A DNA stretch of 64,000 nt from Saturnia japonica (lineage: Eukaryota; Arthropoda; Insecta; Lepidoptera; Saturniidae): the NCBI GenBank assembly GCA_033032175.1, contig CM065310.1, positions 5,518,001 to 5,582,000 on the forward strand, in the 5' to 3' direction. This document shows, piece by piece, positions 1 to 64,000 of this stretch. The position numbers and the translations under genes are program-made. Numbering within the stretch: position 1 is the first letter of the stretch; each line of letters starts with the position of its first letter. Below the pieces are notes generated by a model that saw nothing but the letters and a program-made list of their open reading frames with translations, was not told where the DNA came from and searched no databases.

Positions 1-2
1 TT

Positions 3-680
3 AACGTGGAGCCCCCACACAAAAACCACCAGCCTGCGCAGTGCCACAACTGCCAGCTGTACGGGCACGCTGCCCGTAACTGTCATTCTCGTCCGCGGTG
101 CGTAAAGTGCCGAGAGGACCACCCCACACGGGAGTGCACGCGCGAGCGTGACTCCGTCGTCCCCCCGAGCTGCGTGTTATGCGGGGAGGAGGGGCATCCC
201 GCGAATTATCGCGGTTGCCCCAAGGCCCCGCGTACCACGCGGCCACGTACACAGAGGCAGGCGGCCCCCCCCGCCTCAGCCATCAAAGCGCAACCCCTGC
301 TGGCGTCAGGGGAATTTCCCGCGCTGCCGGTCCCGCGCCAGCTCCCGGCCGCCGCCGGCCCCTCCGCACCCCGCGTGGTGCAACCGCAACCCGTGCGTTC
401 ATCGCAGAACGCATGGGGCCCCCGCCGCCCCAATCCACAGCCCCTTATGGCTATGGATATTCCCGCGCCCCGCACTCCTGCGCCCCGCGCGCCCGCTAAC
501 ACTGTCGTCAATAGTAACGACCTAATGATACTGCTCACCCGCGAGCACGATATCCGCGAGCTCATCGAATACAATGACCATTTGGAGCGCTTCGGTCTCA
601 TCAAGACCGCTTGCGCGTTCCCCCGCCTCGTAGAGACACTACAACGTCTCGATCGCGAGGCGAGTAGTAATAAAAATTAG
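3..680 (+). CDS. LINE ORF1 (Gag-like, zinc-knuckle protein), N-terminus missing
   Basis: The frame is open from the first bases, so the true start lies upstream of the window; the GTG at base 6 is not proposed as a start. Three knuckles follow one another: CHNCQLYGHAARNC (CX2CX4HX4C), CVKCREDHPTREC (CX2CX3HX4C) and CVLCGEEGHPANYRGC (CX2CX4HX6C). This triplet is characteristic of Jockey-clade ORF1, which binds the element RNA. A Pro/Ala/Arg-rich linker follows, then a more ordered end containing LLTREHDIRELIEYNDHLER. It stops with TAG 9 bases before ORF2. No internal stop or frameshift is visible. Confidence 0.85.
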   Translation, partial: NVEPPHKNHQPAQCHNCQLYGHAARNCHSRPRCVKCREDHPTRECTRERDSVVPPSCVLCGEEGHPANYRGCPKAPRTTRPRTQRQAAPPASAIKAQPLLASGEFPALPVPRQLPAAAGPSAPRVVQPQPVRSSQNAWGPRRPNPQPLMAMDIPAPRTPAPRAPANTVVNSNDLMILLTREHDIRELIEYNDHLERFGLIKTACAFPRLVETLQRLDREASSNKN

Positions 681-689
681 GGCCTTTCA

Positions 690-3583
690 ATGGCTAAGTT
701 TAAACCGAAAGCGTTAAATCTTTCATTTTTTAACGCGCGAAGCCTACTTCCGCAGCGTGATCTCGTCGCGACCTTTCTTAAAGATCACCAAGTAGATGTT
801 CTTTTAGTGCAGGAGACGCTCTTAAAGCGTGCTAAACGTGATCCAAAAATCGCGAACTACAATATTGTAAGAAATGACCGGGCCGGCCGCGGGGGCGGCA
901 CTCTCATTTATTACAAACGATCGTTATATTGTACGCCGGTAGATCCTCCGATACTTACCAATATGGAAGTATCCGTGTGTAGACTAGGAATGACCGACCA
1001 CCCGTCCATAAAGTTAGTCTCAGTTTATCTCTCGCCGAGGAAAGAGCCTCTCAGTTCTGACCTAGAAAAGCTACTTTCGCTCGGTGAATCGGTCATTATA
1101 GCGGGTGACCTCAATTGTAGACACACTTCGTTTGGCAATTGGAGAGACTCCAGTAATGGGGTTAAACTCGAAGAGCTAACGAACGTGCTAAACTTTGATG
1201 TCATAGCGCCACCCACTCCCACCCACTTTCAAGACAACTGTATGCCGACAGTGCTTGATGTAGCTCTCATTAAAGGTATCGCGCTTCGGTTACGACTCAT
1301 TCGGGTCGTACACGAGCTCGACTCCGACCACCGTCCGGTCATCATGCAGCTAGGTCAACCAGACGACTCTAGCCCTCCTTCGGTCCAAGTGGTTGACTAT
1401 GCCAAGCTAAAACATTATCTTGCGGACAGGCCGTCCTCGTCCAACTTAGATAGGATCCCGGACGTATTGGGGTCCGTTACGGACGTAGATCTCGCGATCG
1501 ATTCCCTGGTCGACCACCTGCAGGCCGGCATCGGAGAGGCCTCGAGAGAGGTCGAAGAGGCGAGCGATCGCCGCTTCGTACTCCCTGCCGACGTGCGGGC
1601 GTTGTTGACGGAAAAGAACGCGGCGACTCGTGCGCACGACCACTATCCGACCGAGGAAAACCGCGCACGTTTACGCGCACTTCAAAGATCGGTTAGAGCC
1701 CGTATATTAGAACTCAGAAGTCACAGATGGGACGCCCTCGTCGAAGGGCTAAGGCCGTCGCATCTGGCTTACTGGAAATTAGCTCACAGCCTCAAAATAG
1801 AGGCTTCTTATCTTATGCCCCCCCTCGAGAGGGGTCCCGGTATACCGCTCGCCTTCGATAGCAGCGACAAGGCGGAGTGCCTCGCCACTTGTTTGGAGAG
1901 CCAGTGCTCTCCGAACAGTGTCGATGCAAATACCGACCGGGTCGAGGGTATCGATGGATGCGTGCGGGAGCTGGATAAGCTCCTCCGACAGACTCCCTGT
2001 CCCCAGTCACGTCTGAGGAGGTTCTTTCCATTATAAAAAGCCTTAAGCTTAGAAAAGCACCAGGTCCCGACGGGATCAGGAATGAAGTACTTAGACTTCT
2101 TCCCGATCGCCTCATAGCTCTTTTGGTCTGCATCTTCAATGTAGCCATAGCCCACTGCCATTTTCCAGCCGCCTGGAAAAAGGCAATAGTCATAGGTATC
2201 CGTAAGCCCGGCAAGAGCGCGTCGCTTCCCGACAGCTATCGCCCGATCAGTCTCCTAAATACTTTAGGGAAAATGTACGAGCGGATCCTTCTGAACCGTC
2301 TCAAGTCAGTAATAGAGGAGAAAGACCTCTATCCGCCTGAGCAATTCGGTTTCCGTGCTAGATATTCTTACACTCATCAAGTGCACCGCCTCACGGAGCA
2401 CGTTGCATTTAATTTTGCTGAATTATATAAACCCCGCCGTACACTTGCGGTCTTTTTCGACGTTGCCAAGGCCTTCGATAAGGTCTGGCACGAGGGATTG
2501 ATCTACAAGTTGTATCACTTTGAAGTCCCCGATAGGCTAATTAAAATAATTCGCGACTATCTAACAGATCGCACCTTTCGCTATAGAGTGGAAGGTGAAT
2601 TGTCCACGCCCCGTCCAATACGCTCAGGCGTTCCCCAAGGTTCGATCCTGGCTCCTAGCCTATTTAACCTGTACGTCAGTGACCTACCTCGACTCCCGGA
2701 GGTCGAGGTAGGGCTATACGCTGACGATACAGTCTTATATGCCTCAGATAGGAATAGATCCCACCTCAGACACAAAGTCCAACGCTCCGTGACCACTCTC
2801 GGGAAGTGGTTTAACGAGTGGCGTATAGCCGTTAATCCCTCGAAGAGCGCCGCGATGCTCTTCGATGCGGATTCGTCACAGATACCGTGGAAGCTTAAAC
2901 CTGTTAAGCTCTACGATAATCCGATTCCGTATGTAAGAGAGACCAAATATCTAGGGGTAACCCTAGATAGTAGGCTCTCTTTTAGACCCCACATCCGTAA
3001 GGTTAGGAACAGGGCCGCGTGGGTCCTGGGCCGGTTGCATCCTCTGTTGTGTTCGGTGAGTAAAATGTCCACGCGACATAAGCTCACGCTCTACAAGACG
3101 TGTATTCGACCAATTTTGACATACAGTTGCGCCGTGTTCGCACATATGTCCGAGTCGAGTTTCAAACGGTTACAATCGATACAGAATAGGTTCCTCTATC
3201 GTCTCACCGGGGCCCCGTGGTATGTTCGAAGCGTAGATCTCCATAGAGATATGGAGCTTCCTTCGATACATGCCTACGTTAAACAGCTCTCCCGTTCGTA
3301 TTTCGACACCGCGTCGAACCACGCGAATCCGTTAATAAAAACAGCCGCCACTTATGTTCCGGCACCCACGGACATCCGGTGCAAACGCCGGCCGCGCAAT
3401 ATTTTTATTGATCCCGACGATCACATCGAAAATTCGAATAAATATTACACATCCGTCTCTCCAAACAGAGCGTGCCAGCGCCCACGCCCGCGAAACCACC
3501 GTTCTCTCCGCAGAGGGCGGGCGGTCAATTTCGCTCCAGCACACCCGTCACGTCCACCCTCTCTAGCGGTAACCCAAGCCTAG
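690..3583 (+). pseudogene. LINE ORF2 (endonuclease + reverse transcriptase), one frameshift
   Basis: It opens with ATG shortly after ORF1. The endonuclease domain (about 700-1360) shows FFNARSL, VQET, AGDLNCRH and SDHRPV, the metal- and phosphate-binding motifs of APE-type LINE nucleases. The reverse transcriptase follows in another frame: APGPDGI (about 2060), FFDVAKAFDKVWH (about 2455-2490), SGVPQGS (about 2625-2645) and the catalytic YADD (about 2716-2730). The frame change falls in the C-rich stretch around 2000-2020, where frame 3 soon hits a stop at 2034-2036 while frame 2 carries on into VTSEEVLSIIKSLKLRKAPG. This one-base indel is the only break seen, so ORF2 as present cannot make a full-length product. 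Confidence 0.9.
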
Positions 3584-4085
3584 GTCCGTTCCTCGGTGTG
3601 AAACCCTTCGGTCAGGCAACCGCCCGCGCGATACAAGTGACACTGTACGTGCATCACTTAGCTACCTACATACAACACTACACACGTATGAACATACACA
3701 CGTGCACACCACACAGGTACATAGGTTCTGTGAGGGACCTTTTTTTTTCTTTTTTTACGCTAGTTAGTTAGCGCTAGTTAGTGTAGAAACATTCTGATTA
3801 TTGAATACACATACGCACGGTTCCTTCCTTCCTCCCAGGAGGAAGGGAACGTGCCTATGTGTATATTTAGTTAGCTCGAATCGTAGGTGTAGGGATTCGA
3901 ATAGATCGCGACCTATTTGCGAACGCGACGACCGCCCGAGCCGAGGTCCGGCCACTTTGGCACCCTCGTGCGAGTCGTCCACAAAACTTTCGCGGCTGAG
4001 TGCCCTCTGCGCTCGCCCCCAAGTCCGGTGAAGCTGTAAAAGCCACAGCGGCTTTAGGGCCCCTAAGGCTAACAGTGTAGTCAGG

Positions 4086-4122
<37 letters not shown>
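3584..4122 (+). other. LINE 3' UTR and poly(A) tail
   Basis: Non-coding end of the Jockey element. The last 80 bases before the A run (GTGAAGCTGTAAAAGCC ... CCTAAGGCTAACAGTGTAGT) recur near 9.03, 17.5, 26.2, 36.9 and 45.9 kb. That makes it a good probe for 5'-truncated relatives. Confidence 0.85.
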
Positions 4123-4123
<1 letters not shown>

Positions 4124-6634
4124 ACGGAACGAACAAAGAAAATCGAAAATTCTTATTAACTTTACCGTATCGTGCAGATGTGGAATTTATAGTCTTCCAG
4201 CAATCCTTTTTCCGTCATTCCTATGATATTGGGTCTTTCACACGATGCGTGAAGAGGCATTTTAACAGACCGCCATGACATCGACGACTGCTTAAGAAAT
4301 ATGTGTTAGTGATGGTCACCGTTATTTGTAGATTATACTATCAGGTGATGTAAAGTAAGAAATATTTATATACTTGTTATAATTACTACATTACATATTG
4401 TAGAGTAGGAATTTAACTATACACAATTTTGTCAGTACGATATGGAAATCAAAAGTTTAGTAGTAAATAAAATAAATAATAAAGTATGTAACTTATGTGA
4501 CGAGAATGTTACAATTTTTCATATAATTTATGTCTCTTTTAAACTAAAAACTGGGGTAAATATTTTTTAATATGTAGGTGTTTGATATTTATTATTTAAT
4601 AGAAACTCAGCCTCAAAATTACTTTTATGGAAAAAAATGTCAAATTAAAATTGATAATTAGACGCAAAATAATACAACGCTTAGTAAAGAGAGCAATATC
4701 GCCGATAGCACCACGCGCGGTTCTCCCGCCTGCTACGAAAGGTTAATAAAGGTAAATAAATAATCGTCGATCGGGATCGGGATCGGGATATATCGTATCG
4801 TTATCGTTACATCCTTGCTTTATAGCATAACATAGAACTAGTTTGTAGTTGGATGTGGAGTGTTATGAGAACTACTACAAATTGTGCAATGAGTCCAGTT
4901 AATAACGTACCTACGTAATATGTCAGATAATTACGAGATTGAATGTATTATTATTAATATTTATGGGCAACTAATTAATCCGCATCTGTTATACCTGAAC
5001 AATAGTTATAAGGGTGAGATTATCAGATGGGCTTCACGAACGGTGGAATAAATCAATAAAAACGTCCACAGTTCTCGGTAATAGATCAATTCGTGCGATA
5101 AAGGCGTTGCTTTAATTCATGTCAATCAAGATAATTGTCTGGTTTTCTTATAACATATTTTTTGTTTGTTATTGAGTTAAGCCTTAAGCTTATTTAAATG
5201 TATTATAAAGACACGAATTGGTCTTCCCGAGCCCATGTTTTAGAGTCAATAATACTTTTTTAGGTAATAGTGTTAGGTTCTATAATAAGGTTCCAAAGCA
5301 CGATCATAGGAGAATGAAAGTGATGTTTGGAAAAGACTCCCAATGTGTACAAACTATAAAATAATCTAATATTATTGAGAGTGAGCAATTCTTGTATGTA
5401 AAATGTACCTAATTGGTTTTTCGGAAAGGGCTCGGTCGCCCATATATTATAATTATTATCTATATACATGAGTTAGAAAGTTTTTTTTAAATTGATAAAT
5501 TAGGTCTCAATTTAATAAAAAAAATTGTTGTTTTAGAATCGAATAGAGTACCTACAAATTGTACTTATTGCTGTTACTCATATTGCAAATATCTTAAATA
5601 TGCTATTTTTAAAAATAACAATTAATTTCACTTATTGTAAATTTTAAAAGTTCCCTTAATGTAGTATTTTAGTTCATTAACATCGTTGCTGTTAATGCTT
5701 TCATATTTCTACATTTTCATTTTGGTTATTAGACATCCAATCTCAAATTATATTCAGTGGAACAGAAATTTTGCTTTTGGACTGATTCCACAAAAGCATT
5801 GCATGTGATGGTAATAATATTAAAGCACGGTCTATGTACAGTAGCGACTGTACGGTGATTAGGATCCAGTGGTGGTAGCCATTAGGTTAGCAATTTTTAT
5901 GATAATAGATATCTTCTTGATTGTAATAGGAAACTATGTAAAGATTTTTGCGATATCTTCCAATATGACCACCAATAGGCCGGCAATTCCTCGACGGCCA
6001 CCGTTGTCATGTTGACGTGCATGCTTCTCGTGTCTAAATATACACTAGATGATCTTCAAACGGTGCAAACCAGACGAGAGTCACCTCGAAACCTAGATGA
6101 GTACATATACGTACCTATAAATCCGCTTCTTTACTATACCATTTCCATTTCTTTATTTTCTTGATGACAGCTCCTGTGAAAACTTGAACAAGTGTCTTTT
6201 TACATTATGTATGCATTATTTTATAAAAATATGACGTTTATACACGTACAAGGTTATACCAGAGTCGGAGAAACTGATAGGGATGGAGCTATATCGATAA
6301 ACGTAACACGATAACGGACCCGATATTTTTTTACAATATGTAAGAAACTAAACTACTGCCGTATATTTTTGTACAAATTTATTAACTAATATTATATTTC
6401 ATTACAAGATGTTACACGTATTAATTCTTGATTGATAATGCCAACTTCTACAAAATTTTCGAAGCTGTTGTAAACTAAATATGTATAGGTAGGTACTCGA
6501 CAATGAAACGAAATAATTATAACGACAGGTAATCTTTATTTATTTATTTTAATCAAAATCTGTTTGTTCAAAATATAATAAATATTAAATATATACTTAT
6601 TTGGTCACAACACTACAACTATCAAATTAGAACT
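4123..6634. other. AT-rich stretch, no gene recognised
   Basis: Only short frames without protein character on either strand. It holds a short GGGATC tandem at about 4768-4789 and a decayed family C repeat near 5968-6030, recognisable by CGACGGCCACCGTTGTCATG. Confidence 0.5.
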
Positions 6635-6716
6635 GTCATCGAGAATCGTTGGAGCTGTTTCCGAGAAACCAATAACATATATTTAAACAAGAATTGCTCA
6701 CATAATATAATAAGAT
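6635..6716 (+). repeat. Family I dispersed repeat, 3' part
   Basis: TCGTTGGAGCTGTTTCCGAG followed by AAACCAATAACATATA and an AAGAATTGCTC...AATAAGAT end. The same string occurs at 13121-13316 and 32945-33115. The class is unknown to me. Confidence 0.6.
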
Positions 6717-7198
6717 ATACCAACTTGCTGATCCCGGAGCGCGATCTTCATAAGCGTATCAATAGTGTGGGTATTGCAAGCGATGTATGGACATCACCAT
6801 CCGACTATCGTGTCCTACCACCACACAGCATAATTACGATCAATACGAAGAAAAATATATTCCAGTTTGAAATTATGGATATGTTTCTACTAAGCATTTA
6901 TGCTCTGTAATACATTATTATCAATAACTCTTAATTTTTAGAAGGTTTATTACTTTTATGTTAATGTTTCTTATTTACGATTGCACCGGTTGAGATATCT
7001 TTTTGATGTTTCTAAATTAAAAAAAAGATATACGGACTGTAATAAAATCGTCACATTTTACAAGTTACAAAATTTATATCATTTAATATTTAATTGAATA
7101 AAATACTCTTTAAAAGCTCAAAAGTTTGTTTGTTTATGAAGGCAGTAATCTCTGGAACTATCCGTCAGGTTTGAAAAATTATTGCATATTTTAACATA

Positions 7199-7625
7199 CT
7201 AGCTGTACCCGCGGCTTCGCTCACGTGGACTACAGAATGCCATCGATCGGACACACGCACGAATGTTGCCCTCTCGCTCCCGTTTATTTTAAAGAAAAAA
7301 ATGCTTTTTGTGGGTGACCCTTAGAAGATAGACATATACTTTCACTTTTTTTTTGTAGACCTTTTAATTGTCAAAAATTATTTAGTACAATAATTTGATA
7401 TGTCCCTTATGGTTTACTCAGCGTAAGCCATCTAAACGACCGAATTGGTTCACCTTGAACAGATTTTTTTAATTTCCGCGGAACTCTAATTATTTTTCTA
7501 CAAAAGTAGCCTAAGTTACTCCTCACAACATCAGCTATCTACCAATGAAAGTACTGTCCAAATTGGTCCAACCGTTTCGGAGATTACCCGGAATAAACAG
7601 ACAAGCAGACAAAAAATTTGAAAAT
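7199..7625 (+). repeat. Family A dispersed repeat, long copy
   Basis: Begins CTAGCTGTACCCGCGGCTTC and runs to CCCGGAATAAACAGACAAGC near the right end. An inverted relative with the same two ends lies at 48055-48447, including the internal CTACAGAA...TCGAT block. It looks like a non-coding tail of a retroelement or a non-autonomous element; no ORF is preserved. Confidence 0.65.
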
Positions 7626-9027
7626 TGTTTTTTTTTATACGTTTCGTATTTATTATAATTTCATATGCATTTATTAAAAAGCTGTTATTTTGATATTACA
7701 AACAGACACTTCAATTTTATTAAGTGTATAAATTGTGAACTTTATAGGTTATATTATAATAACTTTACATAGAAGCAGGATTAATTAATTAATTAATCTG
7801 CCTAGCTGTAGGTAAGTAGGTACGGGAATTGAGAACAAAGAAAGGGTAATCGGGTGCGTTGGAGAGTTGGTCGAATAATTTTAACATGAGTGAATCCCTG
7901 GTGCAGAGCCAGTATAATAATTATATTATGTATTATTATTTATTTAATATATTGGAATTTACTTATTTTTAAGTCTTAAAGTTATTTTTCATTTTTTGAT
8001 ACCTGCTTCAAAAGAAAAAAAAACTCTTGGGTATCGGTTTCGTTGATAGAAGAACCGATTAATTTATAACAGTTCATGTAAGTTGAAAATTGAATAAATA
8101 TTTGTATTGTTTTTAAGCTAGCGTTCAGGTGCGCATGACCTCCCATATCGCTAAACTCCACGATATTCGAGGAAATTACGTCATTTTGCACATAATACGT
8201 GTACCTATATCAAATTGAAGTAAATATGAAAGCAAGATTTATTGTTAAGAAAATTAATACAGAATATTCAATTTATTTTACAGTCGGTCGTTTTTTTTAT
8301 TGTATTACTAACAACCACCTGCGACTTCCTACGCGTTAATTATAAGATCTCTATCTGAACGTAGCTTTGAAAGAATTTTTATAATCGGATCTGCAGTTTC
8401 AGTTATACTAACTTTACCTCATTTTTATATTGGCTCGTCAAAATGACTGTAAAACACCTGATGGTAATTACGGCTATGTTCTCAACCAACGGCGATAGTT
8501 GGTGACACAGATTTAATCGGCAGTCGAAGATGTCATGCTGGCTTGATGAAATGCCGTTTCATTTGAAGTACCGAATACGAATTATGGAAAGAAAACGTTG
8601 ACCGGAAGGTAAGAATTTGCGAATTCGCAAACTTATAATAACTGTAAGATTATTGTGACTTTTGACTACAATAATAATATACAATGTTAAGTAATAGGCT
8701 ACCTCCTCATTCAACTTTTTAAATCTCAACTCCCAAGTGCAGCTGCTAAAATACGCCGATAGAAACTAACTTGGGCGTGGTAGGAAACCAGACAGGTGCT
8801 AGTGAACTCCCCACCACCAACAGTCAGCCGTATGTGATCTTTAAAACAATTGCATTATGATTCTTTTCATGACATTTACTTTAAAAAGATTTACCAGTAA
8901 GCCTTTTTGATTTAGTCATAGATGACACAGAACAATGGGGTCGATGTATTTTTGTAAGGGAATGCGGTATTTTGCGTATAAAAAGTAGACTAGTAGTAAG
9001 TAAATAGTATAGTATCAACCTCTCCCA
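7626..9027. other. AT-rich stretch, no gene recognised
   Basis: A fragment near 7850-7910 (GGAGAGTTGGTCGAATAA) matches family B. A minus-strand open frame at 7982-8191 has ordinary amino-acid composition but no recognisable domain, neighbouring exon or repeat match, so it is not called. Confidence 0.45.
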
Positions 9028-9100
9028 CAATAAGTAAGCCCCCGTGAAGCTTGTAAAAGCCATTAATAGCTCCAGAGTCCTTAAGGCTAACTACCCAGAC
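9028..9100 (+). repeat. Jockey-family 3' tail fragment
   Basis: GTGAAGCTTGTAAAAGCC ... AGTCCTTAAGGCTAACTAC matches the last 75 bases of the LINE at 1-4122, with many substitutions. It is an old 5'-truncated copy or another element sharing that tail. Confidence 0.65.
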
Positions 9101-9262
9101 TTCGTATTTAAATATTATATAGCCTATGTCACTCCCTCAATTAAGACGAATCTAACGATGTCTCGCATACTAATATCCATCAAGCCGTTTAGGCTACAGA
9201 GCGTGCCTAAAATATAGACATACATAACCCTCCATTTTCGCAGTCGGGTAAAAACGGAGATT
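9101..9262 (+). repeat. Family E dispersed repeat
   Basis: Contains TATATAGCCTATGTCACTCC, ATTAAGACGAAT, and CATCAAGCCGTTTAGGCTAC. The same blocks occur at 57540-57720 and 62190-62320, and inverted at 62525-62710. No coding sequence seen; class unknown. Confidence 0.65.
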
Positions 9263-10196
9263 TGATCAAATCCCTAAGCTAGACGGATGGATGGATCAAT
9301 CATGGAAGATGTGGCTGGGTTAGATTAGGTTTGACTTGTGATAAGAAACAGCCAAGTACTAATAATATTGAAGAAAAGTATTAGAAAAGCGTTTTGATAT
9401 TGTTTGGTGATTCGATTGTGATGTGGTCTATTACTTTAGGGACAAATCTTGTTAATTAGGTCATTTAACATGCATTTATTCGGAGGTAGTAAAATCATAC
9501 CCTATTAATACTTTATCGTCGGTTGTTATTCTTATTTATGACGATACCATGGTATTACTTCTCACAACTTTTATATAATAAATATGATTTATTGTTTATG
9601 TAATTATTCTTTGAATTGATGACTTAAATATGTAATCGACCTTTTTATTAGTACAAGAGAGTCATGAATCACTAAAACGGTCAAGCGGTTGGTATATTCA
9701 ATGATAAACAAATAAAATCAATTTTTATTAACCCGCGACAATCCGTGATCTCTGTGGTTTTAGTATTCCTAGTGATTACCTATTTGTTTTATTACGTAAC
9801 ATACTTTTTTAGCACCTACAAAAATAATAAGTAAGATTATTAGTCTCAATTCAACATTTATATTACGTGTTGATTCAATATGTATTAGCGGTCTTCGAGG
9901 TATAAAATTTATATATAACCGATCCGGTAAACAATTAAGTTAACGAGTTAACGCACTCGTGTAGCCATTTTGCCTATAACCTATCACACAATAAATAGGC
10001 CAAAAAAAATTCAAATGTGACTGGTAATTTCAGAGATTAGCATGTACAAACAACCAATCTTATGAGCTTTATAATATAGTACCTATAGAACATCATTCAC
10101 GTGAGACTACTTTTGGTATTCTACGGGAACTACTGGTCTTATCTGGATTGAAAATGAGTTATCTTTTACTTTTTTTATTGTAATGCGTTTATTATA
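9263..10196. other. AT-rich stretch, nothing recognised
   Basis: No coding frame, tandem repeat or match to the other repeats of the window was noticed. Confidence 0.4.
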
Positions 10197-10562
10197 ATGT
10201 TATCAAATGTTACAAAGCATTATAAACTCTCAGAGGATGTGGGTGTTTCGTCATCCAGACCAGATATAAATTTTTATCATCGAAAAATCAAACATATAGT
10301 ACTTGTAGAGTTTACTGTACCGTGGGAAATTAGTATACCTAAAGACCACGCAATAAAAATGAATAAATATTACGATTTAATTAATGAGCTAATCAAAAAC
10401 GGCTATGCGGTTAATTTATATGCGGTCGAAGTGGGAGCGAGAGGTATACCAGAGAAATCTCTCTATAACTTTCTAAAAGCCCTCAGCCTGTCGAGAAGTG
10501 CAGTAAGTTCTATTTTAGAACGGGTATCTAAAGAAGCTTTAACAGGCTCTTACCAAATCTGA
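10197..10562 (+). pseudogene. Transposon-type fragment with RPD...ELTVPW-like motif
   Basis: The frame encodes 121 residues, including SSSRPDINFYHRK, IVLVEFTVPWE, KMNKYYDLINELIKNGY and YAVEVGARG. I know the pattern RPD, about 15 residues, V-E-(L/F)-T-V-P-(W/F)-E, then K-Y-x-D-L and EVG-x-RG from repetitive, mobile-element-associated ORFs of many animals. The spacing of RPD and the downstream E resembles a PD-(D/E)XK nuclease core, which is an inference. It begins and ends without partner domains, so it is taken as a remnant, although the 121 codons carry no stop. An exon of a domesticated gene is a less likely alternative. Confidence 0.5.
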
Positions 10563-12039
10563 CTTGAATGGGAGGGTATCGCGGCCAGTCAAGTGGATCT
10601 GATGTGCATTATAAGGGAGCCCCTAAACTGACACATGGGTTAGAAGTCCCGGTGGCTGCTCGTGTTTCCCTTTCTCTGCCAAACACAGTGAATCCATGGA
10701 ATGCTGTTTGTCTCTACTGCATAGCTCTTGAGAAAAAGCGTAATTTTATAGTGATACACGTTCTAACACAGATAATTTACGATTTTATAATATAGCACTT
10801 CTAGAATTATAAGGAATATTTAAAAAAGTGTCATACAATTCCGTTAAATATATTTTTGGTTAAATTTATATTAAAAAAACATTAAAATTATTATATTATT
10901 AGGAAAAATAAAGATAATAAATATGATGTTGTGATTAATATTGTAATCTCTAGCTCTAGAGATTGTAGTAGGGGACAAAAGCTTGTGTAGTAAATCGTAA
11001 ATTGAGGCTAGCAACATGATACCATTACATCGTCATGCATCCTGGAAGGTAAGCCGGTTCAGATACAAGTCGAACTGGTATGCGTGTATATACTGTACTG
11101 CCTTTATCTTTCGTAGACATAATATGGTCATGGATTGTTTAGCCATTGTTATAGTAACCGAAAGTAAAAAAATAAAAAGCAATAATTTATCTTTGTTCGA
11201 TTTATCACTTCTTTAAGTAGGTAGTCTACGGGTATTTAACTTATTTTCCTAAGCTTAATCCTAAAACATAATTATATGATTAAAACTAATTTAAAACTTA
11301 ATCTTAAAATTGTTCTTAAACTATTAATTATATTGCAGAATCGGTGTTTTATATATCAAACTCTAGGTGATCTGACGGACCTTATTATAAATATAAATAA
11401 TGATATTAATTTTTTCTATTAAACTTTTTAAAAGCTGATCTATCACAGTTTACCTAACTAAGTACACATTTTACTCAGTCGTACATATATATTATTTACT
11501 AAAGGTACTTATTTCTGGGAACGCATAATTCAAACATTATTTTAAAGCATAATTAATTGTCCTGTGATAAATATAGAAAAATGGTTTAGAATTAGCAATA
11601 TCGTGAAAAAAGAGATTAAAACCTTTTCATTAGGAATGCAATCTGAGATGCTAATGAAAATATACTCAAGGCACCATCTATTAACAGTCTGTTGAACTAA
11701 GATGACAGCTATTAGATTGTTTACCTTCTATACTGTCATAAATATTCGTACGGGTCAGCTATACATTTAAGTAGCAATAGATTATCATAAATATATAGGG
11801 AATATAAAATTTGTGGTACATATCACTTTTCTATAAATTTATAATTCTTTTTATGTCGTTAGTTTTTATGCAGTAATTAGTTTCGTCTCTTAATTGTATT
11901 TTTATTGTAACTAGAAGTTAAATACTTATCGCGGGGTGAAAGTTAAACTGAAAAAGTGTTCAACCCGACCGACACTAATAAAACAAACACGTACATAAAT
12001 AGTCCTTTTTATGGGTTACACTCACAGGTTATTCTACAG
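10563..12039. other. AT-rich stretch, no gene recognised
   Basis: Short open frames at 10568-10795 and 11016-11216 have no domain or splice context supporting them. Confidence 0.45.
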
Positions 12040-12130
12040 TACCGAACATTTGGAATCTAAATTTTATAACGTGTATTTGTAATACTTGACATTGGCAAAA
12101 TTGCCTACATACGCAAAAAGCCAAAAAAAA
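12040..12130 (+). repeat. Family F short dispersed repeat
   Basis: ACATTTGG...AACGTGTATTTGTAATACTTGACATTGGC then GCCTACATA. The same order of blocks recurs at 46850-46940. Confidence 0.55.
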
Positions 12131-12444
12131 AAACATAAATAGGAATTTCAAAACTATGACAGACGTGGAATTGGCTCAGCTGTATTACACTACGCAAAGT
12201 TTTATGCATACAGAATGATTTTTTATATATTTTGTTGTATAGTTTTTGTTTATAAAGTTTTGAAAATCAATATTTTGTTTATATGCATTTATGTAATAAA
12301 GAAAAAAATTTAATAATAAATTTTAAAAAAAGGAATGAAAAGTTACATTAAAAAATAAGTATATATAAAAAATCCCGAATTAGCAGGAGTGGCATTGATA
12401 ATTTTTATAGCCTATCAATTTTCAAATCGAATGTCATATCATAA

Positions 12445-12595
12445 AGCGAGACGAGGGCGCCCTAAAAAGACTTGGATGAACTTTGTGAAAAGGATATACG
12501 TGTGCGGGGTGTGAGCGCAAAGATTACGAATGATAGGCTGAAATCGAAGAAGAAAACGTGACGTGCCGACCCCACCTAGTGTAGGATAAGGGCAG
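12445..12595 (+). pseudogene. LINE remnant, C-terminus of an RTE-like ORF
   Basis: Plus-strand reading gives RRGRPKKTWMNFVK, and a little further on, after frame changes, a stretch ending near GACCCCACC. I know the RRGRPKKTW-type string as the C-terminal end of repetitive lepidopteran LINE proteins. Frameshifts and the absence of upstream reverse transcriptase make this a short decayed fragment. Confidence 0.55.
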
Positions 12596-13120
12596 GAAGA
12601 AAAATATCAGAAAAATATACTTCCAAAGGAACAGGAAAGACAAACAGACCGATATATTTTTTTAATTCGAGAAAGTAGCATTTATGTAAGTGCTTGATAA
12701 CTTGAAGTACAATATGTAAAAAAAAAGTACATTTACATGTACAGACAGAAGTACAGATTTATTAATATAGATACGGTTTTTCTTTCTTTTTTTTACAAAG
12801 AAAGTTGCAATGAATGACTTATTAGCAATCAATGCTATCGTTTTTGGATTCACAGTGCGTGACATGTTCTTGCGTGTTTAGTTATGTACGGTACGTAACA
12901 TTGAAAGCAAAATACTGATGTATCGGCAAACTTGCAACGTAATAGTAAAAATTGATCGTTTTCATTATTTCATTTGCGGTTGTTACCTGTTAATAAACTT
13001 GTGCACGTTTGATCTAGGTTTTAAACTAGGTAAAATATGCTTTCATTAAACATTAAAAAATTTATATTGCATTCTGTAATAAATTTCAGGATAAGAGCTC
13101 TTGCTGATTTAATTTTTAAA

Positions 13121-13316
13121 GATCTGGGCGACCGAGCTGTGCTCGGTTTCATATAAACAAAAAAAAGAAAAGAAAAGCACCTATCTAGGTAAACTTGGAA
13201 TGTAAAATATTATCTAAATAAAAAGTTTCATCGAAATCGTTGGAGCCGTTTCCGAGAAACCAATTACATATATATATATATATATATATAACAAGAATAT
13301 AATATAATAAGATAAA
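13121..13316 (+). repeat. Family I dispersed repeat with (TA)n
   Basis: Contains GGGCGACCGAGCTGTGCTCG, a short near-palindrome, then TATCTAGGTAAACTTGG and GTTGGAGCCGTTTCCGAG. It ends in a TA microsatellite (13267-13290). Related copies are at 6635-6716 and 32945-33115. Confidence 0.6.
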
Positions 13317-15044
13317 TTTTAAATGATTTATGGTCTAATAATAAACATAATACGAAATTAAACGTTTATTATGAAATTTTGTATCTGTAGATATATCATA
13401 TTCATAATTATATAGGTAATTTATTATCCAAATATTTTACTTTCTTGTAAAAAAACTCTAAAATCGACTTTACTGATTTATGAAATTTTGTACTCTGTAA
13501 GTTTATTTAATAATTATATATAATATTACCAAATTATGAAAACAAATCTAAATATTAATATTATTTATACTCTACCGATTGTAATGAATTTTTGTATACA
13601 GGGAGTATGGATATGTAAATATGTATTACATATGTATGTATATACATATATGTATACTATAAAAATTATCATTATTACTCCAAAAAGTCATAAAATATGA
13701 GTAAAAATAAAGATAGGAGACGTTAATTATTACTGGTTCATAAACGCGAGCAGAACTGCAGGCATTGCTAGTAAAAGTATAATCCTTATTAATAAGACAT
13801 CACAATATTACTTTTTTATCCTATTTAAGTATAAGGCAACGAAACGTAGTACATCAATATTGCAATAAAAAATCGACTAGGTAAGTATAAAGAAACTTTA
13901 GGTCGCGATCTGGATGACAGCGGGCGCGCTATTTTGTATGGTGCTATTCGCGATGACAGCGGCGCGGGTAATACGAGCGTAACGCTCCAGTCGAGTTGTA
14001 GATGCACGTTTTAACAGTCATAGTAACATCCTGTTTCTTACCTACACCATTTTTTTAAGAGATGTCAGTCGAGAAAATCATTTCAATAGTTTAAAAACCT
14101 CACCAATAAGAACAGAGAATATAATAATCATAAAAATAAAAGGATAATTAATCAATTATTGGAATTAAACCATCCGGATTCTTCTTCTTCTTCTTTGGTC
14201 TTCATAATTTCATTTTATTTTTATTTTCTTTTTTGTTGTTGTATGATTAGTAATTACAGTCAAGGTGCGTGTAAAATAGAATAAAACTTACACGTTCTAA
14301 TACGGGCCAATTTGATTGGAGAATCACATTAACCATTTTGGCGAACCTTTTACCCCTCAACCCCTACCTATTCCAACCGCCTTAGCACGAACACTATTGA
14401 CAAAATTCACTCAAATTAAAAATCAAAAACTGAGATTCTGGTGCTTTTGGATTTGGGTGAAATTTTGTATTCAGATAATGCCATATAAAGCTCGGTCACC
14501 TAGATATTGACCACAATAATTCATAACAAACAAAAGAACTAAGTACTATAGAAAATATCATGTCGCAGTATCGACATTGCACACTAGCTCGTCACAAAAT
14601 TTCAACGTGGCCACAAACCTAGAAACCACAAATCTAAAATGGGCCACCAAGTCGCCGCCCGCATCGCACCGCCTCCTACTGTCATTCAGTTCGCGGCCTT
14701 ATAATGTTCAAGGTTTTTCCAATTGGTTCCAATGATATGCATGTAAGAAGTCATAAAGATGTTTTAACAAACCGTTTAATCACAATAAGTATTGTGTAAT
14801 ATATTATTATATATCATAACAATAAATAAACAAATTATATTTAATATACCAAACTTATCTGTACTTTTAAAAATATCATGTTTATAAAAAATGGGGACTA
14901 GCGGTTACATGATTCTTATTATAGTATAATTTTTTACGCATAATTATAGACAAGAGTTTATGATTTTTTTAAACCAATTTACATTTTACGGTAGATAAAT
15001 ATACGAAACATAACAAAAAAAAAAGATACCGTATATAATAGGTA
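13317..15044. other. AT-rich stretch, no gene recognised
   Basis: A GC-richer patch at about 13900-14000 gives a short minus-strand frame but has no family or splice support. A CTT microsatellite sits near 14180. Confidence 0.4.
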
Positions 15045-16306
15045 TTTACCTGTGAAATTGCCGTTCTGCAGTACTGGCCATTTCAAATCAAAATAATTTT
15101 TGTTTGGCTAAGAATTCTAATTTCAAATTAATGTTATTTTAAAAACATGGAATTCTTTTTCCAAAAGTAGTAATTTGTTTATTGATTAGTGTTACATTTT
15201 CATCGCATTTCAATCTTTTTTGTCATCATGGATACGTTAAAGATTCGAGTAATTATAGAATATGAGTACCGTCGTGGTAACAACGCAGCACAAGCGGCAC
15301 GCAACATCAACGACGTTTACGGAGCTAACACTACAAACCAACGCACCACCTGTTATTGGTTTGCTCGCTTCCGTTCTGGGAATTTCGACCTGAATAATGA
15401 ACCTCGCGGTCGTCCGAAGACTTTGGTCGACAATGACGAATTAAAGGTGATCGTGGAAGCTGATGATACACAATCTACGGCTGAATTAGCAGCAGCTTTC
15501 GACGTTAGCGTCAAAACAATATTGGTCCATTTGCGTCAAATTGGCAAGGTAAAAAAGCTTGACAAATTGGTGCCCCACGAACTCAATGATCGCCAGCGCG
15601 AAGTACGCCTCGAGACGTGCCATGCACTGCTCAACAGATACACAAATGAAGGAATTTTGAATCGCATTATTACCTGCGATGAAAAATGGATTCTGTTTGA
15701 TAACCGCAAGCGCTCAGCAAGTTGGTTGAATACTGGTTCAGCACCTAAACAATGCCCTAAACGAAAACTTACCCCTAGAAAAGGGATGGTCACTGTTTGG
15801 TGGTCTAGCGCCGATGTGATTCATCACAGCTTCATACCAAATGGTGTGTGATGTGTACTGTGAAAAACTGAACACAATGATGGAAAAGCTGGCACATCTC
15901 CAACCAGCATTGGTCAATCGCTCGTCTCCGCTGCTCCTGCACGACAACGCGCGACCTCATACTGCACAGCAGACGGTCTCCAAGTTGCAAGAACTGGGGT
16001 TGGAAGTTCTCCGTCATCCGCCCTACTCACCAGACCTTGCGCCTACAGACTACTACTTTTTCCAGAATTTGGATGACTCCTTGGCGGGAAAAAAATTCAA
16101 TACCCGAGAGGCAGTATAAAATGCCTTTGAAGAATTTGTTGCCTCCCGTCCAGCTGATTTCTTTAAGAAGGGCATCAATAAACTGCCACTGTGCTCGCAA
16201 AGATGCATTGTTTGCATGGGTGATTACTTCGATTAATACAAATAAAAAATACATGAAAAAAATTTGTTTAAATTTTTTCATACAAAACGGCAATTTCATA
16301 GGTAAA
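15045..16306 (+). mobile_element. Mariner transposon, cecropia-like, defective
   Basis: About 1.26 kb, a normal mariner length, bounded by imperfect inverted ends: TTTACCTGTGAAATTGCC on the left and its counterpart TTTACCTATGAAATTGCC, read on the minus strand, on the right. A TA dinucleotide precedes the left end (15043-15044), as expected for the mariner target site. The right flank reads GA rather than TA, so the duplication is not preserved there. It encloses one broken transposase reading frame on the plus strand. Confidence 0.88.
15228..16236 (+). pseudogene. Mariner transposase pseudogene (DD34D type)
   Basis: Starts at an ATG beginning MDTLKIRVIIEYEYRRG. The paired-type DNA-binding half includes WFARFRSGNFDLNNEPRGRP; the linker is KLDKLVPHEL; the catalytic half has ITCDEKWILFDN, then WWSS, HDNARPHTA and YSPDLAPTDYYFF. 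All three catalytic Asp are present. The reading frame breaks at about 15843, where a few codons between IPNG and DVYCEKL appear deleted. A TAA at 16117-16119 interrupts REAV/NAFEEF. The C-terminus MGDYFD then ends at the expected place. Residue pattern and C-terminus match what I know of the cecropia subfamily. Confidence 0.88.
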
Positions 16307-16744
16307 GATCTAATATTATATTCTGTCTATTGCCCTCTGGCTTGACTGGGCGATAAAAAATGTATCTTATGTCCTATTCCACAACAATATTGCCTTTTAT
16401 GCCAAATTTTGGGTAAAATCTGTCTGGCTTGGTGCATAGTTGATGGACAAACATTCTCATAAACGTAGGTACATTCACACAGTTATTTTATAACTACCTA
16501 CTATCAATAAAGAAGTAAAGTTTATAAGTACATAATTAGTAATCTCTGAAACTTCTGATACGATCTTAAAAAATCTATTACAGATAGAAAACTACAGTCT
16601 CCCTGAGTAAACTAGGACTTATTTTAATGTTATTAAATATTATATTGTAATTAACGCGAACAAAGTCGCGGGCGGTTACTAGTACATATAAATACAAAAC
16701 GAAATGAACATCGAACATAGTTCTGTACCTGATTTACAGAATAA

Positions 16745-17035
16745 CATAAAGGTGCCAAACAAGCATACGGCCCGCCTGATGGTAAGCGGCAACCGTAGCC
16801 TATGGTTTAGGTTTCACTAGGTTATTTGGCTGCGAACTTCTGTGGGGTGGAGGTATTCCACAAGTCGGACTGCTCCAAGTAGAGAGAAATCTCTAAAGAA
16901 TTTTCTCTGTGACCTACCTCTCTTTGTACTCTTTGTACCTCCTCCATGGAGCTCTGGAAACCCTACTTACCGCAGGAACACAACACTAGGTTATTTGGCT
17001 GTGATCTTCTGTAGGGTCCAGGTATTCCACCAGTC
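16745..17035 (+). repeat. Family D dispersed repeat
   Basis: Contains CATACGGCCCGCCTGATGG, GGAGCTCTGGAAACCCTACT, GCAGGAACACAACACTAGG and CTGTGATCTTCTGTAGGGTC. Related copies lie at 33415-33525 and 36470-36680 (minus) and 47810-47925 and 56140-56300 (plus). An internal block, GGTTATTTGGCTG...TTCTGT.GGGT, is itself partly duplicated in this copy. It is a common lepidopteran repeat in my experience, but I cannot name its class. Confidence 0.65.
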
Positions 17036-17436
17036 ATGAATGAATGTACGATGCCATACAACTTCTGATTCCACAAAAGTTACTCAAGCCGAAAGCCGAG
17101 CCAAGGTTACGAAAGCGATTCCCTTGTAATAATAATGCATTACTGCAATATTAATTTACGCTTTAACATATCCGCTTTTATTGCATAAACCTAATCGTTT
17201 GTAATATCACTGCGATTTATGTTTTCCTCTGATAAAGTATTCAACAAATTACTCATATTTTATATTGGGAAACGCATAATTCAATTAATCGCTTGATTAC
17301 TTACAAAGATGTTCTGAGTGATTTGTGTGTTTCAGCGAGCCTGCATTATATTTCCTTTATGTTTGTAAATTGTACAATGTTCACCTAGAGTATTATGAGA
17401 TATTGTTTGTATTTAGAGATTATAATAAACTTTTTT

Positions 17437-17990
17437 AGTAGCACGGCAAATTGATGGTACTACCCCTGATGGTTTTTTTAGAACCATAAGGATTCTGGAG
17501 CCTCAGACGGCTTTTACAGCTTCACCGTGGCTTGGGGCGAACGTTTAAGGCAATTAACCGCGAAAGCGAGGCAACATGCTGAAGGGTGCCAAAGTGGCCG
17601 AACCTCGACTTGGGCTTTTGCCGTAATAACAATTAAGTTGCGAACTGGCTTACTCCCTATCCGTAGAAATTCGAGCTAAACTAAGTTACACATATATACA
17701 TGTCCCTGCCTCCTATTTACTTGTGTGGGGTGCAGTATAATGGTGTCTGTTAGTAGCTAGTGATTGCAAGTGCATTGACACTTGTATCGCGCGAGCGGCT
17801 GCTAGACTCAAGGGCTCCAAATCGACGGAACGGACCTAGGCTTCAGTTGCCGCAGGAGAGAGTGGACGTGGCGGGTGTGCTTATCCCTGATGCTAAGTAC
17901 AATAGAACATAACGGCAACCGCAGTGAGATCAGCAATCCATCGACGGTTGCCGTTGTCATGGCGGCCTGCATAAAATCTCTTCACGTTAC
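17437..17990 (+). repeat. Family C repeat split by a LINE fragment
   Basis: The left part (17437-17471) carries GTAGCACGGCAAATTGATGG and the right part (17883-17990) carries CAATCCATCGACGGTTGCCG then GTTGTCATGG. In the uninterrupted copy at 49905-50075 these blocks are about 70 bases apart. Here a minus-strand Jockey tail lies between them. Confidence 0.7.
17472..17882 (-). mobile_element. 5'-truncated Jockey LINE, 3' end only, with TSD
   Basis: Read on the minus strand it matches the end of ORF2 and the 3' UTR of the LINE at 1-4122 (GGACGTGGCGGGTGTG, CCTAGGTCCGTTCC, GGCCACTTTGGCACCC, GGTGAAGCTGTAAAAGCC), ending in a run of A that is seen as T at 17473-17479. The flanks ACCCCTGATG (17462-17471) and ATCCCTGATG (17883-17892) form a 9-of-10 target-site duplication. 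More diverged from the main LINE than the copy at 25779-26280. Confidence 0.8.
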
Positions 17991-18899
17991 GCTTCAAGGA
18001 CCTGATGTCGTAAGAACACATTGGTTGGGAGATTCCAAAGTTTCACATTACGACAAGATAAGACTGAAATAACTTTTTGGAGATTATCGTAAAACTGTGA
18101 CTGCGAAGTACGTGTGGTTTTGTTGTGGAAAGAAGAAGAAGGAATTAGAAGTAACTATTAAAATAGCGGTAAGAATTCCGCAGTTCGTAATATATTTATT
18201 ACACAGTAATTATTTTCTTCACGTCGTTATATTTTACTCATATTATTGACAATAATCTTATAGCCCATGAATTATGGAGTTACATGTACATCTAAATCTT
18301 ATGTTGTTATTGTTGTTCAAATGTGCATCAAAATCGGCAGAAAATTAATACAAATCTAATTTTTTGTTAAGAAAAATTATGATTCGTAAAAGTATTACTG
18401 AAATGTACATTTTTTTTCAGTTTAGCTCTCATCCCGCTGTATGTAACTTCGTTAGAAAATCTATGAAACAGAATTAAAAATGTCCGATCAATGCGAGCGT
18501 AGCCGCGGGGAAAGAAATAGTTACAAACAAATCAGGTTTTGGAGGTTTATTTTATTGTAATTATCATAATTTATTATTAAGGATATGTAAAATTAAAGTT
18601 ATTAATAAAATTATCTTAAGCTAAGAAAACGATAGTAATTAAATTATTATTTGTGAAAAAATTACATGCTTTTAATCGTCCATACGTGTAATAAACATGA
18701 ATAAAAATTAATAAAGTATTGTATTTTAAAATAAGGTTATATTCTCAATAGGTTCTAATATACATTACATCGTAAATAATTCAAGTAGTAGAATATTATA
18801 ATTGGCAGAATTAAATTAATAATTAAGCTTATACGATTGCATTATTATGATTGTATATTTAAATATACAATAAAATAATTATACATACAAGAATTATTA
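17991..18899. other. AT-rich stretch downstream of gene 1
   Basis: No coding frame seen. A perfect 20-base palindrome, TTGTATATTTAAATATACAA, lies at 18851-18870, about 30 bases past the stop codon of gene 1. No AATAAA was found close to that stop. A family A-like scrap (GCGAGCGTAGCCGCGGGG) is at about 18493-18510. Confidence 0.45.
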
Positions 18900-21737
18900 T
18901 TAACCAATGATACGTAAATTAAATGGCGTTTGTGCTATCTGTAAAGGTACTGGGGTTTGTGATATCTGTAAAGGTACTGGGGTTTGTGATATCTGTAAAG
19001 CGACTGGTGTTTGAGTTAATGTCGTGTTCGATGGCAACATATTCATATGCCAATTTCCCCTTCTCTTGGACATGATGAAGCTCATTCCAGCTGAAACAAA
19101 ATAAATAAATAATTTGAAACAATGGTGAGTTTATTCTGAATTTTATTAAAGCCACAGAGTTAATGAAAGGTTAGACCTGACATCCAAAGATGTGTGTTAC
19201 ATATAAATATGATAACCATTTGTTATACTTTTTATCATAGCGAAATCTAGGCCCAGTTTTTTCATCCGTAGTAAAAGACACTATAGTTAGATTGACCATA
19301 ACTAAAATGGTAACCAATGTTATAGTCCAAGCCGAGCGATTAAATTTTCTTACAAATGTCACATATTTGACATAATTGGTTGGTTTTTAACTATGAATAA
19401 AAATACGCATCGGCCATTATTTTAATCATTTGGTACAGAATCTGACCATTGGTTGAGTTAACTACGGATCAAAGCTGGACCTAATAACACAATTTCTTAC
19501 AAGGCTATTTAATTCTAAACTATGCATAGCTTATATTATAGTAACTAAGAGGGAAGCCGATATCTGTCTTATGTTAAAGATAATGTAATGTAACTTATAA
19601 TGCGAGTGTGAAAGGAAACGTTGGAAGAGAAAGGCCTAGACGAACATTCATCGATCAAATCGGAGACGTTCTGAAGAAAGGTCAGGTCATGAGTACCTAC
19701 TCTAAACCGACGAGCATGCATGAGAAGATTAATGAATGTCGAAGAAGCGAAAGATGTATGCCAGGATCGTAGCAGGTGGAAGGACGTGGTCTCTGCCTAC
19801 CCCGATGGGAAATAGGCGTGATTTATGTATTAAAGATTGTACTTATTACAAATATGTTCTAATCGAGGTTAGTAAACTCAGATATGTTATTGAAATCGGC
19901 CGTTATTCAACCGATTGCAGATCTATACTTTACTAAATCTATGATATAACCACTTATGTCAGTTACTGTATTAGCAGTGACTTTTCAAAATGCTTTTACT
20001 CACTGATGATGGGCAAATATAATTAAATAAAAAGTTAAATTTGGTTAAAGAAATGTGTCAGATTTCTCAAGATAATATTAAATACAATCGTAGTGACAAA
20101 TATTTCAATAGAATAAGTAATTTTATATTATTTATCTAATGATTATAATAAATATTTATAATTTAAACTAACATTATAAAGCTCAATATATAATTTGAAG
20201 GTGATATACTCTGGCAATACCAGTCAAGATTGAAAAAAAAAATTGTTGTATTTTATGACCTAAGTATTTATTGAGGCAGAATATAGGCTACATAACCTTA
20301 TGTTACGACCCTAAGGAACAGTGTAATATTTTTTTATTTTTTTTACAATCAATAGGCTCGCGTTTGACCACTATACCTGATCGTAAGTGATGATATGGTC
20401 TACGATGCAGCACGCTTGCCTAGAAGGTACCTATTCAATCGAGACTTAAAGATACTCAGGTTATAATTATCGGGAAATACGAAACCCGGCAAAGTGTACC
20501 ACTCTTTAGCGGTGCGCATTATAAATGTGCTAGCAAAACGCTTTATGCGCACTGGTGGAATGTTTACCATAAATCGATGACGCTTCGCCGTGTCTCTTGT
20601 CGTCCGATGGTGGAATTACCATGAACGTCAAGTAATTAGGGAAGCTGTAGGCAAGTACGGTAAGGGACAACAATGATAGGCAACACGGGTGCGTTGGCGG
20701 TAGCGCGATGGGTAGATAGTCGATTAAATCTAACACGGGTGAAACCGTGGTATAGATCTTGTGATACATACGCATCGAAAGATTGAGGTCACCGGGGCGA
20801 TTTCGTGGTCGCGGACCGCAATCGCAGAACTCATCGTAAGTATCATCATCACATGTGATAGTACACCACAGTAAACTAAAAAAGGGCTGAAATATTAAAT
20901 ATAAATATTATTGCAGTTCATTTTGTTTTAAATACAAAAAGTTGTTAATGTAAATATAAACTACAATTTTTTTAATTGTATTTTGAGTTATTTCAGTTCT
21001 ACTATCCTATTAAGTCAATATAACATATTTTATACTGATATTTGTGAATATAAAATCTTCAAAAAGTTTGTACAAGAATTTTGAATATCTATACGAGTTG
21101 ATCCTTTTGAAGTTTTTTGCGGATGGTTTAGCGGTTTTTATTTAAAATTCATAAAATTGTGATAATATAGCTGGTATTTTGCATAATAAGGCTTGATTAT
21201 TGGGCACAAATATATAGGATTAGAAATAATAACATGGACGACGAATTCTGAGATCCCACAAAAGCTCCCTAAAAAGTTCTAACAAGAGAGCTACCATCTT
21301 GTTACAATACTGAAATAATCATAGGACAGGATACTCTAGATTCACTCGATAATGGCAGTAATGGTCTTCAATAAAGAGGACTAGTTGCCAAGTTAGGAAG
21401 AAGAACATAGATAAGAGGAGCCTATATTAACTTTTTTGTTCAAAAATTTCTTAAATTAAGTGATACAAAAGCTAAGTTTTTTTAAATATAGGGTTTAATG
21501 AAAATAATACAAAATTGATTTATTATTTATGCTATTGTTTATCCATAATTTTCCATATTTATATTCCTTAATCGTTATAATAACAAAATAAAACAAAAAT
21601 TGTTTCTTTGCAATGTGTACTTGGGGTATAGTTTACATTTTTTTAGGAAATAATATTGAAAAACCTACCTTTGCAGCAATGACTTCAAAGAATAGAAACA
21701 TCACAATAATATACGAAAACACTCGCACGTCAGCCAT
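18900..21737 (-). CDS. Gene 1: small secreted four-cysteine protein, 3 exons
   Basis: Exons are 21669-21737, 20772-20886 and 18900-19090 (69 + 115 + 191 nt), encoding 124 residues. All introns begin GT and end AG; phases are 0 and 1. Exon 1 is a complete signal peptide starting [17 protein letters not shown] and ending VIAAK. Exon 2 encodes [20 protein letters not shown], then CDCG and a basic PRPRNRPG, ending LNLSM. Exon 3 holds [15 protein letters not shown], then three imperfect 9-residue units (QTPVPLQIS type), ending NLRIIG. Four cysteines (CX3CX8CXC) suggest two disulphides. Gene 2 is its paralogue and supports every splice site. The function is unknown to me. A secreted peptide, adhesive or matrix role is only a guess. 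KRR could be a processing site. Confidence 0.82.
18938..19018 (-). repeat. 27-bp tandem repeat inside gene 1 exon 3
   Basis: About three units, each containing GGTACTGGGGTTTGTGATAT on the plus strand and CTGTAAA, encode the VPLQISQTP units. Two units are almost identical and the edge units have drifted (GCGACTGGTG, GATAGCACAAACG on the coding side), as expected for unequal copying. Confidence 0.85.
19612..19815 (+). pseudogene. LINE remnant in gene 1 intron 2 (RTE-like C-terminus)
   Basis: Plus-strand translation gives [19 protein letters not shown], followed by MHEKINE and, after a frame change, a [15 protein letters not shown] stretch. I know this order ([14 protein letters not shown] ... 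V(V/S)SAYP) as the carboxyl end of repetitive lepidopteran LINE ORFs. It lies opposite in strand to the host gene. Confidence 0.6.
20640..20758 (-). repeat. Family B repeat next to gene 1 exon 2
   Basis: TCTAACACGGGTGAAACCGT at the right end is the inverted head shared by copies at 24170-24262, 58925-59030, 63090-63256 and, in the other orientation, 60135-60365. Its head lies about 13 bases past the 5' splice site of gene 1 intron 2. A further GC-richer stretch at about 20338-20520 resembles the body of the SINE copies (TAAGTGATGATATGGTC). Confidence 0.6.
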
Positions 21738-21858
21738 GTTTTATGATTTCTTCATGAAAAACATGAAACTAACTTATTTCATACTTATACCGCGAACTTT
21801 GCGTAATACAAAACTGTATTACAAAAACATTGCTACGGAAATTCATGAAGTAACACAA

Positions 21859-21864
21859 TTTATA
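21859..21864 (-). promoter_or_regulatory. TATA box of gene 1
   Basis: GCATATAAATTG on the minus strand, 122 bases before the ATG. Gene 2 has TATAAA at 126 bases from its ATG, and the intervening leader is partly conserved (TTACGCAAAG...CGCG.TATAAGT on the coding side). The transcription start is expected about 30 bases further down. Confidence 0.65.
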
Positions 21865-21989
21865 TGCGTTTATTCTTTAAAATAAAACAGGTTTGAGGTG
21901 TAATTTAAGCCGCTCCCAGATCAATAGTCCAGGAGCTAGTCTGTTATTCATTTCGCCCTTTTTTTGTCAGCCATTACGTCTGCGAAATA

Positions 21990-22335
21990 TTTTATTTTTT
22001 TCGTTATAGGTTTAGCGTTGTGGCCGCAATCTTACCTGTTCTTATCTTATGTGACGATGTGGCCCAAGATGGTAGCACAATAATTCTAGTGGAAACCTGA
22101 CTCTGAAATGCAGCTGCCGGACAAACACCTATTGGTGTTTGGCTACAGATTTTCAACTTGAGAGTGGTAACTAACCAGGCGGGCATTAGAAAAAACCCTA
22201 CCCCCATGCTTGCTTGCATGCTATGGTTTCATCACGATGTTTTCCTTCACCGATAGCTCAAGCTCATAGTAGGGATTCGAACTCACGTCGATCGACGCGG
22301 AGTTTGTATATGTTACCAACTGAGCCATCATTACA
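21990..22335 (-). repeat. tRNA-derived SINE, near full length
   Basis: On the minus strand it opens AATGATGGCTCAGTTGGTAA (A-box-like) and has GTGAGTTCGAATCCCTACTA (B-box-like), then a unique body ending in CGCTAAACCTATAACGAAAA. Lacking an intact cloverleaf and followed by a conserved non-tRNA body, it is a SINE rather than a tRNA gene. It lies between genes 1 and 2. Confidence 0.8.
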
Positions 22336-22836
22336 TAAAAGAAAATCATTGCATTGCAAAATAATTATTTATAACCCTGAATTTAGTAGACATTTTATTA
22401 TTTATTTATTTTGAATAACGTTACGTTTTAATAAACAGAAAATGTCTACTAGAGCACTGCAAGAAATGAAATATACTTATATTTAAATATTATTTAAACT
22501 TCATTAACTGTATATATAAATAATTAGATGAAAAAATTTTTTGCAAGTGAAATCTCAAAATCGTAGAAAAGAAAGAAAAATAATATTGTATATATCGGAA
22601 AGTTGTCTTATGTATTAAATCCTTTCAATTTGGCTTATTGTTATTGTATTTTCGATTTTCTTACCAAAAATTTAGCGGATCGAATATCTCCTACAAAAGC
22701 ATTTAATTTAGCACTTTAAAGAAAACAAAGATTATAAAAAGGAATACACCATGTTTTTATTAAACATATATGCTCAAAAAATGCAAAAAAAACAATGTTA
22801 CCTACATATTTTATATACATAAATTTAAAGTTGCAC

Positions 22837-22842
22837 TTTATT
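22837..22842 (-). promoter_or_regulatory. Polyadenylation signal of gene 2
   Basis: AATAAA on the minus strand 4 bases after the TAA of gene 2; another AATAAA overlaps the stop codon itself. Such a compact 3' end suits a short mRNA. A usable downstream element was not confirmed. Confidence 0.5.
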
Positions 22843-22845
22843 TTT

Positions 22846-24822
22846 TTATTTTCCAGCGGCAGCAGTTGTGGCAGCGGCTGTTGTGGCAGCTGCAGTAGTA
22901 GCTGCGGTTGTAGCAGCTGCAGCAGCGGCTGCGGTTGTGGCAGCTGGAGCGGCAGGTGCAGGTGTTGCAGCCGGAGCAGGCGCTGCCGCAGGAGCTCCTG
23001 CTGGAGCAGCCACAGGAGCTGTACCCGTCGGGCTCCAAGGAACCATATCCAATAGAAATGAACCACCCATATTGGACAGTGTAAGATTGACCCCGTTTGC
23101 AGGAGCTGTAATATAAGTGTATTGATGAATAACATTTCACCAATCACCATAAAAGTTAGTCGTTCTAAATGATTTTTCATGGAGATTTAAAATCTATCCT
23201 TGAACACAATAGATGACGGCTGTGGTCATGTTATTAAGTTTTGAAAATGGCAGAACGTTTTCGGAACCAGCTAATGGAATACAAATGTCAACTAAACTAC
23301 CAATATTGTATAGAATTAAAATACTGACGTATAACTAAGCTCAATTGGCCTGGATGAGCTCCTGGAGAAACTGGTGATGCTGGTGAGCTCTGCGGGTGGC
23401 TCTGGGTATGACTCTTGGGACAACCATCACACAGGCCATAATCATAAGAACTTTCATCACTTGAGTCGTAATCATCACAAAGTAAGCTGCACCACATACC
23501 CAAGCCGAAGAACGGCTGAAAATACAACATACGTTTTATATATGTATTACAAAATTTTTTCAAGCGACTTGTATAAAACTTAATAGTATATTTATCTATG
23601 ATACTATATTATTATTAACTAATAACTAAATAAATAAGAGTTTTTTGTTTGTTTGATTAAACATATAATCTCTGGAACTATAGAACGATAGTTCGGATTC
23701 TATTTTTTATCATAACCGGATTCACGAGGAATAGTATAAGAGAAGTAGTATAACATTAGGCTACAACTCTCAGCTAGTATTAAGTATTTATTTTAGTTAA
23801 GTAAGTCGAAAATGGAAGTGTTTCAGAATTGCTTTAACGGCGTGCGCAGGCGTAACGGTTAATGGTACGTAAAAATACAATATTGCCCAAAAATATTGGC
23901 CCTTAGTATATCTAAACAAAGTCCACGATAGCATACGTCTATCTTTTATATATAAGCCATAATAAGGTATATTGTTACAAAAAATATCAAATGATAAAAA
24001 GTTATTTTTGAGCATTATTTTTAGACACGGAACATTAATTCTTATGAACAAAAACTACTTCATTATAAAGACAATTTTATGAAGTGAAACTTTGCCCTTT
24101 ATGGCATATTATTAGGACATATAGTAGGAGAAAATGGAAAATTAAAATTATTTGTACTTGCGGGAAGTGAGAACAATTATGATAGGCAGCACGGGTTCCT
24201 TGGTGGCGAAACGGGATGTTTGTCGGATAAAATTAACACGAGTAAAACCGTGGAGCACAGCTAGTATTTAATACAATAATTTTAATTGTTTGATATATTT
24301 ACAAAAAAACGAAGTAAAAAATGTAATACTACATTCTATTTATTGTAGCTGTGAAAAATCTTTTCCATGTGCATAATAAAATCATAAAGTAAATGATAAA
24401 ATCTTTGAAAAATGAAAATAGGAAAGTATTGTTAAACTAATTTAATTTACATATTATAAACCAAATGAATAGAAATAAACAAACACAAACAATCATCAGC
24501 CTCTTTAGACTATAATTAATTACGATTAATACTTTTAAATTTTTTATTACATCTCAACTTAATAATTTAAATTTCTTATAAAATTAAGACAATTAACGTC
24601 ATTAAAAATCAGATGCTTCTTGGAGTTTGTTCAGACAACATATTATAATGTTACTGAATATAATTTATTTTAAATATTAATATATCTGCTATAATACTAA
24701 TTATTCCTTATTTTTTAATAAATAAAATAAAATATGTTCATTGAAAAGCACACCTTGGCAGCGATGACTTGGAATGACAGAAGAGTCACAAAAATATATA
24801 CACACGCTCGCACTTCTCCCAT
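22846..24822 (-). CDS. Gene 2: secreted four-cysteine protein with Ala/Thr-rich tail, 3 exons
   Basis: Exons are 24754-24822, 23329-23515 and 22846-23105 (69 + 187 + 260 nt), encoding 171 residues; phases are 0 and 1 as in gene 1. Exon 1 is a signal peptide beginning MGEVRACVYIFVTLLSF and ending VIAAK. Exon 2 encodes PFFGLGMWCSLLCDDYDSSD, an acidic Ser/Tyr stretch, CDGCPK, then a Pro/Ser/His-rich segment ending GQLSLVI. Exon 3 gives NGVNLTLSNMGGSFLLDMVP, colinear with [19 protein letters not shown] of gene 1, then about 60 residues of Ala, Pro and Thr ending AAAGK. Four cysteines are arranged CX3CX15CX2C. The donors (GTGTGC, GTCAGT) are weaker than in gene 1. The Thr/Ala/Pro tail looks like a mucin-type O-glycosylation region. 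Function unknown; no known family recognised. Confidence 0.82.
24009..24160 (+). repeat. Diverged duplicate segment, copy in gene 2 intron 1
   Basis: GCATTATTTTTA ... ACAATTTTATGAAGTGAAAC ... GGAAAATTAAAATTATTTGT. It aligns over its whole length with 25656-25778 plus 26292-26330, at very roughly 75-80 percent by eye. It may be a dispersed repeat or a trace of the tandem duplication that made this gene cluster. Confidence 0.6.
24170..24262 (-). repeat. Family B repeat in gene 2 intron 1
   Basis: GGCAGCACGGGTTCCTTGG ... AATTAACACGAGTAAAACCG TGGAGCACAGCTAGT. Same arrangement as the copies at 20640-20758 and 63090-63256. Confidence 0.65.
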
Positions 24823-24947
24823 GTTTCTGATGTTATCATGAAAAAACGTTCAGACGGTATTTTACATGTACGTACGTACTTATAACGCGGGCTTTTGCGT
24901 AACATTGCTTCGTCTTGCATGAGTTTTGGATGCTACTTCAAGGTTCG

Positions 24948-24953
24948 TTTATA
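24948..24953 (-). promoter_or_regulatory. TATA box of gene 2
   Basis: GGGTATAAACGAACC on the minus strand, 126 bases before the ATG, matching the placement in gene 1. The expected start is near 24917, giving a leader of about 95 bases. Confidence 0.65.
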
Positions 24954-25655
24954 CCCGTGCAAGGTTCTGCTGCGGCACTCCATTGCCGTATTTATTTCTG
25001 CCACAACTGTTCCATTGCGCTGATGTTTTTCTGTTCAAAGTGCGCGGTTGGCAACATATATCAGCACACGGTGTTTCAACTAAGTCCTCAGAAGTATCAA
25101 ACTTGTTACTAACTGGCATCAGTTAGGACTACGTTCCTATTTGAAGTTGTTCATTAATATTAATATGCTAAATAATATTAAAATCTATAATATATATTAT
25201 AACTAAATAAATTTTAGATACTAACTTTTTTATTATATCTGTATTATGTCAGATAATAGTGTTTTAGCCTTTCTCGACAAGTCTTTGTTCCAATAAATAT
25301 CCATACTAGCTGAAGATCGCGTCTGTACTCGTGATTTTTGAGAGTCCATGACTAGATGGATAAAGATAATATAGGTAGCTACCTACCTAAATCTAAACAC
25401 AAACATAAATATGAAAAAGCGGTCAAGTTCGGTAGAAACGATCTTCAGGGTAGTCGATATCACCGATAAAAGAGCTGAGATGTTACGGGTGCTAAGTTCT
25501 ATAGTAGTTCCTTTAATTATAGCCGTAGGAAATGTAACTTCTTCAATTCATTTACAAATGTATTTGTTACTTTCTTTGATATTAGATTGGGAATGTTGCT
25601 CGAAATGGTTCATGTCAATATATATTGCATTGTATTTATTAGATACTCTTCTTTG

Positions 25656-26330
25656 ATTTATGAACATTATTTTTATGTTCACATATTGATCCTCACGAAC
25701 AAAAGTTACTTGAACATAAAAATAATTTTATGAAGTTTAATTTTGCCATTTATAGCACATTACTTGGACACATAGTTTTTAGGTCCGTTTCCTCGGCGTG
25801 AAGCCCTTGGGTCAGGACACCGCCCGCGCGATACTAGTGACACTATACGTGCATCACTTAGCTACCTACATACAACATTACACACGTATGAACATAACAC
25901 ACGTGCATACCACATAGGTACATAGGTTCTGTGAGGGACCTTTTTTTTTTACGCTAGTTAGTGTAGAAAACATTTCGTTTACTAAATGCACATACGCATG
26001 TTTCCTTCCTTCCTCTCAGGAGGAAGGGAACGTGCCTATGAGTATATTTTAGTTAGCTCGAATCTTAGGTGTAGGAATTCGATTAGATCGCGACTTATTT
26101 GTAACGCGTCGACCGCCCGAGCCGAGGTCCGGCCACTTTGGCACCCTCGTGCGAGTCGTCCTAACAACTTTCGCGGCTGAGTGCCCTCTGCACTCGCCCC
26201 CAAGTCCGGTGAAGCTGTCAAAGCCGCGGCGGCTTTAGGGCCCCTAAGGCTAACAGTGTAGTCAGTTCTTAAAAAAAAAAACACATAGTTTAGAAGATAA
26301 TGAAAAATTAAAATTATTTGTACTTTATGT
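25656..26330 (+). repeat. Second copy of the duplicate segment, split by a LINE
   Basis: GAACATTATTTTTA ... AATAATTTTATGAAGTTTAA ... GAAAAATTAAAATTATTTGT. The Jockey fragment at 25779-26280 is inserted at ACACATAGTTT within it. It lies about 700 bases upstream of the gene 2 TATA box. Confidence 0.6.
25779..26280 (+). mobile_element. 5'-truncated Jockey LINE (3' UTR) with perfect TSD
   Basis: Begins AGGTCCGTTTCCTCGGCGTG, matching the main LINE from about 3581, and follows its 3' UTR closely to a short A run ending at 26280. It is flanked by identical 11-base repeats ACACATAGTTT at 25768-25778 and 26281-26291. Close match to the first LINE and the intact duplication imply a recent insertion by target-primed reverse transcription with early stop. 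Confidence 0.9.
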
Positions 26331-26864
26331 ATTTGTATTTATATTTTATACATTATATTGAATTTGTAGTTTATAAAAATTATAACACCAACATTATTGT
26401 AGCACAACAAAAATTTAATAATAGTCAAAGGATTTTTTTTCTCTTTCATTTGACATTCCACTTATCACTTTCTCGTTATGATGGTAAAAAATTAAGAAAC
26501 TTCTGGTTAAGTGTGGATGGGTTCTACCCTCCTACAATATCAGGTCCTGAAGAGAAGACGAAGAATGGTCGTGAAGTGGCAATTCTGCAGTCGACCAATG
26601 CCAATGGAATTTGTCGCCAACAGTCACCGTTGTTTGTCGATTGCATCTTAGTTGCCATCAGGTACTATAAAATCAATTTGTCCAGCAAATGTAATAATAA
26701 CATTCTTCGAAGTGACTATCGTCTCTTCAAATTGAAAACAGATGTTGTGTAAAATACAAATTAAATAACTTTGAATCTTGTGGACAGACCGGGCTTGAGA
26801 TATGCTTAGAAAAGGGTTTTTTGGAGGAAGACAACTTTATACATACCTACATTATTAGCGGTTT

Positions 26865-27420
26865 GCCCACGGCTCCGCTCGCGTTTGTTATTTACATCCG
26901 CAATATGCACACAATACTCTTAAAAAGGCACCAAAAGCTTTTGTTTCACGTATTAATATATAGATACTTCACGTGTACAGAATTTCATCAAAATATTTAA
27001 CTGCTATTTTTTACTATGCCTAAATATATTGATAACTGTTCTCATTAAGGAAAAACAAATGCTTCCTGTCTCCAAAATTAGAGCAGAATCGGATGAGAAT
27101 AATTGACGGATTTTTTTTTTCATTCTTCGTTTTTGCTATTTCTAAATGGAATATTGTAAATTGTTTTAGGCTGTCAGTTATGGAATAACCTATACTCCCC
27201 GTGTACAGTTTCATCAAAATTGATTAAGAATATTTAGGTAACGTTTTTTCGAATTTTTTTGCTATTGCTAAAAGTATTATTCAAAATTCTTATAACCTAT
27301 CAATTGCCCAAAGACATAAGCATCCCGTGTAAAAAATTTCATAAGTATCGGACAAACCGTTTTTGAGTTCATTTCGGGCATACAAATAGACAGGTAAAAA
27401 CATTTTAAATGTCAGATTCG
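26865..27420 (+). repeat. Family G dispersed repeat
   Basis: GCGGTTTGCCCACGGCTCCG at the left; then CGGACAAACCGTTTTTGAGT and GTCAGATTCGTGATCAGTAT at the right. The right part recurs at 47095-47300. A stretch at 26500-26750 just before it opens a plus-strand frame, but its CAACAGTCACCGTTGTTTGT block resembles inverted family C, so no gene is called. Confidence 0.5.
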
Positions 27421-28570
27421 TGATCAGTATCGTTCAAATAGTATGCCTATCGGAAAATTTTGGAAAATTTTAAATTTTAAGACAGATCTACAAATTCATT
27501 AATATAGCTAACATTTTATAACATGACGCATATGTTATCTCCACCTATTTGTAGCAAATACATATTTTGTTTTTCCATGAAGTTCAGCTGAAATGAAACA
27601 TTTGCGTTTCTTATACATAATTTTACTCGGTTATTATACTTTATATTAGATACGGTTTAAGTTTGAATGTCAGTTTATACATAAATATATGTGTACCTAT
27701 ATCGAGTGTGGTGTACGAACAAACACTCTGGTGAATACTAATTACGTCATGGAACAATGTGCATGCTCTATCAGTTCTTCGAAGGAATACTTAAGTTTCA
27801 TGGTTGAATTCTCAATGTTTATTAGGTTGTTCGGGTTATTTCTTAAGGTACTATCAATACACACAACTGTACGCAATTTTGTTTAGGTAAACTAATACGC
27901 ATTCTTATGTATTTATTTACATTTAAAAATACAAATATTTTTTTAACAATTAAAAACGATTATCAAATCAGCTGAGAAAGCTTAGATTTTGTAATGATAT
28001 TTTAGGAATATGGAAAATTAATACTCAAAAGTTATACCTTGTTAGCTACCTAACTGCCTTAATAGATGTTATGATAGCTTTTATCGTGTAAACTTTTACT
28101 GGATTTATAAATCTAATACTATTAAAGTGAACAATTCTTGTATAAAATATATTTAATTTTATTATTTAGCTAATTAATATTTGACTTTGTTTAGATACGT
28201 GTTTTTATGACACCGAGAAAAACTTGATCACCCACGACATTTTAATATCGAAACACAGATCAACAATTAAAATAGCTAATACACATAAATTAAATTTGAC
28301 CTACTGTCGTTAATAATATATTTAATACACTTATTTATTATAAATACATTGTGCGAAATACAATATTGTCATGAATTACCTCATCCATAAGCTTTTCATA
28401 CAATATTAGCTGACCCCGTGAACCTTGTTCTGCCCTTTCCAGATCAACAACTCGGCCACAGTGTGTTCAGGTATAGCATAAAACCTCCGTGTAAAAATAC
28501 TTAGATATACTAACTTTCATGGTGATCGGTCAAACGGTGTTGTAGGTTATTAATATCATATTATACCTAT
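27421..28570. other. AT-rich stretch, no gene recognised
   Basis: Short frames only. A scrap at about 28410-28470 (AGCTGACCCCGTGAACCTTG) resembles heads of lepidopteran dispersed repeats. Confidence 0.4.
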
Positions 28571-29433
28571 ACGGGGTGGATTTTGAGATGGGGCAGTAAG
28601 GGTAGATACACGAAAACTTTCTGAGGATACTGTCCTTAACTTTTTGACTGCATTTACATTTTTTTTAAACTGGACAGTTAGTAAGAAAATGGGCATTTTA
28701 CACAAAACTTTTTTTCATGCCAATCGATCCTGTTTCTTATAAGCATCAAGGAACTCGATGGGACCAATTGAGGTTAGAGTACTAGACATGTCAGAAATTG
28801 CAAAAAAACTTTTCCCATACATTTCGTACGAAAACATGTTTTCGTTTTGTCCGGTCTTTTTTGTAGCGCTTAGGCTACCCATAACAAAAAGTTGAATTAG
28901 GGATAAAACTAAGTTGCAGTGTCTCTTTTCTGTCAAAAGGTGAGAGAGTGCTTAGCCTGACACCTCAAGACCGTAGTGCGTGGTGAAGAGCCACATCCTT
29001 CTCGAGGTGACCCTGTCTCGCTGAACACTACGGATCTAGGCTGGAGAGCCGAGAAACACTGCTAGTTTTGGCGTGTGAGCAGCGCACCCAGTATCGGACT
29101 GGGGCCCATGAGAACTCAAGTTGAGTCCCAAGGGCCCAGTTCCGGACAGCGACTGGCGGGACTGGTGACTTTCATACTGGTTCCGGAAGGCGTACTGCGA
29201 ACTTCAAGATGACGATGAAGATGAAAAATGTCAGTATTTCAAAAAGAATTACCCCAGGAGGGTACCGGCTATGCCGGAGAATCCCTCCCCGGGCTCCGGC
29301 CGGGCAGCCCCTCGTTCTCTGGGGGGGGCAAGATTTTGACAGTGGATAAAAACTCAACGACTAACGCTAGAACACGGACTAATGATTTTGCAGATGATGT
29401 GGTATTTGCGGGAACCAGTATTGGTTCTAGGGA

Positions 29434-31342
29434 GTGTCGCCCATTTTTAGGATGAGATCACCGATCCTTATTTGTGGTGACCGTAGCAAGCGACACTTTC
29501 GCCGAGTTAAAGGGTCGGGGTCTGGGTCTGGCTCGGCTTCGAGTGACGCCGAGCCAGAACCAAAAGTGCGACAGACGGTGAATCGAGGTAGAGGCCGATC
29601 TAACGAGGCTCTCATCCACAGAGGCTAGGCAATACCTCAAGGGATCTTTTGGTGACCAGTCAGAGGTCGATGCCGAGAGAGAGATTGTGGAGATGGCCAA
29701 ACAGGCCTCCGACTCCTGGGTCACACGGCGGTTCTCAGGACTTCCAGGAGAGAAGGCGTCCGTTGACTCCTTGACATCCGAAGCTTTTGAGAGACAAATA
29801 AGAAGTTCGGTCTCAGCGGTCTTTCGAGTATCGCGTCTCTCCAAGGGACTGAAAGGCACCAGTTCTCGTCTCCTTAAGGATGCAGTTGCCTCCATAACTG
29901 AGGCAACGGGTGTCCTCGTATCGAGAAACACCACAGAGGAGACGGCCGCTTTAAGAGCGGAGATTGCAGCCCTTAAAAAAGAGTTGGCTGAAGTAAAGGC
30001 GCTACTGAAGCCCACCAAGGCTGCTCCCGTGTCTCCAGCTGTGAAGAAGTGCCCTCAGCAAGCGGCGAGACAGGAGGCGAGGGAAGACTTTCCTTCCTTG
30101 CCAGGGCCAAAACGGCAAGAATTAGGGAAGGAAGTACCTCCAGTATTGGGACTGGATGAGATCGTGCGCGCCGTTATGCTCCAAGTGGGTAGTATGATGG
30201 ACGCACGAAATTCCGCACTGGAGGAACGGTTACTTCCGCCACCGCCTCCTCGTCGGCCTCCACTTGCAGTGGATCATAGGGCTGCAGCTGCGAGTCAAGC
30301 AAAAGCGCCAGTTAAGCGTCAAGTCCAGCCCGAAATCCCTTCCGCCCAACAACCCGTGGGGAAGGAAGCTCCCAAAAAAAGGTCCGAGGAGCATCTTCCG
30401 ATACCCAATCCTCCTGATGGGGAATGGGTTACCGTAGGAAAGAGAGGCAAGCGTAAGCGGACGCGTAAGGGAAAAGACACGCGACCAAAACGGCGAACGC
30501 ATACCCTTCGGCTTCCTAAGTCGGCTGCGGTGGCGCTAACAGTGAAGCCTGAAGCTTTAAAAAACGGCCTCACATATACTGAGGTCCTTAAACAAGCAAG
30601 GGCTAAGGTGGACCTCGCCAGTCTGGACATCTCTAGCGTCCACATTAAGATGGCAGCTACTGGATCGTGCTTAATTCAGGTACCGGGCACAACAAGTGCC
30701 GAGAAGGCGGATGCCCTCGCTGAGGCTCTCAAGGGGTCTTTTGAGGCAGACGACGTAAGAGTTTCCAGGTCAACAAAATGCGCAGAAGTGCGCATTTCAG
30801 ACTTAGACTGCTCTGTTGAAGAAGAGGAAGTTGTGGCTGCTGTCGCCCGAGTTGGGAACTGTCCTCTTGAACATATCAAGTGCAGAGGCATCCGAACTGG
30901 GTTTAATGGCCTAAGTACCGCTGTCATTACGTGTCCGGTGACTGCGGCCAAAAGTCTTTGCGATGGTCGGCGGCTCCTAGTTGGCTGATTATCATCACAG
31001 GTTAAGGTTCTACAGCCAAGACCTCTGATGTGTTTCCGTTGCCTGTGTATTGGGCACGTTGGTGCTCAGTGCGAGGGAACAGATAGGAGTGACCTTTGCC
31101 TGCGCTGCAGCAAAGTGGGACACAAGGCACGCGAGTGTAAAGAGACGCCACACTGCGTGGTTTGCTCGGAGGTCGGAAAGACGGCAAATCACCGGATTGG
31201 CAGCGGAGCTTGTGCGGCATCCTCAAGCAGAAGGAGAAAACGGGGTAAAAGGCGTAAGGAGCATCTCCACAGACAACGCGATCGTCGGCCCTTAATAGGG
31301 TGCCGCCGGCTGTGTCGGAGGCGAACATGGATTACCAATAAT
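29434..31342 (+). pseudogene. R1-like LINE ORF1 pseudogene
   Basis: The N-terminal piece (from 29434, MSPIFRMRSPILICGDRSKR, then a Gly/Ser run and SSDAEPEPK) shifts frame near 29600 to DLTRLSSTEARQYLKGSFGD and the main frame. A coiled-coil-like helix follows (LRAEIAALKKELAEVKALL), then a Pro-rich linker, a basic KRGKRKRTRKGKDTRPKRR segment and an RNA-binding-like domain. A TGA at 30986-30988 probably replaced a Trp codon; reading on in the same frame gives CFRCLCIGHVGAQC and CLRCSKVGHKAREC, two canonical CX2CX4HX4C knuckles, and a third looser one. So there is one frameshift and one nonsense change. Confidence 0.82.
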
Positions 31343-31343
31343 A

Positions 31344-32036
31344 ATGGCACTACAGGTTCTCCAGGCGAATCTAAACCACTGCGCCAGAGCTCAAGACCTA
31401 TTGCCAAACCTTGGGGGGCTCGGTTCCGCTTGCCGGAAGCTCTACCTGGGAGCCGTACGGTTGATGGCTCTATACGGGTCTCCAGTGTGGGCGGACAGCC
31501 TGACAGCCCGTCATTTCACGTTCCTGCGTAAACCGCAGAGAGCGATGGCCGTCAGAGCTGTCCGAGGGTACCGTACGGTCTCGTTCGAAGCAGCCTCCCT
31601 ATTGGCTGGATCTCCACCATGGGATCTCGAAGCGAGAAACCTCGAGCTGCTGTTTAGATGGCGCGAGGAGGCGCTGAGACGAGATGAGAGACCAACGCCG
31701 CGAGAGATTGCGGCGTACAGCTCAGAGCTTCGTCAAAATCCTATGGTTGAAGTGTGGGACTTGCGACTTAGCCACCCTAGTTTTGGCATGGCGACCGTGG
31801 AAGCAGAAGATACTGCGCAGCACACACTAGCCGTCTGTCCCGCATGGGACTCGCTGCGCCGTGACGTTGTCGCGACAATCGGCACCGATCTCTCGCTCCC
31901 GGCCGTGGTTCTGTCTATGGTCGAGAGCGAGAGCGGGTGGAACTCCGTCTCCTCGTTTTGCGAGCAAGTCATGCTTGCGAAAGAGGAGGCGGGGAGGGAG
32001 CGGGAGCGTAACACCTTGCTCCCCTCCTGCGGTTAA
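31344..32036 (+). pseudogene. R1-like ORF2 remnant joined across a large deletion
   Basis: It starts MALQVLQANLNHCARAQDLL, the usual beginning of an R1-type ORF2 before the endonuclease. Within a few residues it passes to sequence from the far C-terminus (LYGSPVWADSL, AVRGYRTVSFEAASLLAG, EDTAQHTLAVCPAWDSLRR). Endonuclease and reverse-transcriptase cores, normally 700 or more residues, are absent. A second, smaller loss seems to lie before EDTAQHT, where a Cys-containing segment normally precedes the H-C pair. The join is in frame and leaves a 230-residue open frame. Confidence 0.8.
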
Positions 32037-32944
32037 CGAGCCAGGCGCCGGAGACCGCGTGATGATCTCCGGCCGCCTTAAATGGGTCTGCAGGTGGCGG
32101 ACCTGGGCATGTTCGTCACCGCGTAAATGCAGGCCCGAGATGGAAGAGGCGCACTGGTGTTCGTGCGCTCTCCGAGGCTCGTTGGAGGTGACGATTGCCT
32201 TCGACCGGTACGGGGCCCCGTGATAGGGCCACACCTGCCGGGTCGAGCGGATGATATATGCAAACAGTTCCCGCTCCCGGGCCATCGGGTGCGAGAAGAA
32301 CACCGTGGGGTTTTAGTCGGTAAGAGTCCGACATACCCCTCCCTTGAGCGGCCCGGCTCGGGAGGCGGATCCAATACAGGATTTCCCCAAGCTAAAAAAA
32401 AAAAAGCCACGCTTATTTTCTACGATATGTACATGGGAAAAGTTTTCTGCGATTTCTGACATTTTGTAATTCTGAAAAAGTTAAGGGCAGTCTCCACGGA
32501 ATGTTTTCATACGGTTAAGGTACACCTACCCTTACTGCCCTATCTCAAAAATCCACCCTGTATATATATATACTAAGTAATGATTTTCCCGATCTTTAAA
32601 GATGTATATCCGCAGATACGGGTATACGGACCAGAAAATTCGTACTTTGTCTTGCAGTTGACGCGTACGACCTTGAACATGTAGTTAGCAAAGCGTTGTT
32701 TAAGTGAAATTATAAGAAATGTTTAAACTCGCATTTTCCGCTGATTTGTATAAAGAAGGCTTTTTTGGTGAACTTCATCTTAATTACGAGTATGAAATTA
32801 AACTTACTTCTATATAATATGCAGACGTGTTTTAGTTTCATTTTGTCGTTTTCATTCTATATAACCATTCAAAATTAGTAACAACTAAAATCAATTTAAG
32901 AAGTTTTTAAAACTTTTATAATTTCATTTAAGGAATTAGTTTAA

Positions 32945-33115
32945 AAGGTAATCTGGGTGACCGAGCTGCGATCGATTTTGTTTAAAAAAAAACTCTTATC
33001 TAGGTGAAATTGGAAAAAAATAAATAAACGCAAAGCTTCATCCGAATAGTTGGAGCCATTTCTGAGAAACCAATTACATATAACAATTCATACAAAAATT
33101 GCTTACTTAATGGTA
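32945..33115 (+). repeat. Family I dispersed repeat
   Basis: GGGTGACCGAGCTGCGATCG ... TATCTAGGTGAAATTGG ... GTTGGAGCCATTTCTGAG. Colinear with 13121-13316. Confidence 0.6.
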
Positions 33116-33414
33116 TTAGATATGTGTAAGATTCGCAAAAAAAACGGACAAGGCAACGAAAACGCTTTTCCTTGTCGAAAATTTGCGTATACAGATATCC
33201 GACACATCTCTAAATTACCAACATACATTTTTACATTTTAACATCGACAGGAGTTCATCCTCACACCTTGCACTCTAAATGGTCGCGGACAGTCCGGTTT
33301 CAGAGAAGTTTCCTTCCGTGTACTTTCCGGATTTGGAATAAGTTCTCTACTATGGTTTTCTCAGGGGACTAAAGTATAGGGTTCTACAAAAGATGAGTGA
33401 ACAGGCTTCTAAAG

Positions 33415-33525
33415 GATCGGTAACGTGCATATGATGCTTCTGGTATTGCAAGCGTCCATGGGCTGCAATGACCGCTTACTATCAGGTGGACAGCATGCTA
33501 GTTTGCCACCATCGTGATATAACAA
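33415..33525 (-). repeat. Family D fragment
   Basis: GATGCTTCTGGTATTGCAAG, CGTCCATGGGCTGC and ACTATCAGGTGGACAGCATG match the inverted head of family D, as at 36600-36680. Confidence 0.55.
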
Positions 33526-34307
33526 AAAAAAAAATAGTAGAGATATATTGATTATTAGTTTACAAAGGTCTCGTTCAAAATCTGCACTGAAGCAATGCTA
33601 GGACTACGAACAGCTTCGACATAAAATTTCATCGGACTTAGATTTACATAAGGATTTTATGTCTATGCCTAACTATAATACCTTGAACAATCAGAGCAAA
33701 GATAATTCACGTTATCGATTTTTTTATTCATAGCCACGCCTTCTATTTTCACCTTCCAACTAAATGAGAAATGGCAAATGTCAGATTAGCATTATTATTT
33801 ATTGCAAATTGATTTAACACTTTTAAAAAAATACATTATTAAAATATTAAATTGGGCTCGCCCCCTATTACATGGGGCCTAAAACATACTCGGCGAACTG
33901 TGGGTGTACAAATGTATACCTATGCCTAACCCTTTGGGGAATACAAGCGTCATGGGATGTAAATAAATTAATAAAGCAATACGTGTGTTATGCCTTGAAA
34001 CTTTGAGGATAAAAAAGGCTAACAATTCTGTGACACAAATCAAACTAGGTAATATAAATTATTTTTAGAGATTTATAAGCTGCTTATCATATGTCCTCAA
34101 AACTGTTTTTTCATGGCAACGCCATATCAAATATAGTTTTAAATGAATGTTTTCATATATTATGTAGAACTAGCTTTTGTGGTTTATGTATATTTCTTTT
34201 CCAATTTCTGTTGTCGTCGTTATTTTAATGTTTCGATCTAGTACAGTTTAGTCATTATGCCTATAATATATTTTAAAAAAAAAACCCTTGAATTCATTCT
34301 TACGAAT
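33526..34307. other. AT-rich stretch downstream of the lipocalin gene
   Basis: No coding frame or clear repeat match was noticed. Confidence 0.4.
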
Positions 34308-34313
34308 TTTATT
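34308..34313 (-). promoter_or_regulatory. Possible polyadenylation signal of the lipocalin gene
   Basis: AATAAA on the minus strand about 116 bases after the stop codon. In DNA this AT-rich the hexamer is common, so only its position supports it. Confidence 0.45.
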
Positions 34314-34428
34314 AAAAAGAATAATACATTTAATAATATTGCTATAAATACTAATTATTATGTCCTAGTAATATTCGATACATGTTTTTTAATTTTACAA
34401 TTTACATGTTTTTTTTTACATTTTCATT

Positions 34429-37400
34429 TTAAAATCCGACATCGTAGCTAATTTTTGGACGCTTTGGAATTTTGCTATCGACTTCTAATAGAATAGGTCC
34501 GTAGTTCGGTTCTAACGGTTTCTCAGTACAATCGTTGTGCGATATCGGAAAAACGTAGTTTATGTCGACGTCATACCTGTAATTAAATTAAAAAAAAATT
34601 ATTGTTAGTTAATATTTCTGATCGCAGTTGCAGGCAATCATGTCGCGTTTCTAGAATAACCGGTGAATATCCAGTAAACAAGCGAAGTACCAGGGATTTC
34701 TACCAGACTTTATCGTAACCACCGTCTCGACCAAACTCGGCACCGTGACTCTCTTTTAGCTTGTCGCGTTTCGGGATCTGCCAGTCTGTATATCCAGCTA
34801 TAGACCGTCTTGAGAGCGACGACCAGCAATGGATGGATGTTCTACAAACTAGTGGTCGCCCAGTGGTTGAAATTTTATCGTAATTCATTAAATTTTTAAG
34901 ATTGAACGTTATTGAGGTTCTTTTGTTAAAAACTATTATTATTGGTACCTATATAAAAACAATACTATATAATAAAATATAATTTTTTGGAAACGTATTT
35001 GCACATTTGCAGTATCGTCAAACGAACCTCAGCTAAAAAACGTTCTCTGCCTTAAATATACCACCCCCAAATCACCACAATTACTGGTTCTGCACTGTTT
35101 GCATACAACGGCTTCCCACAAACTTTACCAGGTCGTCGGTCCACCTTGTGGGGGCCCTGTCTAAGCTGCGTCTTCCGGTACATATTTGCAGTATGAACAT
35201 AAACAATTAATGTTCGATTTAATTTAATTTATTTCTAACACGTATTATTGGTCTTTACTCCTTAAGAATCTATTTTCATATGAGAACCCGGTATGGAGTT
35301 TTATGAGCAGTGAAATTTATAAAAGCGTTAATAAAAAAACAAACATTATGTTTTCTGTCAAAAGGTCATTACTTCTTAGTAAATATCAGATTTATTTGCG
35401 ATCTAGTGACTAATGCAAAAATTGACTTCCTCTTTTAATTATTTCAAAAATATACACCCAGGTTTGTTTATTCTTTAATTTGCTGAAAGATGGTGTTCTA
35501 TGACAATCGTACATACACACTTTTATTATACATATTTTTTTGTTTTTAGCACTTCTTCTATAGAAAATTTAATTATGTCAAATAACAAACTCCTCCGTGT
35601 GTGAAATATACTTAAAGAAGGAGTACAATGTCTTTTCTTCACGTAATAGGTTAAAATACGGATTGTAAGATACCTAGGTAATTTATCCCGTAAATAAGCC
35701 ATGACGTTCTTAGGTAAAGTCTTGGTTCTGGATAGAACGAAAGCTGTCAGGTATCTTGCTCCTTCAGTCTGCTCTGCACAATGTAGGAGAAGTGCCCACG
35801 TTTTATACTCAGTGTCTAGGACGTAAGTATTGTATATTCCATCATCTGTAAATAAAAAAAAAATATTAAAATTAATGGAAGATATCACGATAGAGTGTGA
35901 AGTTTGACTTAGAGAATAACTATTTATGCCGCAAAGCAGCAGTTCTCGCTCTGGAAGAGTTGGAAGGGTGTGGTTGCATGCTCATTTAATACCTCTTAAC
36001 AAAAAATAAAAGAATCACCATGTTTTTATGTTTAACCACAATGGTTGGTAATAAGTTCTTAGTGACAGATTTTCAACTTGTCTTCTTCTTCTTTAATTTA
36101 AGAGTCCAGTTCTTGTCGGTGGAACAATTGCCACTGTTCCCTAACCTCTGCTCTTTTTTTTGACCTCTTGATACGACACGACTCCCACTTTATATTTCAC
36201 TTGTTGGAAAAAGATTCGTCTAGGTATTTCTCTATTTCGCTTTCCTTAAATTTTTCTTTCTGAAATTGTCTTAAAGACCTTGTCGTATCGTATCAAGTAT
36301 CCAAACATCTTTCCTCTTCTGTTATCTATATTTCTCATTAACTGTCATTCCTCATCAACCTTTCTTAACACTTCCTAATTTGTAATACTTTCTGTCCAAC
36401 TGATGTTCTCCATCCTTCTCTAACACTCCATCTCAAACACTGCCATCTGTTTTTCAAATTTGGGGCAGCTTGAATGGTTTTTCAGAGGTATTTACTTCCA
36501 CCCCACATAAGACTGCAGCCAAATAACCTTTTTTTGAATTCTTGCTGCAAGGAGTATTTCCAGAGATTCTTGGGGATCCTGGGTTCAAGGTCGATAACAC
36601 GCTAGTGATACTTCTGGTATTACAAGCATCCGTAGGCATCGGTAACCAGTTACCATCAGTACACTTGTTTGCCATCTTAGTTATGTAAAAAATACTTCTA
36701 AATTGTTGTAAATATCACATCAACTTACAGGTGCTTTCTGCATGTGTCCAATGCGCTGGTTCATTCATATCCACTCTCCAAGTAATGTTCCCGAGCAAAG
36801 TTTCTCCAATAGGATCGTCGGCGAAGCGATACGTGAAGTTCATCGTTACTCCTGGAGTCCATTCCACTGTGCCATCTGGAAATTATAAAAAAAAAATAGC
36901 AATACGATTTGACTACACTGTTAGACTGTCATTATTTCCCTGAAGCCTCAGAAGGCTTCGATAGTATCACCGGGTTTAGTAAAAACAAAATTTTATTATT
37001 TGTTTTCATACGTAAGTCATAGATGAATAGAAGTTTTGTTTTAGTGGTACGGTAAATTGATGCAAGTATCCGTACAATCCATTGCCAATCGCCACTGTAA
37101 TGTGGGTCTGCGTAAATAGACACAACTATACAGTGGTTGATTCCGAATCGGGAGTTGTATATGCGAATTACTATGAGTGGCTTTTCTTCATATTAATGTT
37201 AGACTTTTGCATCTCGGTATAATATGTACATTATTCATTACTTAAATACTGTAAATATTTTTTACTATATTTTTTATCTTACCAGCGGCTGGAACGTGGT
37301 CATCTTGAGTAAATACAGCTCTCATACAACTATACGATAGAGCTTCTTCAGAGCTCGCATAGTATTCCACGACGAACCAGTCTCCGAGCATCTGAAAATA

Positions 37401-39380
37401 ATTTTGATCGTTGTTCCCATAAAATAAAGTTACTTTTTACATATAAATATATTGACGCAGAGCAGTGTGTCTGAGCGTTTAGCATATACGCCACGAATTT
37501 CTTTGCTATATATATTTTGTCAGGAGTTTCATTTTAAACGTAAAGGCATTAATTTATATTATTATTTTGATGATTAATATAAACAGGCGCTGTCACAATG
37601 GGTACAATTGCGTACCCTCTATGACTGACGACCGAAGTAGTTAATTTTGAACAAATTCAAAATTCAAATCCATTTTGTGCAGACCAGTTTATATATCAGT
37701 TTTAACAATTGCAACTTTGAATGATTGGTCACATGCATGACTAAGTAAATTTTTTTCTTAATTTTTTGTTATGAACTTTTTTTTGGAAGTTGTTATAATA
37801 GAATAATAATATAGTAAATAAATAAAAAATGCAAATAGGATGAAGGTAGAAGATATTTTAAATGTAATCTTTAGGTTAATGGCGCGCCTAGAATGTTCGC
37901 TTGCGTTAGCATCATTAACTAATATCTTAATTAAAAAACATAACCGGCATAGCGTGTAGTAGAAGTATCTAATAAATCTAATAAATGATTAGTAAATCGG
38001 CCTTTCCAACGCAAATATTTCGACATTTAAAAGAATCCTTAACAAAATATAGAAAGTGAAATTACTATTAGTTATTTCACTGTTGAGTCATAACGGAATC
38101 ATTGGCTTTTACAAAGAATAAAAATATATAAGTAAAGAAATATTTTTAGTTTTTTTCCTTCTCTTATATATTTTTGCGTTAAATGTTTTAAGTTATTATT
38201 ATTATTTCATGGAACAGTGTAATATGTCATTTTTTATCACTCTTTATATAGGGGTCCTTTTACAGCTGATGTATGCCAAACCCCATCGGTGCATAGACAA
38301 ATTCTTTAAAATGAACATAGATTCTACAGAGAATAAAACTATTAATTAAATAATAAGACAACATACTTCTATGCCTTAAACTATAACTATTAACAATAAA
38401 GGTTCAGAGCATACCAGCCAAACCAGAAGTCAGTTCCGCTAGTATACGGTGGAACATACATACATCTAAAGAACATAACCCTAACTTTAAAATTAAACGA
38501 CTTTTGCTTATTTCATACTTAACACCTTCCACCAACAAGACGTGTTTAATATCATTTTGAAATAACCAATCGTTCTGTAAATATTTAGAGACATCAGTAA
38601 ATTGGTAAACTATATTTTGTAAACTTTTTATTCCATAAATGCTCGATTTAGGTTAAACTTGTAGGTAAATAAAAAACGGTACCTACTCTTGTAAGATACC
38701 TATTTCTTATACTAAAAATGTTTATTTTTAAGATTAGAGTAAGTCAGTTATCTAGTCAACTGAGTTGTTAATAATGATGCAAGGTTCGTTATCAATAAGT
38801 AAAATATTATGTCTTAAATTATAGATAGTATAAACCTGCAAATATTCAATCTTTGGGCAAAGGAAAATTTATATTTATTTATATTGATATTTATACATAC
38901 TTATATATTTATACATATTTATATATACTCTTTCATATTTATCATTGATAAATATTAAGGAGCGAACAGGGAAGCTTCGGTTATTTATTCCACTATCAAA
39001 ACAACTATACCACCAACTCGCTATTTTAACATAATATTTAACCTAAATTAGTACATAAACGCATAATAAAATCATTATTGCAGAGCTATTGAATTTCATT
39101 GCTATAAGCTATGACAGAGACAAGGGTAAAACAAGATTATCAGAAACAAATGTGTATTTGTATAAATTATATAGTTCATAAATGAAAAGGATACAATCAT
39201 ATAAATTTAATTTATTTTTAGTATTAAGGTTTCTAGTAAGTGCTTTTGGGATTCCCTCATTTAGTAATTGGGTAACGTCTAATGACGTTTTTTTAAAGGT
39301 ACATCAAAATGTACAAATATTTTTTTTAATTTGCATGTAGAAATTAATATTCTGACACACACACACATACATATATATAT

Positions 39381-39415
<35 letters not shown>

Positions 39416-40994
39416 TATATGATTACTAAAATAAAACATAACACTTTATGGAAGAATATGAGCATCATCTTATTTGGAAATTTCATAGTACTTATAATGA
39501 CTATGATCATATGTAATTTCTATGCCACAAACCGATTTAGGTTAAACTTGTAGGTAATAAAAAACGGTACCTACTCTTGTAAGAACCTACTTAGGTAAGG
39601 TACATTCAAAAGTACAATTTTTTAAATTTTCAATAGAGAATTAATATTTGACACACACCTATATTATAGGTATTGATTACTAAAATAAAACATAACACTT
39701 TAAGGAAGAATATGAGCATCATTTTATTTGGAAATTTCATAGTACTTATAATTTAGTCAATTTTGGGTCTGGCATAACATTATTACACTGAGGTATCGAT
39801 TTCCGTCGGTAAACACTATTTAAAAACCATTCAAAATATACTGGGTTGTATGTAACTAAGTACTTTAACTACCTATTTCATAAAAAGGACTATCTTCTAT
39901 TAATTATTATAAAGATAAAAGTTTATTTGTTTGTAATCTCTGAAATTACTGAACTGATTTTGAAAATTCTTTCATTGATAGAAAGGTACTTTCTCCCTTA
40001 GTGACATAGGATTTTATTGTTATTAAGTTTTATGTTATAATTAATGCATACAAAGACAAGCGGTTGCTAGTTTTCTATATGTGTAACATGTAAAATGGTA
40101 TATACGAGTATATGGTATTATTTGATTGTTAAACTAAAAACCGTTTGACGGATCACTATGACAGTTGGTATATCTAAATGTTGGAGAAAATTTGATGCCA
40201 TCCTCTTAATTATTAATGAGCACCAATATACGAGTACAGAGATCTCAAAATAAATTTTGGCTTCGAAGTGAAACCGAAAATATAGCACAGAGTGGCAACT
40301 TAAATTTCATAATATATGATACAATATATTTTATTTTTTATGTGTAATATTAGATTTGTTATCACGCAAGCACTTCCGCCGCCTACAGGAATGTGTTCAC
40401 AGAATAATTCAATAAGTGAAGTGAAGTACAAATTATTTGTTGTATTTAATTTGCGATCGCAAATAACTTCTTAACCCGTTGGTATTTTTTATGAAGTCAT
40501 CTGTACATATTATTTATCTTATTCTTCTTCTTGCATACAATCTTAACATAATTTTTTTTAGAGAAACATGAATGCGTTCTATCTTGTATGTTGAGATTTT
40601 CCTATGAGGTTTTGTTGATTTTTGTTGAGGTTGTTTTATGTTGAGATTTAAAGATTGTGGTAGATACCTAACACGCCAGTATATACGAGGCGTTCCTAAC
40701 TAGTTAAAAAATAAGGTGGCAAACACGACTTGTTTGCTATTAGTAGAATAAAAAAATGGAGTAAACTATATAATATATTGCTTGCTGGTGTTTTCATTGT
40801 AATGCACAATTTGCTTGAATCAGTATTTAAGGGAGAGATTTCATTTATTAATGATTAAATTTGTTATTTACCTGTGGCAAGTCAAAATACGGAACTGCTC
40901 TCACTTCAGGGCATTTTCTTTTATTCACTATCTTGGCCGCCGCCGTATGAACTATTACCGAAATTATAAGAAACTTCACTACCGCTTTAACCAT
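34429..40994 (-). CDS. Secreted lipocalin (apolipoprotein D/insect lipocalin type), 5 exons
   Basis: Exons are 40872-40994, 37283-37391, 36729-36875, 35674-35845 and 34429-34576 (699 nt, 232 residues), all with GT/AG borders and phases that join cleanly. Residues 1-20 are a signal peptide (MVKAVVKFLIISVIVHTAAA). KCPEVRAVPYFDLPQ leads to the lipocalin GxW motif (GDWFVVEYYAS, residues 44-54). The second motif region is NTYVLDTEYKTWALLLHC. Cysteines 28, 63, 149 and 200 have the spacing expected for the two apoD-type disulphides (28-149, 63-200). N-glycosylation sequons lie at 90 (NFT) and 107 (NIT). Lipocalins carry small hydrophobic ligands such as pigments, fatty acids or pheromones; the ligand here cannot be read from sequence. 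Intron 1 is 3.5 kb and carries a local duplication. Confidence 0.92.
35050..35185 (-). pseudogene. RTE-like LINE C-terminal remnant in lipocalin intron 4
   Basis: Minus-strand reading gives GRRSLDRAPTRWTDDLVKFV then GSRCMQTVQNQ followed by stops. The string G-R-x-x-x-R-x-P-T-R-W-T-D-D is the well-known carboxyl end of RTE-type LINE proteins in insects. A second repetitive-looking frame (34700-34888, minus) is in the same intron and could not be assigned. Confidence 0.7.
36470..36680 (-). repeat. Family D repeat in lipocalin intron 3
   Basis: Inverted relative of 16745-17035 (ACTTCTGGTATTACAAGCAT, CCAAATAACC, CCACCCCACATAAGACTGCAG). It ends about 50 bases from the intron's 5' splice site. Confidence 0.6.
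36908..36985 (-). repeat. Jockey-family 3' tail in lipocalin intron 2
   Basis: Minus strand: ACCCGGTGATACTATCGAAG, CTTCTGAGGCTTCAGG and TCTAACAGTGTAGTCAAATC, matching the LINE terminus at 4020-4088. Confidence 0.6.
37020..37140 (+). repeat. Family C repeat in lipocalin intron 2
   Basis: GTGGTACGGTAAATTGATGC, then CCATTGCCAATCGCCACTGT. Same block order as 49905-50075, shortened. Confidence 0.5.
38643..39756 (+). repeat. Local segmental duplication in lipocalin intron 1
   Basis: Two block pairs recur in order. GATTTAGGTTAAACTTGTAG ... GGTACCTACTCTTGTAAGA occurs at 38645 and 39535. The stretch from GGTACAT through ATTACTAAAATAAAACATAA to GGAAATTTCATAGTACTTAT occurs at 39296-39495 and 39597-39753. 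The second copy lacks about 600 bases between the blocks and most of the microsatellite. Identity is high, so the event is recent. Confidence 0.85.
39355..39413 (+). repeat. (AC)n-(TA)n microsatellite
   Basis: About seven AC units followed by an almost pure TA run interrupted once by AGA. In the duplicated partner near 39650 the tract is reduced to ACACACACCTATATTATAGG. Confidence 0.9.
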
Positions 40995-41027
40995 ATTCAA
41001 AGAAATACGTGTGTTTTCGGAATCACA

Positions 41028-41032
41028 ACTGA
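41028..41032 (-). promoter_or_regulatory. Possible initiator of the lipocalin gene
   Basis: TCAGT, the arthropod initiator consensus, lies on the minus strand about 35-40 bases before the ATG, with ATAATTGATACG centred about 20 bases upstream as a poor TATA-like element. A short motif, so only weak support. Confidence 0.3.
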
Positions 41033-43477
41033 CTGTTGCGACGTATCAATTATTCGAGTGGTAATGTCGGACTAACAAAATGGGAATTGTTATCATATTG
41101 TATGGAGACATTTGTTAATGGTCGTTAGGACGCTACCAGCATTCCATTATCAACCGGTGACTCATTACGGTATGAACAATAAACATTTTTATTGAAATCG
41201 TTTTGTTTGCTAACTAAATCGGATACTAGGAAGTAAAAGATTGAGATATAAAATGTTAACAATGTTTTTCCTGTTTAAGTAATTATTAATGATCGGATAT
41301 GTTATATTAATTCAGATGATGACAGAGATTAAAGGAAGATGTTTTTGGATGGAGAATAAAACCAATTGAACACTTATTTAGACGTGGTTTGGGTGAAACG
41401 GTATAAAGAAGTAACTTCTAATCTTACAGTATTTTACAATACAGTACAATCCAAAAGTAACGTTGACTGTCGAGTGATCGGAAATCCATGGCTAATCGTC
41501 GCCGTTGCATCATGCCGGTCTACAAGTTTCTTGCCAGATGGATATACACTGCCTGATCACGAAATGCAACAAACTAGTACACAGTGCCTGATAGTGATAG
41601 TATTGCACATGATGGGTTTACCACAACATAAATGGCGTCAAGACCCATTCAGCTACATATCCCTACTTCTTCGTAAAAGTTACAGTAAAACACTATTAAA
41701 AAAGAAGGGATTTTCTTCAATATTCATAATATTCCCGAATCTAAAAATTCATTTAATAATAGGAAGCTAAACTATTTGATTGTTATATGCTATGATTAAC
41801 TGTTATAAGATTATTGTAGTTAACGCGTACGTTTATTATAAAAATCGTTAATAAAAATATGGTAATTGTACGTACCGCTTTATACGAAAGTTTTTACGGC
41901 GACGCGAGAAAATCTTTTTACACCATATTAACGATTTACAATGTAGTAAATATTCATAAGGTATAAATTATACCAAAATATTAAAATAGCTTTAATTTAT
42001 TCTTAACATTTAATTCTTCGTTTTATTGGTATACTGATTTGTCACGGGTAGATTGTCTACGGAAAATTAGATTTTATTTTATCATTTAAAACTCTTCGTA
42101 AGCCAAATAGGTTGATTTTCTAAAAAAAAATATTTGTATATTTTTACGATAAATTAGTGTTATTGTGTCTTAACGTACGAGTTGTTTTTATTATTATTTG
42201 CTTAACACTTAAACATTTATTCTTTATAGATTAATAACGTTCGGGTCTACGGGCTCGACCGCATCTCTTTAATCGTTTCAAATACAACATTATCTACTAT
42301 TACTAACATTTATCTTTTTCATTTTTCTTCTTTTTCACGATTAGTTTCAGATTTAACATTTTCACATTCATATCAACAATGACTATCAAATGTTTGTTTG
42401 TTGCAGAAAGACGAAACACCCGTTAATTTGTTTACAGGTGGAAGTAGCAAATAAATCTTGGATAAATTAATTTTTAGTTCTATCCCAAAAAAATATTGTC
42501 TCGATTTTCTCGAACCTCTACATTCATTTGAATTCAAGGAATAAAACATGATCAACCCTTTAACTGATAGAAGTGTTCCCGTAGCTTCGTCTTTTCATTA
42601 ATAATATTATGACATGTGTAATATAATAAGAAAGATAGAACAAATATTATCTACGAAATGCAATGTTTGTTTTATTACTTTACTTTCTTTTATGAGATTT
42701 GTAAGAAGTATTAAAATTCTAAAAAACGCATTAAATTAATCAAAATTAAACATGTAACTACTATGGAAAGATTTAGATGACAACATCCTCTAAAACTTGT
42801 ATTAAGTACAGCGTGATACTTTCAAACGAAAACGACTACTTTGATAATAACTTTCATAGTTATTTTAACTATTAGCCGACCGAGATTTCATACGCATTAA
42901 TAAAATGTGCAGGCGTCATTTAGTCCACACAGAGTAAATCCTCTGTTTTATTACTGGATAATGGCACTAGAACAAATATTTTTATACTGTACAATCTATA
43001 TCTTCTATGTTTTGATTTTTTCCCAAAGAAATATTATTATAAGTAGGTATAAGGAGCCTTCTAAAATTACTAAACATTACCATTGATACCGCTGTTATCA
43101 AATAGACATCTAACAAACAAACTCATTCTTATATTATTCTTGCAAAATTATTAATTTATGTTCAGTTTTTGGAGGAGAAAATAGAGGAATACGAAATTAT
43201 GTTCTCGTCTATTTCATAAATAAGTATTATTAGTCCGAGCTATAACTGTCTCTCTCGCACTCTATTCGGTTTCGTGTTGCGCGAACAGCAACAGATTTCT
43301 GTTAAAAACGTATTCTTCAAATATGGCTGACCAAGTTTCCTCTATAATTGCAATATAATATTTTATAACAAGTAAATTTAGCCTATCGCTAAGGGATAAC
43401 ATAGCCTCTTATTATTAAAATCATTTTCAGAATAGGATCAGTACTTCCGAAGATTATCTCCTAAACCCAAACTAACT
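41033..43477. other. AT-rich stretch upstream of the lipocalin gene
   Basis: No exon recognised. A family C relative lies at about 41460-41640 (ATCCATGGCTAATCGTCGCC, GCCTGATCACGAAATGCAAC). Confidence 0.45.
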
Positions 43478-43792
43478 TTTTTTCTTTAAAAGTTCTGTGT
43501 TTCACCACAATCTCACATGATGTTAAGTTACTATATGACCCACGCTAATCCTTGTCGTAGGGCTGTCTCTCAAGTGCAGCTTCCGGAACACATCTATAAG
43601 GGTGCTTGGCGACAGATTTTCAACTCGAGGTGGATAACTAGCCAGTCGGGAATTAGAAAAAGCCCTACCACCATGCTATAATTTTATCACGTTTTTTTTC
43701 ACCGAAACCTAAAACTCTCTGCAAGGATTCGAACTCGCGTCGATGAGAGCGATGTCTGTACAGGCTACCACTGAGTTATCGACGCTTCCCAT
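43478..43792 (-). repeat. tRNA-derived SINE, near full length
   Basis: Same order as 21990-22335: inverted CTCAGTGGTAGCC, GAGTTCGAATCCTTGC, the body GACAGATTTTCAACTCGAGG in plus orientation, and a tail ending with a short A-rich run. Confidence 0.75.
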
Positions 43793-44870
43793 TCCATCCC
43801 ATACTTCTTTATAATATTAGTATAGACGTATAGTTTAAAAAACACCATTAGTTAAAATTTAAAAAGAAGCCGGATAATTAAAATATAATGTAATGTAAAA
43901 TCAATTTAAAGTAATCGAAAGGTATGTGAAACCACAAATTCTAATTAAAACAATTTCTTACTTCACATGGAAATCGAGAATGAACTACACGTCGCGGGAC
44001 TCAATAAAACATGTTTTAATTATTATTTATTCGAACTACATACCATCTGCTAACAGGTGTGGTCGCAGACAGGTTCCTATTCGTGTGCATTAGCAAAATT
44101 CGTTCCGTTATAACAAGTTTCGGTAACCCACTTTTTGTCTCAGTTTAGGTTAATAGTGCAAAGGTAGAACGAAATATTAGAAAGAATACGAATTTGATTA
44201 AAACAGTAAAATTAGGTGCATCCTAATTATTAATCACTGTGGACTTAATAACTAACTCGATTGAATTATTGCTGATGAATATCAAAGTTATTAATATCGC
44301 GTCAAATATAGACTTGTTGTGGATTGATTTATAATAATAATAAATATTTAAAGGACAATTTTAAGTAAATTCATTTGATTTACACGCTTTACTTGCTTTT
44401 TGTACATCTGTTCGATACAATTTTTTCTGTCGATTTTACAATAACTTCCCGATGAGTTATATAAATAATATGAGAGGTTGTTTATTTTTTTATTTATTTT
44501 TAAGGGAAACATACAGATTATTATGCTTAAAACTAGTCTTAAATAACAAACTCATTACCCAATAAAGTTTCCTCATATATAAAAACACAACGCACAATGT
44601 ATGAGATTATACAGAAATAATATAAGTATACGTATGATATGATATGATTATGGAATCCGTATAAATGACTTAGTGTTAGTACTATTAAATTTACTATTGA
44701 CTCGCACTATTGACTGGGTGCGATACCAACAGGTGTGCTCTGTAAACAAACGTACGTTATGAGCAGGCAACGTAACTCTTTTAGAAGCAATCTTGGGACT
44801 AAGATTATTAAATTGATACTCTATGAAGTATGAACTGATTTCTCAGTGTTTTTGTTTTGTATGTTTCGTA
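43793..44870. other. AT-rich stretch, nothing recognised
   Basis: No coding frame or match to other repeats was noticed. Confidence 0.4.
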
Positions 44871-45027
44871 TGCGTTCAAAGTTCGAAATATGAGGTGTAT
44901 AAACCTGTCCCTGGACACTGGTAGTCAGTTTATTAATAAAATGTGAACGCAATTAATATTTCATGTTTGGCGTTCCTGCATATATATTTTTGCGTTTATA
45001 TACCTCATATTTCGAACTTTGAACGCA
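44871..45027. repeat. Near-perfect 34-bp inverted repeat, 89-bp spacer
   Basis: The left arm (44871-44904) begins TGCGTTCAAAGTTCGAAATA and ends GGTGTATAAAC; the right arm (44994-45027) is its reverse complement with one mismatch (33 of 34). The similarity stops abruptly at the outer edges. Transcribed, it would fold into a long hairpin. It could be a tiny palindromic transposon relic, a hairpin RNA locus or a structural site. Confidence 0.85.
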
Positions 45028-45632
45028 ACTCAAAACTGAATGACAATGGAATATTAATTTACTTTCGTGTCTATTTGTTTATTTGGTGCAAATTTTAATT
45101 AAGTCAATTTAAGATTATCTTCACACATGTCCTTGTCATAAAAGCAGGAAATAATGTTATTCAAACAAAAATATAATTATTTTAAGACAGAATAAAAGTA
45201 TAAATTAATTAAAATATTAAACGTAGGCGCATGCAATTGAATTAGATAATAGTAAGGATATAATAGGAAGGAGGGGTGGGGTATAGGGTATCTTCGCTGA
45301 GAAAAACATACACATTTTATTTAATAATTTTAACAGATTTTGTGATTTACTGTTAAAGCACTAAATCAACTACATTAAGATTGGCCAGTGTAGGAAACTC
45401 TGAAACTATAAGAGATAGAGAAAAATATGTTCTAAAGAAGTATGAAATCGTTTTTAAAGACAAGAAAAACTGCATTCAAAAATTAAAAAATAAACAGTGT
45501 AGGTTGTGAGAAATAATTGTTACTAAGTAAGTATACCAGTATATTTGCAATGAAAAACAATCTGTGCGTATGTAATATTTCTCTAAACAATGTTCAGAGT
45601 GGCAGTCATTTTCTTGCATATAATAGCAATAG

Positions 45633-45757
45633 TGAAGCAATGATGGCTCAGTGATAGCGTGTATGGACTTCGCGTCGATCTACTCGAGTTCGAATCCGTG
45701 CAATGAGCCTGAGCTTTCGGTAAAGGAAAACATCCTGACCAAACCATAACCTGTATA
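45633..45757 (+). repeat. tRNA-like head of a SINE, truncated
   Basis: GAAGCAATGATGGCTCAGTG and CTCGAGTTCGAATCCGTGCA are the A- and B-box-like parts. The body after AAAACATCCTG is mostly missing. Confidence 0.75.
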
Positions 45758-45917
45758 ATATAGCATAGTATCCATAAAAAATATATATATATTCGAATTG
45801 AGTGACCTCCCGTCTTTTGTTGAAGTCGGCAAAAAAATGGTGATGCGATTATAGGTAACGACTTTGTTATTGCGTTTTGTAGTTTCAAGTGGCAAGTTTG
45901 TATTAAAGTTGTCACTG

Positions 45918-45997
45918 CGGTTCAAGCCCGGTGAAGCTATTAAAAACCTTCTGATGGTTCCAGGGCTCTTAAGGCTAACAGTATACTCAGTTCCAAA
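45918..45997 (+). repeat. Jockey-family 3' tail fragment
   Basis: CAAGCCCGGTGAAGCTATTA ... CAGGGCTCTTAAGGCTAACA GTATACTCAGTTCC followed by a short A run; colinear with 4020-4090. Confidence 0.7.
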
Positions 45998-46849
45998 AAA
46001 TGTTAATATGACTACTACTGTTAAACCTTTAAAAGTGTCATGCCTGGTTTTGTAAACTTTCAGCTTTAACGTAACCCCGCAAGAAAAAATATAGTAGAGT
46101 TAAATCTGGCAACCTCGTCTATACCCATCCATTTACGTTGGTAGCTATCATTCAAAATTCAAGATTCAAGAGTATAAATATTTATTCATATCTGTATATG
46201 TACGTTTTATTTATTTCATGCACTACTTATGTATTTTATGTTGTGTATAAATTTTCTTATTGGTACTAACTACCTCATATGCTTTTTCCACCCTACCACA
46301 GCAGTGGTTAGCTGAAGGAAAATGTCTTGTCATTAAAGATATGAAATAAAAAAGCTCAAGATACCAATTATCTACAATAGTAACTTCGTTAAAAATATTA
46401 TTGATTTTTTTTAAAGTAATACAATGCCGGAGCGTATTAAGTATTTTAAATATTTTTCCAAAAGATCGAATAGTAAATTCTATGTTAATAGGAACATACT
46501 ATAGCGAGTTTCTAAAAGAAAAATTACATATTCAATTCGGGCAATGTCCTTGATTCGATCGGAAGTATTCGTGATTTTAGGTCTGCAGTGTTACGGTACG
46601 ATCTACAATGAATGATATGATAAACTGAGTAATTATTTAAATGTTAATTTTGTCAATATATTCCACTCCAGTCGAATATATTTTAAATGTGTTCTTTGTT
46701 CGGGTCTATAGTTACGCGTATTTCTATACATTTAAGATATATAATTTCATATTATTATTCCAGATCCCATTAAAAAAAAATATTGTGTATAAACTTGTGA
46801 TTTGTGTTTTGTCAATATTTGTTTTATTTATTGGTTATTCTGAAGTAGA

Positions 46850-46940
46850 TCGTACATTTGGCAACTACATTCTAAAACGTATATTTGTCACTTGACATTG
46901 GCGAATTTGCCTACATAAGCAGAAAGACATAATTAAAAAT
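46850..46940 (+). repeat. Family F short dispersed repeat
   Basis: ACATTTGGCAACTAC ... CACTTGACATTGGCGAATTT GCCTACATA, matching 12040-12130. Between 46000 and this copy I see no gene. Confidence 0.55.
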
Positions 46941-47094
46941 AAATAAACAAAATAAGGTGATTTATACATTTTCTACACAATATAACTATAATTAGTAACT
47001 TACTTACCCATATTATGAATATTCAGCTTTATCCAAACAACAGAAAATTTAAATATCAAAAACAAAAATATTAGAATTATTATGTAATGTAAAT

Positions 47095-47300
47095 AAATAT
47101 ATATTATGTAATCGGTTATTCAATACCCTGTAGCAATTCATGGGTGTTAAGCTTTCCTTGTACAACATTTCATAAAAATCGGTCAAGCTGTTTTTGACTT
47201 TGATAGGGACATATAAAAAGACAAAAAAATTATTATTGTCATATTCGTGATCATTTGTTCTTTATAATGATACCTATCAGGAAGTTTGTTCAAACAGAAA
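47095..47300 (+). repeat. Family G dispersed repeat, right part
   Basis: TTCATAAAAATCGGTCAAGC then GTCATATTCGTGATCATTTG and TACCTATCAGGAAG, matching the right half of 26865-27420. Confidence 0.5.
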
Positions 47301-47694
47301 TACGAATTTATTAAATATATATTACTGAAGAGTTCACCAATGAGACAATTTATTTACGATTGGTATAACTGGTCATAAACGACTATTAAAATAAATAAAA
47401 CACATTTAAATTAATTGTCAATCATTCAATTGGTTCTTCAATGAAATTTAGCGGTCATCGCTCGCATAGTAACAAAGCTTTTATTTTGATAATTGCTGCA
47501 TTTATGCTAAAAACGCTATCGAGTTCTTGAATTAATTTTTTAAGATAACGGTTACGTTTTCTTGTTACTGAATAGCTTGGAATGTATAAAATAATTCTTG
47601 TCTTTTACAAATGAAGCGATAAAAATAACATAATTATTGACATTGAACAATGTATTAATTTAATTATTTGTTGCAAATAAATGTACAATTAGAG

Positions 47695-47925
47695 GGCTCT
47701 ATGCTAAAAGGAACTCTCTATCACTCTTTCAGGGGAGCAAAGAAAGGTTTATGAAAGGTGTGCATAATGCTTACTAAAAAATATTGGGAGGGAAAAGTAA
47801 AGATAACTTGTCTTTGAAACTCCACTTCCCCAAAGAGCTCTGGAAACCCTACTGACCGCAGCAACACAACACTAAGTTATTTGACTGCGATCTTCTGTTC
47901 CACCAGTACACAATCAATAAAATGT
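47695..47925. repeat. LINE 3' scrap (family J) followed by family D fragment
   Basis: 47695-47770 inverted (GCACACCTTTCATAAACC, TTTGCTCCCCTGAAAG) resembles sequence just after the LINE remnant at 53712-53852. 47810-47925 in plus orientation (AGAGCTCTGGAAACCCTACT, GCGATCTTCTGTTCCACC) is family D. Confidence 0.5.
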
Positions 47926-48054
47926 ATACAATTAATAAAATTGAAGTGTCTGTTTGTAATGTTAAAATAACAGCTTTTTACTAATTGCGTATCAAAGTAA
48001 TAAATATAACAAATAAAATAATAAATAATAAATAAAATATAACAATACCTATAG

Positions 48055-48447
48055 CAAAAAAACTATTTTTGTCTGTCTGTTTGTTTATTCCGGATAATCT
48101 CCGAATCAGTAGGACCGATTTTGACGAAAGTTTCACTAGTAGATAGCTTATGTTATAAAGGGTAAATTAGGATAATTTTATTTTAAAAAAAGAATAAGAG
48201 TTCCACGCAAATTAAAAAAAAAACTGGTTATGGTGAATCAATACAGGCGCTTAAATGGCTTAGGCTAACCATAAGAGATATGTCAAATTAATGACTTAAA
48301 GTAAACTTCTATCTTCTAAGGAACACCTTACAATAAGTAGTTTTGTCTTTAAAATAACCGTGAGCGGAGGTAGGTAGCAAGAATCGCGGTGTGCCCAATC
48401 GACAGCTTTCTGTAGCCCACGTGAGCGAAGCCGCAGACACAGCTAGT
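48055..48447 (-). repeat. Family A dispersed repeat, inverted long copy
   Basis: On the minus strand it begins ACTAGCTGTGTCTGCGGCTT, then CGCTCACGTGGGCTACAGAA, and ends ATAAACAAACAGACAGACAA. Same extent as 7199-7625, so these two may define both ends of the element. Confidence 0.65.
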
Positions 48448-49904
48448 GCAATATTAAGCTATTTTTAGGTTCAAACGATGTAACTTCGATGTCCGGAGTT
48501 AAGTAAGGTACTCCCTTATGTTTTGATTGCAGAAAGTGTTTTTACTTTTCTCTGGTAAAGTTTTCACCTATTTATCAGTTCTCATCTGAAGCGGTACGCG
48601 GTCAGCGGAACGATTGATTCTTATCATGCGCATCGTCGCTCCACCATTGTGCACATTAGGTACTTTTTCTTGGAATATGTTAAGATATAGAATATTTAGA
48701 ACTGTCTTATTTTATAAAGCTGTGACCCACAGTTTAACCAGTGTTCATTTTATACGACAAACCTCGCCAAGGCACTCGTGTAGACTAAAATTATCGATAT
48801 TTTTATGACGAATACATTGTTTTTTCAAATTATGATATAGCTTATATTAGTCGCTGATACTGTATCTTTATATTGGTGAAAGAATTTTTAAAATCGGTTC
48901 CGTAGTTTTTGAGTTTATCAATTACAAACAAAAAAAAATCTAATTTTTCCTCTTTATAATATTGGTAAAATTGAACAGCAGAACTGATTGTATAGGTATT
49001 GAATACAGTGAATAACAATATATTGTATAATAATTTATATGTAGTTTAGTGATAAGTTTAATTATTAGTCATACTAAGTCTCCCTTAGATAGTACATAGC
49101 TGCATTTGCAAGTGCATCTTTTTTCATGGCTATTTTTAATGTTTAATATTATAAAATCATCCACGTGAAAAAAGGTGTGGACACAGACTCCGCAGATTTG
49201 TATTTTAGAAAAAAAATACACACCTCAAATAAATAGACTTTTTTTTTCTTTTGAAGTGAAAAATTCTTGAGCTCCCTTGTTATTTGAAACTGGATGATAC
49301 GAAAAAGCGACACTAAATAGAGACAAACATATTATACGTCTATAGGATTTAACCTGCGAGAGAATGAGATAGAATATATTACACTGTGCTTCCTACTATC
49401 TTGGTCTTCTCTTTGTAGATGTTTTAGTACGTGTGTGTGCGTTTTACGCATTAGGAAGCTAGGGAAAATGTATTATAGCCAACGTGGTGTATTGTTCGCG
49501 TGTATCGTTTATGTGAATATTTTTAAGTTTTATGAAGGTTTTAGTTCTACCGAGTGTGAACTGCATACATGTTTTTTTCTTTAAGTCGCCTTATTTATAG
49601 TACGGGATTGTACTTTGCTGTAAAAACATTACAATTTGAAACGGCCGATCGTCGATCTGTGCGTCTCGGCAGTTGAATATAAATCAGCTGATCTCAGAAT
49701 GCGACAAACCAAACTGTGACGAGCTTTTCACCATATGACTCGATCCAGTTGGATATGAATCCTTACCATTCCGATGGATTACTGGATAGCCCTACACCGC
49801 AACAAACCTAAACGTACCATTATGGCGAGTGTTACATGTGTATGGGGGTGGCGATCTAGTGGGGCACAATTTTCGTGTCCACACCACCCTACAAAACATT
49901 TTTT
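48448..49904. other. AT-rich stretch, no gene recognised
   Basis: Short frames only (48614-48808 plus strand has no domain). A family C-like scrap (TGATCTCAGAATGCGACAAA) occurs near 49690. Confidence 0.4.
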
Positions 49905-50075
49905 TTATAGTAGCACGACAAGTTGACGGTACTGTCCCTCATGGTAAGCACAGTATAATCCTAACACAACTGTGACCACCGAGAGATCCCAATCCATCGA
50001 CAGTCGCCACTGTCATCCCGACCTGCAATAAATTAACTTTATATGCGTGACTGATCACGAAACGCAACACACAAA
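49905..50075 (+). repeat. Family C dispersed repeat, best copy
   Basis: GTAGCACGACAAGTTGACGG, CTCATGGTAAGCACAGTATA, CAATCCATCGACAGTCGCCA and GTGACTGATCACGAAACGCA in order. Used here as the reference for the interrupted copies at 17437-17990 and 54620-56020. Confidence 0.65.
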
Positions 50076-50250
50076 AGCGAGTCATTATGACGGACTTTCA
50101 ACACAGCATGGAGGTCGTGACCCAATAGGGCAAACAGCCATAACATTTTAGTAATTTTTCTTCCAGATTGAAACTGTGAAATACTGTATCAGATTAGTTT
50201 GGATTATTATTACATATGGAAATCACCAAGATTCATTGCAACGGGGCAAA

Positions 50251-50433
50251 TTTTGACGTGACAACGTCTTATAAATTGGTTTGCCGGGTGACACTTCAAG
50301 AAACTGCGTTACGCTCCGCTCACGTTATGCGCTCACAATGAGAGCGAGTGAGAGGCACGCGTCCCTTCCACTCGGGCATGGTTAGCCCGCCTAAGAGCGA
50401 GAGAGACAGACATAAAGTCGTTGTCACGTAAAA
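50251..50433. mobile_element. MITE-like element with terminal inverted repeats
   Basis: 183 bases, starting TTTTGACGTGACAACGTCTT and ending with the inverted counterpart TTTTACGTGACAACGACTTT. The interior is GC-richer, without a frame (TTGCCGGGTGACACTTCAAG, CTCGGGCATGGTTAGCCCGC). No transposase is inside. A target-site duplication was not clear. Confidence 0.65.
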
Positions 50434-50495
50434 CTTTCGCCCGTATACCGACTTTACAGGCAACCAAATTTTTTATTTAGTTAGTGAAGTATATC

Positions 50496-50605
50496 GAAGC
50501 AATGATGGCTTAGTTGGTAGCGTGCACGGACTCCGCGTCGAACGACATGAGAACGAATCCCTGCAATGAGCCTGAGTTTTCGGCGAAGGAAAACATTGTG
50601 ATAGC
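50496..50605 (+). repeat. tRNA-like head of a SINE, truncated
   Basis: GAAGCAATGATGGCTTAGTT GGTAGCG and ACGAATCCCTGCAATGAGCC then GCGAAGGAAAACATTGTGAT. A free-standing tRNA is excluded because the same head precedes a SINE body elsewhere. Confidence 0.75.
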
Positions 50606-53600
50606 CACAGCTACATACAGTTAAGTATAAGTTAATATCTAACGATACATTTTATTTAGCTTCTTATTTCTGTCTCACATCCTACCCAGAGCCATTCTAA
50701 AGACAATACTTTTTATGTACCTACGATAAGAAACTTTTCTTCAAATATACTAGCGTAATTTGCGTTGCCACATAAACACTGATGTACGTACCTATGTAGA
50801 TTTTTGTGAATTGGTACGTGTAGCAGCGTGTGCGCTCTGGTAAATATTGCAAACTTAGCAAAACGATATATCGTGGTTGAGAGCGCACACGGGCTTCAGT
50901 CGTCGTCCCTCCGCGGTTATTAATTTACTACTATATCGGAGTAAAGGAATACGCACATTAAATAGATCTATATTATTTATCTCTATAGAAACCTCGTAAG
51001 GAAGCTAGGGGTAAATTAACAATAAATACCTACAGAGCACCGAGAAGGTAAAGTACGTGTAATGACATATATTAGAAAAACTCTATCAAGAGTCTATTCG
51101 TTTAAAACTTTCAATTGTTGCAGTTAAAAAACTATGGACTCGTAACTTCATAAAATCTGTTGCATCTAATTACTTATTTACAGTAGACGTGGTGAGATGG
51201 TTGTGATAATTTTATTGCCGTGATTTTTTTAATTGTCGTGTCTATTTATTATTAACTCGCATGTAAGGCGGTACAACAAAATCTCCAGCGAATCTTAATG
51301 AATTTGCGCGCTGAGAATTACCAATCGTTGAGTTTACCGCGATTCTATTGTATACAGATCACGTTTCGGGCTTACTCGCACACTTTCTTCGCATACCGCT
51401 ACGTGATGCTGTTTTAGCTGTTTTCTTTACTTAGATTAACGTCCACCTCTGTTGACTACAAATCAATGGACAGCGATGACAGACCGACAATAAGTTTCAC
51501 GATTCTATTAAAGTTTTTGATTAATATATTTAATGCATAGTTTTAAATTACATATAAAGCGGCAACTCGAGAGATTAACAGTATATACGCTTGTGTTAGA
51601 AGTGCTAGAACGAGATTCGTCGTGTATCGGCATACGTAAATCGATATCAAAACAGGCGCTTATTTTTGAAAAATCTAAAGTTCTAATGCGTATTTTAATG
51701 TTCATTTAAGTAATCAACAAAATAATATGCAAATTATAGTCGTATTCCGTGTTTGGTCTCATCTAGTCAACCTATTGCCGATCTTTAATCTATTAAATCT
51801 ATGATTTGACAAATGAATTTGGAATTAAATAAAAACAAAGACGACAAAAAGCCAATATTTTTTTATTTACGTATAAATTGTATTTTTAACCCCCGACACA
51901 AAAAGAGGGGTGTTATAAGTATAACGTTTATATTTATGTATCTATCTGTGGCATCATAGCTTACAAATGGCTGAACTGAGTTTGATCTAGTTTTTTTAAT
52001 TGTTTGAAAGGGGACTCGATCGAGTGTGTACTTTACTGCGATTCAAGAAAATCTGTTATCTCTTTGCTAGCTCTTTTATAGTTTATAAATAGATGTGAGC
52101 TTCGCCAAAAGGTCTGATTGAGTCGAGATTTGGTATTTTGTTACTTCAATGATATTAGAAAGAAATTGACCTGATGCTGCAGCGTCATCTGGAATCCGTA
52201 GGATACCTAACTCCTCACCAGCTTACGGCAGAGTTATCGTATTTGGACCCATTGGAATGTTCTCAAAAAAAAAAATTCTAGTGTGGGGGCTTATTAAAGT
52301 TTCAATTTAAGTTGTATTCTTTTTACTTTGATAATCTTCATCACAAAATCTTTACGTCAAGCAGACCCTGAAAATTAGTTGATTACGAATTTAATACAAC
52401 TATGCATTTGGTTAATTTTTTATGTATATTTGGGTACTTGCCAATTTAAAAAAAAAAACCTCGATACAAATAACCTACTGAGACCATTTCAATGAGCTCA
52501 AACACGATACCTATGGTGTAAAGTGGCAAGAAGTTGGATATCCTGTAAATTCCAGACAATACTGCAGAATAAGGTGAAAGTTATCATTAAGTAATGTAAG
52601 TAACAGGTAACTTTCGATGTGAGCCGTATTATTGAAACGAATTGAGTAAATACGAAATTATAGATTTCTCAATTATTAATGACGCCATTTTGTAAGTTTG
52701 CTTGCAATTGACCTTTTTTGAAATGCGCAACTCCAGTCGGACTTTTACTAGGTGGTATTATTATTATTTGCTATAGGCATCAAGTTTAAATAAAATGAAA
52801 CGCTTCATTATAATTGGTTATGAAATATCGTGTCTATTTGCTACACTTACAACAATCTCAAAGTGACAAATAGTCAACACATCTAACAGTGAGCTTGTAT
52901 CCGCTAATCCACATGTACTAATCCAGGTTATAGAAACAACCGGCCTTAGTTGATCTTCTTCGACAACGTTACTCAATAGACGAGTAAGCAACAGCTAATA
53001 GAAATACGGGGTCTCGGAAAATTGGCGTTTATATTCTGTTAACGACGTTGAGCTGGGGTTCGTGGAAGTAGTGAAATGATGAAAATGGAACAAACGATCG
53101 AGTTAACCCTGTACTCATTAAACAGAGCTTAGACTAAATGACTTAGTATTCAGTTGATTATTTATATTAATTCAATTGACTGTACATCGGTTGATAACAA
53201 ATTATAAATTTCGAACGCGGTAATCTATATTAATAAACAAGTTATATATATACATGTAACAGTGATCACAAATAACAAAAATTAAAATCTGTCTGTCTAC
53301 GGCTAGACCGATTCTTATGAAATTTGTAGACGGGAAGCGTGTATCACTGTTTAATTGATAAGTTATAAGAATTTTTAATTATTATATAATTTTAAAAATC
53401 TTTAAGAACTCAAAAATTCATTAATTTCCAACCAATAAAAAAAAAATGTGAAGTATAAACGTAAAACGTAATAAATATGGGGCAAAATAAATAATATATT
53501 CATAATAAACGTGTGCTGAGCCGCAACCGCGAGGCACCGCAAATTATAATATCTATAAAACTTAATATCAATAAAATATAACTTACAACATTAAGCAGAA

Positions 53601-53711
53601 ATGTAATTTCCTATTAGATAATAAAAAATATTATAAAATCGGATCGGTGGTTTCAGAGATTACCTCTTACAAAATTTAATTGATTAAATTCTCACACTTT
53701 ACCTTATTATA
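50606..53711. other. AT-rich stretch with one dispersed repeat
   Basis: At about 51885-52080 the string TAACCCCCGACACAAAAAGA GGGGTGTTATAAG opens a repeat I know to be frequent in Lepidoptera. An 11-base perfect stem lies at 50828-50838/50880-50890. No exon recognised. Confidence 0.45.
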
Positions 53712-53852
53712 ATTTTATGTATGATACTTTCGCCGTAACAGCAGCACGACTGTGTAATTCGCTTCCTATCAACCTCCAACTAGCCAACTCTTTGGATTTC
53801 TTCAAGTATTCGCTACGTAGGTTTTCCTTGCAGAAGTTGAATGACGATTAAT
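53712..53852 (+). pseudogene. LINE ORF2 C-terminal remnant (family J)
   Basis: Plus-strand reading YDTFAVTAARLCNSLPINLQ followed by LANSLDFFKYSLRRF and a terminal D-D stop. This pattern (A-x-R-L-W/C-N-S-L-P ... F-x-x-F-K) ends the reverse-transcriptase ORF of CR1/Jockey-type LINEs. Only the last 45 or so codons remain. Confidence 0.65.
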
Positions 53853-54351
53853 TTTTTTTTCACTAAATGTTTTGAACACCTTGCTTATATTATGCACACC
53901 TTTCTCTTGCTCCCCTGGAAGACTGCTATAGATTACTTTTTATTATTAAACCCCCAACTTGTACTTTTATATGCAATATAGAATATAATATAAATTTTAA
54001 AAAACATGTTTAAATATTGCAACGCCTTTCATATTTATGTGTTCAGTGGAATATTGAACATCAATTTAAATGTAGTGAGATATATTATACTTGTCTAGTT
54101 TATTTTTATTATCGATGTCACTGGGACAGCAAGTGTGATACGACCTGCACCCATGAGACGTGTTTTCGTACAATTCTAACCAAGGTCATTTCAATTTTTA
54201 ATTTGAATATAAACGAATTTAAATTATCAGTTTATCGATATGATAGGAATTAATAAAAATTTGTTTTAGAAATAATCATGATTAAAATTGTTAATATTTT
54301 TATTTGCAAAGTGAAAAATAACAGGATTGTGTTCAGATTCACATACACACA

Positions 54352-54455
54352 CAGATACGTAGCGAATACTTAAAGAAATCCCAAGATTTGGTTAGTTGGA
54401 TTGATGGGAAGCGAATTACATAGTCGTGCTGCATAAATAGCGAAAGTATTATATA
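54352..54455 (-). pseudogene. LINE C-terminal remnant, inverted relative
   Basis: Minus strand: TFAIYAARLCNSLPINPTNQ and further FL*VF-like sequence. Same family as 53712-53852 and in opposite orientation about 500 bases away. Confidence 0.6.
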
Positions 54456-54681
54456 TAAAATAATAACAAGGAGGTAAACTTTGAGAATTTAATAAATTAT
54501 ATTTTGTAAGAGGTAATCTCTGAAACTACCGATCCAATTTTGTAAATTCTTGAATGACCTAACAGGAAATTAATTACTATATTACTGAATCAGTTTAAAA
54601 ACAACACAATTCAAAAATAGAGATCGCCAATTTATCGACGGTCACCGTTGTCATGCCAGCGTGCAATCTTCTTGACAGCTA

Positions 54682-55967
54682 CGAGGGCGGTACTGAAAAT
54701 TTCGGGAATCAAGGAAGTGACACAACATTACTATTTAAAAATGTATTTATTGCTTTTCCAAGTATTCTCCGCGAAATTTGACACATTTTTCCATACGATG
54801 GAACCAATCATTGAAGCAACCATTCCATTCGGAAGTTGGGGTCTCCAAAATGGCCGTTTTGTAGGCGTCCACAGCTTCTGCAGGTGATGAAAATCTCTGT
54901 CCACGCAATTTATTCTTTATTTTAGGGAAAGTATAGATATCATTAGGGCTTAGGTTGGGGCTGTACGGCGGATGGTCTAATAATTCTATGTTTTCTTGCT
55001 CTAAAAACTCTTTTGTTCTGTGCGCGGTGTGAGAACTCGCATCGTCGTGATGGAGGATGATGCGGCGGTTGCCGTTCTCTTTACGGAGTTCAGAAACGAC
55101 CTGTGGCAAACAAATGCTAGCATACCATTCTGCATTAACCGTTCTTTGTCCCTCAAGAGGAATAGTCATAACATGGCCGGTTTTGGAGACAAACGTGGCC
55201 ACCATTTTTTTGTAACACTCCGTGAACGAATAATTTTTGTTGGCTTTAACTCATTTTCGAACACCCAAACTCGTGACTGGTTTTATGTTTCGGGTTCGTA
55301 CGCGTATATCCAGGATTCGTCACCTGATACGATGTTGTATACAGCATTTAAGGATCCTGCGTGGAATCTTTCGAGAGTTCTGACGCACCAAGTAACGCGA
55401 GCCACTTTTTGCTCTTCACAGAGCGAATGCGGTATCCATCGGGAAAACAACTTTTTTACACCTTATTGTTCATGCAAGATCATTTGTATTTGACTCATGC
55501 CAATGTCTAAAGTTGCCTGAATTTCGCGGTATGTCACATGTCGATCTTCCTCAATCAGCTTACGCACAGCATCAACGTTTTCTTGGGTGACTGCAGTTTT
55601 TGGACGACCTTGACAAGGATCATCACTGAGCTTGACACGTCCACGGTAAAATTCAGCAAACCAGCGATAAATTGTGGTTTTGAATGGGGCTTCATCACCA
55701 AATGCAGAAATCATCCGGTCAACACACTGTTTTTGTGTTAAACCACTTCGAAAATCATAATAAATCATCGCTCTTGAATTTTCTCGAGTCAATTCCATTT
55801 TCTCAATGACTAAACAAGTTTGACAAAACCTTGTGACAAGACCGAGAATCTTTTTTAAAATAAATAAATTGTATTCGATTTTTAAAACCAAGGAGTTTTC
55901 AATTAAAAAGATTTTAATATGACAGGAACAGTGGAAATATTCCATTCCCGATACTTTTAGTGCAGCC
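54682..55967 (-). mobile_element. Mariner transposon, mori-like, defective
   Basis: The left end CGAGGGCGGTACTGAAAA then TTTCGGGAAT pairs with the right end, read on the minus strand, GGCTGCACTAAAAGTATCGG. A TA precedes the left end (54680-54681) and TA follows the right (55968-55969); the outermost CGAG seems lost at the right. About 1.29 kb with one broken transposase on the minus strand. Confidence 0.85.
54747..55798 (-). pseudogene. Mariner transposase pseudogene (DD34D)
   Basis: It starts MELTRENSRAMIYYDFRSGL and ends GEYLEKQ. WFAEFYRGRVKLSDDPCQGR is in the DNA-binding half. Catalytic motifs are SGDESWIYAY, LHHDDASSHTA (the usual N after D is D) and YSPNLSPND, with 34 residues between the second and third Asp. 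Three breaks were seen: TAA in HEQ/GVKKLF (55463-55465), TAA after EPET near 55285, and a one-base loss in an A run near 55204-55210. The residue pattern resembles the mori (Bmmar) group I know from silkworm. Confidence 0.87.
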
Positions 55968-56139
55968 TATGTATATATGCACTGGCTGATTGCGAAACGC
56001 GAGAAACCAAAAGAGAGTTTATTTATGGTTACAGATTTCTACCACACCGCTGATTTACTATATGTATATACACCAGCTGATCTCGGAAAGCTTAAACGTG
56101 CAGCTATATGGTTTTCTTTTAATAAAACTAAGATGGCAA

Positions 56140-56300
56140 CTAGTGCGCTCTCGACCTTGAACCCACAATAAGCTCTACCTATCGCAGGAACACATCACAA
56201 GGATATTAGCCCACGATCTTCTGTAGGGTCTCCACCCTACCACCACTAGTCGGACTGCCCCGAGTAGAGAGAAATTCCCCTGTGCCATTTTAAAGTGTTT
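56140..56300 (+). repeat. Family D fragment
   Basis: CGCAGGAACACATCACAAGG, CCACGATCTTCTGTAGGGTC and GTCGGACTGCCCCGAGTAGA in the order seen at 16900-17035 and 16860-16890. Confidence 0.55.
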
Positions 56301-57539
56301 TTATAGTTAAACTTTAAATATTAGTATGGATTTTTCAAAATAGTAAGTCGATAAACATAAAAGGATTGAGTTTGAAGGCAAATGTATATTATGTGGTTAA
56401 TTCGACTAGCACATAACGTATGCAAGAGATTTAAATACTTTGTATAATGATCGCTCGGTAATTAAATTTGGGACGTGGGCGGAGACCTACAGAGCCCACT
56501 TACAGCTTTCCTATAGATAAGTAATGGCTTCGTAATATTTATCAGAGTTTTATTTTTATGATTAAAAAAAGAATATCTAATACATTAGAACCAAGGAGGT
56601 TTAAGTTTGTGGATCAAAAATATTTTTCTAGTCTTCAGAGTTTAAGCAACTCTTTGACGATTTTTGATTTTGGAGATTTCGTAGCGATTTCAATTATGCT
56701 TCTTTTCTTTATACTTCTAATAATAATTTATAATTATTCAGTTTTCTTCAGCATTATGCAGAAAGCCACCAATATTACATAATATACGGCCAAATAACGT
56801 AAGTTTATTAATTAAAATGAAAACCAAAATAAAACTCCTTGATTGTTGTATTTAATTAACAACGAAATACGTATGAAAAAAAGGTAATCTCAGCTTTTAG
56901 ATGTCGGAAAATTCTTAATAATTGTTACATTTTAGTCAACAGACTAAGACAGTCTTTCGCCGTGGCGCTATTAGTATGTTCTAATAACAATGACAAATTT
57001 GTTTTCTATTTCCGGTGTATAACTGTACATAATTGCTTTAAAACTATGGACTTGACCAGAGATCAATTACAAGATAGTGGGGTAGGAAGCCACCACATCC
57101 GCATCTTTAGTTATAATATTATGTCTAGACATTCATTTTATATAGTAAGTTAAACAAAATGACGGCATTATAGAATATAAATAATCTAACAGCTAATATG
57201 ATATATAAAAATATTGTTTATAGATTAATGGCGCCTTGTATAATTTTATTATCACCAACGGAAGGATTTCCTAATGAGAATGTTTTAAATATATTTTATT
57301 AAATTAAACATTAACTTTAAACTATTTGCTTATGTTTTGTCAATAGCGGGGAGCATAAGATTTAAAGTGCTGTTTAAAATGTTTAAATCATAAATTTTGA
57401 TGAAGAACTAACAGACACATGGTGTTGCCAGGAAAAAACAGCTTAAACAATCTTAATTATTAAAAATGGAAACAAAAAACCCGACTACAACAAAAGAAAC
57501 TTGATATTCTTTTATGTTTTTGCTTTTTATTTTATTTAT
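56301..57539. other. AT-rich stretch, no gene recognised
   Basis: The frame at 56558-56782 is hydrophobic at its end but has no splice or family support. Confidence 0.4.
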
Positions 57540-57720
57540 AGACGTAGTACTTAAATATTTATATATAGCTTATGTGACTCCCACAGTTAAGACGAATTTA
57601 ACGACACCTCGTATGCTAAAGTCCATCAAGCCGTTTAGGCTACAGAGCGTGCCAAAGAAATACACATACATATATATACATACCCTCGAAAAACATACCC
57701 TCCTTTTTCGTAATCTGGTA
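57540..57720 (+). repeat. Family E dispersed repeat
   Basis: TATGTGACTCCCACAGTTAA GACGAATTTAACGACACC and CATCAAGCCGTTTAGGCTAC, colinear with 9101-9262. Confidence 0.65.
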
Positions 57721-58924
57721 AAAAATAATACCCAAGTATATAAGTATGATAGTTTCGAATTTCTCAGAATTACATTGAAATGTTTATTACCTACTTAAGA
57801 AATATTAAAGAGATCTTTCTAAGCTAATATGAAATGATAAATATAAATAATAATAATATGTATAATAAGATAAATAATAATAACCTACTAATTTATGGAA
57901 TAAATGAAGTAATTATTCTGTCTGAAAAGATATATTCTGTTGCTTGAACTCAATATAACTTACTAATGACTGGAAAATACATTTAAATATAGACAACAAT
58001 ATTATATACATGAAAACAAAAATATATCCTTACAGTCCCACCGTATCTGATGCGTTTGAAACTGCAAGAAACAATAAATTTAAATAATAACGCGTTCAAA
58101 TTAATTGCATCTTATTATTAACTAGGTAAACATTACTTACATTTTTACTAGGGTAAGATTACTATGGGGTTGACATGCGCGAATTTTGTAAAAGCCCCTA
58201 AAAAGAAGAATAAAAAAAATTATACCATGCCTTAATGCTTGAATGTAACTTATTATAATTGAAAAATAAACAATTTTTAACATATTTACAGTTTTATACT
58301 TCGTGTCACCTACCAGTTGTGAAGCATGGCGTTTAAACATTTCAAAGGCGTTAATTTAAAGATGTAATGCATTGAAAGGCTAACATCGTGACGAAAACAT
58401 AGCATGGTGGTAGAATATGGTATTCCAGCAGCTGCACTTGAGAATCAGTTCCTCCTCTAAGGTTGAGGTAATGACCTAAAATCCATAAAATTAAAAAAAG
58501 TAATTAAACTCGTTCTTATTAAAATCGATATTACACAATACAATTACAAAGACATTGCATTACCTCGAAGCTTTCCCTACCGCCAGGCTATCACCATCAG
58601 CTTATATAAATAAACAAATATTATTTTTGGAGAGTTAACCCACTTGATTACCATTTATTAGTAGTTAGAAATTAAAACAAACTAAAAGACTTGCGCTTAA
58701 CGACACACACTGTGCGCCGTGCGGTAGAAAGCATTTGTCTCCACCATTTTTTAATTTCGCCATTGTGAGCTTAACTAAAATCTTTAAATTAAGAAATTCA
58801 ATTTACTTTCTCTATTTGTTTGAACGTGCTTCATTTCACACTACGACCATAAGGAATGGACCAGTCTGCAGTAGCCATCGACGTCAAGAAATCTGGCATG
58901 CTGTAGCCGGCTTTAGGCAAGTAC
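57721..58924. other. AT-rich stretch, no gene recognised
   Basis: A scrap at about 58398-58465 (CATAGCATGGTGGTAG, AGCTGCACTTGAGAAT) resembles the SINE body. Confidence 0.4.
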
Positions 58925-59030
58925 TTCAATGAGAACAATATAGGCTACGCGTGTGCGTTGGCGGCGTCACTGTGAAGTAGAGTTCCTAGGATAAATTTAA
59001 CACGAGTGAAACCGTGGTGTACAGTTAGTT
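58925..59030 (-). repeat. Family B repeat
   Basis: GCGTGTGCGTTGGCGG ... TTTAACACGAGTGAAACCGT GGTGTACAGTTAGTT, the inverted head of family B. Confidence 0.6.
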
Positions 59031-59419
59031 AAAAAATAACGAGCGTATCTTTTAATGTAAATACATATAATGGGTACAAACTGAGTATTTCTAAATATTT
59101 TCAAAAGTATTTTCAAAACATCGAAACTATTATGCGTAAAAAATCTTCCACTTACAATGTGAGTGTCACTTTTCTACAGAAAAGTCAGAAAAGTATAGCG
59201 ACAATTTCTATTTTCTTATGAAAAATTGAATGATTTAAAAATCCAAATATTTGTATTTTTTTTACTTAAGTGAATGTATTTCTATGTTAATCGTTATAAC
59301 AATGTAAAAATAACAAATTACGATTGTTTAAATTTCGTTAAAAATGAAACTGACGTAAATCAAATCGATTTTTCAGAGCTCATGTGATCATATATACATC
59401 AGTTTTATAATGCTTTTTT

Positions 59420-59745
59420 TATCGTTATAGGTTTAGTGTAGTAGACGCAATCTCACTCGATCTTAAGTGACGATGTGGTCCAAGATGTTAATATGCTAAG
59501 CTTATTCCGAAGAACTGGCTCTCAAGTACAGCTGCCAGAGCACACCTATTGGTGCTTGGTGACAGGTTTTCAACTTGAGAATAGTAGCTAGCCAGGTGGG
59601 CATTAGAAATGCCCTACCACCATGCTATGATTTTATCAGGGTGTTTTCAGTCACCGAAAGCATAGACTCATTGCAGGGATTCTAACTAACGTCAAACGAC
59701 GTAGGTATACGCTAACACTAAGAAACCATCACCATTGCTTTAAAA
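59420..59745 (-). repeat. tRNA-derived SINE, near full length
   Basis: Left ATCGTTATAGGTTTAGTGTA and CTTAAGTGACGATGTGGTCC, the body CACACCTATTGGTGCTTGG, right CATTGCAGGGATTCTAACTA and CCATCACCATTGCTT. Colinear with 21990-22335. Confidence 0.75.
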
Positions 59746-60134
59746 TGTTAAGCAACAATTATTAAATTGTTCACATGATTCACATGATTTATCATTTACA
59801 AAAACTATAGCATAGAGAAAAGCTAAAAAGGAACACCTACCAACACCTGCAGTAATAGAATGTAAAAAAAAATTACGATAAAACGCAACAAAAAATATTT
59901 TAGTTAGAAAACGAGAAATTAGAATTAAATAAAACTGCCTGAGGTTGTGTTTAGTAACGAAGAAGGAGGTGAAAATAATAAATAAGCCAATTCAATCTGT
60001 AAGCACTTAGTTTGAATCCTCGGAAATCATTCATTCATAAGTCTTTAATAGCACACCATTCATTATAACTATGTATAACATTTACAATATCAGAGTTGTT
60101 TAATAACAGTTTGCATACAAAATATGTTAAACTA

Positions 60135-60365
60135 TCTGTGCCCCACGGTTTCACCCGTGTTTATTTGAGCAACTTATATGATTTCTCCATGCAAATTTTT
60201 AAACCCCGTTATACCCTTTTAGGGGTTGAATTTTCAAAAATTCGTTCTTACTGAATGCCTACGTCAGAATAACTATCTGTATGTAAAATTTCAGCCCAAT
60301 CCGTTCACTGGTTTGAGCTATTTGTTGATAGATTAGTCAGTCAGTCACGGGTTCCTTTTATATAC
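60135..60365 (+). repeat. Family B repeat, head-first orientation
   Basis: CTATCTGTGCCCCACGGTTT CACCCGTGT followed by AGGGGTTGAATTTTC and TAAAATTTCAGCCCAATCCG. The longest family B copy in the window. Confidence 0.6.
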
Positions 60366-62189
60366 CTTAGAAAATTAGTGTAAAAATCGAAAGTTATGCC
60401 TATTCACCCCGTTTTACGATTTGTAATACGATATGTAATAAATGTTAAAACCGACGATCAAAATATAATCGTTTAATAAATCATTTATACAATAAATTGT
60501 TAGCGATCATTACGAAAATAACATTGTGCAGGAACTAATCGTAATTTTCTAAGAGAAAGTCAATGATTTTATTGCTAATACATTTGACGTAACTGGTTTT
60601 TTGTAACTACATATTATTATTATAATACGCCGGAGTTTTTATAGCGGGAACGTTTCGTCTATTTAGGATAATTACTGTGTTTTATAAGCTGAAAATCAAT
60701 GGGTAAACGTAATAAGCATTTTTGCTTTTAACACTTATTAATAAGCGCTATACTTATCGAAATTGAGTTTTTAAGTCCGTGCATTGATGCGAGCTCTAGG
60801 CTGAGAAATAAAATCTGTTACCATCACTTAAACTAAGTAAGACAAACAAAAGTTTGCTTAAAAGTTAAGGTTCAGAATAAACTTCCTAAGCTTATTCCGA
60901 TTTCCCTGAAAATACGTTCAAGAACCATGTAAAGTACCTATATTTTAATGTCGAAAGTGTGGATCAGTAACGGCTCGTGAATTTTTTAAATGTGTTTTCA
61001 CTAAAAAATAGCACTCACTTTCTACTGATGTGATAGGAATTATTTAGAGCATATTTTAGGTATAATTTTCTAATGCGACAGATTCTAAAGCGTAGTCATA
61101 AAATATTGTGTATCAACGCTGTAATAATTTTCTATATTAGAATTAACTAATAGCTTATTTTTAACTAAATAAGTAATTATCTAAACACAAACTATACATA
61201 CAAATAAGAATAATAATGAAATGCAAGTAAAACCATACAGTTCGCGTGTAAAATGTAGCGCAGAAGCACCGCTCCAACTTAGGTTCAGTTCTCATACGAA
61301 ATCTTTTGTTTCACGTATCGGGCCGTGTAGTATGCTCCCTTTCGCACATATTGAACTCCGTGCTTATCGTTGTACTGAGCTTTGTACAACTCAGTACAAC
61401 TTAATACCAAATCTTTTTATTGTACTTAATTGTTTTTAGTAAAAGGCTGTATTTAGTTCAGTGTATAAAGAAATATAGATTAATCTATACACGTTTACCT
61501 ACCTAAAATATATAAGTCCTGATAAGAAAAAAACACAAAACACATTTTGTTCAGTAATTTTTGTGGGAGTGCACTGCACCAGCGCTCTTTAGGGTGAGTT
61601 GCCTGGTGTGGCAATGTCAAAAAATTATAATACATAGAGTGTAATATGATAATTATAAAAATATTTGGATAGACCCGAACCCGATCGAGTTTCTTGCTGG
61701 CTCTTCTCGATGTTTTCCGAACTAGCTGATAGTGTTTGTTCATTCATAAGTAACTCGTTAGGGATTAAATTGAATAAATTGTATTTGTTTTTCATTTCGA
61801 AAACGTTATTTATGATTGTACTTCAGGGATTTCTGTACTTTCTGGATCTTGTATAACATTTTAAAGGATAATAAAATTGCGGTGGCTACAAGCTATATTT
61901 ATTTTGGATAAATATGAAATAAGTAGTGTCCGAAGATTAGTTCTCGTAGAAATGCTTTTAATGTTCCACAGGAAAGAAGTATATTGTCTGGATTAACAGA
62001 GGTTTGTTTTACTTTTTTTAAATTGCAATTTTATCATTAATGCTTAGCTCATATAGGAAAAATAATATTATAATATATAGCTTAGATCTTTCCTCCGGCT
62101 TAGTTATACATATTAAATTGAAAAGTACATTCAAATTGGTTCGTAGTTTCCAAGTGATACGCGTTCTAACGTGGAAAATGTACGTTATT
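60366..62189. other. AT-rich stretch, no gene recognised
   Basis: Frames at 61221-61439, 61495-61743 and 61665-61856 lack domains and splice context. Confidence 0.4.
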
Positions 62190-62710
62190 TTTACCTGACT
62201 GCGAAACTTTTGCTTTTTATTTCATTCCCAGACATCGTACTTAAATATTATATAGTCTATGTCACTCCCACAAGTAAGACGAATTTTACGACACCATCTA
62301 AAACATATACATGCAGTGACGAGTGTAATGCCACAAGGCAGTACAGAACATTGTAGGTAGGTACTATTAATCAATGCCTGTGAATTTCGTTAAGTTTAAA
62401 CTTAAATAGTTACTTGAAATATGTTTACATATCGAGGTTTTTAAAACTGTACTGCACATGAATATAAGTACTAATGTTTTTATTTTTATTAGAAAATAAA
62501 TAAATAATAATAACACTTATTTAACCCGACTGCGGTTTATGTTTTACGACCGTATGTATATATGTCTGTTTCTTTGGCACGGCCTATAGTCTAAACGGCT
62601 TGATGGATTTTAGCATACGAGATATTGTTTCAATCGTCTCAACTGTGACAGTGGAGAAATCAGTTAAAAAGCAGATATAGAAAAATATATTTTTTTAGTC
62701 GTGTTTTGTT
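62190..62710. repeat. Two family E copies in opposite orientation
   Basis: 62190-62320 in plus orientation (TATAGTCTATGTCACTCCCA, AAGTAAGACGAATTTTACGA). 62525-62710 in minus orientation (TTTGGCACGGCCTATAGTCT, AAACGGCTTGATGGATTTTA GCATACGAG). Together they could fold back on each other. Confidence 0.6.
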
Positions 62711-63089
62711 GCAGTCGGGTGTTTTGTTTCCTTTTTAATAATTTTCTTTGTATTGTACATTTTATTTAGGCACATAATTAATTATATGCCATAGAAATGC
62801 AATACAGACAATTCATGTAAGTAAATCTTAAGTAGGAACTGGGAACAACAAAAATTCTAACGCTCCTTACCGCAAAATTTATTTCACTTTTATTTAGTTT
62901 TTATTTATATTTCTATTAATTATAATAAGGTTATTAAATATATTTTAGATAACAATCTTTGTAAATATAAAACTTATGAGATTGTTTGTTTGAACGCGCT
63001 AATCTCTGGGACTACTAGTTAGGTTTAGAAAAGATATTTTTGTATTTCAGTTCAATTTATTAAAAAAGGATGTAGGCTACATAACTTCA

Positions 63090-63256
63090 CGCTACCACTC
63101 TTCGGAGCGGAGCAGAAACCATGAACGTCAAGCAAACTGAAAATATGTAGGCAAGTACGGAAAGTGAAAACAACGATGCACCCGGCATCGGCAACGGTGC
63201 GGTGGAGAGTTGGTCGAATAAAGTTAACACGGGTGAAACCGTGTAGCACGGCTAGT
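63090..63256 (-). repeat. Family B repeat
   Basis: ACCATGAACGTCAAGCAAAC, GTAGGCAAGTACGGAAAG, GGTGCGGTGGAGAGTTGGTC and AAAGTTAACACGGGTGAAAC. Closely colinear with 20610-20758. Confidence 0.65.
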
Positions 63257-64000
63257 TAAAGATAAAAGTCACAACAACGAAAGTGTTCGGTTGAAAACTT
63301 GTCCACTTCAAAATAAATTGAAATCTAAATCAACATGAATCACAGCCAACTAATCGCTCGACGATGCGATACGCATGTTTATACGCGTAAATGAATAAAA
63401 CTGCGTCGGAGTTGAAATATGTGTGTCAGTGTGTTGAGTGTGTGGACCGTCATCCGGCTGCGGACGGACCTACGAAGTCTATCAGATCCGTCTTGCGCGT
63501 CACAAACGGTGTAGATGCTACAATATCTTATATTACGATATCGTAACATAAAATATTATAGTATCATAAAGTATCAGACGGTTAATGTACGTTAATATAT
63601 GAAATCATTTCAGTCTATTGAATATCTGTTTAGGTATTCTACCTTTTTACCAACACTAGGCGTAGCAGTGCAGTCGTGAGAGATATGTGACAGTCGCATC
63701 GCATCATTGAGACATTTGAGACCCCTCGCTTCGCACCGAGAGCACGTCATAACATCTTAAGATGAAAATATATATAATTTTCGTTATGTGTGATAGTCCA
63801 TTAAATTTTATGGGAAGCGATATTTTTTCTTAACATAAAACATTATAGCGCCTTCGCTGCCTGTGACGAGCTTTATATTTTACTAGCTGACTCACGTAAC
63901 TTCGTCTGCGTCATATAAGAGAGAGATAGCGAGAGAAAGGGTTACAGAGAGTTGCTCGTAGGCAACGTATTATAGGTGCCGCCCGCCTCCCACATCATTG
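63257..64000. other. End of window, no gene recognised
   Basis: A family A-like head (ACTAGCTGACTCACGTAACT TCGTCTGCGTC) begins at about 63882 and runs to the window edge. Confidence 0.4.

Follow-up and report, generated by a model that had tools for sequence, protein, structure and literature searches.

The window analysed here, a 64,000-nt stretch of the Saturnia japonica genome (580 Mb in 402 contigs), raises the question of whether two short, similar gene-like structures placed in tandem on its minus strand are real genes and, if so, what kind of protein they encode. The two predicted genes, denoted gene A and gene B, are arranged as follows (positions are those of the window):

22846-24822, minus strand: gene A, whole; three exons, 171 aa
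24754-24822, minus strand: gene A exon 1; ATG and 23-codon predicted signal-peptide exon ending VIAAK; donor AAG/GTGTGC; relatives known
23329-23515, minus strand: gene A exon 2; PFF, WCxxxCDD, CDGC and a Pro/Ser-rich linker; ends VI+C (phase 1)
22846-23105, minus strand: gene A exon 3; 19-residue block, then an Ala/Thr/Pro-rich tail and the stop codon
22837-22842, minus strand: AATAAA directly 3' of the gene A stop codon, located by eye; a second AATAAA lies at 22756-22761
18900-21737, minus strand: gene B, whole; three exons, 124 aa
21669-21737, minus strand: gene B exon 1; ATG and 23-codon predicted signal-peptide exon ending VIAAK; donor AAG/GTAGGT
20772-20886, minus strand: gene B exon 2; PFF, WCxxxCDD and CDC; ends SM+C (phase 1); donor GTATGT
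18900-19090, minus strand: gene B exon 3; 19-residue block, then a tail of 27-nt repeats (QISQTPVPL) and the stop codon

As the initial annotation had proposed, all six exons lie within 18900-24822, a span that runs exactly from the stop codon of gene B to the ATG of gene A, and the two genes have in common a three-exon structure with phases 0 and then 1. All four introns are GT-AG, and both genes splice in frame. The 23-codon exon 1 ending VIAAK, the mature start PFF and the WCxxxCDD motif are likewise found in both. Other proposed likenesses proved looser: the second Cys pair is present in both genes, although with unequal spacing (CDGC in A versus CDC in B), and the 19-residue block of exon 3 aligns without gaps, although at an identity of merely 5/19. 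The statement that no open frame exceeds about 90 codons is accurate for the coding exons, all of which have at most 87 codons, but not for the stop-to-stop frames that hold them, which reach 103 and 125 aa.

The similarity between the two genes was far above that of shuffled sequences. The alignment of the A and B cores scored 144, the best of 2000 shuffles reaching 46, and the mature part alone scored 87 against a best shuffle of 49 (2000 shuffles). Across 55 aligned codons, the differences at codon positions 1, 2 and 3 numbered 16, 14 and 32, corresponding to a dN of 0.36 and a dS of 2.03 (NG86), the latter close to saturation; these codons were taken from conserved blocks, a choice that biases the comparison toward a third-position excess and a low dN.

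The likeness extends upstream of the coding sequence, where each gene carries a related promoter word:

24877-24902, minus strand: gene A promoter word TTACGCAAAAGCCCGCGTTATAAGTA; its TATA box starts 62 nt before the ATG
21782-21806, minus strand: gene B promoter word TTACGCAAAGTTCGCGGTATAAGTA, one base shorter than that of gene A; its TATA box starts 52 nt before the ATG

Within 264 kb of the contig (the window plus 100 kb on each side), CGCGnTATAAGTA, a word chosen post hoc from the alignment, occurs twice, both times upstream of A or B; TATAAGTA alone occurs 40 times in the same 264 kb. A search of this region for the gene B word with up to five substitutions returned the A and B sites and one distant plus-strand site. 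The A-B promoter score was matched by 12 of 4000 random window stretches, or by 8 of 4000 under a second scoring, under a null that includes stretches overlapping both promoters. By sequence, A and B possess a common predicted promoter of the TATA type. The earlier view that these are real genes is borne out by the A-B alignment above all shuffles, the third-position excess and the promoter word confined to the two genes in 264 kb; A and B are, judging from these patterns, almost certainly real paralogous genes. No third copy was found within the 264 kb. Several frames in this region weakly match exon 1 alone, the best (E 0.047) at 58354-58503 of the minus strand, and we take them for leader-like chance matches.

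When the gene A protein was queried against 5.8 billion proteins, the sole match at E <= 10 among 7991 candidates scored was LOC110373306 of Helicoverpa armigera (E 3.4e-15), an uncharacterized nr protein of 179 aa that represents four member sequences and is 35% identical to the query across 77% of A. For the gene B query, none of 16 candidates reached E <= 10. A profile built from A, B and LOC110373306 matched three of 271 candidates, including LOC110373306 itself, which is a profile member. The second was A0A2A4J1W0 of Heliothis virescens (UniRef, 179 aa), also uncharacterized and 87% identical to LOC110373306. The third was P0003, a 56-aa frame (E 0.018) on two contigs, the longest of 978 bases, which carries exon 1 and then, as we read it, the beginning of the intron; an FFHDNIxN stretch upstream of its ATG resembles that before the gene A ATG. 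Compared directly with the H. armigera protein, gene B scored 108 for the core and 69 for the mature part, the best of 2000 shuffles giving 56 and 57, respectively. Eight comparisons were made among the A, B, H. armigera and H. virescens proteins, and in all of them the observed score exceeded every one of 2000 shuffles. A chance or repeat artefact is rejected on the grounds of the shuffles, the third-position excess and these relatives elsewhere.

LOC110373306 resembles gene A in its MGEVRAC leader, KPFFG, WCxxxCxD, CADC, VIPP joint, GxNFxM..GN...NMV block and Ala/Pro/Thr tail with a terminal K, and differs from it in having a longer linker, rich in Pro and Gly. A0A2A4J1W0 follows the same plan, with the same longer Pro/Gly-rich linker, and its exon-3 block is less like that of A, which it matches at 4/19 residues. 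Gene A has all features of this type, from the leader with the following KPFF and WCxxxC through the second Cys pair and the exon-3 block to the Ala/Pro/Thr tail; gene B has all except the tail, with CxC replacing CxxC. Four mature cysteines are kept throughout, at positions 32, 36, 52 and 55 in A, 31, 35, 44 and 46 in B, and 32, 36, 59 and 62 in both heliothine proteins. Relatives with conserved cysteines thus exist in two other species, the outcome that the initial annotation had set as a test of its own reading. Given the same two records, the suggestion that gene finders could easily miss such genes is not supported: as A-type proteins are already on record in H. armigera and H. virescens, gene finders have predicted the type elsewhere, and only its function has gone unrecognised. 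In short, the A type is already in databases without a function, and no record of B was found. Neither LOC110373306 nor A0A2A4J1W0 was mentioned in the full-text literature searched, and broader literature searches, together with sections of the H. armigera saliva paper PMC3203145, gave nothing linkable to A or B. A pattern search for viral relatives gave seven matches, none of them a relative.

These relatives also bear on the exon borders. Donor strength was expressed as a simple consensus score and ranked among the 3571 GTs on the strand. The exon-1 donors are good, within the top 1.2% (gene A) and the top 0.08% (gene B), and those of exon 2 are mediocre, as 19% and 25% of the strand GTs score equally well. 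Both LOC110373306 and A0A2A4J1W0 are continuous across the two predicted joints of gene A, K/PFF and VI/PP, and the gene A model is therefore supported by homology; this includes the putative exon-2/exon-3 joint, for which VI/PP in both heliothine proteins speaks. The putative second joint of gene B rests on the likeness of this gene to gene A.

The claim that no known family can be recognised agrees with the domain searches, in which nothing exceeded the cut-offs of Pfam or NCBIfam and no PDB sequence matched at E <= 10. In Pfam, A, B, LOC110373306 and A0A2A4J1W0 all remained below the curated cut-offs, the best match being DUF6470 on the repeat tail of gene B (19.7 bits, the cut-off being 28.9); the sub-threshold matches from the two collections (ZZ, DUF6470, Nlp36 and GltJ) were rejected as known domains. 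An AlphaFold2 model of LOC110373306 has a mean pLDDT of 38 and no confident fold, a result consistent with disorder but weak evidence for it, since the alignment comprised two sequences, the other being A0A2A4J1W0.

The tails have strongly biased compositions. The last 70 residues contain 34 Ala, 13 Thr and 10 Pro in A, 20 Ala, 13 Pro and 8 Thr in the H. armigera protein, and 22 Ala, 14 Pro and 8 Thr in that of H. virescens. The tail of gene B, unlike that of A, is a 27-nt tandem repeat encoding QISQTPVPL. Read on the plus strand (18904-19014), the repeats give CxICKGTG, which recalls a zinc-binding repeat and is taken as an antisense coincidence. Leader identity is 14/23 between A and H. armigera, 13/23 between A and B, and 8/23 between B and H. 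armigera, which suggests either that B split off before the divergence of A from the heliothine proteins or that B evolves faster. No such pattern is seen in the exon-3 block (6/19 for A and H. armigera and 7/19 for B and H. armigera, against the A-B value given above).

Taken as a whole, the comparisons support A and B as tandem paralogues for small proteins with four mature cysteines, predicted from the leader to be secreted, and their best reading is probably a secreted family that evolves rapidly, its members consisting of a Cys-paired head followed by a low-complexity tail. Passage through the secretory pathway would remove the leader, and within the short head the four cysteines would pair (CxxxC with CxxC or CxC); the head and the 19-residue block would be the conserved, possibly binding, parts. 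The tail (Ala/Thr/Pro-rich in A, built of Gln/Thr/Pro repeats in B) would remain disordered. To judge from its composition, O-glycosylation of this tail, if it occurs, could turn the protein into a small mucin-like or matrix constituent of silk, cuticle, the eggshell or the secretion of a gland. We propose that the tail may be free to vary, since nothing but its extended character would count. Overall, the best explanation, to which we give an even chance, is that small secreted moth proteins, with the mucin-like or matrix role included, are encoded here by paralogues in tandem. A coat or matrix role in itself falls somewhat short of even; the composition from which it is drawn also fits several other secreted classes. 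More tentative still is the idea of a previously undescribed family in which one Cys-paired head, exchangeable low-complexity exon-3 tails and one promoter type form a modular coat-protein system. Through the present comparisons a nameless database entry takes shape as a family to which a tandem paralogue, a conserved promoter and joints open to testing belong. Should its expression be confined to one gland, the family would serve well as a marker of lineage-specific secretion in moths. Unnamed fast-evolving secreted proteins are common in insects, and the interest is therefore modest.

Rapid evolution, secretion from a gland and tandem duplication are frequent among seminal-fluid and eggshell proteins. 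The main rival explanation, which we consider unlikely, is a reproductive protein, either a seminal-fluid component from the male accessory gland or an eggshell component. The divergence (35% identity over 77% of A relative to H. armigera) and the TATA promoter fit it, as does TTACGCAAA, present in both promoters, which agrees in all but the last base with the C/EBP element TKNNG(Y/A)AA(K/C) listed for chorion promoters in the sections of PMC4639761 drawn on here. The same sections describe chorion coding sequences as having two exons, against three coding exons in A and B, and a promoter word TCACGT, which was not seen by eye in the common A-B promoter stretch; on these two points, an identity as chorion proteins is not supported.

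That gene A is live and gene B a decaying relic of the duplication is less probable again. Such decay would agree with the absence of a database record for B, its different tail, the interspersed repeats within intron 2 and a first AATAAA seen by eye only some 325 nt beyond the stop codon, but it would have spared a frame intact over three exons, an excellent exon-1 donor (top 0.08% of GTs) and the promoter word, and the changes favour third positions. An immune or antimicrobial peptide precursor, with the Cys-paired head or the tail released and active, is the least probable reading, for although A and B are small, secreted by prediction, duplicated and equipped with four cysteines, no Pfam family exceeded its cut-off, the head of A is acidic rather than cationic and the tail is of low complexity.

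The seroins, silk-gland proteins of Lepidoptera, offer a further comparison by description. According to the portion of PMC6405961 drawn on here, RYGG occurs in 17 of 33 Sn2 and VYGE in 17 of 23 Sn3 sequences, and class Sn1 has charged residues around a Trp some 20 residues past the first Met, followed by a Pro-rich region. Seroins resemble A and B in being small, secreted and provided with Pro-rich linkers, and the Sn1 description, too broad to set A apart, loosely recalls W31 of A with the acidic stretch behind it. A and B have neither RYGG nor VYGE, which some seroins also lack, and they have conserved cysteines, whereas the string "cystein" does not appear in the main text of PMC6405961.

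The surrounding sequence contains further open frames and mobile elements. A minus-strand open frame at 35526-35981 matched lipocalin below threshold (16.6 bits, with the cut-off at 23; E 0.0092), and a pattern search for a GxW first-exon motif returned nothing convincing. A retrotransposon of the non-LTR type, with domains for endonuclease and reverse transcriptase, occupies 681-3583, and 29582-32036 looks like the gag and pol remains of another such element, with two frames lacking a Pfam match. Mariner-type transposase frames (HTH_48, Transposase_1, DDE_3) lie at 15186-15848 and 54747-55966. Intron 2 of gene B holds a short interspersed repeat (20332-20500) with at least 39 further genome matches at 84-91% identity (40 of 939 candidates scored). 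A 34-nt piece of this intron (20667-20700) is 82% identical to one in intron 1 of gene A (24173-24206), the two probably deriving from one mobile element.
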